DNA of 64,000 bases from Gossypium raimondii (Eukaryota > Streptophyta > Magnoliopsida > Malvales > Malvaceae), in assembly GCF_025698545.1 (NCBI RefSeq), contig NC_068576.1:2157928-2221927 (forward strand), in the 5' to 3' direction. Below the pieces are notes generated by a model. That model was not told the DNA's origin. It saw nothing but the letters and a program-made list of their open reading frames with translations, and ran no database searches. The position numbers and the translations under genes are program-made. This document shows, one piece after another, positions 1 to 64,000 of this stretch. Within the stretch, counting starts at the first letter, position 1, and the number at the start of each line of letters is the position of its first letter.

Positions 1-15
1 TTTCTTGCATTATAG

Positions 16-84
16 GCAAATGGTAGCGGGGCAGTAGAACCTGCTTCTTTGAAAGAAATAGAAGAAACACAATGTTCGGCATAG
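16..84 (+). CDS. Possible terminal exon of a gene starting left of the window
   Basis: A splice-acceptor-like TTGCATTATAG ends at base 15 and is followed by 22 codons open to a TAG at 82-84. The encoded tail is hydrophilic (ANGSGAVEPASLKEIEETQ) and has no recognisable domain. What follows reads like a 3' untranslated region rather than more coding sequence. The only support is an acceptor plus a short open frame at the window edge, so this is a guess. Upstream sequence or transcripts would decide it. Confidence 0.27.
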   Translation, partial: ANGSGAVEPASLKEIEETQCSA

Positions 85-1250
85 ACTCTTGAGCTTACTG
101 TAGGAAAAATGTGGCTGTTGGAAATGGGTTTTCGGAGTTGAAGCTCTTGATTTGGTGTTGGAATCGCGGATTCCCAAGTATTTTAACAAAAAGTAATCGT
201 GATTTATCAAAGATAATCTTGGAAAGGGGTCAACAGAGTCTCTGGTGACAAGAATGCCTGAAATGGAGAGCTAAGGTGCCATCAAATTTGTGATATGCTT
301 TTCTTCCTTACTGTAACCGCCATGGATCTAATCGGGCTCTTGTTTGGATCAAATCTAAACTGTCCCCTTTCTCTCGAGGGAAGTGGCTCCAATGAGAGCT
401 AGCGAACAGATGTTTGTGGGAAGATCACAACCTAATTTTATGGCTGCTTTGCTTGCAGTCCCTTGGTCTTATTAGATAGAATTTCGAGGGTTAATGAAGC
501 ACTTTCTTTAACATTATCTTTTGATGTAAAAAAAATAATCTATGTAATGTTAAACTTATCTACCTGTAACATTTGGTTCAGAGCTTTCAACTGCTTGCAG
601 TGCCAAATTTGCTAGGATGAAGAGTTACTGTTGGAGTTAAGATTCCGAGTAGTTTGTTTATCAAATGTTGGTATCAAGCCTATATATGATGGAGGGAATA
701 TGGTATTAAATCTAGATTGCTAATGATACCAATTCTCATAAGGGTTATAAGGACATGGTGGACGGGGATTACTAGCTTGGCTGATGTGCTGGGTGGCAAG
801 ATTGGTGGATTTGATTGGCTTTTCAAGGATACACACCCAATTGTTAGGAAGAAAGAGGTAAGAGATGTAGGATGATGATTGACAAAGTGGTGAGATGTAG
901 AGAGTCGCTTTAGAAGAGAACTGTATAAAATATAAGAGTGTGATGTCAAAGAAGAAGATCCTTCAGAGACCAAGGATGTGTATTTATAGGTGATGTTAAC
1001 CACAAAGGTCATTAGGCCTTGACATGTTTTCGACGCTAATTTTATCATGGTTGGCCATTTAGGGAGTATGGTAGCCTTCTAAATAGGTGATGATGGAATT
1101 GACATGAACTAGGCTGGACTCTAGGTGTGATCTATGGATAGAAAGATCCAACACTTATCGTTGACTATGTAGATCGGAGGCACTCAGTGTGTTGTGCATA
1201 CATATGTCTTTGAGGTTTATAGCTGACGAGGTGTAGCCCTTAGATGAAGT
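85..1250. other. Non-coding stretch, no gene recognised
   Basis: I see no conserved protein in any frame. A 122-codon open frame on the minus strand (680-1048) is Ser/His-rich, has no family resemblance and looks like chance. The sequence from about 660 on has the flavour of decayed retrotransposon DNA, but nothing diagnostic is left. Confidence 0.4.
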
Positions 1251-4200
1251 CATAGCAATTGAGGTAATAGTGGAGAAACTCGCATTGTTTAGGTATTAAT
1301 AACAATTTAGCTCAAGTGGTAGCCTAGTCAACTGGAACGTGAGCAGGTGCCGAGGCTTCACACCCGAGCAATGTGTAAGAGGGTCGACCATGGTCAGGCA
1401 TTGGGCCTAGCCAACTGGCAGGTGCCTAGCAAAAGGGGCTAAGGCATCGCATCCCGGCTAGACAATACTGAGGCGAGCATTATTGAGACATTGTGTATTA
1501 GCCATCTAGGTGCGCGCATAGCATCGGGGGCTTCGCACCTTATAGTGTGTGAGAGCCACATAGAGTACCGCATGGGCAAGTGGTGCATTGAAGAGCCAAC
1601 ATTGTGGTGCGTGTGGAGGTGCGACGAAGCAGCCAACATGAGTGACTGTGGCACTCTTGCGTGGGGGTTCTTTGAGAAATTCATGTGCAGCAGGTTTTTT
1701 TTGCTCTTCATATTGGTGTTAATTCTCGAGGTACATGTTCTTTTGGGAACAGGGTATTTGGCTTTTTCCTAGAAGACTCAAAAAAATACTCTAGAAAAAA
1801 TATTGTAATTTCTTTTCTTTTCTTTTCTTTTTTAAGGAAGAACCATGAAATTTTTTGGTTGGTCAAAATCAATTTTTTTAATTATAATTATGATATTTTG
1901 ATAAATACTGTATGTGATTAATTGTTGTTAAATCGATAAGCATGTCTATGCATATATATTAAAACATGTCATATAGATTAGGAAAGAATGCCACTTCAAC
2001 TTACCTGCATATTAAATCATTTATGCTTGAAATCAAATTAAGCCTTGCATCGTTTTTTAAAAGATTAAGTGGGAGAATGCCCCTAAACAAGACTTACGAC
2101 CTCCATTAATGGTCTATGTGCGATAGCATGATAATACTTCGAGTCAGTTTTACTATAATCGTACCTTATGGTAAGTATTATCGTATGGGTTCACTTGAGA
2201 TTTTCTTTAAGAGGACAACCATTCATATGCATTTCTAGTTAAGGTTATCTCATGATTACTTATAAAAGAGAGCATATTTATGATGGATGTTGAGTCTATA
2301 GTTATACAATCAAGATTGTTTTAGTTGAAAAACTTCCCACGAAGCTCTACTTAAGTTAAAATAATGGTCAAACATGAAACGATTGTTAATATGTGTGGCG
2401 TCTAGGGGTTAGATTTATATATTAACAAGAAATATAACTCCGCGTTGCGGGGTCAAGTTTTAAATAAATTGATATATGATAGCTTGTTCATTTTGCATAA
2501 TTTACGTGTTTAACTCGACTTACTCTCGCTCTGCTAATTGGTGCAATTTTTGTTTAAATATTGTCAGGAACGAAATTTGGGCACTTAAAATAAAAAAATA
2601 AGCAAATAAGGGGCTAAATTGAAACATGAAAAAGAGAAGTGGGGCCGAATTATAAGTTTGGGACATTTGAGGTGCTATTCAAATTTTGACCTTGTAAAAG
2701 CTAAAATTAATAAATTAAATTTGTAATTATTTTGTGTAGATGGAAAAAGCCTAAAATTAGTATGTAGATTTTGTATAAATAGGGAAGGTGGTGCTCTTGA
2801 AAAAGACGCCTTGAATACACTGGAAATTGATGGAATTTAATGCAATTATCCATTTTATTCCTTTTGTTCAAAACGCCAGTAGCTTATTCTTCTCATTCGG
2901 CCAATTTTGTTGTTTCAGTAGCTTTCCATTTCTTTATTGGCTTAATTATTTTCCAAGTTCCCTTTCTTTTCCATCAATCTCCACTACCATTTAATCCTTT
3001 GCCATTAACCAACAAAAGCATGATTAATTTCATGTTTCATTAAATTCTAACTTAGCTTTAGGTCGGTATTCTTTCCGATCAGGAATCGTGAGATATGTAT
3101 CCGTACTAAAAATTATTTCAATCGGTATTCATTATTTTTCCTAAATATCGGGATTGACAAATTCATAACTTAAAGTTAGCTCAATTTCAAATCAAAAAGC
3201 GCGTTGGGTAGGAGTCGTGTTTGCAGACAGTTGGGGAAACGAGTCGGCCATGTTGTATTCGGATCTCCGAGAACAAATCAAGAGAGAGAGTGATCGAGTT
3301 TAAATGTCCCGCGCAGTTGAGACTGTTTATTCGAGTTGGGTTCTTCAAAGCACAAGGCTGCCAGAATCTTGAATCAGGAACGCATGTATTGCGGTTAGAT
3401 AATAGAAAATGGTTGGTTTGCAGGTCGTATCGGGACCAACTACGAAAGGAAGAATTGACGATTATGACGCTCTTAGCCGTTATAACCAGCTTATTGTTTG
3501 GGGGAGAATAATTTTCAAGGATCGGTTTAAAGATCAGAATTCACCAGTCTAGGGCTAAGGCTTACTTTTTATGTTATCAAAACTCAAAATTTATTTCTAA
3601 TTTAATTTTTAATTCTGATTTACTTAATTATTTATTTTGTCTCTGTTATTTCATTTCTAAACGTTTCAAAATTCCACTAATCTATTTTATCTATTTTTTA
3701 GCAGGCCATTTGGAGTTGTGGGCACGACTATTGCCACAACAAAATTCTATCCACGAGAAAAATACAAAAATTGATTTGAGCCCAACCCCTGTGGAGATCC
3801 TACTACTACTCTTTACTACTGTTTAGAGTTCGTTTATTGTAGGAATTATTTTTATTTAAGAGTTTCAATGCCCATTAATATAACATTTTTATATAAAAAT
3901 AAAACTTAAAAATCAAAAGAAAAAAAAATGAAAATACCAAAATATATGATCAGTAAAAATGAAATTTGAAGAGATGTAAATAATCTTTAAAACGTAAGAT
4001 TAATTAAATTAAATGAATGATAACTACACTATCAGCTCATATAGAAGCGTTTTACATGTACTTAAGTAAATAATAAAATGATAATTTTAATAATTTTAAT
4101 AACTGTAACGTCTAAATAGATAAATAAGAATCATTAATATATAATAATGTTTAAATATAATTTACAATAAAATTAAATGTACAATAATAAAATTTATTTC

Positions 4201-4545
4201 AAAGTAGAATTTAAAAAAATAATTCAACACGAGATCAAAATAAGAATGATTTAAAAAATAATAATTTTAATTTTTTTAATTAAAAAAATACACATACGGT
4301 CTGGACTATGTCACACGGCCGTGTGACCCCTATTTTTCTAAAATTTCAAGTTTTTTCAGGATTTTCTGTTTTGTTTCAAAATGATCCCGGATTGTTCTCA
4401 AATTGTTTTTAGAGCCCCGAAGACTCGATTTAAGGTCCATAAATGTATTTTTACCATGATTAGATCCAATTATTAAATGTCAACATTTAATTTGTATAAC
4501 GGTTTTTGTTGTGAGGTAAAATGTTTAAATTGTATGGCAATTGTT
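1251..4545. other. Decayed repeat DNA, probably LTR-retrotransposon derived
   Basis: No gene is supported. 1300-1700 is unusually GC-rich for the region and gives overlapping open frames on both strands without recognisable domains. At about 2067 a purine run (AAAAGATTAAGTGGGAGAATG) resembles a copia polypurine tract next to an LTR. A 96-codon frame at 3221-3511 has no domain and lies in retroelement-leader-like sequence. Around 4300 the palindromic CACACGGCCGTGTG motif found in the gypsy LTRs of this window appears. Family assignment is weak because no reverse transcriptase or integrase survives here. Confidence 0.4.
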
Positions 4546-4598
4546 TGTAGCACCCTAATACTCAGGTCAGGCGATCAAACCAGGTCAGGGGTGTTACC
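4546..4598. repeat. LTR-edge-like inverted repeat
   Basis: The segment begins GTAGCACCCT and ends GGGGTGTTAC, so its two ends are near-inverted copies of the GTARCACCCY start typical of gypsy LTRs in this window (compare 15691). It also contains the direct repeat CAGGTCAGG twice. It may be the junction of two LTR fragments. Which element it belongs to cannot be decided. Confidence 0.3.
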
Positions 4599-4619
4599 AA
4601 AATAATCTTTATTTTATCA

Positions 4620-5118
4620 AAGCAAAGATGTACTCACTGCTAGAATCTGAATTAAAGAATAAGAAACTTAAAACTTCGCTCTAATGAGGCATACTTATGA
4701 CATTTAAGACTTGGTCATATTAACCAAGATGGAATCACTAGGCTTGTAAAATATAGGAATTTAAGTTCACTAAAAGAGGTAAATCTTCCACAATGTAAGT
4801 CTTACTTAGAAGGTAGAATGACTAAGAGATCTTTTAATGTGAAAGGTATAAGGGTCATTCAACCCTTAGAACTTATGCACACTAACGTATGCGGTCCTAA
4901 GAACATTGGTGTCTAAGGTGTTTATGGTTATTGTGCAACTTTTATAGATGGTTATTTCATATATAAGTATGTGTACCTAATGCACCATAAGAGTGAAAAT
5001 TTTTGATAAATTTCAAAAGTTTTATGTGGAAATAGAGAAACAGTTAGGTTTACTCATTAAAATACTTCAGTCTAACCAAGATGGAGAATACTTGTCAAAC
5101 AAGTTATCAAACTAGAAT
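4620..5118 (+). pseudogene. Ty1/copia GAG-pre-integrase and integrase fragment
   Basis: Read across frame breaks, the plus strand gives the GAG-pre-integrase pattern (LGHINQDGITRLVK, then LPQCKSYLEGRMTKR) followed by the start of the integrase core (LELMHTNVCGP, then YGYCATFIDGY) and a piece like ILQSNQDGEYLS. These are hallmarks of plant Ty1/copia polyproteins. Stops and frameshifts break it, and it is cut before the rest of the integrase, reverse transcriptase and RNase H. It is an old truncated insertion. It lies directly after the LTR-edge-like sequence at 4546-4598 but on present evidence belongs to a different retroelement class. Confidence 0.8.
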
Positions 5119-5269
5119 ATGCCCTTGCTTTGCTTTAGGAAATCAAATAATATTATTTTTCTATAAAAAGTAAAATTTTATTAATGTGTCATAATTTAAT
5201 ATTTCAATAAATATATATAAAGTTAAGAATGAGCAATTATAAGTAACTATGTAAAATATGGGATATTTA

Positions 5270-5798
5270 GATTTAATTGCATCGAACATCCTCAAATTAT
5301 GACTCTTGTTTTAATTAGTCATCAAACTTTAAACATTCTAACCACATCTTTAAATCATCAATGTTATATTAATAAGGTCCTTCATCACTAAAATTGTTAA
5401 TTTAATCGTTAAATGAGATGTCAAATATTATATAACATAATTTAAAATAAAAACTAAAGAAAAATTAATATTGGAAAAATGAATGTCGTAAAAATTTTGG
5501 TTGAGGATTTCAAAACTTTTACAAAATTATCATTCACATCCTTTTTTTCGGTTTGATTTTATTTTTAGTTTTAATTTTAAAGTTATATGACAAAATTTTA
5601 CTTTTCATAATTTTTTTTGTTTTAAATTATGTCACATAAAATTTTACGTGTCATTTAATAGGTAAATTAATAGTTTATAATTGAAGGACCTCATTGATAT
5701 AGCATCGATAGTTTGAAGAAGTAATTAGAATGTTTTAAAGTTTGAGGACCAATTTAGCATCATAATCATAATTTAGGAATATCTTGTGTAATTAACTC
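5270..5798. mobile_element. Foldback MITE, MULE-like, with 9-bp target duplication
   Basis: The two ends are long imperfect inverted copies. The left end from 5270 (GATTTAATTGCATCG..) pairs with the reverse complement of the right end (GAGTTAATTACACAAG..), and similarity runs about 160-180 bp inward, through the matching CATCAAACTTTAAACATTCTAA / CTCAAACTTTAAAACATTCTAA stretches. The element is bounded by the perfect 9-bp direct repeat GGATATTTA at 5261-5269 and 5799-5807. Nine base pairs is the usual duplication size for Mutator-like elements. No coding sequence lies inside. The superfamily is inferred only from duplication length and long inverted repeats. Confidence 0.75.
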
Positions 5799-5807
5799 GG
5801 ATATTTA

Positions 5808-7138
5808 AGACATCATAAATATAAATATATATATTTAAAACATTTGATGACAACAAAAGTAAAATATACACCACAAAATAACTACATATACTATAGAAAA
5901 CTTGAAATTATACGAAAACTAACATGAATAACATGCCAAAATTTACATGATCAATTTGTTATAATAATTTAAACACACAAAATAACATGATGAAAGATAT
6001 ATAACAAAATATAGCCCAGATTTTAATTGATATCTAAATTTTGAAATGTATTACTTGAATTAATAAAATATTAATATCATATCAATAAACTCCTTCTACT
6101 AGCCTAACCTTTAGCTTGTATAAGCATATTAAAAATATGTAAATCAAATTTTGAACATGTATGTAACTATTGCATAGATAACTTAGATTTAATGTGTGCG
6201 CTTAAAAAATTAACTTTCCAAAATTTTGTTGATGTCATATGTTTTATATCCAAGCTATCCGTATGGTGAGTGCATATATGTTGACAACTTGATAAGCATG
6301 TTTTAAATATGTTCTACGTTAAGTTTAAACAGACATAATGTATAAATTGATGGTTAAGCTAATGGAAAGACCTGATTACTTAATATACCTTAAAGCTTAT
6401 AGACTGATTCAAATTTTAATTACGTATAAATATGTAATTCTTTGTAATTATATAGGAGTGACATGTTTGGATAACTACTGTAGTTGACGGGTCTCACTGA
6501 ATTGGGTGTAATTGGAACACCCTAATTACACTTTCCAATTCTTAAGAGAGGTTGAGAATTGGAGTAATTGCGCATGAAATTACACAAAAATTCAATTTTA
6601 AAAAATTATTTTTATATAAATTTAAGTTGTAAATTTTTATATTATAAGCATGAACACATAGTGGTCGAGATGGGTACGACCAAAGATTTATTATATTCTA
6701 AATCTTAAAAAATTATATTATAAAATTAATTTATGTATATTTATAAAATTATAACAAAAATTATATTATTTAAATCCTAATTTTTTAAAGTTATGGCCAT
6801 AAATTTTATTATAAAAATAATTTATATGTTATAAAAGTATTATAATATACTTATTTATAAAAAGTTATGGTCAAGTTATATTAGCATGACTTATTTATAT
6901 GTCAATGTTATATATTATAAAAATAATATGCTTATTTGTAAAAAAATGTTTTAGTTTTTTATCATAACTTATTTGTAAAAAATAACTTTTTAAAGTTATG
7001 AAAAGAATTATATTATTTATAAAAGTGTTACAAAATTTATTTGACACTTTATAAAAACCTTTTTTATAAAGGATATATATATTATATATTATTATTATTA
7101 CTTAATTTACATATTATAAAAATGTTATAACCTAGCAG
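5808..7138. other. AT-rich intergenic DNA, no gene seen
   Basis: Very AT-rich sequence without open frames of note. A stretch near 6470-6600 (GTGTAATTGGAACACCCTAATTACAC) is internally palindromic and may be another small decayed MITE, but its borders are not clear. Confidence 0.5.
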
Positions 7139-7506
7139 GATTTTTTACTGATATAGGTTAAAAAAAATTTAGTACTGAAATAGGTCGCCAGAAAGATTAT
7201 TTACGAAAATGGTACATTTTTTGTATTGGCGCCTATCTAGAGACGCCAATGAATTAAAAATATTAATTTTTTTTCTATAGGCGCCAATGTATATTTCATA
7301 TTAATTTTTTTAATAAAATATAATTAGTTTTTTTACCGAGTCAGTAAATGACCCGGTATAATACAAAGTAGTGGCGCTTATCTCAGAAGCGCCAATGGTG
7401 GTGCCTATTTAATAGGCGCCATTAGTGGTGCCATGTTGAGAGGCGCCAATGGTCTTATTTTTCCCTATATATACCCCCGAAACATAGACATAATTTTTAG
7501 CAGAGG
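7139..7506 (+). repeat. MULE left terminal inverted repeat
   Basis: Matches the reverse complement of 10741-11098 from the tip to CATAATTTTTAGCAGAGG. It holds a series of GGCGCC-type mini-palindromes (TTGGCGCCTATCTAGAGACGCCAA and similar) in its inner half and a CCTATATATACCCC TATA-like stretch near 7463. As in other MULEs, such a repeat may carry the transposase-binding sites; that is inference. Confidence 0.85.
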
Positions 7507-7850
7507 AATGGAAATATACCCCTAGAACCACACCATCAAACCATCAATTTTAGGGAGTTTTGTAATATAAACAACCTCATATTTATTTAATGAATTTTGT
7601 TGGCATTTTATTTATCAGATGGAGATAATTTTTTTGCGTTTGCAATTTAAATAGTCAACTTTGTATTTATATAATGACTTTTTGCCTTTTATGTAAATAA
7701 AATTTTATGGTTTTTTTTTTATTTTGCAATTTCAAATTGCTCCATAATTGCAACAAATTGTAGACAAATTTGTGATTCAAACCATCAATTTATGTAATGA
7801 ACTACATATCAATTTCTACCCAATTGAGACGGTTGTCCAACATGGTAGTT

Positions 7851-10486
7851 TCAGAGCGGGCATTTACTCCGATTATGACCGGCTAATCTGCATACGCCAC
7901 ACAGCTTCCCGTCGAATTTCTCCCTAATGGCCATTTTGTTATGGATTCTGAATGATTGTGGACGACCTTTCGGGTTCCTACGCAACCTTTTGTCTGGGAC
8001 AAGCTCGAAGGTCGTTGGAGGTACCTCCCAAGTAGATAGGTCAGGAAGCACGGGGAACTTATTTTCCCATACACACAACGTGCGTTCGATGGTGTACACT
8101 TCATCGATAAATTGTTCTATATTGAGCCCAACTTTAGCACAAGTTTCCACGACATGTGCACATGGATAATGAAGTGTTTGAAACCTCCAGCAATCGCACC
8201 GTCTGTTTCGGAGATCAACTCCGGAGGACCTAGGTGGTATACCGGGTCGACGACCGATGGTCTCTGTAACTCGAAACAGTTCATTATGTCGTGAATATAC
8301 TTCTACTGTCATCGACCTCGCCATCCGACGGTTTGCAACCATTGCATCCCTAACATCTTCGACAAAGACGTGTCCCGTCTCCATCTGGTTCACTTGTTGC
8401 TGACCCATTCTTGGCATCAAGGTAGCCAACCTGTAGAACGTAGCCGAGAAGACAGATGAAATTGGAAGATACCGTGTTTTTAATAACACAGCGTTGATCC
8501 CCTCCACCAACTTTGTGGTCATTTGACCATAACGAAAGCCATCGTCAAAACTTTGAGTCCATTTCCACGGCTCCATGGTACCCAACCATTGACAGAAAGA
8601 TGTGTTGGTTTGACCCTCCATGTCACTCTCAAGTCGGGCCATTCTTTGGCGAAAAATGTGTGGCTCTAGCTCGTGCGTTGCATATGTATTAAGAAAATTT
8701 AAGTTACAGTATTGCTCTAAAACATTTTACCTTATATTGAAAAGATAAGGTAATTCTTTACCCATTCTCACAACTTGTCTCTTCCAGTCTGCATTCTTAT
8801 AATATCGCTGGAAGTTAGCCGCGATGTGCCAGATGCAGTAAACAGATCTCCATGGTACACCGAAACGCCTAATGGCTGCAATTAATCATTTCCCTCTATC
8901 AGAGATGATGCAAATATTATCGTTGCTAATAACATACCTCCACAAATTGGTAAGGAAGAACTCCCACGATTCTATGTTCTCCTTATCGACGATGGCAAAT
9001 GCTATCGGGAGCACGTTCCTGTTGCCGTCTTGAGCACCCGCAAGAAGTAGGATCTATGTGTATTTTCCATATAGCCAGGTTCCATCTACTTGCACAAACG
9101 GTTTGCAGTGGGGAAATGCGCGCACATATTGATTAAACGTCTAGAACATCCAATGGAAATTTTTTTCTCGATTGTAGTTGGTCATCCGACCGATAATAAG
9201 ATCGTGTCTACAACTCAATTACAGTTCCCGGCACGTGTTCCCTCATAGCGGCTATCCATCCCTGTAACTCATTGTACAATGCATCGAAATCTCTGTACAA
9301 TTGCTCTATTGCCATCTGTTTAGCTATCCATGCTTTTCGGTATGATACTCGATACTAGAATCGTGCTTGTATTTCGACAATCAGTACCGAAACTTTAATG
9401 GTCGGCATGTTTTTCACCATTGGCATAATGCACGTACAGATAGTTTTGGAGTCAAGTTTTTGATGATCTTCTGTCATACGTGTTGAAGTGCATGTGTGAG
9501 GTCTAACTAATTTTTGTATCTCCCACATCTACAACTTTTGGATAAATGCAGCTCGTATCCGCCAATTGCAACCTTCTGCCGACCTCCAACACTCTCCAAT
9601 ATATAATGTTGGTTTAGACACGATGACTTTGTAATCTACTGATATATTCATGCTATATCACTTAATGACAAATATGCATTCTTCCTTACTTCCAAATCTC
9701 TGGCCCACGAACAACTCCTCTGGATCAGAATATACGGCCATTCGGTTAGCAGGTAGTATTTCAGGGTACTCCAGAAACTCGGCTGCCCGTGCCGCATCGA
9801 GGTCTATCCGAGACATGTGTGCCCCACGATTATTGTGTATCACAATACGACGAATCTAGTTTCCAACTGAAGACGCGTTAATGTTTCCATCCTCATCCAC
9901 GCCTTCATCGTCAATATCATCCGAGACCTTGTCCACGTCGAGATCACTCTCACTATCAACTTCGTAATCAACAGGATCACTACTATAGTATACATCATCA
10001 CCAACCATATCAGTCTCGGCTGTAGCATTAAGATCAATATCGATCCCGTGTATAGTTGATTGACTATCAACATACGATACCAGAACCACCATACACGGCG
10101 CTTGAACTCCATCTTCTTCACCTAATGGAGTGGGATCTTAAGTTGCCTCCACACCGGCTAACTCAGCAAATAACTGAACCGGTACATTTTGATTGCTCCG
10201 AGTCCCACAATAAAGAGCGACCATTGTCTCCACGTCTTCATCATCTACAAGTTCCATTTCGGTAAATTTTATTGGATCTGTCGAAACTGGAAACTTGTAG
10301 AAAACTTTGATATCCTTCTCCCACAACGTCTATAAATATTTTCACTAATTTTTTCCTTCATATCATCAAACGAGATATTTCTATTAAATCTCATTGCTAC
10401 TATTTTCGACATTCAAATATACATCCCACGGTTGTTGTCAAAATTTCTCCATCGAAATAAACGCATACAAAAAACTGATTCTCCAT
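7851..10486 (-). pseudogene. MULE transposase (MuDR-type) with SWIM and zinc knuckle, disabled
   Basis: Reads from ATG at 10486-10484 (MENQFFVCVYFDGEI) down to TGA at 7851. In order: an N-terminal domain; an acidic linker (ETDMVGDD, then repeated Asp/Glu); a MuDR N-terminal region (EELFVGQRFGSKEECIF); the MULE DDE-type domain (VDGTWLYGKY, then NRNVLPIAFAIVDKEN, then ISDRGK and CIWHIAANF); a SWIM finger (CDC, nine residues, CAH); and a CX2CX4HX4C knuckle (CGVCRLAGHNRSKC). Only the last 263 codons (8642-7851) remain open. Stops lie at 10138, 9856, 9658, 9529, 9355, 9208, 9141, 9054 and 8886, with frameshifts near 10300 and 9160. A short gap in similarity near 8700 may be an intron remnant. This is the degraded transposase of the surrounding element, not a host gene. 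Confidence 0.88.
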
Positions 10487-10740
10487 CTTTAATACTAGAT
10501 CTGTTAAAAAATTTCAAATTTCTTAAAATATTTTCGAAATGTGAAAAAATTACATAAAATTTTTAATGCAAAATTTTTCATTCAGAAGCTAACAAAATTA
10601 ATAACCTAACAAAATAACTTTCAAATAATAAAATTACTAACAAGACTCTACATTATATTTAAAAAGAAATAAACAAAATACCTTATCCTTCTTCTTCTTT
10701 TCCTTTCTTTTTTTCTTCTCCCTTCCTTTTTATTTTCGTT

Positions 10741-11098
10741 CCTCTGCTAAAAATTATGTCTGTGTTTCAGGGGTATATATAGGGAAAAATAAGACCATTG
10801 GTGCCTCTCAACATGGCACCACTAATGGCGCTTGTCAGATAGGCACCACCATTGGCGCCTCTGAGATAGGCGCCACTACTTTGTATTATACCGGGTCATT
10901 TACTGACTCGGGAAAAAAATTACTTATATTTTATTAAAAAAATTAATATAAAATATATTAAAAAAATTAATATTTTTTAATTCATTGGCGCATCTGAGAT
11001 AGGCGCCAATACAAAAAATGTACCATTTTCGTAAATAATCTTTCTGACGACCTATTTCAGTACTAAAATTTTTTTTAACCTATATCAAAAAAAAACCC
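10741..11098 (-). repeat. MULE right terminal inverted repeat
   Basis: Inverted partner of 7139-7506, carrying the same GGCGCC mini-palindromes and the shared CCGGGTCATTTACTGACTCGG motif. In the minus orientation it lies upstream of the transposase start, so it would have held the promoter. Confidence 0.85.
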
Positions 11099-11118
11099 AT
11101 AATTCTTTCTCTAAATTA

Positions 11119-11627
11119 AGGTTGTGTTTAGTAGTGCTTTTTAAAAGCATTTTTGAAGCAAAATGAATGCTAAACAAGTAACTTTTGAAGGAAATTTTTA
11201 ACTTAAAAACACTTTTCTCCAAATGAAGAAGTTAAAATTTTTAACTTTTCTCTCTCAAAAGCACTTTTGATAGCTTAATTACGTTTTCATTCCTCCAACT
11301 CATGGTACTTTCCCTTCTCTGGTTAATTGCTTAAAAAATATTTTAAATTTATTTTTCATATATTAAAATATTAACAATAAATTATAATAAATTATTTTCT
11401 ATATTCTTATTAAAATATCATAATATTAACTAATTTAAACATTATTTAAATGATTATTTGTTAGTTTATAACACCATGTCTAAAATAAACATTTTGTTTC
11501 TCAAAAGAAATTTTTGACAATACTAAACACTTAAATCAATCCAAACTTTTCAAAAGTATTTTTAAAAATCACTTCTCAAAATCACTTTTCCAAAATACTT
11601 TTTAAAAGGAATGCTAAACTATCCCCA
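11119..11627. mobile_element. Foldback MITE (family uncertain)
   Basis: The left end (GTTGTGTTTAGTAGTGCTTT..) and the reverse complement of the right end (GGGGATAGTTTAGCATTCC..) are similar, and both continue into TTTTAAAAGCATTTTT / TTTTAAAAAGTATTTT. Further inverted similarity (AAGCACTTTTGA against AAGTGATTTTGA) follows inside. There is no coding sequence. I could not settle a target duplication. The end motif resembles non-autonomous hAT elements of plants, which is weak evidence. Confidence 0.5.
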
Positions 11628-11639
11628 AGTTTATATAAG

Positions 11640-12560
11640 TTTTTATAATTAAAGCTACAAACCTGGTCGATAAATCAACAATCTTAGAAAGTCATAATAC
11701 AAAGAAAATTCTGAAAATACTAATAACATAAAATGTGATAAAGCAGAACGACTGAGCTTCCACTACGCTGACTCGATCAAGACTGTGAGTTACCTGTAAT
11801 TCAGTCAATAGACAAAATGAGTTGATAACTCAATCTGTGTAACAAATATAAATTCAAATAGAATCATAAATATAACAGTAAATTCCCAAACTCGTGTTCA
11901 AAATCAGAATCAGAGGATATTCAGTACAGTTTTAACAAATCAGATGAAAGGCAAAACAATTCAAATTCAGATAAAGAACAAATCAAAAACAGATGCAATT
12001 TTCCTACCCCCCATCCACTACACACTATCTCCAACCAACCCAACACACCATAAAGGGAAATTAATACCCATCTAACCCTACACACCACATGGTATCGGTA
12101 CGACACGTTCAACATGATTGCAGACTAGCTGCCAGATCAGATTGTGATAAAACGCCAGATTCAGATATAGATTGTGGCTTAGCTACTGAACCAAAATAGA
12201 TCACATCCTCGTTTACATGATTCCCACCTAGTGCAGATGCAGATTACAAATGTTAGATATCAAGAACATACATACAACTATCCAGATACAATTCATAATT
12301 AAATAGTACAGATCAATATCATTAATAGTCATCCCATTCAGTATACGTTTAGATAATCAGCTATTCAGTCTCAAATCATTCGATAGTAACTTATACGGTC
12401 TAATTCAGATCATACGAGCCCTACGGAAGGCCTACATTCGAGTCGAACGACACTTACGGCCCTAGGAAAAAATTTTAGTACTTTGACTCACACGCCCGTG
12501 TGGCCCTTTTTAGTCATACACGGTCGTGTGGCTTACAATAGTGAGTTACATGGTCCAGCA
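11640..12560 (-). mobile_element. Ty3/gypsy LTR remnant, minus orientation
   Basis: Non-coding sequence sharing blocks with 18.8-21.5 kb: CTAACCCTACAC..CACATG, the GCTGAGCTGCCAG-like block (here CTAGCTGCCAG), GTGAGTTACATGGTC, and ACACGCCCGTGTG palindromes at about 12490-12530. No polymerase gene is inside. The assignment rests on this internal similarity and on the gypsy polymerase fragment 2 kb further on. Confidence 0.45.
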
Positions 12561-14710
12561 CGTAACAGCTCGTTTTTTAGTAGTGTCGAAAATAATAGTT
12601 TCAGGGCCACCAAATTTGACGAGTAAGTTCGTAAATATTATTATTTAATATTTACGAGTCAAATGTGATTTTTAAAAAGGTTTTTGATTTGATAATTTAT
12701 GTTATATAAGTGATTTATTAAGTTCAAGTGGTTTTAGAAAATAAGGTATCGGGACCTTGATTTTATAAACTGAGCCGTAAATATTTTTATAAATATTAAT
12801 GGAGTGTCATTAAGGTATTATTAAATTTTCGTTAAGAAATTTTAACGTTTCGATGGTTAATTAATTAAAAGGAATAAATTAAAAAAGTTCATTCCGGGAC
12901 TCTATTCCGTAAATCGGACTCGTAAATATTTTTAATAAATATTTACGAAGCTAGTTGTGTAGTTAATTAGGTTTCAGTTAAGTGAATTTACTTAAATTAA
13001 AAGTAAATTAGATATAAAGACTAAATTGCATATAGGGTGAAATTTGAATTATAAATTAAAGAAAAACTAAAGGACTCAAGAAACAATTATGCCATTGTTT
13101 CTTTATGAGGCGGCTTAGATTTTTTGTGAAATCATTATAAAACTTTAAGTTAATATATATTATAATATTTACTTAAGTATTAAGTATATATATTATATTA
13201 TATTATAATAAAACAAAATAATAATATAATAATGTATAATAAAACAAATAAAGAATAAATAAAAAAGAAAGAAGGAGAAAAGTTAGGATTTTAATGGTTC
13301 AAAGCTCAATTGGTTAGTCAATTTAGTCTCTTTTCTTGTAATTTTATGTTTTTAGAATCCGGTATTAAATACTACTTGACCCATGACAAAATTTTAGAAT
13401 TTATTAAATTTTTAAGTGATGTTTATGTTGAATAATTTTAGTATTAGGGATTAAATTGATAGGTTTTAAGTTAGAAATGAAAATGATTGAATTGTAGAAT
13501 AAATTGTAAATTTTGAGTATTAGAGACTAAATTGTGAAATTCTAAAATTTAGGGATTTAAGTGAAATTAGGGAGTTAAATCTAGTCTAAAGTGAAATTTG
13601 TGTGAAAATATAAGATTGATTGTGAAGAAATAAAATTAGTCTCGGTTTAAGGACTAAATTGGAATTTAGAAAAATATTGAGTAAAAATTGAAATATTAAA
13701 TATGAGATTGAATTGTGTTGTGTTGTATTGATGAATTTTAATTGTTTTAATTACGTAGCTAACGTCATACCGGAATCCTCGACTAAAAAGGGAAAAGATA
13801 AAATCGACGAGGAATAGCTCAGAATTTCTAATTATTAATTGTTGTATTTTGATTAAATGTTATGGTAAGTGATTAAAGTGAGAATTATTGTGTTTTACAA
13901 TTGAAATGGATTGATTTAGTATGTGATGAATTTATTGAATTTATATTGATTGAATTGATATATATATATATTGAATATATTGATTATTTGAATTGAAATG
14001 AATATTGGTTATATTTGGAAAGTGAATTGAAACCCTATTAATTTTATCGGGCTAAGTTGGATATAGATGGTATGCCATAGGATGGGAAGAGTTCAGGGAT
14101 TTCTTCGACTTCAAGTCGATGAGACACTGGGTGTCAATTTATTACTTCGGATTAATTCGATGAGGCACTAGGTGCCAATTTACTTCGGTTTAACCGATGA
14201 GACACTGTGTGTCAATTTATTACTTGGAATTATCTGATGAGGCACTGGGTGCAAAACTGATGTGTTTTGGTTGGATCCGTGTATCCGTCCGAGTCATGTT
14301 AATTGGGGTAAATGAATAATAAAGTCTTGTAATTGATATTGAAATGGAATGATATGAGAAAAGAAGTGGAATAGTGAATTGAATATGGTATGGATAAAGC
14401 AATTGCATAAATGAAATGTGATTAAAATTGTGAAAAGTTATTTCTATAGCAAGTGATGAAAAATTTAGTATTGTATGGTTTTAAATGTTCAATTGTGTTT
14501 AACATTTTATTATACATATTATATTGTTCTATTTTTAATTATTCGGATTATAGAAATATCACTGAGTTTTTACTTAGCGTACGGTTTTGTTTTCTGTGCG
14601 CAGGTTAGGTACTTAATTTTGATCGTCGATTCAGCACCCAACAACGATCCCGAACTCAAACGTGGTGATGTTTTTCCTTTTGTATCGGCGTGTACCTAGG
14701 GTGTCTAAAT
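12561..14710. mobile_element. LTR-like sequence with minisatellite, probably gypsy
   Basis: Long AT-rich stretch without genes, carrying ACTAAATTG-type repeats, TATATATATA at about 13960 and a four-copy minisatellite at 14118-14275. It ends close to the gypsy polymerase fragment. The repeat content is that of a large plant gypsy LTR. Its borders are not clear and no TG..CA pair with a target duplication was found. The open frame at 14475-14699 has no recognisable domain. Confidence 0.4.
14118..14275 (+). repeat. Four-copy minisatellite, period about 40 bp
   Basis: Copies begin at 14118, 14159, 14196 and 14236, each starting GATGAGRCACTRKGTGYCAA. Within each, GRCAC and GTGYC can pair as a small hairpin. 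Copies differ by point changes and a few bases in length. Confidence 0.85.
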
Positions 14711-14714
14711 ATTT

Positions 14715-15690
14715 TCGGTCATCACTCTACGACTAAGAGCATCGGCCACAACATTAGCCTTATTGGGATGGTACTCTACCGTGCAGTCATAATCCTTAAG
14801 CAACGTAACCCATCTACGTTACCTAAAGTTTAACTCTTTCTGAGTTAGCAGATACTTGAGGTTCTTATGGTCGGTGTAGATGATACACCTCTCACTATAC
14901 AGATAGTGCCTCTAGATTTTTAGAGCAAAGACAACTGTAGCCAACTTAAGGTCGTGCGTATGATAGTTGCCCTCGTGTGACTTAAACTGTTGAAACGCAT
15001 AAACCACAACTTTATAGTTCTGCATCAAAACACACCCCAAACTGACGTACGAAGCATCGCTATAAACTACAAACTCCCTACTAGATTCAGGCTATGCCAA
15101 ACCCTAAAATAGGAACTTGTGTCAAAATATATTTAAGCCTTTCAAAGCTCAACTGCTGCTCATCAGACCACATGAACGGGGTGTTCTTACATAATAATTT
15201 AGTCAAGAGAGACGCAATAAGGGAGGATCCCTCGACAAACCTTCAGTAATAACTTGCCAAGCCTAGAAAACTCCGAAGCTCAGACACATTCTTCAGTTGT
15301 TTCCCCTCGACCACAGCCTCAATTTTCTTGGGATATACTCGGATCCTTTCAGCAAGCAAACATGCCCCAGAAAAGTAACCTTTTGCAACCAGAACTCACA
15401 CTTTCTAAACTTAGCATATAACTGTTTCTCGCGGAGTACCTGCAGAACTATTCGAAGATGTTTGTTGTGCTCATCCTCAGTCTTTGAATAAATCAGAATG
15501 TTCTTAATAAAAACTACTAAAAACCAATCCAGATATGGTTGAAATACCCAGTTCATCATATCTATAAATGCAGTCAGAGCATTCGTCAAACCAAAAGACA
15601 TGAATAGAAACTCATAATGCCCATAACGTGTCTAGAAAGTAGTTTTAAACACATCAATTTCCTTAACCTTAAGTTGATGGTAACAAGAAC
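14715..15690 (-). pseudogene. Ty3/gypsy reverse transcriptase-RNase H fragment
   Basis: On the minus strand the sequence opens inside the reverse transcriptase (YHQLKVKEIDVFKT, then [17 protein letters not shown]). It continues through the thumb region ([41 protein letters not shown]) into RNase H and ends near DYDCTVEYHP..ADALSRR at about 14715. These are standard Ty3/gypsy motifs. The YXDD region reads as FIKN here, so the catalytic Asp pair is lost. Only 15601-15293 is open; the rest has stops. The frame is cut at 15690 exactly where the TGTAACACCCC sequence begins, indicating a nested insertion. Confidence 0.85.
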
Positions 15691-18432
15691 TGTAACACCC
15701 CAAACACGGCCCAGACGTTATAGCTGGTGTAATAGGCCCAATTTGCCCGGCCGTTAGTAAAATAAACCAAATGAAATAACAAAATTAAATAGTCCAGTAA
15801 ACAGTCCAAATTACAAAAATTCACCAGACCCAAAATTTAACCCATACCCAATCTAAATTCCTAAAATAGTGGCCCAATTACAATATGGCCCAATGCCCAA
15901 AACAATTCCTGCAAACCCTAAAGACCAAAACCCTAAGCCTTCAGCCGCCGTTGCCCTCACGTGCCCCACGAGCCACGCCTCCGAGTCGCTCCACGTCGTA
16001 CGCCTCCGTACAGCCTTCGCACACCGCCACGTACAGCGCGTACAACTGTACCTACACACAAGCAAACAAGAAAAAATGAACAGAAAACAGTAGCAAACAA
16101 AAAAGGAGTAAAAGATATTTCTTTTGTAATTTTTTTTTATTTTTCTGGCAATATAAAAGCCAAATGCGCATTGTAAACAAAGAGGTGGATCAATAGAAAA
16201 ACAAATAAAAAGAAAAAGCAAAAAAAACTGAGTTTCGAAAAGGTGATCGTAAGTCTCATTTTTTTCTCTTCGATTCCTTTTTTGTTTCGTTTCTTGAACA
16301 TTCATTTGTTATACTGGGTGTTGGTAAAGAAAAAATAAAAAATAGGGGTTTACCTTCGTAATAAGGCTATCGAACCCCTGCCTACTCCGTCGCAATCGGA
16401 GCTCAGATGGGGAGCCTGAGAGCGGCGCAGCTTTCAGATGAGAGAAGGGCTTTTTGTTTTTGATCTGTTTTCCACTTTATTAAGTGGCTAGGTGTAGGTT
16501 TTTTTAGCATTATAAGAATCATAAAACGGTGCCGTTTGAGTCTGGTTCGGTGGCTCTAAAACGGCACCGTATTGAGCTTACCCGATGACTCGGCCCAGAC
16601 GTGGCTTGACCCGCGTGTTCTGGCATGGAGAGGGATATTTGCAAAATCGGTCCATCCCTTTTCTGACGTATTTGAATCGGTCTCAATCCTTCTTTTCAAT
16701 TTAGCCCTGTACTTTGCTTTTGTTTCATTTCAACCTAGCCTGCAACACAGCGTTTCGGGGAAGCGGGATATTTCCCAATCGAGCCCCCGATATAATTCGC
16801 GTATTACAGTATGGTCCCCCATTTTATTTTAATCTCATTAGTTCCCTGTTAATTCGGTTTTGTTTGTGATTTAATCCTTGTTATTGTTTAGTTTTTTTAT
16901 TTATTAATTAATTTATTGCTGTCATTACTATTATTATATATCATTATTTACATCAAGTTTTTATGTGTATTATTTAGTCTAAGCTAATATGTGTCTTGTT
17001 TTATGTGTTTCATTTTTCTTCTCATAGGATATTTATTTTAAAATTTATTTGGGATACTACCATTTTATGTAGTATTTATATTTTTCTTTAACCTTTTTTA
17101 TTTATTTTAATTTTCGTACGAATATATATAAAGATAGTTGCCTATTTAATACAATATGGATTCCTTTAAAAATACCTTATTATATATTTGCTTATTTTAA
17201 TTCCTTTTATATTGCTATACATATATGAAATTTTTCGTTCTATTATTTATCTATACTAACCTATATACATCATTCTATATTTTATATATAATTTTGATTT
17301 TAAAATTCATCCACATATTGCTTATTATTATTAATATTTTTATCTTTTAGCTCTAGTGTGTTTTATTCAAATTCTTTCCTCCATACAATTTTCAATTCTT
17401 TCTTGTAATGTTATTGTATTGGCTTGCATGGTGTTTCATTCGAGATAAATTTCCTAATTCAATCGGCCCTTGATTGTTAATATTGGCATGGATATAAGGA
17501 TTATCACTTGCGCATGCATGTATTGCGTTGCTTGTTTATGCTTACGGATTATTTGAGTTCATTAGTGTGTACTTTGGTCTACGAATTGCCACATCCATTA
17601 CCAATCCATCAAACTTTACTCGCTTAAAAGGTCACATTTGATATCGTTTAAACATCAAATCATTTCATTCAAAAGCTTTCGAGATAATGTATTGCTCGAT
17701 ATTTAGAATCCACGGGATAATTGAGCCCTAACGTATTGGGTTCTAATTTTCCTCGTTGAATCTAAATACTCGATAATTCTCTTTAATCGAGGCATAAACC
17801 AAAAACTTACTTTCGGGAATTAAATACGTCGTGTCCTAATGTATTGGATATGACGTGTCGTTTTCTCGAAATGAAGAGTTAAATAATAAGGGCTATATTC
17901 AATGCTAGGAATTTAGAGAAATTGTGCCCTAACGTATTGAGTTTCAATTTTTCATCTGACTTAAAGCAACTGAATATCCCTTTTTAACTTCACCGCACAA
18001 GTTTTGGAAATCAAAAGACAAGCTTATTCTCGAGGACTAAAAATGTCGTGCCCTAATGTATTAGGTGTGACATTTTATTACTCTGAGACAAGGAGGTCTT
18101 TAGCATCCGCATTGATTTATCCAAGCATCTTTTATAAAATTAACATTAATAAAAGGAAGGATCATGTTTTTTAAAATTCTTCACGAATTTTCGATATTCA
18201 AAATTAAGACCTTAATTAATCAATTCTGTACCAATTTTGGGCGTTACGAGGTGCTAACCCTTCCTCGTGCGTAACCGACTCCCGAACCTGTTTTCTCAAA
18301 TTTCGTAGACCAAAATCATTTTCAAGGTGAGCCGATGACACCTTAATAAAGGGTCGGTGGCGACTCCAATTTTCATTTCATTTTTAAGTCGACTACTAAA
18401 ATTTTTGTTTTTCAATAAAAATGGTTTCGACA
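15691..18432 (+). mobile_element. Large LTR-like sequence (about 2.7 kb) nested in gypsy pol
   Basis: Begins TGTAACACCCC immediately after the interrupted reverse transcriptase and can be read to a CA at 18431-18432 (GGTTTCGACA), giving TG..CA ends as in an LTR. Just before the end it has the GGTCGGTGGCGACTCC block seen near many plant LTR ends. It includes a GC-rich transcribed-looking stretch (15890-16060), paired AAACGGTGCCGTTT / AAACGGCACCGTA motifs (about 16520-16570) and a four-copy motif array (17726-18075). Open frames at 15853-16305 and 16572-16832 have no family resemblance. The flanking five bases (AGAAC and GCTGG) do not match, so a simple solo LTR is not proven. Confidence 0.55.
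17726..18075 (+). repeat. Four-copy dispersed motif CCCTAAYGTATTRGG
   Basis: The motif lies at 17726, 17834, 17936 and 18051, spaced about 100-115 bp, each followed by a GACRT- or CAATTTT-like tail and separated by similar CTCGA/TCGAAA-containing sequence. It is a degenerate tandem duplication inside the LTR. Confidence 0.75.
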
Positions 18433-18955
18433 GCTGGATCTAGCGATGTCACATGATAGGGTGTTTGAAAATCGTGTCGATATGTTAAAACAATTTCCAT
18501 TGAATTTCTTATCTTAATATCTTATTAGTTCCAAAATTGTGTTGCGCATTTAATCGATAGTTTCAAAACATTATTCGTTTGCGAAAGCTTTTAAAACAGA
18601 TTAAATAATCGTGCTTTGTTTCTTTTGAAAACCGAGGTTTCCTACTACTAGCAGTTGTAATCCATAAGGTAAAGATAATTAAAACCTAAAACCAAAGTTC
18701 GAAAGTCTAATTACAACCCAAAAACTTAGCCAGTAAAAATAGAATAGAAATAAAACTAATTATCGTAAATATGAGTTAAAAACCATGAAAGTCCAGAACC
18801 GTGGTCACTGTCGAGTCCTCCGCCGCACCGATCTGTCTCGATCTGGGGATTACCTGTGCACATTTAAACAAAAGGAGTGAGTTTATGAAAACTCAGTGTG
18901 TAATCCCATAGAAAACAAACAATAGCAAATCACAGTACACAATTAAAGCAGTCCT

Positions 18956-19060
18956 GGGCCTAAGCCCTTTTTCAGTATTAGCAATAGTTTGGGTCTTAGC
19001 CCATCTCAGTACAGTATCAAATATGCAGTAGGGCCTTAGCCCATCACAGTATCAGTAGCA
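18956..19060 (+). repeat. Three-copy GGGCCTTAGCCC minisatellite
   Basis: Copies start at 18956, 18991 and 19031 (GGGCCTAAGCCC, GGGTCTTAGCCC, GGGCCTTAGCCC), each followed by a CAGTA-rich spacer. The unit is a near-perfect palindrome, so each can form a hairpin. Confidence 0.75.
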
Positions 19061-19253
19061 GTCACGTAGTATTCAGTAAAAAAGTCTTACCCAACCAGCC
19101 TCTACAAACTATATTCGTCTAACCCTACACTCCATGTGGGGATCAAATCAACTCACCTATCCCCACACTCCAGGTAGTACCGAATGCGATACAAAATAGT
19201 AATTTGCAGCTGAGCTGCCAGTATGTTAGGCTTAAGAGCCTTTCAGTACACTT

Positions 19254-19612
19254 TAGAGGTGATTATGGGTCGGGCCGGGTTCAGGCCAGGCCCAGACAAA
19301 ATTTTAAGCCTGTTTTCTAGGCTCGGGCTAGGCCCGATCCAAAATATGGGCCAAAAAAATTATCTACGCCCGGCTCGAAAGAAAATTGCTAAGCCCGAGC
19401 CCGGCCCATATTAAATTTTACAACACCAAAATAGCATATTTTAAAAAGAAAATAGCATATTAAATTTTAAAAAGTATATCTGATTAAAAATAAAAAATAT
19501 ATATTTAATATATAATTTAGCCCGGCCCGAGCAAAAAGGTTTTACACGACCTTCCCATTTTTTGAACGGGCTGTCAGGCCGAGCCAGGTAGCCCAACCCA
19601 TTATCACATCTA
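19254..19612. mobile_element. hAT-type MITE, GC-rich ends, perfect 8-bp target duplication
   Basis: A 359-bp element with ends TAGAGGTGATTATGGGTCGG and, reversed, TAGATGTGATAATGGGTTGG (19 of 23 terminal bases match). It is flanked by the perfect 8-bp direct repeat GTACACTT at 19246-19253 and 19613-19620. Eight-base duplications are the hallmark of hAT elements. The arms are rich in GGCCCGG / CCGGGCC blocks that pair with each other, and the core is AT-rich. A 63-codon frame over the left arm is not a gene. It is inserted in the surrounding gypsy LTR, so it is younger than that. Confidence 0.85.
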
Positions 19613-20039
19613 GTACACTTCTTCCAAATATAATTAACCCAACCCCATGCAATGCAACATACAAGTCACGACATGCTATCTCAGGACATCAGTACATATA
19701 ACCAGTTCAGTATACAAGCATACTATCATCATGCTCAACACATATATAAATCAAACAGTCGGTTCGTACAATTATGAGTCTAAGTGATGCTTACCGACCT
19801 TACAGTAGGTTCACAGTCGACTTGGGCGACTCGTGCAACCTTAGCAATCAATTTAGTGAAAATGGGCTCACACGCCTATGTGGTCTGCCCGTGTGGGCCC
19901 ACTCGGCTCAAATTGGCCTTGGCCGCGTGATCCATTTTTAATGTAACCCGTGCAAGCTAAATATTCATATACGTTTTCACTATTTACTTATATGTTCCTT
20001 CAAGCTGTCTACTTGAGTCACTGTTACTAAATTATTTAT

Positions 20040-20570
20040 ATCTTGAGCTACAAAATTCCAAATTAAGGTTCGCTTGATGTCTTTGAAACTAGACTCAAAT
20101 ACATTTCTACCATAAAAGTTTCAGAATTTTTGGTTCAACCAATAAGTACAGTAAAATCTTCAATCTTACTCATGTTCTGCTGTCTGATAGCTTCGACCTT
20201 TCTTTGCTAAAAATTAATTATCTATTAGTAAAAAATTTGGATGATGTTACCATTTGTTTCTACTGAAAATAGACTCATTAATAATTTAAAAATGTAAATT
20301 TTATCCCCTAATTATTTTTCTCCAATTTTTTATGATTTTCCAAAGTTAGAACAGGAGAACCCGAATTTATTCTGACCTTATCTCACAAAATTCATTATAT
20401 CTCATGATTTAGAATTCCATTACTTACTCCATTTATTCTATGAAAAACTAGACTCAATAATATTTAATTACATATTTTTTTAATCCTCTAATTTGATTTC
20501 CACAATTTATGGTGATTTTTAAAATTTAGCCTACTGCTGTTGTCCAAACAGCAAGCAATTTTGGCTTTTC
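20040..20570 (+). repeat. Three-copy tandem repeat, period about 180 bp
   Basis: The anchor ACTAGACTCA (AATAGACTCA in copy two) lies at 20088, 20268 and 20447, spaced 180 and 179 bp. Each copy then runs through an AT-rich stretch to ATTTTTTATGATTTTCCAAAGTTAGA-like sequence. Copies are diverged, so the duplication is old. It lies inside the gypsy LTR remnant. Confidence 0.7.
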
Positions 20571-22590
20571 ACTGAATCCCATTTTCTACGTTTTGGGTAC
20601 ACACTTGGTTTTGTTTGATACTAAAATAGTCCCCAAGCACTCCAAAGCCTATAATTGAACAAATAAAACTAATTTAATCTCACATAACGTGATCCCAAAT
20701 CGAACTCGTATCGAGGTTTTAACCCATAAGCGACTAAACCTTACCTTCAACCGATGAACAGTAATCCCACACAAATTAAGACTTCGATTGGTGGTTACAA
20801 TCCCTTGAATCCTCCCCTAATTAGCATAAACAAAACACTTCAGAAGAAAGTTAACAAACGGAGACAAATCACTTATCTAAAACTTACCGAACGATTGCAG
20901 ACAAACGTGGAGCGACACGAGGTAGAGTGGGAAAAGAAAAATCAAGAAGATGAAAGGTGAAAGAGAGCAGAAATTCGGCAGCAATGAAGAGAAAAATAGA
21001 AAAAGGGTGGAGGGGTTTTAGGAAAAGTAAAAAAAGAAAAAAAATGAATATAATATTTGATAACCACCCCAATGCCTTATTTCTCTCAATCAAACTCCCC
21101 ACTAAATCCATTAGTCAGATTTTTAGTCCATCTCAAACTCTCCTGGACGCACGAGCAAAAATAATGCCCACACCAAGATTCAAACATAAAACCTCATTCA
21201 CACCAACACTCCACTTATCCACCAGACCAATAGACCCAGTCTATTAATTATTTGCCAACTTTTACTTAAAAGCCTACTAACCAAAGATAGGGCTTACTCA
21301 TAAAAATACCAAAATTTGCCTAAGTCCTGGCTTGAACTTGGGACCTCCCTAACACACCCAGAACACATAACCACTAAAGCAGACAAATATTTTGTGTCAC
21401 ACATTCACACAACCGTGTGACTTACAACAGTGAGTTACACAGTCTAACACACGGCCATGCTCATACCCGTGTGACTTAAAGCTTTAAATATCTCTCACAC
21501 AGCCTGGACACACGCCCATGTCTCTAGCCCATATGACTCTAATTCACAAACAGTGAGTTACATGGCCTGGACACGTGCTCGTGTTCCTAGCCCGTATGAT
21601 TCTAATTCACAAACAGTAAGTTACATGGTCAGACACACAACTGTGTGACTCGCACGCCTACCACCTGGCTATGTGGTGTCAACAACCATTTTTTTATGAT
21701 TGAAATTCGCTGAGAATCGAGTTATCGTTACTCATCTAAAATAGTTTAGAAGTAGAAACAACACAGAAGACTCCCGAGACCTAAAATGACCATCCAATAA
21801 CCAAGTAAACAAATTATTCGACAAAAATCACACAATTTAGCACAAAACTAACTATGTCAAAAGTTTCGACACAAATCCTTCAAACGAAACCAACACTTAT
21901 CATCGAATCACTAGAGATTACTCAAATTAACGTGTTGGGAATTACTACCTTCAATATCTACACATAAAAAGAAAGCCAAATAATCGTTTAACAGAGAATT
22001 CAAGTGAAACAATAGAAAAACCCAATTTCTAACACACGAATGAAGAACAACGAAACTTTACGAAAATAGAAGGAGATAATAGCAAAAACTTACTCAATCA
22101 CCTTCCAATCGACGCAACGAACAACGTAAACCCTCAGTTAGACCCGGTAGCAAAATTATCAAAGTAAATCGAAAGTAAAGAAAAAGAAAAACGAAGAAAA
22201 TGAAGAAGAAATAAGAAAAAGTAAAAGTAAAAAGAAGAAGGAACGTTAACTAGATTTTTTTCTAATTAAAACCAATAACTAAAATTCTGACTGTTAGCAA
22301 AAATATTTCTTAACGCATGCACTGAGACTCAAACACATGACCAAAGAAAATACAAAAGCTTAACTATTGAACCAACAATCTTATTCTTGACATAAATTCA
22401 CACAGAATTAAACTTAAATGAATAGTTTAAGGATAAATATTAAATCAAATTAGAATAGCAAAACTTTTAAAAAAATAAGGTTCAAACCCTTGACCTCAAT
22501 CATATAAACAAAACACTTAGCCACAAATACAAAGGCTTAACTATTAACAAAATTTACCAGACAACTATTTAAAATTTTGGGGTGTTAGAG

Positions 22591-22983
22591 AATCCAAATA
22601 TTATATGGTAGATGTTAATTATTCAAATACAAAAAGTTTTCTTACACCATATTGTGGGAATTATGATACGATTTGAGAAAATGGAGCTAGACACAAGAAC
22701 CAAAGATGACTCATGAACTCTTTAATTTGAGACATTCAAGACTTCGAAACGTGATTGAGAGGACATTTGTTGTTCTAAAAAAATATTCCTCATATTAACA
22801 ATATCACCTTAGTATAGCTTAAATAAACAATGTTAGATTGTACTTGCATGTTGTAAACTTCATAGCTTCATTGATAAGTAGATTTTGAATGATTCATATT
22901 TCGAAGAGTATTTGAAAGAAAGAGATGTTAATAATCTTAATGATACAGATTCAGATGATGGTGGTGATGAACTCGATCAATGA
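22591..22983 (+). pseudogene. PIF/Harbinger transposase (HARBI1-like) C-terminal relic
   Basis: Read across frame breaks, the plus strand gives YYMVDVNYSNTKSFLTPYCG, then ELFNLRHSRLRNVIERTF and VVLKK, then a LACC..LH-like stretch, ending in an acidic tail (DTDSDDGGDEL) and TGA near 22983. This order matches the C-terminal third of the DDE transposase of PIF/Harbinger elements, including the conserved RNVIERTFGVLK region. The N-terminal two thirds are missing: similarity starts abruptly where the gypsy LTR edge ends (22590). Several stops make it a dead fragment. Confidence 0.8.
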
Positions 22984-23645
22984 TAAACATTTGATGAAAA
23001 TGAGATGTTAAATATTAATTAAGGATAACCCAACAAATATGGAACATTAGAACAATAAGATAAAAATACATATGATGTTTACTTTTCTTATTATTTCTAG
23101 TAGTAATTGTATTATCAATTTCTTTTATAGACTAACATAATATATGATAATTTTATTTTTATTTTTTATTTATTTAATAACTTTTTTGTCATGATAATAA
23201 TTTTTTATAATAATTAATATTTTTAAAAAATATAAATTATGTAATTTGTAATTAAAGGTATAAATAAGCTTGCATTCAATTAAAAATTGAGACGGATGAT
23301 TCCAAATGAAGTTTTGTTTTGTATCCTCAAGTCACGACTCACGTGCTCCCATCTACTCATTTCTAACTACATATTTAAAACACGTTGTTATCCCTTCATA
23401 AAGCTAAGCAGAAGTAGCCAATTTCTAGGTGTAGTTCTATAGATTTGGACCACAAAATATGAAGGACCAATTCACGCTCCCCACCATAGCAAAGCAGCTT
23501 TTACGTAACAATGGGTACCAACCACTTCCTCTATCAGAGTGACTAACTCACTTCCTTTTGTTGAACACTTACCATCACATAACCCCAACTCCCAGATTCA
23601 TAAATTCACGAGAAGAAAAATCCACTAAAACACTCATTACCAACG
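22984..23645. promoter_or_regulatory. FAAH upstream region
   Basis: No gene. 23030-23280 is very AT-rich. From about 23290 the composition changes to ordinary promoter and 5' leader sequence, with CT/CA-rich DNA just before the FAAH start at 23646. No specific element can be named. Confidence 0.4.
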
Positions 23646-26600
23646 ATGGGGAAGAAGCGGGTAATGGTTCCGGCCAAGGAACTGGACTTGTCGACCGTTA
23701 AATACGAGAAAGAAACAATCCAAGGTATCAATTTTTATTAACTATATATGGGAAATGTGATACAATCCGACCCTTTGACTTGGAATTTGATAAACTTTTT
23801 TGTTCTCTTATTTTGGATTTGGATCGATTGGGGTGCAGCTCCTCATTTGACGGGATCGATACTGAAGTTGTTTGTGAGGATAATTGAAATTCCAATTATA
23901 GGTTCTTTGATCATATCTTTCATGAAAAAGGAGAATAACATGGTTGAGGTTCGTTGTTTTGTGTCGCTCTCTTTCTTCGGCTTTAATATCCTTACTAGTT
24001 ATTACTCAGTTTAAAATACGGGTATTCTTAAGAAAATTTTAATGATGATTTTGATTTTTGGTATTTGCAGATGTTGCAGAACACTGAGATACCAGAAAAA
24101 CCCATGTTTAAACCTGAATTTCCTCCTCAAGGTTTAGTTTATCACCCCTTTTTAACCTTCTTTTTCTTGTTTGATTGTTTTTGTAAGAAACTTTTGTTCC
24201 TTTGATGAAAAGTGTACCATGTTTCAAGCCATGAATATTGATTCTAGCTGTTGAGTAGTTTGTCGATAGTTGTGCATTTTCCCATGTGTCATTGGTTAGT
24301 TAGAAACCTAGCTGACTGTTTGTGTGATATCAAACCAGAAGCAGAACCTTCTGTTGTCATTGTGGATGAAGAAGGGAAACCAACTGATAGAGTTGAATCA
24401 GCCCTTAAGTGTCTTCCTCATTATGATCCTGCTAGTTGCTGGAGTGGAGATACACTTCCATCGTTCCGGTACTGGAAGATTCGTGACTTTGCTTATGCTT
24501 ATCGATCAAAACTTGTGACACCTTCTAAGGTAATTCATATGAAATGCTAGAGAGTTTTTTTTGCTCTAAATCAGTTACAATGAAGATTCTCTCCTTTTGG
24601 TGTATAGATAGCAGAACAAATCATCACACTTGTTGAGGGGTGTAAATATCATAAGGCCCCAACACCATTATTGATATCATTTGATGCTGAGGATATCAGG
24701 AAGCAAGCAGCAGCTTCAACACAAAGGTTTAAGGAAGGTATTTCAGCATTATCTGTTCACGAAGCTTTTTCATCCACATATTATGGTTACTCTAGGGTTC
24801 CTATCTGCAGAAATCTTGTAAATTCAAATCTCTAAAGAGGAACTGTTGCTGTGAGTCATGCAGGAAATCCATTGTCAATCTTGGATGGAATTTTCATGGC
24901 AATCAAGGATGACATAGACTGCTATCCTCATCCAACTAAGGGTAAATAAGCTCAGCATTTATTTTCTCAAAATAAATTTTCCTAGAAATGTTTTTTAGTG
25001 GCAGGAAAGACAGATTAGATTTTCTTTTTAATTACAGGTGCATCAACATGGATGCATGAGGTTAGATCTGTTGAGAAGGATGCAGTTTCTGTCTCAAGAT
25101 TGCGGAGCTGTGGTGTGATTCTTATTGGGAAGGCCAATATGCATGAATTTGGCATGGGCACAACTGGAAACAATCCAAATTATGGGTAAATTTTTTGTTT
25201 TCCAGATGTATAAAGATGCACACTTGCATATGTTACTTCAGTAATGTTTCTATCGGCAGTTATTCGTATTTACCTTTTTTTGGCTATTATTCCACACAAA
25301 TTTCTAGAAGTTATCTCATATTTATACTTGTCAATGTATTGAGGTACAGAACAACCAGAAACCCTTATGCACATGAAAGATATACAGGTGGATCCTCCTC
25401 TGGCCCAGCAGCAATTGTAGCTTCTGGACTATGTTCTGCTGCCCTAGGAACAGATGGTGGAGGTTGGAAAAATTATTACCTTAGTTTGAATCTTTTTTAT
25501 TTCATTTACCATATACTGATATTCAACTGGTTAACTGAATAAAAAAGGCAGGTTCTATTCGCATTCCTTCATCCCTTTGTGGTGTAGTGGGCTTGAAAAC
25601 AACTTATGGAAGGACAAACATGGGAGGGTAAGCTCTTCTTCTAGGCTGCATAACAACTTACTGATTTATATTTTATTGAAAGCATAAGAATACTTCATTG
25701 TTGGTTATCATGGAAATTGTTAACCAAAATTTTATAATGCTCAAGCAAGCCTTTTTTAAAACCTCCAGGACTAAATTTATTGTTTTTGCAATGATTTATC
25801 TGCGTAGATCATTATGTGGATCTGGGACTGTGGAAATTGCTGGACCAATAGCATCAACAGTGGAAGATGTCATACTAGTGTAAGAACCTGGTGCTTGTCA
25901 ATAGATTTTACAGTTGCTGTGGTAACAAATTGATGTAATCTCTAAGCAGTTAGACCATGCAAATTCTGGATTGTTGGTAAACTGAGCAGCTAAACTTTTT
26001 GATAGTGGTGGAACTTGGAAAATATTGGTAAACTGGTGTTTTCATAATATTGCTAAGTGTGCTGAGGCCTTTTCCAGGTATGCAGCTATTTTGGGTTCCA
26101 GTCCTGAGGACAGAATCAGTTTGAAACCGGTAACCTCGACAGCCTTAGTAGTAGTTGTCCAAAAATATTACCTCTACTGAATTACTGTTTCTTAATTCCA
26201 TCTTTCCTATTCCATGTTATGGAACCGTAAATTTCTTTTTAAGTTACTAGTTGAGTTAAGCTAGTCAGCCTTGCATTTTCATTGCATCTATTAATAATCA
26301 TTGTTGTAATGTATTTTGTAGTCTCCCCCTTGTTTGCCTATTTTGTCATCACTTGAGAATGTTAACATTTTGGGATCATTGCAACTGGGGAAGTATACAG
26401 AGGTAAACTGGAAGTAGATTGAATTCAAGTAGTGTTATTTCTTGTAATAAATGTTTCTCAGTGTGCAGTTTTCCCCTGCAGTGGTTTAATGATGTGCATT
26501 CAACTGATATCTCTGACGTCTGTGAAGATGTTCTCAACCTTCTGTCAAAAAGCCATGGATGTAAGGTAAGTTGGTTACCATTTTTGTTTGCTGTCTTTTC

Positions 26601-29600
26601 CCATTTTCTTCATCATTTGACATACTCATGTTTTACTACTGATGTTGTTATGTTTCAAGACAATAGAGATAGTAATACCAGAACTACATGAGATGCGTAT
26701 AGCTCATCTTGTTTCAATTGGATCTGAATCGATACGCTCGCTAAATCCTGATATAGAGGATGGGTAAGCTTCTTTGCTTTAGAATATTTAGCCTAATTAA
26801 AACTGCGGATTTATTAACACTAATAATTGTAAGTATAAAAGTATTATTGTAGTTCCCTATCTTCAATGCTTTATTAGTTTAGACAGATACGGCCTAATTT
26901 CCTTCTAAATTTTGTAGGAAAGGTGTGAAATTGAATTATGATACTCGCACTTGTATGGCACTTTTTCGAACATTCACTGCATCAGACTATGTTGCTGCCC
27001 AGTGTCTTAGGTAAGGCAAAAATGACAATAGTATGATTTACAACTCTGTTGCTTGATCTTGGGATCTATAGTAGCTATTTGCAACCAGCAAGCATCTCAA
27101 AATTACACACACACAAAAGAAAGAAGAAAAAAGAAGATTCAACACATAATGAATCCTCAACATTTATGATCCTTAAAGGGGAAAGAGCTTTGCTTTTGTT
27201 GGCAAATAATGTCTTTTATTTGTAATCTGGTTTCCATTTAAATATGCTATTGAAAGATCTGCCATAGCTTGCTGGATGATAGAATGTTGAGTTCTTAGTA
27301 TCGAACTGTGAATTCTATTTTTTTTTAAAAAGTAAAATGAAGAGAAGGGAAGGGAACAAAAGTAAGGGTGATGGCATAGTCAACCAAAAGAAGGATACAA
27401 CGAGGAAAAAAAAAAACTGGGCCAAACTGGCTGGTCAGACTGGGAACTGGAGGTTTGTCTGGAAAATATAGTGCATATAGCTGATTTTTTCAAACCGGTA
27501 AAAGATTAGTATTTGCTTTCTATAGGTTTTTTTTTTTTAACAATGATGAGATTTGAACCTTCTTAGATTTATATTAAAAACCTTACCACTAAGTCAAAAA
27601 CATATCCTTATCAATTTTTTGCTGTATTTCTTATTTCTTAAACTTTAAATTTATTTTTTGAATATTTAAAAATGGTTTTGATCAAACCGACCAGTATTGG
27701 TTCGACTAGTTTTACCACTGGTCTGGTTTTTTTAACCATAGAATGCTGAAGATGTCAGGGAGATAAGGAGCAACATTGCACTGAAATCTTGGATTTGAAT
27801 CTGATAATAATTGACAATGTTGTCTTTACTTGAATTGGAAGTTTAATTAAAAGAAAGAGAAGAAAAGAAAGGGCAGTGTATTGGGCACATTCTTTGAGAG
27901 TTCACACTTCTATCATCTTAAACCCACATTTGATGAACGCTTTTCCCCCTCTCCGCCCCCCTCACTGACTTAAAACTTGAATGCATTTGTTACTTCCTAC
28001 TTGGCCTTACTTGTTTCAGCCTTTCAGGCGAAGGATAATGCACCATCACCTGGAGATCTTCAAGAAGGTTGATGTCATAGTGACCCCGACAACTGGGTAT
28101 GTAAACTTAATCGTTTAACTATTTTGATGAAATTCTTATCAGTGGGCTCATCTGTCATCATCATTTGCAACGACTTCTGGTATTGAACTGATTCAAGCCT
28201 CTTCTTTGAAGAGTTTAGCCTTTAAACAATTATTCTGTTTGACTAAACATGCCCATTCTTGGGTAAGTTATAGTGTTAGGGTGGGAGGATGTACCAAGTC
28301 ATTAGAAAAAGGGAAATGGTGTAACTTGCAAAACTACCAGATACCATTCTTTCTGCACGCTGAAGGAACTCTGCTCAAACTCTGCTGCTTAAGAACTAAT
28401 TCTTATTCCTGAATTATTTGCATATGAGAATATCTTTCAGTAATCCTTTCACTAAATGACTTTTTTTTTTTTTTTTTGCAACAGCATGACAGCACCAAAA
28501 ATACCACCTAGTGCTCTGGAAAATGGAGAATCGAACATGCAGGTTTCAGGTTTGTCATCTATTTTGCTTCAACTCTTTTCTTAGAAAACCCATATCTGAC
28601 ACCCATATCTCAAGCATACCCAGACTAGGGAATGGATAGATGATCCTCCAAATACATAAAAAAACTTAGAAACCGGTGTTGGACATATATCTGATATTCA
28701 GATCTGAGTCCGAACAATTTAATTCATATCATCATACAGAGTGACATATGGCTTACTCTTTGTATCGTATAGACTACTGTTTTCTGATACGTGGTTCACT
28801 TTGTTATAGGTTATCTCATGCGGTTCATTCTTGCTGCTAATCTTCTTGGTCTTCCTGCCATTACTGTCCCTGTAAGTGATATGCATTTCTTTTCTCCGTA
28901 ATGGTATAGCATTAAATTTAACAATTGACAGGAGAAAGGGTCAAAACTCAAATCTACTATTTCTGTAATGGAGCAGACCAGTTTGATATACTTACAGGAA
29001 CCTCTGTTTTTCCTACAGCTTTGGTGCTAAGAATTTGAACATCTTACTTGAACTTTACTCAATTTGACACTTTTGAGTCAAGGATCCTGGAAACATTGGA
29101 GTGATTTCCATCGCTTTTTCTTGAGCGAATGATTGAAAAAGGTCTTGCCTCTTGAATTTGAAAGAGCGCTGCCTTTTTACTTGAGAGTCGAAAATTGATC
29201 TAATATTTTGTTGGATTTGGTTATGCCTTGTTGCATAACAGCTTAGACTTTGATCGGGAAAACGGAAATGTCAAGAATGATATTTGCCAAAAGAAAGGGG
29301 GAAAGAGGACAAAAACTAGTTGAGTCAAGGTCAAACTTTGGTTGTATTTTTGTCAAACTTATTAAATTTTGTTTTCCAGCTGGACCTCCAAACCTAAACC
29401 GGGTCGATTTTATCATGTTTTGCCATAAGAATACCTAAACTGTTGTTGTAGTGAAACCATCACTATTCTTGGCTCATTTTCTTATTTCTTTTGTCGATTC
29501 CAGGTTGGTCATGACAAACAAGGACTTCCAATAGGTTTACAACTAATAGGCCGTCCATGGGGTGAAGCTACAATTCTACGTTTGGCTTCTGCAATTGAGG

Positions 29601-29758
29601 TACAAACAAAGTTCATATTCCTTGAAAGATAACGCTCTCAACTTTATATTCGAGTTTGTATAACTAAATATAAGGCAATCGTCTCGTGTTTCCAGGAACT
29701 TTGTGCTGAATCCAGAAGGAAGCCTGCTTCATTCCATGACATCTTAAAGACCAAGTAA
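23646..29758 (+). CDS. FAAH: Fatty acid amide hydrolase (FAAH), 20 exons, complete
   Basis: Amidase-signature hydrolase of membranes that cleaves N-acylethanolamines and other fatty acid amides to free fatty acid and amine. Exons: 23646-23724, 23839-23948, 24071-24131, 24339-24529, 24608-24737, 24864-24941, 25038-25185, 25350-25462, 25552-25627, 25808-25879, 26078-26129, 26322-26402, 26482-26565, 26660-26763, 26918-27010, 28028-28096, 28485-28549, 28810-28871, 29504-29599, 29696-29758. They sum to 609 codons (608 aa, against 607 in Arabidopsis as I recall) and all joins keep phase. The catalytic Lys-cisSer-Ser triad falls at K205 (AIKDDID), S281 (GGSSSG) and S305 (GTDGGGS). A hydrophobic stretch near residues 27-60 fits the N-terminal membrane-binding region. 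Intron 15 (27011-28027) is the longest. The start is the first ATG in frame, opening [16 protein letters not shown], a conserved plant FAAH start. No defect seen. Confidence 0.95.
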
Positions 29759-30898
29759 AAGCATTCATGGACTACGATTTATTGCAGATCCCTATGTTTA
29801 TATCACCTATGATGATGCATCATGTAACATTGTTTGCTTATTTGATATCTGCTATCATTTCGACAAACCATACTAGAAATAAACCGATTATCTATTTGAT
29901 TCATCTACATTGTTTTCTATAAACTACCTGCTGTTATTGACTTCAGTTTTACCACCCCATGTACTTTTACTTGAAGCTACATGGAACGGATTGCTAGGAA
30001 GCAAATAGTTACCTTTTCGTATGTCAATATCAAAATACTTCATCTATATAATTACAGACTAGAGAGTATAGATTCACTGACGGTGTCCGGAAACAGAGAA
30101 TTGAGCTCGGATAGTGATGCAGGCTTTTTCTCTGCTATGCTGTTATTTACCACCCTTGATATTCTAGAGCTTACTTTCATAGCCATTGCCTACTGTAATT
30201 ACGTTTCCAATTGATGTTTACAAATTTACTACTAAAAGTGCTCTATAAGTATATCAAATACTTACATATATAATCATTAAAACTAGAACCCTGTTTTTAA
30301 TCACTTGACTTGGCCGTCTGTTTACAATAAAAGGGTTAATTTTCTAATTAACAACTATAAATATGTTTTAATACATGTTTGATTGCATCTAGAAATTTAT
30401 CAGCGAACAAGGTTTCCATATTACTGGGCAAACTTGAAGCTCGCATATACATTATCTATAACATGACTTGTCCAGGAAAATGACCTCTTAATTCAGCACT
30501 TCATTTACCTGTTGAAACATGAAACCCTAGATCAGTTTCACCAAAATGCAATTGTCATTTCCACAACACGCTCAATTCTACCAAATAATGATAATAAAAC
30601 ATTAGCAAGAACCTCATGCCAGTCTCACATGACAAGAAGATTTTTTCCTCAGATGGAGATCTTGAATGGCTAAGTTATATAGATAAAAACACATGGAACT
30701 TAGGCTTGGTTTAGAATTGACTGTGTTAGAACAAAGACAGAAGCAAACTTGGAGCTTCAAAAATTGAAAGAAAAAGATTGCATAAATTATAGTAACTCTA
30801 GTTTGGGACACCATTTCATATATATCAGTTTGGTTCTTTATCTTCTATTGAAAACATTTCCATTCATTATTTTTCCTTTGACCCTTTTTGTTAGGTTA
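29759..30898. other. Convergent intergenic region between FAAH and NUS1
   Basis: Contains the 3' ends of both genes and AT-rich DNA. The open frames at 29981-30214 (+) and 30614-30814 (-) have no recognisable domain. Nothing else seen. Confidence 0.5.
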
Positions 30899-33173
30899 CT
30901 ATAACTTATAGTGTAAGTCAAAGGAAAACTTACCGTAGTTTTGTCGCACCATTGTGAATTTGTAAATAGCCTTAATTAGTGACCCATAATTCATGGACTT
31001 CAAGGGACCCATATGTCTGTTTAAAAAGAACAGATTACAATTAGGCATAAGGGAGCAGATTTATTTGTGGAAAAAAAAGGTCTAAAGTTCTAAAATGGCT
31101 AACTATATCTCTTAACACGCTAGAACCTATGCAAACACCACAGCAGCACTCAAGCTAAGACTAAAATAGGTTTAAGAATACTTCCAGATGCCTGATCATG
31201 CACGATAAAACCAATTCCTTAAAAATCTCGAAGCAAAAATTAACTAATTGAGCTTTTATGTATTTCCTCAATGGTAATCTTTACTTTTTCCCTTCAAACA
31301 TAAAACAGAAAGAGGAATACACAACCACCGGATCTACATTTATTCATTTTTTTCTTTTATAAAACACATTGATAAATTGCAAGAAAGACCATTTAGAATG
31401 TTTCAGTCTTTCATTAGACAGAATCCCATTCTAAGCATCATTGATGAAGAAGAAAAAACCAATGGTAGTTTCCATTATTCCAAGTCCCAAAGAATTTACG
31501 TTAAGAGAATACTTACACAATCTCAGTGTATTTAATCCTCCAGGCAGGGAAACCTAAGTGACACCTGGCAGGTCCATATACTAATAAAAGATCCGGTTCT
31601 GGCCCTCCGCTCCCTAACAGAAAAGATGAAGTTCCAAAAGTTAAATTAACAAATAGTAAAAAGAACTGGTAATAACACCTAAAGTTCACCAACTTGATCA
31701 GACAAAAGAAACAAACCAACGGTTTTGAGTGCCTCGCTCATTTGAGATTCAGTGAAAATTTTCTCTTTCTGATTTTGGTCAGTCACACCTGATTTTGAGT
31801 ACTTCATAAAAAGTACATTGGCTGCTTTGGCAACTGCTTCTTTCCCATCAGAAAATGACACAAACTCCAGAGTCATATGTTGTTGGTCTAATAGCACATT
31901 ATTTTCATGAGCATCCTGCATAGCATATATGGAAGGTTGCCAGTAGCTTAGTACCTTTAGTAACATCACATCAAAATAGTAATCAATAGCTTCACACCAG
32001 TTTGGAGCCAAGCAAACAAAAGGTATAAGGAATAGCTCTAGGCTGTAAATTTTTCGGAAAGAAACCTAGGAGTGCAAGAGTATAAAAGCAGTCAACAATG
32101 AGACCAATACAAATGTTACAAATATGCATCAAGCTTTTATAGGAGGTTCAAGATTGTGCGTGAAGTTGACATTAGTAACATAACCACAACTTTTTGGCTG
32201 CTTGGTATCATAAAGAACCCTTGAGTATCAAAGATCAATCTGCTGTTACAAAACATGGAAGTTTGTCTTGGCAACTGATCAGCAATTTGGTTAATTTATA
32301 TCAAGTAAACGATGTTAATAAGTCATGGTAAACTACATAAAAGAGTGGTTCAACCTTATGCAGAGAGATAGTACCTGAAACCATATTGCACCATCCAAGT
32401 TTTCCAAGATGAAGTCCTTTGATTTCTTCAGTATTCCTAGAACAACAGAATGTTACAACAACACTATTGCATAAACATAAAAACCGCGGGTATATCATTC
32501 ACCTAATGAACCTAGCGACAATGAGAAACCGGAACTCCTACCTTCCTTATCATAAAGGCAAACATGTTTGACACCAACAGCTTCCAGCCATTGCAAAAGC
32601 TCGATAATTTTTGAAGTTTGATAAGCTTCTTCGCTTTCTATCACAATAGCCAGATAGCGGAGCTTGGCTATATGGAGGGATTTGTATCTACCCAGCAGTC
32701 CCGAAGAGATAAGATAGCTTTCAAGCACATTAGCAATATCCAATGTAAAGTTGCATATGCTGATAATAGAATGTACGAGATGCCACAATGATAGAAGGAG
32801 AAGATTTCCGATCTGCGCAAAACCTTAAACGATGAATATCTAATTCAATTCAATTCAAGGAAAATAAATGACATTAAAACAACACCAGCACATCAGCCAT
32901 GATAACTTGACAGAAAACTTTCATCTCCAGTACTCTTTAAAGTCCTTTGTTACACACTAAAATAATTGTTAACACCTCCCCCCCCCCCCCAAAAAAAAAG
33001 GTAAAACAATTGATAACGGATCACAATTCAAAGCGTTGAATAGCTATCCATAGAAAATTGAACAGTGAAAAGGGACATCAAAAGTAAAGCTAGTAATAAA
33101 AGTAAAAGAAACAAACATCAAGTACTTGAGCAGAACAGCGATGCAACACCCTTGATTCATTGCTGAAATCCAT
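30899..33173 (-). CDS. LEW1: cis-Prenyltransferase accessory subunit NUS1/LEW1, 6 exons
   Basis: Non-catalytic partner of dehydrodolichyl diphosphate synthase at the ER, needed for dolichol and hence N-glycosylation. Exons on the minus strand: 33173-33126, 32812-32542, 32436-32375, 31915-31717, 31613-31517, 31016-30899, summing to 265 codons (264 aa) with all phases consistent. The N-terminus has a hydrophobic helix (IGNLLLLSLWHLVHSII). Conserved blocks follow: LRYLAIVIESEEA, TSKIIELLQWLEAVGVKHVCLYD, LEFVSFSDGKEAVAKAA, then GSGGPEPDLLLVYGPARCHLGFPAWRIKYTEIV in two pieces across exon 5, and KAIYKFTMVRQNYGK near the end. The GPEPDLLL..PAWR region is the hallmark of the cis-prenyltransferase fold. 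The usual RXG-type C-terminus is followed here by nine extra residues (see findings). A 13-C/9-A homopolymer lies in intron 1. Convergent with FAAH, divergent from the mTERF gene. Confidence 0.92.
32978..32999 (+). repeat. Homopolymer C13 A9 in NUS1 intron 1
   Basis: Thirteen C followed by nine A. On the transcribed strand this is T9 G13. It is a likely place for length polymorphism or read error. Confidence 0.95.
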
Positions 33174-35130
33174 TAATCTTAGAAAGAAAAAGAAACCTAA
33201 TTAGTAATCAAAGGAAAATATATATACTTTGAAGGGAACAATGAGTTACGAAAGTGGAATCAAACAAGGTTCTAACATTTAAACCAAGTCGGCGAAGGAT
33301 AGCGCTCTTGTTGTTGAGTGGAACCGAAGCTTGGAGCGAAAGGAAATTTATCCAAATCAAAAGCTTTGCAAGAGAAGAGAGAGTGGGAAAGACCCGAAAA
33401 AAAAGAGGAAAAAGGGCATGTTTTGAAGATTAAAGATATAGGAAAAGAAGGAAGAAAGTGAAAATTACGCAACTCAGTGAAGACACAACTGAAAATTGTA
33501 TAACGTTTTTGTTTCCGTTTCCTCAGTCGCCCCCAACGTCTTCTACTGCAACTGTAAAATATCTATTTACTGTACGTAAAAGGCATTCCTTCTTCACACG
33601 TGCCAAATTCTTATATTTTTATAATTTTTATATTATTTATTAAGGCTTTTACTAGATTAATATCACCCTCGATCAGTTATCAATCCGATTAATAAAATTA
33701 AGAAATACTCTTTCATAACTAAAATAAATTACACCATTCAATATTTTAGTTTTTCATTTTAACAAAAACAATTAAAATATGCATATAGTGAGATTTGAAC
33801 CCACGTTAATTGGATTAATAAAATCTTAAATTAAAAAAGTAATATTATTAGAGGAATTTAAAATTTTCACTCTAAAAACTAATAAAAATATAAATATGGT
33901 ATGATTTAAACCCGTACCAATAGCATTAGAAAAGCCTTTAATTAACCACTCACTAAATCTTTATTTTAATTGTAGTGCATTTAGTATTATTTATTTAATG
34001 TGTTTATGTGTTTAAATGTCGTTTTACTCATAATTTAATTTAATTTTTATTTTAATATAATACATATTTCATATGCTATTATGATTAATTAATTTTAAAC
34101 CATACGTTTTATTATTTATTGTATGCTATTTTAAACACATTTATATTTTAAATCTATAATTTTCACATGCATACCGTGTAATAATATTTCTAGTATTAAT
34201 TAATCCGTGTAATTTAATATCATTAAACTATTCAAAAAATTTGTTTGTTAAAAGGTGACACTGATCTTCTTTTCCTTTTCACCTTATAAAAATAGTTATA
34301 TTTCGTTTTTGGTCATTCTATTATGTTTAAATTTTAATTTTAATTTTAATTTTAACATAATTTAATTTCTATAATTTTATAATGTTATGAGTTAGTTCAA
34401 ATAATTAATAATTAATTATTTTAATTAAATTTTGATATAATTTTTTATAAAAAAACATTATTCTAACGGAAAGAAGTTGTTTTGAGTTAGAATAAATGTT
34501 TTAATAAATCAACATCAATTGTCAAAATCATCGAGAGAGTGATAATTATTTAGATTAACTAATGATATCATAATAATAATATAATATAAAATTTTAATAA
34601 ATATTTTAATATTTTTAATAATTTTATATTTTTAAAGATATTAATTTCTGTTGTATGAAAATATTAATTTTTTAATTATTTATTAATATGATATAAAATA
34701 AAATAATGCTACATCACCACATCTTTACTCGTGGCACCACATGTAAAAAAAAGTTTCATACGCACGTGAGCCGTGATAGAAAACGAGAAACCGTTTTATG
34801 CCCGCGTGAAACGTGAGGAAGGTTCTAACAGGCAAATTATCGAACACATGATAGGCTTTAATCGAGTGGATCCCCAAACTCAAAAAACCTTTCTCTATCT
34901 GAATTTGCAACCAAATCTGCTTTACCGAAAGCTAAAAGGGAACCTAGGAATGGAGAGAAATGGTTTCATGCGGCAGCAATTAGAATGTGGAAGTCAATTA
35001 GTCAAGCGGGACAACAACAATGGACATTTTAGTAGAAGTTAGATTTGTTTGAAATAAAGGTGTGTTTTCGTCTCAGTGTTTTGATCTTAATTTTGCAGTC
35101 TTTAGTGTTGACGTTTCAGTTTTGAAACCA
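33174..35130. promoter_or_regulatory. Divergent intergenic region, NUS1 / mTERF
   Basis: 33174-33560 is the NUS1 leader and promoter side (purine-rich on the plus strand). 33600-34700 is extremely AT-rich, with two tRNA-B-box-like phrases (GATTTGAACCCACG at about 33791 and ATTTAAACCCGTACC at about 33905), perhaps SINE remnants. 34700-35130 precedes the mTERF start. The open frame 34773-35042 shows no domain. No other gene seen. Confidence 0.5.
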
Positions 35131-36283
35131 ATGATTTATTCTATCTTCAAAAACCAAGTCTTCATTAGAAATGGCTCTTGGATTCCACCAACTTGTGCTA
35201 AGAATGCGAGTTTTCTTCGAATAATTTCAGCGTTAGTTGTTAGATATGAATCTGGAATCGCAGAAAGTAGACACTGGTTTAAGACTTCTTACCTCATAAA
35301 CACAATTGGGCTGTCCCGCAATCTGCTGTATCAGTGTCTAAGAAGCTCCATTTTGAGACCTCTAAACAACCAGACACTGTGATTTCCTTCTTAGAAAAAC
35401 ATGGCTTTTCAAAAGCCCAGATAAGAAACATCATTCAGAGATGGCCTGAATCTCTTTTGTGCAACCCTGAGAAAAACCTTTTGCCCAAACTTCAATTCTT
35501 TTACTCCAGAAGGATTTCACGTTTTCAACTTTTAAGAATCTTGGCTGTAAACCCAAGTGTCTTCAGAACTAGTTTGATAACTCCATCATCCCAAACTTCA
35601 ACTCCTTCAAGGAATTCACTGGATGCGACGATGATCAGGTGCTTTTAGCATACAAGAACGATTCTATCATCCTTACGCGTAAATTTCAATCCGTTTTTGC
35701 TCCTAATCTTGCAATCTTGAAAGAATCCGGCGTGCCTGAATCAACTATTATTGTTGAACTTGTCCTTCACCCAAGAATCTTTTCAGTCAAGCCTGATAAG
35801 TTCAGAGGAATAGTTGAAGAAGTAAAGAAACTGGGATTTGATCCTTCAAAACGTAGTTTCCTTACAGCTGTTCAAGCATTCTTACAGCTTAGCAAATCGA
35901 CATGGGAAAGGAAGATCGATCTTCTTAAACAATGGGGTTGGTCTAATGAAGAAGTTGTTTCAGCTTTCGAGAAGTATCCGAAAACCATGATGTTTTCAGA
36001 GCAGAAGATCAGTGCGATAATGAGCCTTTTTGTCGACAAAATGGGATGGAAATCGTCGTACATTGCTAAGCGTCCGGTTCTTCTTGCGTATAACTTGGAG
36101 AGGAGAATTATCCCCAGGTGTTTGGTTCTTCAAGCTTTGTTATCCAAAGGTTTGATCCAGAAATTCAGTCTTAATTTTCTGGTGGAGTCTACTGAAAAGA
36201 AATTCCTTCAAAGGTTTGTCATCCCTTATAAAGATCCTTATTTACTGAAACCATATGAGCAAAAGTTAGGCCTTCCAGAATAA
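35131..36283 (+). pseudogene. mTERF-family protein, two -1 frameshifts
   Basis: Intronless plant mTERF (mitochondrial transcription termination factor-like) gene; such proteins act on organelle transcription, splicing or translation. From ATG 35131 (MIYSIFKN..) to TAA 36281-36283 about 383 codons are expected, a normal length for this subfamily. The helical mTERF repeats are clear: TVISFLEKHGFSKAQIRNII, WPESLLCNPEKNLLPKL, RILAVNPSVF, LKESGVPESTIIVELVL, KLGFDPSKRSFLTAVQAF, LLKQWGWSNEEVVSAFEKYP, DKMGWKSSYIAKRPVLLAYN, and the usual C-terminal KFSLNFLVESTEKKFL. The frame shifts by -1 near 35320 and again near 35576, each explained by one missing base in a short run. As written it is broken. It may be a real young pseudogene or two base-call errors. 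Confidence 0.85.
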
Positions 36284-36808
36284 ATAGCATGATTGTATGT
36301 CACTCCGACTTGTATGTATCAAACTCCACTATAATTAGATATTTCTACATTTTTTCATGCACATGAACACTGATAGGAATAGTTTAGATGCTAAAACTGC
36401 CGTGATTGTTTGAAGGTTGAGTTTTTCTCCATCCTCTTCATTTGTCTTTTTATTTTCATCTGTCTTAAATTTGTATATTATTGGTTTCGCTTCCAACTTA
36501 CAAAAAAAAAAATTTATTTAATCTCGCTTTCAACACGTCAAGAAATAATTAATTTTTAAAAATTAAAAATATTTTTTATAATTTTAAAATTTTATTTTTT
36601 AAATAAATTGTATATTTTTATGAATTTTTTAATTTTAAAAAATTAATTAATTGTTGATGTGATAATTAACTTTATTTTTCTATAATTTGACAAATAACAC
36701 AAGTTAAATAAAAAGCTAAAATAAATTTTCATGTAAATAGGATTAAGTAAATAATTATCTGTTTTTTCTCTTTTTACCCTTAACCTATTCAGTGAAGTGA
36801 TGAACTAA
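36284..36808. other. mTERF 3' flank, AT-rich, no gene
   Basis: The 3' untranslated region follows the stop, then AT-rich DNA up to the Tourist MITE. Nothing else seen. Confidence 0.5.
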
Positions 36809-36947
36809 GGGTGAGTTTGGATGGGTGATTGGGTGCGGTGCGGTGCGTTTAGCTTACTTTTTGTCTCACGCTATAGTATCTAATCTCACCGCCACCGCTA
36901 TTTTTACACTAACCGCAGGTAAACGCACCGCCCATCCAAACTCACCC
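36809..36947. mobile_element. Tourist-like MITE (PIF/Harbinger), 139 bp
   Basis: Ends GGGTGAGTTTGGATGGG and, reversed, the identical GGGTGAGTTTGGATGGG, flanked by TAA at 36806-36808 and 36948-36950. The three-base TAA/TTA duplication is typical of PIF/Harbinger elements. The core is shared, in the opposite orientation, with the element at 57849-57998. There is no coding sequence. It lies about 0.5 kb downstream of the mTERF stop. Confidence 0.88.
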
Positions 36948-37142
36948 TAAGTATTCCACATTTGTGCATATAAAAAATTAGGGTATTAAATAGTGCATAA
37001 ACCTGGCAATTTAATCATGTCGATACATTTGACCCGGCAAAATTTAATGTTATAAAGGTGTAAGACATTCATTTTCTTTTTAATGATTACAATTTTATAA
37101 GCAAAAGGCACAAAACGAACGGCAATAATCTAATAAAATTTA

Positions 37143-37518
37143 GGTAAAAATATCATAAAAACTTTTATATTAGAGGTCGAGTTGCATTTTATTCTCTATA
37201 CTAAAAAATGAATAAATTAGTTTCTATACGTTAAATCAAATAGCAAACTAAATTTTTTTTTAAAATTCGTCTATTTTTACTATTAAAAACTTGTCACTAT
37301 ATGTCAACATAAGGTGTACATGACATGCCATGTGTCAGTATCCAGTTATTTCATCAACCATGTAAATTTTTAACAGTAAATATTGATAAATTTTTAACAG
37401 AAATGATTTGTTTAGTTTTTGGCCTAATGTACAGAGACTAATTTGCTCATTTTATTAAGTAAATGAGACAAAATGCGATCCGACTCCTAATACAAGATCT
37501 CAATATACCTTTACCTGC
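37143..37518. mobile_element. Foldback MITE
   Basis: The left arm (GGTAAAAATATCATAAAAAC.., then GAGTTGCATTTTATTCTC and AAATGAATAAATTAGT) matches the reverse complement of the right arm (GGTAAAGGTATATTGAGATC.., GATCGCATTTTGTCTC, AAATGAGCAAATTAGT) over about 100 bp or more. There is no coding sequence, and no target duplication could be fixed. The class is probably MULE-like by arm length only. Confidence 0.6.
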
Positions 37519-39065
37519 GAAGGATGGATGGATATTAATCGATAAATTGAAAATTAAAATCAAACATCTCCTACTTATTAAGGCTATTTTACCAATCATA
37601 TCCTAAGTTATGGATCGAAGAAAATGTGTATTTGATACTAAAAAACTAGAAAACCTTCAAAATACTCCATCTTGAATGTGAAAAGAAATCCCCACGTTTC
37701 AGTATAATTCCTTTTTTTTTCTTTTAATTTGAAAAGTTGTAATTTAGCACACTTAGGATTAATTTTAACCTAAAGAATTTTCATTAATTAGAATAATAAA
37801 GCACATTTTCATGAAATCGCTCATGCAATCATATTCATACGTATCATTTACGTAATATTTCCATTTTCTATGATTCTTCAGCAAGAAAGAGAAGACTCGA
37901 TGAAGTATATGTTTACAATATCATAAATTGTCAAAAACATGTAGATGTGGTAATGTTTTCATCGAGTTGTGGACGTATATGTGTGTGCTTGTGCCAATGA
38001 AAATATGAAATACGAGCTATGTCATCAAAACCAGGGGAAGCCTTATTGTCTGTTCTTCATCAAAGTTGAAAGTTTTGAACAGGGTAATATGAACAGTCAT
38101 TATCATCAGAAATAATAAAGAAAACTGTTAGATATTAACCGTAGGAAAAATCAAGATTGAAGCAAAATAAGCTATTAAACAACATAGTTGACAACGACAA
38201 GTTTGGTAAGGCAATCTAGTAACCTTTTTTAACTAATGTGTGTTGATAGGACTCAGAGGTGAGTGTCAGAAAAGGATGTCGAATATGGGCACTCAAGGAA
38301 ACATAAAAAGATCTATCAAAGGATGTTAAAAGTTGAAACATGCACCATAACAATCTGTAAACCATGAATTGTCAAGATGCCCATACACTGTTTTCTTCTA
38401 ACACATGACATTGCTCCATATTGCCACAAGTCTTAATTTTTGTTGATGTACCGGAGTCTAAAATCCATATTTGACGTGTATCCGGACATGAGTATGGGGA
38501 TAATCCTCTAAAGACCGGATATATAGAAAACCTTTTTTTCAAAAAATAAAAGTAAAAGAACATACCAATGCAAAACGCGCACCGCACACCCCATCCACGC
38601 CTCAACCAAGTCCAAGCAATAAAGACAACACTCAATCAATAATAGTAACATTATATACTAGGAACAAAGACAAACGAAATACAGAATCTCATTTCACTTT
38701 ACTAAACGTCTAATGATACTTTGTGCAAAAACAAATGAATTTATTGAACTCGTGATGATAAAAAAGTACATAGTATTGAGAAGGGATGCTTCCCAGTAAC
38801 CAATATCCTGGCAGAGTTGCAGTATGATTTACATCATTAAATAGATTTGTAGCAGTAAAACAAAAGATGCCATAGAATTCTACAACATAACCACTCATAT
38901 ACCAACGGATTATTATCACTCCGCCAGCAACTTTAAACACTTACGATATGTCTATTCAATGTAAATAAGGAAATGAACATTAGAATTGAATCATAGAACT
39001 AACATGGGTCAGCATTCAAAACCACTTGTTGGAGTTGTAGTGTATAGAAGAAGAGCAAACAATAC
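37519..39065. other. Intergenic DNA, MED32 3' side
   Basis: AT-rich. Open frames on the minus strand at 38372-38635 and 38710-38940 have no recognisable domain and probably lie in or beyond the MED32 3' untranslated region. Nothing else seen. Confidence 0.45.
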
Positions 39066-39503
39066 CTACTGAGCAGCATCTTCAGGGAATCTAGCATCGA
39101 AAGGGGCCGAAGGGTGGGCATGAGTCGCTGCACCACCAGCATTTCCCGAACCATGCTGCAGCTCAATCACAAGCCACCGTACAGCTTTACTCATCTGCTC
39201 CAAACGAACGGCACTGATGGGAGGAAGGCCGGTTGAGTGCTGCCCCGACTTCCCAGCCATATAGCCAGTGGCTTCATCGACAAGGCACTCGGATCCAATC
39301 CTTTGTTTGATGGACTCGACGAACTCCTCAGCTTGATCACAAGCCACTCTGAATAATTCCCATTTCTGCTTGAAGTTCTCCAAGGCAGCATCGGTGGCTG
39401 CCGTCTTTTGGGCAGCTGAAGATTCCTTAGTTTCGAGAACATGAGCTGCCGCACCAACAAATTCTTGGTAGGCGCTGTTTAAGGAATCTACTATGTTGTC
39501 CAT
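39066..39503 (-). CDS. MED32: Mediator complex subunit 32 (MED32), complete
   Basis: Plant-specific tail subunit of Mediator, linking transcription factors to RNA polymerase II in the nucleus. A single coding exon of 145 aa, the normal size. It begins MDNIVDSLNSAYQEFV, then the family core ALENFKQKWELFRVACDQAE, EFVESIKQRIGSECLVDEAT, LPPISAVRLEQMSKAVRWLV, IELQHGSG, and ends SAPFDARFPEDAAQ. The first half is predicted helical and a Gly/Ala/His-rich linker precedes the conserved C-terminus. The start is the only ATG that yields the family N-terminus. A leader intron is plausible on the minus strand: TTTCCAG|GTATCC donor near 39660 and TTCAAG acceptor near 39548. Nothing abnormal. Confidence 0.95.
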   Translation of the reverse strand: MDNIVDSLNSAYQEFVGAAAHVLETKESSAAQKTAATDAALENFKQKWELFRVACDQAEEFVESIKQRIGSECLVDEATGYMAGKSGQHSTGLPPISAVRLEQMSKAVRWLVIELQHGSGNAGGAATHAHPSAPFDARFPEDAAQ

Positions 39504-42500
39504 TACTCTTCAATTCCTTGTAACTATCAATTCAATAACAAAAACCTTGAATTAATTTCCATATCTAGATTATACGAACATACCAAAATTACAAGTGTAG
39601 GGTAAAGAAATCAAATAATCCCGAAATAGAACCAAATAATTAGCAATTAATGGGATACCTGGAAATTCAATTGTCGTTGATTGAGAATCCTAAAAAGAAA
39701 ACCAGAAAAAAGGAACGAGATTTTACTACAGCCGCCGAATGCGGAAGAGAAACTGCCGTAAAATTGGGGAATCACAGTGGGCTTTTGTTCGGAATTCGGA
39801 TACTAGATCATTAAGTCATTTGCTTCGCTTATTTTTGGGCTGATACATCTATGTATAAATAAAAGATTTCGCTTATTTTGGGCTGTATAAATAAAATATT
39901 TAAATATGTATTAAATGTAGTGTATTTAATAAAAATATTTTCAATAATACTTATTATCAGCAATTTTTTTATTTGATTATCTAAATACATTTGAAAAATA
40001 ATTTGCGTTACATTTTAAAAATATTTAAAAATATTTTAATATTAAAAATTGATTTAATGAAAAATACATTTTAAAAATATTTATTTTTAGAAAAAGTAAA
40101 TTAAAGTCGTGACTAGTGTTCAAATTCGGTTAAAATTGAATTAACTGATCGAACTAATCTAATTCATTTAATCGTTCGGTTAACCGATCTAGTTCATTCA
40201 GAGGTCGATTAAATATTTTTTGGAATTTTAGTTAAGGGTTAATTTGATTCGAAATCGAGTAATTCACCGAATTAACTGAACTTAATAAATAATATTATAT
40301 ATTATATGTATTAGGCTATTAGCCCACTGTTTACCCACGCCCCAACCACCGGCCCACCCCAGCACTCCTACCCAGCCAATATACATTTAATAAATCTAAC
40401 CCAATCCTAAAAACTAAAATTAATTTAATAAAAAATCCTAAAAACAAAAAAAAATCAAAAATCTCTAACCCTATTTTGATTTCTGGTATCCCAAAATTGA
40501 AAATCCTTTGAAATCTCCCAAAATCCATATTGTCGATAGCCCAACATCGACAACACACTCACCACCAATCACCACCATCCGACATGCACGTAATCCTCCA
40601 AGAAGATCTCTTATGAAATCCCTAAACAAGTAACCATAAATCCTTAATCCCTAATCTCATCTCCCCAAATTAAAAATCATCTGAAATCTCCCAAATTCCC
40701 TATTACCGACAACCACCAGTCACCATTGTTCGGTGTCCACCAGGTCACTATCATCGTATTAATATTGACTTTGATATCTCCTTTGTATTTATTCCCATCT
40801 ATTTTTGCTAGTTCTTTCTAGAAAGTATAGAGAAATCGATAGTTATGTTCATAAATTTGATATTTCCTCTATTTTTCTCTCTGTTTCTCTTATCAAGTGT
40901 ATTGTGGTTGTGCTCTGCTTTTGTTTTTCGGGAAAAAGCTCATCTTTTTTTTTTTCATTTTTGTTAAACAAGTATTCTTGATCCCAGTGAAAAACCCAAA
41001 ACCAACAAATCTTTTACCCAGAGATTATGGGTTTCTGTTGAAATAAATAAAAAGAAAAAACTTTGAAAATGTATGAATATCTTATTAAGTGGATGTCTAT
41101 CATGATCAAGAAAAAGTTTTAATGTATTTTAAATTATAATAGTTATTAGAATTAGATCTCTACTTCTTTTTAACATGAATGATAAAAAATTTATGATCTT
41201 CTAAAATTTTATTTATTCATATAAAATGAATAGGTATAAATAAAACATATATTAAACATAACAAATAATAAATTTATGTTACTAATAAATTATTGTGGTT
41301 AGATAATATATTTTTATATATCATACCACAACAAAATACAAATTATTATAATGTCAAATTAAAATAACTTTACAACTATAAAAGTTTAAACATAAACATT
41401 TTCTAACATCCACCTCTTATGACACAATTTCATCTCAAATTTTACAATGATATGAAATTATACCGAGAAGCTAAATATCCTAAAGTTCATGACAAGTAAG
41501 TACTTTTACTCACATTCCGCAATAATCATATATCTTAATCAAAATCAAAATTAAACCAATCAATTCTATTAAAATGAAAAAAATATCTTTACATAAAAAT
41601 CACAATAACTAAATGTGTGAAGGGTTTTATAAATCCATTGAGATACGGATAGTGAATTATACAAATTGAACTTTTTAATAGAAATCAAATCAAATTTCAA
41701 AAGAAGTTGATTAGATTGACTTATGTTACCATGGATGAGAAGTAGTGATTATAAACATCCTTTGTAATGAAGAAAAGATATCATCCCCAAGCAAATATCA
41801 AAAGTAATTAAACTTTGAGAGTGAATCTTACTTCTCGATTTCATATAGATAACGATATCAAATCTTTCACTATCCTTAAGAACAAAAAGTAAAATAAGTT
41901 AATCAAAACAATGATATCGTATAATGAAAGGAGAATGAAAAATAATAATCGATATTAAACATTAAATAAAAGAAACTTCCTGTAAAAACTTTACATCTTG
42001 CTGTCAAAGATATTGAAAATCATGGAGGATAAATTTGATCGTCAATAAAAGGAACTATCACTTTGAGCAAGATTATGCCGATAACATGTTATAAAATACT
42101 TCAATGCCAAGACTTAGTGAAAAACTTCATATTTTTATTTCACTTTTGCAAAAATACTTCAATTGCACCCTTATTGGCTTTATACCTTTAGATATTTGGA
42201 CTACTGGTCCAAAAACTCCACGAATTTAATTGTACTTGAGTTGCGTCTTTTTATTTTAATCAGTTTATTCTATATCTATATTTCTCAATAAATTTATTCA
42301 GGATCCTCCTTTTATTTCATTATTTCAATAATAATATTGCATGCAAAATCATTGCCGACCACTTTTATTATTCGGTTCCACATTTTCTTAAATCGACATA
42401 ACTTATCGAGATATCTTATTTTCATTATTTTAAAATAATATTACGAATCTCTTCGAAGTTTTACTTATTAGTTATGTTTTGAGTATCTTCCGGAGCACTC

Positions 42501-42879
42501 ACTTCCACTATATGATCATCTAGAAGAATTTTTATCTTTGGAATCGATCAATCAATTATTTATTATAACTAATTGTCCTCATGGGACTTTGATTCAAATT
42601 AAAATATTAGATGGTACATAACAATTGGTTATTCTTATTAAGTTCAGTAAATACATCTAACAGTTAACTTGTAATAAGTTATCCTTGTTGAACTTCGGTT
42701 CAAATTACTCTCCCTTAACTCATTCCAAATTATTATTTCTCTCCCTAATGTAAAGAAAACTTTCAAATCAAAATCATAATCACAAATCATATTATAATTG
42801 AATCTTGAATACATTCAAAACATTTAATAATATAAAGAAACTTGTAATTAACATATATTCCCAACTTTCTTTGAGGATT
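39504..42879. other. MED32 upstream region and repeat-rich DNA
   Basis: 39504-39800 is the MED32 leader and promoter. 40080-40320 has palindromic GGTTAACCG and ACCGAATTAACTGAA-type repeats of a decayed MITE. 40460-40760 contains two copies, about 180 bp apart, of a block with CTGAAATCTCCCAAA (TTGAAATCTCCCAAA in the first) followed by ATTGTCGATAGC / ATTACCGACAAC. From about 41000 the DNA is AT-rich and probably continues the copia element identified at 42880-43390. No host gene seen. Confidence 0.45.
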
Positions 42880-43390
42880 CACTTATCTTTGTGCGTTGTT
42901 GTGGAGCAATTGGAATATATACGCACATAAAAATTTAAAGATGAGAAATATTTAACTCTTGACCAAAAACCAATTGTAATGGGGAGTATTTATAACTTAT
43001 TGGTTTGATACGTACAACACATAAAACAACATAATCTCATGTTGAAATAGGAAGTTTAGTTCTCATAAGTAATGGTTTAGACATTAATCGATGTGTTTAA
43101 TCAATAATTTCTCTAAACTATTATGCATAAACTTTTACAAAAGTTTTCAAACTCAATCAATAAAAGATTGAGATATAAACTCATCAAGATTAGCAAGATG
43201 AATTGTCTTAATTACATTATCTAAAATTAATTATTTAAACAAGCAAAATTGCAAACAACATGCTGCAAATTAATAATACATATGTGATTATTTTGTAGAT
43301 GCATCTACCAAAATCATATAATATCAAAATCATCCACATGGTGGATGAATCGGCCCATATTCGTTTCAGAAATGCAAGACATTAAATCTC
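42880..43390 (-). pseudogene. Ty1/copia integrase relic, minus strand
   Basis: On the minus strand, across stops: EYGPIHPPCG, then YYMILVDASTK, then IKTIHLANLDEFISQSF, then blocks like LLMRTKL, YNWFLV and RKLGIYV. This order is that of the integrase core and downstream region of a plant copia polyprotein. The first Asp of the DDE triad (VDAS) is visible; in the second motif Asp has changed (HLAN). It is heavily mutated. It lies directly upstream of the surviving 3' part of the pseudouridine-kinase pseudogene, so it may mark where that gene lost its 5' half. Confidence 0.75.
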
Positions 43391-44887
43391 AACTTTAGCT
43401 AGTGAGTTTCTAACAATCAATTTTTATTGAGAACAAACAACATATGAGAATTCTTTTAAATTAAAGAATATTCTAGTTTTTTAATGAATGTCCATATGAA
43501 TTCTTAATTAATTTTCGCAGCATATATGACCCAGGATGGTCTAACTGGTCACGCCAAGTAGTAAATGCATTTGTATCAGTAAACTTTTATTTTACTTTAA
43601 CATGTGTTTCAATTGTACTAAATTGAAACAAATTAATAATTTTACTATCATTACTTTTACTTTGCATCCACCTATAAGTGCTATTGTGACATTTACTACA
43701 AGGGTTTTCAAGCAAGCATTACGCAGCACCAAGATGTTAAGACTCTCATAGTATGTCATATACTTGATGCTACTAGAGAGGTGGTGGCTAGTGTTACTAG
43801 CATAGAAGCAATTGTAAGTAGGGTTTGAACAAGTTGTTTGTTTTATATATCACTAAAAGTAGGAACTTATATAAGTTTTAAAAGTAGGAACTTATATAAG
43901 TTTTAAGAACTATACTTAATTCTGTACTTCTTTTCACTCATTGTTTTGACTTAATACAAGAAATGTTTCTTACACTTGAGTGGATTCAACAATTCAAGAA
44001 CACAATACATTTTGCTCTTTTATTGATGGTTGATGCAAATTTGAGTCCTCCTGCTTTAGAAGTTTCTTGCCAACGTACTTTTAAAACATCACTTTAGATT
44101 TGTTTCTCCGCAGTAGCAACAAAGTCAAATGTCCCAGTGGGGTTTGAACCTGTATCGATTGCAAAATCTAAAATAATTGCTCCGATTGTAAAGTATGTGA
44201 GTGCTCTTTCTTGTTGCAGTTTTATACTAATCCGTGATCTTATTTGTAAGTTACAGTTGAGTGATTTCCTTACAGTTATCTCTCTCTTGCTATCTTTTGG
44301 TTACTAATCAAGAGGTTTTCTGCAGATTACTTTTGCTTCACCTAATGAAGAAAATTAATCGCTATGGAAAATGCTTTATTTTCTCAAAATTTATTTTGTC
44401 CAATTAAAAGGAATAATTGTTCAACGGATGCTTTGTTCCAAATGTTAAAACCAACAATCTGGCTTTTGTTTGAGAAGGGTGTAAAAATTCTTGTTTTGAC
44501 TATTGGTTCAAATGGTGTACTTTTATGCACTAAAGGGGAATTAATCTCTTAGAGGATTTGTTTGGAAAAGACATAACAACATGGATTTAGTCAACAGTTA
44601 TTTGAAAATATGACATCAAACTATCATTTAAATTTGTATTCTGATTTTAAAGTTCTTAATAGAAGCCCAAATTTCTTAGCTATGCATTTTCTTGCACTCC
44701 CTGCATCTGTTGTAAGGCTTACAGGAGCTGGTGATTGTCTAGTCGGTGGAATGCTTGCATCCCTTTCTACAGGTTTAGATATGATGCAGAGTGTAGCAAT
44801 TGGTATAGCTGCAGCTAAAGCCTCGGTTGAGGTGGACAGTAATGTACCTTCTCAGTTTAGTTTGCCAACAATTACAGGTACCTTTGA

Positions 44888-45192
44888 TTTTAGATCATTA
44901 TTGCTTTGGGTATTGTTTAAGCATTAGTTTGTAACTTAAATATTTATATGAATAACGTGGAAGCAAATTTCATTCCATTATGCATGTGATGTCATGATTG
45001 TATATTCATCTGCCAAACTCTTACAACCTCAATCTAAGTTGTAATGTCCGAAGAAGGGGTATGGAGTTTTGGTAAACATTTAAAGTTAGAGCTATATGTG
45101 CTTGCCTCTTTTATTGTTATACCAAAAAATTATCTAAAAAATTGTGACTTGAGCTTTATACACCATATTTGTAGAATAAATAACAATGCAAC
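44888..45192 (+). repeat. Direct repeat, copy 1 (pfkB last intron, exon and 3' flank)
   Basis: About 300 bp from TTTAGATCAT to GCAACCTTATATTT, roughly 85-90 percent like 47644-47955 by eye. It includes the last intron, the terminal exon and some 3' flank of the kinase pseudogene. This copy is the more decayed in the exon: the D-A-S-I-V run of copy 2 is D-V-M-I-V here and the acceptor CAG is changed to CAT. Confidence 0.85.
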
Positions 45193-45907
45193 CTTATATT
45201 TTTTCAATCCACACAATGCCAATGATATAATATAATTAACTCTTTGATTGAACTATGAATTCCACTGTTGCTAGTAAAGTCATGCCATACACAAGTTATG
45301 TACCCAAAATACCGGCTATAGGCTTGGTCATCTTTAGAGCATAAGCATCCACTTATATCAAAGCACATGAGTTACATACACATGATCAGTGACTGACTCA
45401 GGATTTAGGTAAATCATGCCATGAACGTCACAAGTGAATTAATTCAAAAACGAATTCAGAATTAATTCATCTTTGGTCTAGTCTAATGTATCATTCTACC
45501 AATGAATACATCTATGTCTTTACTCATGGAGTCAACTTCTTCGGTAGCCAAGACTAGTCATCTTCCCAATTGAAATTGTAGACGACAAAATAATCCTTCT
45601 CAGTATTTGAATCAAATGCTCACTTTGATTCTTTTACAGGATTACAGACTCATTTAGATTATCTACTGAAGTAAGTTATCTTTCTCGCAATGTAAACGTT
45701 CTTTACAATGCTACTTATCTTCAGTTTGAACTTTAGAGAAATAATGAGCTAATATTTGCTTGTCACAATTTCACTATGCATACAAAATATAAAAGATATA
45801 AATACAAAAGACATAATAGTGAAATGTGAAATTAACTTTATTTATTTATTTATCGTTCAAATAAATAGAAAATAGTTACATGTTTAGTACAATATGGGCA
45901 CATTTTC
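45193..45907. mobile_element. Unclassified retroelement sequence between the repeat copies
   Basis: No coding sequence recognised. It precedes a copia polymerase fragment but does not resemble the LTR at 47205-47643. TTTATTTATTTATCG at about 45838 and a set of direct A/T-rich words suggest LTR material of another family. Confidence 0.35.
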
Positions 45908-46679
45908 CAATAGGGCTTTACACTAAGCCAATCTCACTACATTGAAAAAGTATTGGAAAAGTTCAAACACTTGAATATCAAGAATTTGAACACTCCATAC
46001 AATTTAAACTTCAAGTTAAGTGAGAATAATGGCAGGGCTATAGCGCAACTTAAGTATGCCAGTGCAATTGGAAGTCGATTGTATGCATTGTACTAGACCC
46101 GATATTGCATTTGTTATGTGCAAATTGTTGAGATTTACAAATTGTCTTAGTACCAATCATTGGAAAGGAATTTCTAGGATTTTTGGCTATCTTATGAAAA
46201 CAAAAAAATTTGAGATTATTCTATAATGATTATCCCACGGTACTAGAAGGTTACTCGGATGCAAGTTGAATTACAAGTCTAAGTGACAATAAGTCCACAT
46301 CAAGATGAACTTTTACGATCGAAGGTGGTGCCATTAGTTGGCTTCTAAGGAACAAACTTGTATCTCACATTCAACTATGGAGGTTGAATTTATAGCCTTG
46401 GTAGCTACTTGCAAGGAAGTGGAATGACTAAGAGATCTCTTGCTAGATATAAAGTTGTGGCCACAAAGTAGGCTTGTTATTTTCGTATATTATGATAGTG
46501 AATCCACCATGTCTCAAGTATACAATAAGGTGTACAATGGAAATTCTAGACATATAAGTTTCAGACATAAGCATGTGAGACAATTGATTAGAGACGGTAT
46601 GATAACTGTTACCTATGGTAAGTCAATTGACAATTTAGTGGATCCATTGACAAAAGGTTTGTCAAGGGATTTGGTTTAG
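45908..46679 (+). pseudogene. Ty1/copia reverse transcriptase C-terminus and RNase H
   Basis: On the plus strand: GLTLSQSHYIEKVLEKFKHL, then KYASAIGS, TRPDIAF-like sequence, YSDASWITSLSDNKSTS, EGGAISW, HSTMEVEFIALVATCKEVE, YYDSESTM, HISFRHKHVRQLI and VDPLTKGLSRDLV ending at TAG 46677-46679. This is the reverse transcriptase end plus RNase H of a copia element, with RNase H acidic residues in YSDAS and MEVEF still present. The last 79 codons (46440-46679) are open; upstream has several stops and frameshifts. It shares orientation with the LTR at 47205-47643, to which it belongs. Confidence 0.88.
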
Positions 46680-47204
46680 AGTACCACCACTAGGATGAGA
46701 TCAAAACCATTCTAATCGCGTCATTAATAATGGAAACCCTACCTTATTCTAGCCAAAAGTTAGTTTCGAGGTTCAAAGGGTAATAACAAGTTATCAAATG
46801 ACAATGTGAACTAAGAATAAGGATTTAGTGTTTATGTTTTAAGAGGATGAGTTTTACTCTTAATGGATGGACATTAATTGTCATGAAATCCACCTATATG
46901 GACATGAAGTGGTGCCGCTTCAACGAGATTTTATTTATGGTTTTCTCTCATACATGCTCATGAAACGGGATGAGCACATGGCCATAACGATGCTAAAGCA
47001 AATAAACTCTTATTCTAATACGTTATGGTTATGTGAAAATTTTTTTATATTAACTTTAAGTGTGATGGTTCAAGCGGCTAGCCATCATTCACTTTGTTGA
47101 TACTTTAAGAGCTTGTATTAAAGGAATGTTCAATCTGTGAACACCCTTCTTTATGTATAATCCTTGTATACTTATTTTGTGGCATTAGTCATCTAGTAGG
47201 GGAT
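46680..47204 (+). other. Copia 3' untranslated part with polypurine tract
   Basis: Sequence between the RNase H stop and the 3' LTR. It ends in the purine tract AGTAGGGGA (47196-47204), which would prime plus-strand synthesis. The open frame at 46867-47100 has no recognisable domain. Confidence 0.6.
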
Positions 47205-47643
47205 TGTTGGAAATTGTAGATTGCAAATTAATTATTCATGAGCACTATTAAAATTAAAAAGTGATAATTTATCATCCAATGGATACATTTCCATGGGAAA
47301 TGTTTCTTCTAAGAAGTATGTCTAACATGAAGGGTTGTGACTCTTCAAAATAGTATCCATTGAATGCATATATTTCTTCTAAGAGGGACCATGATGGTCA
47401 CAATGTACATTACAATCAATCCAATTTCAGAAATTAGAGTAAGAGTTAGAGAATTCATCGATTTTGCTAAACAAAGGAAATTCAAAAGCTTCGTTGTATC
47501 CCGGGAGGACCTTTGTCTTAACCCTATAGCAACTTTGTGCGGAGCAAATAGTTCTCTTTGGAAAGTGTCACCTACACCTCGAGGTCTACTGTTTAATTCC
47601 ATATAGTCTCCGAACATATCATCTCCATTTAATATCTCTAACA
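47205..47643 (+). mobile_element. Ty1/copia 3' LTR, about 439 bp
   Basis: Starts TGTTGGAAATTGTAGATTGC directly after the polypurine tract and ends CATTTAATATCTCTAACA, giving TG..CA termini. The next base begins repeat copy 2 of the kinase intron (TTTAGATCAT), so the right end of the insertion is precise. The matching 5' LTR is not found in the window. Confidence 0.78.
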
Positions 47644-47955
47644 TTTAGATCATCATTTCTTTGGGTATTGTTTAAGCATTAATCTGCAACTTAAATATTT
47701 ATATGAATAATGTTGAAGTAAATGTCATTCCATTATGCAGGTGATGCCAGTATTGTATATTCACCTGCCAAACTTTTGCGACGTCAATCTAAGTTATAAT
47801 GTCCAAAAGAAGGGGCATGGAGTTTTGGTAAACATCCAAAATTAGAGTTATATGTGCTTGCCTCTTTTACTGTTATACCAAAAAAAAAATAGAAATTGCG
47901 AATTAAGCTTTATACACCATATTTGTAGAATAGACAGCAATGCAACCTTATATTT
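47644..47955 (+). repeat. Direct repeat, copy 2 (pfkB last intron, exon and 3' flank)
   Basis: Partner of 44888-45192, starting at the first base after the LTR. It keeps a good acceptor (TTATGCAG at 47734-47741) and an open terminal exon. It ends just before the hAT-like element at 47967. Confidence 0.85.
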
Positions 47956-48161
47956 GGTTGGCATGACCAGGGATTTAAATAGCGGTCCGATATCGGAATA
48001 GCGGCCGCTATATAGCGATAGCGGCGCCGTCCGAAACCGCTATTGCTAAAAATAGCGGTGTGAAGCGGAGTCACACCGATAGCGGTGGATTGCGGCTGCA
48101 ATTTAACGGGTAACGGCCAATTACGGGAATAACAGGCCGCTATTTCCGTTATTTTTTGTTA

Positions 48162-48346
48162 CAGTGGTTAAAGCAGCATCGGATTGAAAAAGACCCCTTC
48201 TTTTGAGCAAGAGTGAGTAGTAGCTAAGATCTTGAGGTTTTCAACGTACTCGCTGTCCATGGTTGGGTCGATTCTGCCGGGGCCGGTGGAATTGTACAAT
48301 CGACGCGAAACAGCCGGGCAATAGGATATGCCGATTGTATGACCAC
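48162..48346 (-). pseudogene. Class III peroxidase fragment inside the hAT element
   Basis: After a preserved acceptor (TTTGTTTTCTAG) the minus strand reads GGHTIGISYCPAVSRRLYNS, then TGPGRIDPTMDSEYVENLK. The GGHTIG block contains the proximal haem-ligand His of secretory plant peroxidases, and RLYN..G..DP.MDSEY..NLK is the usual continuation. After NLK an internal deletion and frame change lead to SYYSLLLKRRGLFQSDAALT, which is the later peroxidase block. So this is one exon with a deletion that removes about 25-30 codons. It cannot make peroxidase. The source gene is not in the window. Confidence 0.85.
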
Positions 48347-48377
48347 CTAGAAAACAAATGAGAGCACTTTGAACAGC

Positions 48378-48540
48378 CGAGAAGCCTGAGAACATTTCCC
48401 CAAAGGAACAGTGAAGCAAAGATGAAGATGATGAGCCATGAAGCGACAGTGATGAAGTTGAACTGATATACTTGAAGCAATATCCATGTTGCTGTTGAAA
48501 CCAGAACAACTGTTGCACACTTGCACTCACTTTCTTTCTC
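48378..48540 (-). pseudogene. Reticulon-like (RTNLB) exon fragment inside the hAT element
   Basis: After the acceptor ATATTTCAG the minus strand reads RKKVSASV, then with a one-base frame change ATVVLVSTATWILLQVYQFN, FITVASWLIIFIFASLFLWG, NVLRLLG. The order W-R-K-K, a first hydrophobic segment, a short hydrophilic turn, then a second hydrophobic segment ending LFLWGN fits the start of the reticulon homology domain of plant ER-shaping reticulon-like proteins. It is a single exon piece joined directly to the 3' end of a peroxidase intron. Identification is by pattern and less certain than the peroxidase. Confidence 0.6.
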
Positions 48541-48939
48541 CTGAAATATTTTTGAAAGAAAGTAGTTTGGGGGTGTATTCCTTTGTGTTTTCAAGTAATG
48601 AAACGTTGAATTTGTTGATTGAAAAAATTAAGTGAAGAACAAAGAGGAGTTTGTTTGATTTACACATGCACAAGTGTAGAGAACAACGTGGAAGCCATGC
48701 AACAGTCGGTAAAACTGGAGAACTAAATGGTCAAGTTAAGCCCTTGGTTACCAAAGAGAGTAAGGAGAGTAGTGAAGTTGTGGAAAGGGCTTGGAATGTT
48801 TTACAATAAGTTGTGGGAATTTTAAAAAAATTCACTACCGCGATACCCGCAATGACCGCAATAGCATCTGTTATGTCCGCAACCGCGATAAACGCAACGC
48901 GACCGAAAACGCGGCCGCGACCGCAATTTAAATCCCTGG

Positions 48940-50257
48940 GCGCATGACTATATCTTGTTTTCTCAATCTACTACTAAACTGATATTTTTTTAGATTTACC
49001 TATTATAAAATTTGAAGGGAACATATACTGATCTTTGTTGTTGCAAGGAATTGGATTGCTTTTGTTACCAAGGTATTGTTTGTTTTGGAGATCTAAGGTT
49101 TGTTTCTCATGGTTTTACTTTTTTTTGAAATGCATCCGAATAAGGAAGGGCGAGCTTTGTTTCCCGAAACCATAATCCAATCCTTGACTAGATACCTCAA
49201 TGCTCATGGATCCATGTGTTTCCAGTTTTTTTTTCAGAATTTGTTCAACCATATTGGAGTGCCCTTCTTTTAGTTGATAGAAGAATTATTAATATTTTTA
49301 CATTGATTATTAAAATGCTTTGCTTGTGAGTCGTCAACTTTCGTTTTTCAGTTTCTAGTTCGTCTTTAAAGATATACTTCAACACATCGTAGCAATTGCA
49401 GATAACGAACTTCCAACTCCTCGTAATCAAGAATTACAACAGGATATAGGATTGGATAGCTCTTCCACATTTCATTTGAGCTAAACCTAAATAATGAATA
49501 GGGTTCATGGCTATGGTTGGATGGCTTCGGTTCAGTTCATGAGGCTTGTTCAATGGGGTAGTTGGATGGATTTAGCTCATTAGTTTGAACTGGGTTGATG
49601 GTTTTAGTTTTGATGCAAGGAATTTAGAACATGATTACTGGATCTCTTCTCAAATCTCTCAATAATTAATAATTAAACTATTATAGAATCACGATTATCC
49701 AGATTAAAGCTGGCCTGTAAAGTAGAGGATTATTCTTTTGTTACAATTTGTATATTTTTTATATGAAAGCTACTATATAGATTTTTATTGATGAATTTGC
49801 TTGGATTTCGAATATGGTATCCACATTATCGTATATTTAGGATATAAATGTGTATTTAAAATAACAAATAATAAATAATGAAGGGCAATGTCTGAAATTA
49901 TTAATAATAATAACAATAACATATATGCAATATGTACGTAAAATAAAAATATAACTTAAATTACAAGTAAAAGAAATTTAGAAACGTAAATATATTATAT
50001 TAACAATATTAAATGCACTCAATTGTTATTTATAATATCGTCATGTCAAATAGACTTATAACACTATCAACTATATTATCAAAAATATATAAATAATATG
50101 GGTAAATAATTTTAAAATAAATATTGATGATATACAAATTTTTCTAAATTCAAATCTACCTTACTTAGATTTTACCATAAAAACATATCTCTTTCTGTGT
50201 CCGGTGAAAATGAAAAAAGCATCAAGCAAGGGAAAACTAAAATATTCTAGCAATTGG
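48940..50257. other. Non-coding, AT-rich, no gene seen
   Basis: Continues the 3' flank of the kinase pseudogene, then AT-rich intergenic DNA. A 61-codon frame on the minus strand (49245-49430) has no domain. Confidence 0.5.
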
Positions 50258-50832
50258 AGGGTTTTTTAGGTCAACTTCTGCAATTAGTCCCTGTATTTTG
50301 TGTGAGGCGTGGATTTAATTCCTATATTTTAATTTGATTAATTTTAGTCTTTATATTTTCCGAATTGAAACTTTTAATCTTTGTATTTTTAAATTTTGAA
50401 AATTTGACCCTGACTTAAACAGTGACAATTAAACTCGTTTCGTTAAATCTAATTACTAGTCATTTATTATGCGTACGATTGTAGGTTTAATCCATATTTT
50501 TCAATTGGATTATTGTAAGTCTCTATAATTTTTAGATTTTGAAATTTTAGTCTTGACGGAAATGATAATCATTAATCCATTAACTGAATTCCTAGCGAGT
50601 AATAAGCGGAAACAACAAGCTAGTATGACATTACGTATGTATATGATAATATATTTGTCGCATTAGATTTTGGAAATAGCTAAACTTAATAAATTTAATT
50701 GTTATCATTTAGAGAGGACTGAAATTTTAAAATTCAAAAGTACAAGGACTACAAATGACCAAATTAAAGTGTAGGGATTAAATCCATAACTTTCATAAAC
50801 TACAGGGACTAATAAAAATTTTAACCTTTTTT
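50258..50832. mobile_element. Foldback MITE, MULE-like
   Basis: The left arm (GGTCAACTTCTGCAATTAGTCC.., then GTGGATTTAATTCCTATATT and TTAGTCTTTATATTTTC) matches the reverse complement of the right arm (GGTTAAAATTTTTATTAGTCC.., ATGGATTTAATCCCTACACT, GTAGTCCTTGTACTTTTG) for roughly 150 bp. The ATTAGTCCCTGTA block is common in plant foldback elements of the Mutator type. There is no coding sequence and no clean target duplication. Confidence 0.6.
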
Positions 50833-50939
50833 ATTATGATAGCAAAACAATACTTTACTAGAAATTTAATTTTATACGTGTTTCTCTTAATTTATAGATT
50901 TTAAGTTTTCCAAGAAATGGAAAGGACAAATAGTTTCTG

Positions 50940-51794
50940 TAAACTGCAACTCCAGCTTTGGTTTTTGTCAGAAGAAACAAAAGAAACAGCAGAGCCAAAT
51001 GTGTGGGTTTCAGCCTTTCAGTTCACAGCACACCCTCCTCTCTTTACTCTGACTCCTCACAATGCCTTTTCCCTGCATTTTGGCTAACCTTTCCTTGGGG
51101 TGTTCTCAATCATGGATCTCTTCTCTTGACACTTCTCTTCACTGAGGCCTGTTTCTTTCTTTCATGCTTCTTATTCTCCATTTTTCCTTTCTATCATTGT
51201 GTGTACAATGTGTGCTTGATTTGGAGGTTTTCTAACATGGGTTTGGCTCCTTTTATAGTTGGTTGATTTGTTTTTGCATCTTTAGTGGCAACAAATAGCT
51301 GCACTGCTCCTCCATGTTCTTTTAGTTGACTTTCATTGTTTAGTGTTAAGATTGCAAAGTACCATTACTTGGTTTCTCTTTAAACTCCATCTTTTGGGGT
51401 CTTTCGATCTGCCCCTTTGAAAGAATTTTTTTCCCTTTATATTGCTTTAAGTCTATATGGAGACTTGCATTTCCTTGGTAATGGTGCCTGCATTATATTA
51501 GTCCAAAATAAGAAAAGTTCCAAATACAGTAATGCTTGAAATCTTGAATCTAATGGTAATTTATTATGAGATCTGGGGTGTACTTATATGTTCATTTAGA
51601 CTAATTGTGGTATTTTCATTCAACTGAGTATTTTAGCATTGAGGACTAAGAGATGACTTCCATTGGGATCATAAAGCTGTTAGATTGTCAGCTGAATTAA
51701 AACCCTTCGCATATTTGTATTTCTCCCAACATAATATAGGTGTCATTGTATATCTGCAGGTTGGAGCTAGGTATTGATTTGTTCTTCAGTATCA
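50940..51794 (+). promoter_or_regulatory. PPPDE gene leader and probable leader intron
   Basis: CT-rich leader-like sequence from about 50990 to 51100 is followed by T-rich intron-like DNA ending in the acceptor ATATCTGCAG at about 51760, 35 bases before the coding start. The 102-codon open frame at 50958-51266 has no domain and runs through this leader. A leader intron is inferred from the acceptor and composition. Confidence 0.45.
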
Positions 51795-53494
51795 ATGAAA
51801 TTGCAACCAAAACATGGTTGGCACTCTATTATGCCTCTTCGACGCCGAGGCAATTCTGGTACTCAATTTTGTATGTTTCCGAAAGCAAAGTCGGCAGGCT
51901 GTAGTCCTGGCAATGCTCCTGTCTACCTTAATGTGTATGACTTAACAAATGTCAATGGCTATGTTTATTGGGCAGGTCTTGGTATCTTCCACACTGGGGT
52001 TGAAGGTTAGCTTTGTTTCTTTGTTCATCAGTTTTCTTGGGCATTTATTTGGCTTGAAACTGTTATAATGGTATCTAAAAGTCTTCGAATGCAAAAGATG
52101 TCAGTCATTATCTTTCTTTTAATTTGCAAAAGCGTGAGACCGTTATGCAACTCAAGTAACTAGTTATTGCTTTTGCTACTATGCGATCGCATTGGCACCG
52201 GGGAAGCATAAGGTTGTTGTCTATTGTTAGGCCGGGAAGGAGGGACCAAACAGTGAATTGGTGCAGATTTATTATATCAGAAACTTAGCATTTGCCCTCT
52301 AATTGTTCACCGATAAATGCTCTGCTATGATATGACATGAGCTCATCTTCTTTAGACTAACTATGATATGACAAGTAAAATCCTTCATTTTCTCCTTGCT
52401 TCATAAATTCCAAGATGTATTCTCAAGGTTTCTTTGGTTATCTATAAACAAGCAAGGAAGTGTATCTGATGGCTGTCAATCATGAGACATGAAATTGAAT
52501 AAACTTTTTTTTTTCCTCATAAAACAAGAAATTACATAGTTTTGCATTATTTTATAGTATTCTCATGATGTTTGCATGCTTACAGTTCAAGGTGTAGAGT
52601 ATGCCTTTGGAGCTCATGACTACCCAACTAGTGGAGTATTTGAGGTTGAACCTCGACAGTGCCCCGGATTCAAGTTTAGGAAATCAATTTTCATGGGAAC
52701 AACATGCTTGGATCCTGTCCAGCTAAGAGAATTTGTGGAACACCAATCTGCAAGTTACAATGGTGACTCATATAACTTGATTTATAAGAACTGCAACCAT
52801 TTCTGTGAAGATATATGTTACAAGCTGACAGGGAACCATACACCAAAGTGGGTGAATCGACTTGCAAGAATCGGTACTATAAATTGAGCCTAAAATTCTT
52901 TGGGGTCAACAACATATCTTTGCTTGAATGCTTTAGTATATATGTTGGTGTTGATGGAGCCTTAATGAACTATTCTAACCCGAATTTTTAATTCAACACT
53001 TTAGGCAACCCTTTCTTTACTTTATGCCATTGAGAGTTGCTTATCACATGTTACTTCCTACTTTTCTAGAGCACGAGGTGTTTAGTAGGCTTATGATATA
53101 CACCTTATGCTGAAGCTATATTATTATTGTTGATAGAGATGATTTACCGATATAGATTATAACCGAAGCAGAATCAATGGCTACAGTAACCTGTCTTGTT
53201 TAGGTCATTAGCAGTCGGTCTTCACCTTGTTATTTTTGGATCCTTCTTGTAGGTTCATTGTGCAACTGCATTCTTCCTGAGGCTCTTAAAGCGTCTGCAG
53301 TGCGCCATGACCCCAACTTCCGACCTGACAGTGAAAAGAAGAGGCTAAGAAGTGCCTTCAGTTGCTTATCCTCAATCTCAATGCCTCAAAAGGAAGTGTC
53401 AATGTCTTCCCTCTTTTTGCACTCTCATTATAAAGGCTGTCTACCGCCATGGGAGTTAAAGAGATCAAAAAGCAGCTCATTGAAACAACAGTGA
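51795..53494 (+). CDS. PPPDE/DeSI-like deubiquitinase or deSUMOylase, 3 exons, complete
   Basis: Papain-fold cysteine peptidase of the PPPDE superfamily, whose members act on ubiquitin or SUMO conjugates; the plant group has unclear substrates. Exons 51795-52005, 52586-52873, 53253-53494 sum to 247 codons (246 aa) with matching phase-1 joins. The domain runs from VYLNVYDLTNVNGYVYWAG (residues 43-61) to about residue 165. The circularly permuted dyad is visible: H66 (GIFHTGVE) and C140 (KNCNHFCEDICYKLTG). Family marks EYAFGAHDYPTSGVFEV and PKWVNRLARIG are intact. The tail is basic and Ser-rich (WELKRSKSSSLKQQ). The ATG at 51795 is chosen over one 21 bases upstream because MKLQPKHGWHS resembles the family start. 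Convergent with HDR. Confidence 0.92.
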
Positions 53495-54662
53495 GTAAGG
53501 CTATTATTGAAGCACTGGTGTCACTTGAAGGGGCAAAATCTGTACAAGTTTTTTCTTTTTGAAAGTCAGCAATGGAGTTTTTCTTATTATTTCTTTAATG
53601 ACTCTGTTTTACTAACCGCAGCTTGGGAAGTTGATTGGTTGTTGATGTTGATTGATTCCGTTGTTCCGTATTTTCCCTTGCTTTTAGGTGTTTTTACAGT
53701 TTCATCATTCATTGTGTTTTACAAAACCTGAAATTAAAAAATATATATATTCTTATAATTAGATTTAAATAAGATATTAGTTTTATTATTAATATGGGCT
53801 GTACCAGCTTTGTCCTAGCTCCAGCCCTATCATGCTTATAAGACTGGACATGTAACCTGATGCAAAGAGTGGTCTATTAAATATCCAGCTAGATTGTGTA
53901 GGTAGCTCGGGTCTTGAACAAATCTATGTCTCATGCGTCTTAAGTGTAGGTCCTTGTGACGATGGGAAGAAAGTTTCTTTTCTTTTCTTTTTTTTTTATC
54001 ATCATCATTTTTATAGATTGATCTGCAAAGCTGTTTATTTGCTAGTTACCGACTATGAGATTGTAACGTAGAACTGGGAAACAGAGAAACGCAGGAGACG
54101 AGCATCTTCCACTTTGTTATTCGCACGAAAGGATCATGTTTTGGGGGATAAAACGGTAGTATAAAAGAACAGAAACATAATATAAGGCTTTAAACACGAT
54201 TATGACAAAAAATACTATCACACTTACGCGTTATCAAATTTACTAGAGGCTAAATCAAACATGCATTATTTGTTACCTCTTAAAAATGTCAGATTATAGA
54301 CTAATCTAAGGTTGCTTCATATTAACACAGATAAAGTTCTTTAAAAGAAAAAAAAAACCCCCAACTTCTTTAGTATTCAAATCAAACAGGACGGCTGATT
54401 TAACTAAGACGTTGAACTAAAGGCAATGTCTTTAAAACACATGAAAGCTAATCCGGTTCACTACTCTTCACCCTGGTCTAGATCTGTGTACTGTGAAATG
54501 GGTACTCAAAGTTTACATATATCATAAATAAATAAGAATATATACAGTAACATACAGCATTAGAGTTCAAGGGTACATGCTATTTCGCTGTTTTAATTAT
54601 ATTGACAAGATTGTGCATACCAAACAAGCATCAAAGGCTGATGCACCTCTGTAAACCTATAT
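53495..54662. other. Convergent intergenic region, PPPDE gene and HDR
   Basis: 3' ends of both genes and AT-rich DNA with TTTTC-runs at about 53980. The 74-codon frame at 53507-53731 follows the stop closely but has no domain. No further gene. Confidence 0.5.
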
Positions 54663-57457
54663 TTATACTACCCGCAACAATTCTTCGCGTTTTATATCAA
54701 ACACCTTGATGAGGGCCTCCTCGACAACCTGGTTAATACAATTAAGCAGAAAAGGGTTTGTTATATAATGTACGAACCAGATTGTGTTATAAAAGAGAAT
54801 CATGATATCAGCTCATACAACATGTACGGTATGATCATTGCCTGCATTAGCTACAATCCAATAAAGTTGCAAGCTGTGAAGTTCATACTATAAACAAGTG
54901 ATCTCGAGTCTTTACAAGAATAAAACATTTAGGCTTTATTGGTAGTCATTAGAGTGAATAGATGTTTTTTCTTCCCATCCATATACTAGGTAGGTAATAT
55001 ATCTTATTTATTCAAAATGTTGTTGTCGTTGTTTTTTCCTGATAAGGATAAAAAATAATCATATTTCCTATTTTCTTCCTCACTTTCTCTCCTACAGAAC
55101 ACTTTTGAAAATGTTTTCTCTCACTCTTAAACACAACCCCTTCCAACCTCACTTTTCTACCCTACAAAGCAAGGAGTACAAAAAGGACATACAATTCATG
55201 CAAATTATAAGTAAACCAAACTGTACAGTTACCTTATCTGGTGTGGAGGCACCAGATGTAACACCAATTGTGATGGGACCCTCTGGTAGCCAGTTTTCTG
55301 TCTCAACCAGCTCCCCATGCTGCCACAACACAGCAGATGCATAGTCAGAATAAAAATTGCAATTTTTTGACTGGCATAATTAGAAGTTGATTAAGAATTG
55401 GATTAGTTTGGATTCAGACTTACTTTCAATTTGTGAGCTATTCTGTTTCCTGGACCTATTCTCTGCTCACTGTCAATCCAATATGAGGGGATCCCATGGT
55501 CCTCTGAAATTTCTTGAAGATGTGAGGTGTTGCTTGAGTTCCACCCACCGACTACTAACATAAGATCCAGGTTTTCCTCCACCAACTTATACATTGCATC
55601 TTGTCTTTCCTGTGAAAAAGATGATAAATCAAGTTTAATTCAATGACTAACAGAAAAATTGGTATATAATCAGTTGAGAGGCAAGAATACGTGAAGAAAC
55701 AGTATATGCTGTAAAGTCCTCCATAAGAAAATAGATTCAAAAATTTATAAAGGAAACCAAACTATCACAAATGCTTGACTTACTTGTGTTGCATCACAAA
55801 TTGTGTTAAAGCTTATAAAGTGATCATTGACATTTTCCACTCCATATTTTTGCATCATTGTCCTCTCTACTAATTTTCCTGTTAAACCAAAAATGTAACA
55901 TGTGGCTCAACTCTCAAATAGCAATTCCTTGCAAACAAAAGGTGTTTTGTGATAGGTGCATGAGTGCCACTAACCAATTTCCTCTGTCTCTCCCTTCAGC
56001 ATTGTTGTTTGATTCGCAATGCCAACTTTTACCAGGTCACGATCTGGATCAAATCCCTTTGAAGTGGCATATTTAAATTTCTGCAAAAGAGCTGATAATC
56101 GTCTGAACATTTTCACAATGGCAGGTTCATCTTACATATGAAGAAACTAAAAAACAAAGACTATACCTCCATAAATGCCTCTTTGGTTGAGCTAGATCCA
56201 TCGAGTTCGCCTCCAAGAATGTAATCACAAACATATATTGCCTCCACAAATCAAACAACATGGAGAAACAATTTTTACAAACAATTATAAGAACACAAGA
56301 ACAGAATACTAGCCACTTTATGACATACCTCAGTCATATTCTTCACAATGATATATGCTCCAGCAAAAGATGCAGTCGCGATTGTCTCCTCGTGAGCATA
56401 TTTACCATGGATAATTGATGTGTAGTCTCCTTTCTTGTGCTTCTCCACAGTGTTCCATACCTTCAAAAGAAATAAGAACTCGTGATTTCGATGGTCAAAA
56501 GTTGATAACAGAAACAAAAATTACTAAAACAGCAAACCAGTTACAGCAGAAGATACCTTAGCTACCCAAGGACAAGTTGTATCAACAATTTGTACATTTT
56601 TCTCATTCAAGGTCAACATCTCGTCAACTCCAGCTCCAAACGCAGGGAAAACCACAACATTACTCTTGTTCACTACATCAAACTGTTTTTTCCCTTCTTC
56701 AATTGGAATAACTTCAACTTCCATCTCCTCTAATCGCTGCAGTTAAGAAAAAACTATATTTATGTAAAGAAACTAATAAACCCAGTAATTCATTAATTTC
56801 AAAGAAATTTTGTATCATTTTATAGTATAATCTGAGTAAAATAGTACTAGTAGTGGAGAAAACAGTAAGTATAGACCTTATTAACAGTTGGATTGTGGAT
56901 AATTTCATTTGTAAGCCAAATTTTCTCATAGGGAAACTGTTTTCTGGCTTCATAAGCGATTTGGACAGCTCTCTCAACTCCCCAGCAAAAACCATATGCT
57001 TCAGCCAATTTTACCCTAACATTTCCCCATGTATACTCGTTTCCATTTTCCTTCAACTTTTTTATGATATCACCTGAAATTTTTTTATCCAAAAAATATC
57101 AAACTTTCTACCAAAATTCAAATGAAATCCTTTCTATATGTTAAATAAATAAGCGGATTTTCCCCCTTTTTTCTATTTGGAGATTAACTTACTAGTGTAC
57201 TCCTGATTCATAAGCTCGAGTGTTTCCTCCTTGTGACCGAACCCCTTCCGGTTATAATTCTTGCTCCTCGTCAAGTCATGTCGAAAAGTCTTGGCATCGA
57301 AGTTATCGAGATCCACAGCTACGGAAGAGGAAGAAGCAACATCACCGGAGCATCTGACGGTGAGAGGCTTCCGGAAACTTAGAGCTCCGGATTTTCCGCC
57401 GAAATTATCGTAAGCGGCGCGGATGCAGAAGCGGTTTACTTGCAGAGAAGTGGCCAT
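54663..57457 (-). CDS. HDR: 4-hydroxy-3-methylbut-2-enyl diphosphate reductase (HDR/IspH), 10 exons
   Basis: Last enzyme of the plastid MEP pathway, reducing HMBPP to IPP and DMAPP with a [4Fe-4S] cluster. Exons on the minus strand: 57457-57193, 57073-56877, 56736-56557, 56460-56329, 56241-56167, 56080-55975, 55878-55784, 55609-55424, 55319-55233, 54728-54663, summing to 463 codons (462 aa) with all phases consistent. Cluster-binding cysteines fall at C118 ([11 protein letters not shown]), C209 (VDTTCPWV) and C346 (FNTICDATQ), with the 91 and 137 spacing of plant HDR. Conserved histidines are in [11 protein letters not shown] and [22 protein letters not shown] and [10 protein letters not shown] are also intact. 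The first roughly 35 residues are rich in Ser, Arg and Ala and lack acids apart from one Asp, as in a plastid transit peptide. Plant-specific N-terminal extension before the reductase core is present. No defect seen. Confidence 0.96.
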
Positions 57458-57848
57458 TAGACAGAGAAAGAGAGAGAAGATGGGGGAAATCCGGCGCAGG
57501 GTAGCGTAGGGAATGTTCTAAATTCAGTGTGATTAGGGTAGGGGGTGAGTGCGCATTTTTATCTTTGCACAGGTATGGTGCAACTCCATGGATTTCGTTT
57601 GATAGTTAATTAGTTATTTCTTTGTCGTTTTGTTTACTAGAATCGTTGGTTTTTGGTTCTCTCTATCGAGTCGACGTTGACGTAATGGCCGTCAACGGTC
57701 TTTACTTTTTAGTTCCCCTGCTCCCCTCTTTGCCATCCCGATCTAGTGCTTGTTGCCAGCCAACAACGCTTCTCAGCACTAGTCACTGGCTTTCATCTTT
57801 TCTTTCTTCATGATATTTAGATTTTGCAAAAATATATAGACAAAGTAA
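57458..57848. promoter_or_regulatory. HDR upstream region
   Basis: Leader (purine-rich on the plus strand near 57465) and promoter of HDR on the minus strand. The 63-codon frame at 57622-57813 has no domain. No known plastid-gene light element could be named with confidence. Confidence 0.4.
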
Positions 57849-57998
57849 GGCTGGGTTTGGATGGTTAGTGGGTTTCCCTACTGTTAGTGTAAAAATAGTG
57901 ATGGCGGTGAGATTAGATACTATAGCGACACTGTAGCGTGAGACAAAAAGTAAGCTAAATGCACCATACTACACCTAATCGTCCATCTAAACTCAGCC
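57849..57998. mobile_element. Tourist-like MITE (PIF/Harbinger), 150 bp
   Basis: Ends GGCTGGGTTTGGATGG and, reversed, GGCTGAGTTTAGATGG, flanked by TAA at 57846-57848 and 57999-58001. The core GTTAGTGTAAAAATAG.., GGCGGTGAGATTAGATACTA and GTGAGACAAAAAGTAAGCTA is the reverse complement of the core of 36809-36947, with an extra 11 bp here. It is in the HDR upstream region, about 0.4 kb from the start codon. Confidence 0.88.
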
Positions 57999-59638
57999 TA
58001 ATAAACCTTGAAAGACACCCGAGCTGTAGGTGGGTAGGTATAAAACACAAAAATCAAATATTAATCTTAAAATTTTTAGTTTCATTATTCATCTAATCTA
58101 AAATTTATTTTAAAATTATAATTTATTTTATTTTTTAAAATGTTAAAATAATAAAATCTATTGTATTTTTAGAAAAAAAAATGAAAGAAATATCATTAAA
58201 TCAAAGAAAAAAAAACGGAGAACATAAACCAAGACTTCTAAAACTCAAGTCAACAAATTCATCCATGCACTCGAACTTAACATTCAACTCTCTTTGTGGA
58301 AATAAGCTCAAATTCATTACAAATAAGTTTAAACAAGAAAAGATAGGAAGAAAATTTCATTCTGTGTGGTTTGCATAGAATAAAATCAGTAAAGAAAATA
58401 AGTTTAAGCAATTCATTCGTTCATTTAAGAATAACTAGTTTCTAGTATTACATGTGCAATTATACATTTTTTTTAATATTACATGTGCAATTACGCATTT
58501 AATTTTAATTAGTTTTTAAATAATGTATTTTAATTATTGTTACCTATATAATGATGAATATATACATAGTTTATCTTCTTATATATTTTTAAATTTGTAT
58601 ATCATTTAAAACTAAAAGAAAATAAACTATGTTGTTAATTTTAATTAATCAAATAAAATAAACTATATAAGAAAATAAATTATGTTGTTAATTTTTCTTT
58701 AATAAAAGGCAAATCAATATGTAGTAATTATAACAATAGTTCATGATAAATAGGAAATATATTTAAATTAAATTAATAAATATATTTAATAATAGTAATT
58801 AAAACCAATCGTTGGAATTTCTTTTCAAAACAAACACATGAAACATTTTTCACTTGCACCGAACAAATAATAGATGGATAAAAAAACAATTTTAAGAGTG
58901 CTTGCTTCACATAATATAAACTTATAGAAAAGTTAAAAAGAAAAAACTAAAGTCAGCTAATTGAGTGTTAGTTCGATTGGCATCGGCATTGTTACCAGTG
59001 CAGGAGGACGTGAAGCACATTATACCCTAATTTAAGGGTTTTAGGGCTATGGATAATTTTAGATATTATATAAGAAAGAGCAGATGTAATAAAAACTTAT
59101 AATCGTATTAATGTTAAAAATAATAATATCATTATATGTCGAATTCTTTTAACTAATAATTATAATTTTCAGAATTTTTCTATATGTGTTACTTAGAGTT
59201 TAATCATATGATGAACTTTCTTTAGTTTAATTTTTTTTGAAATTTGTGGTTTTATATATATTATTATAGATATAGATTATAGATGAGTATTAGAATGGAA
59301 TAAAATGTGAATAATTTATTTTTGGTTACTTTAGTCTCTCTACTTTCATTATTTTAATCTTACGTGGCCCCTACAACACCATTTCTCTGATTCTTCATTC
59401 CAAACATTGCCGCCTTCTGTCCTGGTTTTTACATTTTGATTACCATCTTCTGTCTGTCTTAGAGAGTTTAGTTGAGTCAAGTTCAAGTAGCAAGCACTAC
59501 ACAGTAGGATGAAAAGAAGATGATTGCTATCAGACCAAAGCCAAAGCACCAATCATTGATAGGATCATAACACAGACAAAGACCAAACATCATAGGACTC
59601 ATCACATATATTTTTTTTAAGGTCCTGCAATATACTGT
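57999..59638. other. AT-rich intergenic DNA with SINE-like remnant
   Basis: No gene. At about 58961-59040 the words GTGTTAGTTCGATTGGCATCG and AGGAGGACGTGAAGC resemble the tRNA-like head of a plant SINE with an A-box-like GTTCGATTGG, but no B box follows. Duplicated words such as TATTACATGTGCAATTA (58446 and 58479) and AACTATGTTGTTAATTTT are small local repeats. Confidence 0.35.
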
Positions 59639-60240
59639 TATAAAATTATAAGATACATGAGGGGGACAAGGATATAGGCAGGGATATAAACATAATGATA
59701 CATGATATCAGCGGACTCTGAATTTGCTGATCTGACCAGCCCTGGAGATACTAGGAGGCAAAACAATAAGATGGATAGGGCATCGATGAGGGTGAGCCGG
59801 AAGAAACTAGGAAAGACATTAACTAGGATGAAACATGCCTCGACAAAAGAGATACAGAAGGCTGCAATGTTTGGAATGAAGAACAAGAGAAATGCATCTC
59901 AAGGTTGTTTCCTGACTAGCTCCACATAAAGCACAAGTCGAGTCATCCGTTATTGATCTTCCACATCGCTTAATATTAGTCAACGAACGGTTGCGACTTA
60001 AAAGCCATAGTAACTATCGCACTCTTTTAGGAGTAATCGTCTAAAAGACTTGCCATAGGAACTCTTTAGGATCCAATTTATTCTTTGTAATTTGCGTGTA
60101 AGTAGCTGCTATAGGGAATCTATACCACTTTAGTTTCCTCTCCACATACATGTATCATTCCCCAAACTAGTCCTTGGTGGACACATTGAAGCAATACGCA
60201 GGAGCATAGAGTGACCGAGATAAGAGGCAAAAGAAATCCA
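59639..60240 (-). pseudogene. LINE reverse transcriptase zinc-binding (zf-RVT) fragment
   Basis: On the minus strand, across breaks: KWYRFPIAATYTQITKNKL, then KEFLWQVF, then TPKRVR, LLWLLSRNRSLTNIKRCG, and DDSTCALCGASQETTL. The order W.....P.., R.R.FLW, R.LTN..R.. and C.LCG...E is that of the zinc-binding domain at the C-terminal end of plant L1-type LINE reverse transcriptases. Stops interrupt it and no polymerase core remains. Open frames here on the plus strand are shadows. Confidence 0.6.
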
Positions 60241-62184
60241 GTTGCACCCTCCATCAGGATGTGTCATGTTCGCACTCGGACTTTCTCACTACTATCGATA
60301 GTGACAGCAAAAGGGACCCAAATCCGGGATCCACACATCAATCCAAAATCTTTTCGTTTTACCATTGTCAACCGACCAACCAACATTCTTTTTAAGATCG
60401 CTCCATACCTTTACCAAGTAGCGTCACACATAAGTGCAATTATTTCTGCTATTGAGTTTAAACACATTTCCCTCATTTTATATTTTGACCTTAAAATTCA
60501 AACCTAATAAGCATCCGGATTTCTTATGATTTTAGGAAAGATTTGTTTTGGTCTCGTAGATGACGAAAACCAGGGCTTGACATCTGTTAGAAAAAATAAA
60601 TAAGAAAGATTGAGACAATAAAAAATAAAGTTAGTAAAATAAGATGGCTTTAAGGCATATAGAACATTTTGCTAAAGTTTTTTACATGCTTACAAGTAAG
60701 ATACAAAAAAAAGTCCTCAACACTGCAAGTAAAATAGTAAAATTGACTAATAGTAATAGAAATGTCATTTATATGAATACTAAATAAATGTATCTTTTCG
60801 TAAGATTCCCTTCCATAAAGATATATCTTTTAATGAGATACAATTTTATAAGATTACGTTGTCTTATAAGTAACTTTATATAAAGTTATGTCTTTATATA
60901 TATGATAACTTTACATGCAAAAGTTATGTCTATACACCAACAAGTGTAGGGTGCAATAGTAAGGTATGTTGCACTCCTAAGAAGAGAACGAAGTTCGAAC
61001 CTTGGAGATGGGTATTGTTGGGAGAGTCAGCTACGAACCCTAAAAATGAATCGGTCTAAACAGTATAATTATTCATCGATAATTATAATATACTTGACTT
61101 TTCTATACAATAAAATATTATTACCTACCAACACTATAAACTACTAACAATCCCCTCTGCTAGTTTAACATGTTTGTAACTTATTTTATCATTTTCCACA
61201 CAAATAAATATCATGCATACAAAATGATATCTCTCAATTTAAACTATCAATTAACGAATGTATTTCGAATTCTAATGAAATTGTTGGTGTCCAAAGATTG
61301 AACCACTACTCCTAGTATTAGAAATGGAAATACACCACACATAATATTCATTTATATTTTGTCAAGATTATTCACTTTTAGCACTAATATGACCATGTAC
61401 TTATCTTATTCATAATAAACACTTCTTATGTCTATATAGGCAATGTTCTTTTAATGTTTCCATTACTTTAGACATTTAAACAATAAAGAATTAATTTCAT
61501 TAAAAGTATTCAAACACGCCCTTTGTAATGTAGTGGACATTAAACTTGTTTTAGAATGAGTTTTACTAGTGCATCACAAACAAATAACAATATCTTATTT
61601 TTACTATTTGAAAGTTGGATTTCCATTATTGGTGCCTAATAATAAGGTCAAAACTCATTTCTAATAGTAATACTACTATTATGTAAAAATATCAACTTCA
61701 ATCCTTTTCTTTCTTTTTTTTTAAATTGGCATTAACAATTGATTTTATTTATCGACTTAATCGCTCTGGATTTAAATCCTTTATAAAATGCTCTTTCTTT
61801 CTTTCTTTAAAAAGAAAAATTCAAATACATGTATTCAATTGTATTCTCACTTCTAAAACTAATCTTAAATTTTAAACTAAAATTAATCACTAATTATTTA
61901 TTATATGATTTATATGCAAGTACAACAAAATAAGTCATCAAGTGCTGTTCACAACAAAATTTATAATATTCTTTAATTAATTTAAATATGTGGATTTTAT
62001 AAACATACAATTATTGTTTTCATATATTCGATTTTCCGATACGTAAACTAGTTAATATTATAAACATAAATTATTAAATTATTATTATTTTTAACTGGAG
62101 TCGGTTGTACTGTGCGCAGTTATAAGTTGTTTCAACGATCGTAACTAAATGTTAGTATCAGTAATTTTTTAATGGATAAACTTA
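60241..62184. other. Intergenic DNA with a second SINE-like remnant
   Basis: No gene. At 60945-61020 the phrase GGTGCAATAGTAAGG followed by GTTCGAACC (60993-61001) matches a polymerase III A-box-like and a perfect B-box sequence about 30 bp apart, as in tRNA-derived SINEs. It does not fold as a complete tRNA. The 98-codon frame at 60211-60507 has no domain. From 61150 the DNA is AT-rich. Confidence 0.4.
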
Positions 62185-62605
62185 AAAAATAATTATTTTT
62201 GTTTGTTTTAAATTACATTATAGTTATTTATGTTTAAAATGTTTCGTTTTAGTCATTTATATTATCGTTTTATTATAAAGTAATCACTCTATCGCTAAAT
62301 TCCGTTACCTTCCTAACTGCAGTCCTACGTGGTAATTAACTGTCAACTTGGATATTCAATTGTTATGATGAAAATAATTCTTTAATCAAATAAATTTAAT
62401 TTAGATTACCATGTAGTACATTTAAGTTGTCATTTAAAATTTATTTGGACTGTCACGTAAGACCGTCGTTAGGGAGGTAACGTAGCTTAATAGTAGATTG
62501 ACTATTTCGTAATAAAATGATAATATAAGTGACTAAAATTTAATATTTTAAATATAAATGACTAAAATATAATGTGAGGAAAATAAAAGTGATTACTTTT
62601 GGAGT
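62185..62605. mobile_element. Foldback MITE upstream of TOR
   Basis: The left arm (TTACATTATAGTTATTTATG.., TTTTAGTCATTTATATTATC, CCGTTACCTTCCTAAC) matches the reverse complement of the right arm (TCACATTATATTTTAGTCAT.., TTTTAGTCACTTATATTATC, ACGTTACCTCCCTAAC) over about 150 bp. There is no coding sequence. It lies about 0.3 kb upstream of the TOR start codon, so it may be part of the TOR promoter region. Confidence 0.65.
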
Positions 62606-62919
62606 TTATTTTTTTTAATTTGTCTCTAAAAAAAAAAAAAAGAGGTGCAGAAATTCAAGAAAGTGTAGTGCGGCCGTCGTGAAGGGCTCTCTGTCTGTTT
62701 TGTCAAGTGAAAGCTTGGTGGTGTGCGGTGTGCACATAGAAGGCTTAATTTTAACGTCATTATTGTTAATAATTAGTAAAAACTTATTATCGTTAGTATA
62801 AACTGCAATCCTCTTCAGTTGTTGTCTCTTCGAGTGTCGTTGGGTTCAATGTTTTCAGCGAAGATCTGAGGAACTTGGAACAATATAAACAGTAGATTGG
62901 GGTTTTAGGGAGGTCTTAC
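62606..62919 (+). promoter_or_regulatory. TOR promoter and leader
   Basis: Includes an A-run at about 62628-62641, GC-richer leader sequence from 62645 and the presumed 5' untranslated region. No TATA box could be assigned with confidence. Confidence 0.4.
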
Positions 62920-64000
62920 ATGGCGGCAACTTTACAGAGCCTCCGCTTCTGTGGGCCCGCCGCCTCTGTTCCGCCTGGCGGAAGCTTCGAAACGCTCAAC
63001 CGTATACTGGCCGACCTCTGCACCCGTGCCAACCCTAAGGTAATCTGTTTCCGCTTTACTCCCTTGCTTTCTCTCTCCTTTGAAAGTGTATACAATTCGT
63101 AATTCCGTTTTCTTGATTCTTGGGATTTTGGCTAAGTACTACTAAACCCTTTAGCTATTAACAATAAGATCACTTCAACAATATATAATTGATTATATTT
63201 TCATCGAATGGATTTCTAATTTTCGCTCTGCATTATTGCGAACAGGAGGGAGCTCCTTTAGCATTGAAGAAGCACTTGGAAGAAGAAGCTCGTGAGCTTA
63301 GCGGGGAAGCATTCTCCCGTTTTATGGACCAGTTATATGACCGAATTTCAAGCTTATTGGAAAGTAACGATGTTGCACAAAACATGGGAGCTTTAAGAGC
63401 AATCGATGAGTTGATAGATGTGGCACTTGGGGAGAATGCCTCCAAGGTTTCCAAGTTTTCTAATTATATGCGGACTGTGTTTGAGGTTAAGCGTGATCCT
63501 GAAATACTCATCCTTGCTAGTAAAGTGCTTGGCCATCTAGCTAGAGCTGGTGGTGCAATGACTGCAGATGAAGTGGAGTTTCAGGTTTGTTGGTATATCC
63601 CTAATTTTTGTAGTGTAATTAGGGAAAATTATCAAGTATACGGCTCTTATTTCTCAGGTCAAAACTGCCCTGGAGTGGCTTCGTGGGGAGAGAATAGAGT
63701 ATCGCCGTTTTGCTGCTGTCTTAATTTTGAAGGTGCGTGGGATGTGGAGTTTTTATTGTTATTTAGGAACGGATTCTTGTAAAGGATTATTTGTTGATTT
63801 TATAGGATAAATTGCTCTATTGTTTAGTGACTTTTAGTTTATTTTTGCTGAAAAAATAATTCTATTGAAGGATTGCATTGTTATTACTATAGGAAATGGC
63901 AGAAAATGCTTCCACTGTATTCAATGTTCATGTACCTGAATTTGTGGATGCTATTTGGGTTGCATTGAGGGATCCAACATTGGCTGTTCGTGAACATGCT
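62920..64000 (+). CDS. TOR: Target of rapamycin kinase (TOR), N-terminal exons, runs off the edge
   Basis: Giant Ser/Thr kinase of the PIKK family, the core of TORC1 with RAPTOR and LST8, linking nutrients and light to growth. Only the first 189 codons are in the window. Exons 62920-63039, 63246-63584, 63658-63732 and 63893-64000 (cut by the edge), all joined in phase 0. The start [16 protein letters not shown] is followed by the plant TOR block [20 protein letters not shown], then HEAT-repeat helices: [139 protein letters not shown]. The FRB, kinase and FATC domains would lie to the right. The match to plant TOR is close to residue by residue. Confidence 0.95.

Follow-up and report, generated by a model that had tools for sequence, protein, structure and literature searches.

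The route by which cut-and-paste transposons take up host DNA is under debate, the fusion of neighbouring insertions (PMC8903248) being set against template-switching repair. That acquisition has been less often described for hAT elements, as a preliminary description of the locus reported here remarked, is a fair statement, yet hAT gene capture is already known from grapevine and maize (PMC2528002; PMC3260210; PMC8903248). Pack-hATs, as surveyed in maize and rice, are non-autonomous elements with a hAT-type terminal inverted repeat (TIR), an 8-bp target duplication and captured coding DNA; the same survey reports nested acquisition in a Pack-PIF cluster, where 163 bp were followed by 58 bp of another gene, and mentions similar hAT cases (PMC8903248). 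The maize elements Ds2 and Ds-l4 are hAT elements with gene fragments, Ds-l4 measuring ~1 kb and containing filler DNA; some of the source genes bear introns, and repair errors after excision have been suggested as the origin (PMC3260210). The word stems "mitochondri" and "organell" are absent from the main text of that paper. Among the literature matches listed, no title dealt with the capture or transduplication of gene fragments by hAT elements in cotton, and no open-access title was plainly on organelle DNA in hAT elements.

The window analysed here is a stretch of 64,000 nucleotides (C12:2157928-2221927) of a 751-Mb Gossypium raimondii assembly (750,779,957 bases in 281 contigs). Positions 47968-48938 of the window are occupied by a non-autonomous hAT element of 971 bp (Table 1), which is very probably a Pack-TYPE hAT in which peroxidase DNA is interrupted by reticulon DNA, which has spread to at least eight places and received mitochondrial DNA in two lineages, and in which the foreign DNA is filler from the repair of breaks. 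The element resembles the Pack-hATs of maize and rice in being non-autonomous and in its hAT-type TIR, 8-bp duplication and captured coding DNA; it differs from these, which belong to other families, by the splitting of one donor stretch through a second one and by its mitochondrial patches (PMC8903248). With Ds2 and Ds-l4 it shares membership of the hAT group, a length of ~1 kb (Ds-l4), filler DNA and intron-bearing source genes, whereas the available text on maize describes a compound element with trapped sequences and no comparable two-gene nest (PMC3260210). Grapevine Hatvine-6 is likewise of the hAT family, with common ends and a variable interior that often matches genes, exons and introns included; Hatvine-6 elements, in contrast, reportedly share transposase coding sequence, of which the window element has none (PMC2528002). 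Animal Pack-TIRs, for which gap-filling and FoSTeST models have been proposed, are comparable in their microhomology (median 2 bp), de novo insertions and multi-copy spread after capture, and differ in that they are animal elements and in that the available text mentions no organelle filler (PMC8277862). The layered, partly mitochondrial filling is thus the most informative and special feature of the cotton element.

Table 1. Features of the composite element and of its target site, as positions within the window.
Feature	Position	Strand	Remarks
Left target duplication copy	47960..47967	.	GGCATGAC, 8 bp; single copy at empty sites on C4 and C12
Left terminal inverted repeat	47968..47987	.	CAGGGATTTAAATAGCGGTC
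Left hAT end, terminal plus subterminal zone with GCGG motifs	47968..48165	+	88% over 197 bp to L058
Peroxidase piece 1, from the downstream part of the last exon	48162..48231	-	73 donor bases missing before piece 2
Peroxidase piece 2 (last-exon start, GGHTIG, and intron end with genuine splice acceptor)	48232..48357	-	
Filler, ~14-18 bp, without recognised source	48358..48375	.	between peroxidase intron end and reticulon piece
Reticulon exon 2 piece	48376..48542	-	holds 8-bp near tandem duplication 48513-48528
Reticulon piece upstream of start codon (5' UTR or promoter side)	48541..48714	-	
Peroxidase piece 3 (end of preceding exon, NIPSPFHNFTTLLTLF..LNLT)	48717..48800	-	
Right hAT end	48796..48938	+	92% over 143 bp to 5.6-kb relative L058
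Right terminal inverted repeat	48919..48938	.	
Right target duplication copy	48939..48948	.	GGCGCATGAC, matches the left 8 bp apart from an inserted GC

The preliminary description had placed a 973-bp element at 47967..48939. The element is real, but its span is two bases shorter: a repeat search gives inverted arms at 47967-47987 and 48919-48939, and because other copies read CAGGG to CCCTG, the outermost base on each side (a C and a G) belongs to the target duplication and not to the element. The other boundary features first reported stand, namely the inverted ends (20 bp with one mismatch), the GCGG-rich subterminal zones and an eroded 8-bp target duplication, which is found intact on the left and with the GC insertion on the right; duplications in other copies include GATACAAG/GATACAAG and GATTGCGA/GATTGCGA. 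The consensus start of hAT TIRs is (C/T)A(A/G)NG, which the CAGGG of the window element fits. This TIR start, the 8-bp duplication and ends in common with an element that carries a hAT transposase place the element in the hAT superfamily. Pack-MULEs are defined by 9-11 bp duplications and long TIRs, and a Pack-MULE identity was rejected for an element with 8-bp duplications and a 20-bp TIR.

By itself the end motif is weak evidence for an element, since the window holds 2 matches with up to two mismatches against 0.42 expected, and 2 were reached in 5 of 100 shuffles; the more-than-chance case comes from eight copies with both donor stretches, from their target duplications and from empty sites. 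A search with the joined flanks returned two related element-free sites, on C4 (80%, over the whole query) and on C12 (85%, over the first 201 of 279 bases); in both, the alignment has just one TTGGCATGA(C/T)TATATC where the element would sit. The single target copy at both sites indicates a clean insertion of the element into a low-copy repeat. Plasmid records gave no match.

The composite is present in at least eight copies on seven chromosome-scale contigs: C12 (the window), C8 (twice), C13, C3, C11, C7 and C9. The same eight were obtained from searches with each of the captured pieces (12 of 12 and 9 of 9 candidates scored) and agree with a further peroxidase-piece search, in which the best 40 of 71 candidates were scored; in the search with the whole element, the best 40 of 237 were scored. 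Both gene fragments are found in all eight copies and both inverted ends in seven, the copy on C7 (L014) showing no left end within its fetched flank. The 8-bp duplications are perfect in five of the eight, agree in 7 of 8 bases in one (L010), carry the GC insertion in the window copy and are not assessable in L014. The composite has thus moved as a unit, lying at eight different sites with its own duplications in seven. The further copies and empty sites that the preliminary description had proposed to look for therefore exist in this genome (at least seven of the former and two of the latter), and its model of capture by a hAT element is upheld there by fragments that stay together in 8/8 copies, by ends retained in 7/8 and by the occurrence of those ends on other elements.

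Those other elements are without gene pieces, and their counts are lower bounds. Among 31 non-composite left ends examined, a right end with a matching duplication was missing from the fetched stretch in 22; for one of these (L037) it lay beyond that stretch and was seen when the locus was refetched as L058. Nine short relatives have both ends. L058, a 5.6-kb relative on C6, shares the first 197 bp and the last 143 bp of the window element, is flanked by ATTGGAGC on both sides and contains, in pieces, the Pfam domains DUF659 (E 7.7e-32) and Dimer_Tnp_hAT (PF05699, E 9.2e-7); its transposase is decayed by stop codons and frame breaks, and no active transposase source was seen. Four of the seven L058 pieces scanned had no Pfam match above the cutoff, and a sub-threshold Gag_p17 hit in one of these four (E 0.02) was taken as chance. 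For two of the nine short relatives (L041 and L022, of different kinds), one inner stretch each has 36 and 75 genome-wide matches, several of them inside other relatives of the family, and no donor gene was evident among the matches; these two relatives lend no support to the idea that the family as a whole captures genes habitually, which was rejected. All but ~20 of the 971 bp of the window element are hAT ends or donor-gene DNA. The lack of a transposase, the separate donor loci and the movement of the composite as a unit make it a Pack-TYPE element (Pack-hAT).

The captured fragments of a peroxidase and a reticulon gene had been recognised from the start as lying in one orientation, and both are on the minus strand, just under the curated Pfam cutoffs (PF00141, E 5.4e-6, 26.8 bits against a cutoff of 27; PF02453, E 4.3e-7, 30.4 bits against 31.8); the donor exons of both genes score well above the cutoffs for the same families. 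The parent genes are separate loci on C13 and C10. The three peroxidase pieces map in collinear order to a single stretch of 415 bp in a class III peroxidase gene, C13:17671985-17672399 (L056 3486-3900), of which an inverted near-twin lies ~3 kb apart at C13:17675516-17675931 (L056 7017-7432). Both of these peroxidase genes are 96-97% identical to the eight-copy consensus, the twin being the better match in one A-run; a third peroxidase gene ~13 kb away agrees less well over the last piece (80% with the window copy and 83% with the consensus). The further internal deletion first noted in the peroxidase part was confirmed as the 73 donor bases lost between pieces 1 and 2. The gap separating pieces 2 and 3 amounts to 62 donor bases: 6 from the end of the exon, the 5' splice site and the larger part of an intron of 66 bp (borders judged by eye). 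In their place stand the short filler and the reticulon DNA.

The reticulon DNA (48376-48714) matches C10:11929559-11930063 (L009 3060-3564) and, in the exon part of the eight-copy consensus, shows zero mismatches to the donor besides an 8-base insertion. A 172-bp deletion (L009 3234-3405) joins the upstream piece to exon 2, with CT in common at the join; it took away the start codon together with exon 1, the intron (3303-3379, by eye) and 26 bases from the beginning of exon 2. Splice acceptors had been thought to precede both fragments; that of the peroxidase is genuine, but the reticulon's own acceptor (L009 3374-3379, by eye) falls inside the 172-bp deletion, and the TTTCAG that now precedes the exon piece is donor sequence from upstream of the start codon. 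The 8-base insertion is the near tandem duplication TTGCACAC TTGCACTC of the exon piece (48513-48528), which does not occur in the reticulon donor; in length it would match the footprint of a hAT excision.

The two fragments do not abut, as had been supposed when the third peroxidase piece was missed: the reticulon DNA is nested inside the peroxidase stretch, where it replaces the 62 bp around the peroxidase 5' splice site, with filler on one side. At the outer borders, AGT (CAGT in the consensus) is common to the left hAT end and the peroxidase, and ATGTT (48796-48800) is common to the right hAT end and the peroxidase donor; the join overlaps of 0-5 bases are raw values judged by eye. Intron-derived sequence has been kept and neither deletion lies at splice sites; the captured DNA was therefore genomic.

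Stepwise or template-switch capture, as first suggested from an end-to-end arrangement, is possible, though the arrangement is nested. Whether the peroxidase was captured first and the reticulon inserted later, or both arrived in one template-switching repair event, is evenly balanced. The nested arrangement speaks for two events, as does the lower divergence of the reticulon part from its donor (3/335 mismatches against 8/289 for the peroxidase, in BLAST pieces that overlap by up to 12 bases), and the later mitochondrial patches are cases of patching in an element that was composite beforehand; against this order, the difference in divergence is not significant (Fisher p 0.12) and none of the eight copies found is an element with peroxidase and without reticulon. 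As all eight copies carry both fragments, stepwise and single-event capture are not separable from the copies.

A further layer is formed by DNA matching contig C280 (676,078 bp), which is taken to be the G. raimondii mitochondrial genome because its size equals that of the published one (676,078 bp; PMC5099484). An insert within the peroxidase piece of the copy L015 (C8:52105070-52105147) matches C280:368060-368131 in 72/72 bases, and the same insert is found in the peroxidase piece of L016 (C9:5252333-5252406); at E <=1 it has no other match outside these two copies and C280. A second insert, within the reticulon piece of L014 (C7:52536554-52536623), matches C280:58314-58369 in 56/56 bases and has a nuclear match on C1 at 95%. 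The joins of these patches show 0-2 bases in common (by eye). L015 and L016 group as sister copies in the tree (support 0.98), so that two insertion events account for the mitochondrial DNA in three of the eight copies. A look-up of tRNAs, Rfam families and ORFs around one of the mitochondrial donor sites yielded nothing informative.

A plausible course would begin with breaks inside the element, most plausibly from excision, gap repair or replication there; end joining or template switching, with few bases in common, would have closed them. Foreign filler may have entered in this way, the peroxidase DNA, then or in the same event the reticulon DNA, and mitochondrial DNA later; the patched element would have been mobilised in trans by the transposase of an autonomous relative. 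C280 makes up ~0.09% of the assembly (676,078 of 750,779,957 bases), and it may tentatively be proposed, at somewhat less than even odds, that internal breaks in this hAT lineage were repeatedly mended with filler in which mitochondrial DNA is strongly over-represented. If so, a general patch-repair process acting on the transposon would have gene capture among its results, and the layers of peroxidase, reticulon and mitochondrial DNA would record its successive rounds.

The nesting of the fragments and the inserts of mitochondrial origin speak for filler repair or template switching rather than for the model in which two neighbouring insertions flank host DNA and are later mobilised together. 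That model has been published for Pack-TYPE elements with hAT examples included (PMC8903248), and a raw count of sixteen 13-bp end-like strings with up to three mismatches in four donor-side loci would be in keeping with it. It is unlikely here: the two donors come from separate chromosomes (C13 and C10), the peroxidase is broken by the reticulon DNA within an intron of 66 bp, the captured pieces have no hAT sequence between them, and the donor loci L009, L055 and L056 have no BLAST match to the hAT relative. The mitochondrial patches also fit it poorly, though the nuclear copy on C1 exists for one of them. A lineage that keeps several layers, with one donor split by another and with organelle DNA in two branches that is hard to explain by neighbouring insertions, is a small but testable instance in favour of the repair model for hAT elements; neither a new mechanism nor a new gene is established by it.

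The copies differ from the consensus by 2.5-6.4% and from one another by a mean pairwise K2P distance of 0.080, with short inner branches, as after a copying burst. Neutral rates in plants are roughly 0.3-1.5e-8 per site and year, which would place the burst, as a rough figure, at ~3-15 million years. C>T or G>A changes make up 197 of the 317 differences from the consensus, and CG and CHG sites change ~3 times as often as CHH sites, a pattern such as would be expected of methylated, unselected DNA.

That the element instead functions as a chimeric gene under selection, or gives rise to small RNAs directed at peroxidase or reticulon genes, is very improbable. ATG frames of at least 50 aa do persist in every copy (an 87-aa frame in five of the eight and a 75-aa frame in three), and L016 has a 113-aa ATG frame that reads reticulon sequence; no single such frame is common to all eight, the window copy being without the 87-aa frame. 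Donor sequence is mixed out of register in these frames, both splice donors were left behind (by eye), decay is chiefly by the C>T and G>A changes counted above, and the sequences of the eight copies gave no sign of a functional chimeric gene. Capture through spliced RNA as a cDNA patch, to which the intron-less reticulon piece at first sight points, was rejected on the junctions and can be set aside as next to impossible, the 172-bp loss exceeding the intron and ending in a shared CT and the peroxidase having kept intron sequence.

The window element, for which repair filler remains the preferred account, appears to lie between genes. The nearest gene-like frames are one at 44577-44927, which we take from motifs recognised by eye to be the end of a PfkB-type sugar kinase, and one at 52558-52887, presumably, on the same basis, a PPPDE/DeSI-like exon. 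The sequence around the insertion is locally repeated, as 136 bp of the left flank of the element recur at 87% ~2.8 kb upstream in the window, at 45064-45201.
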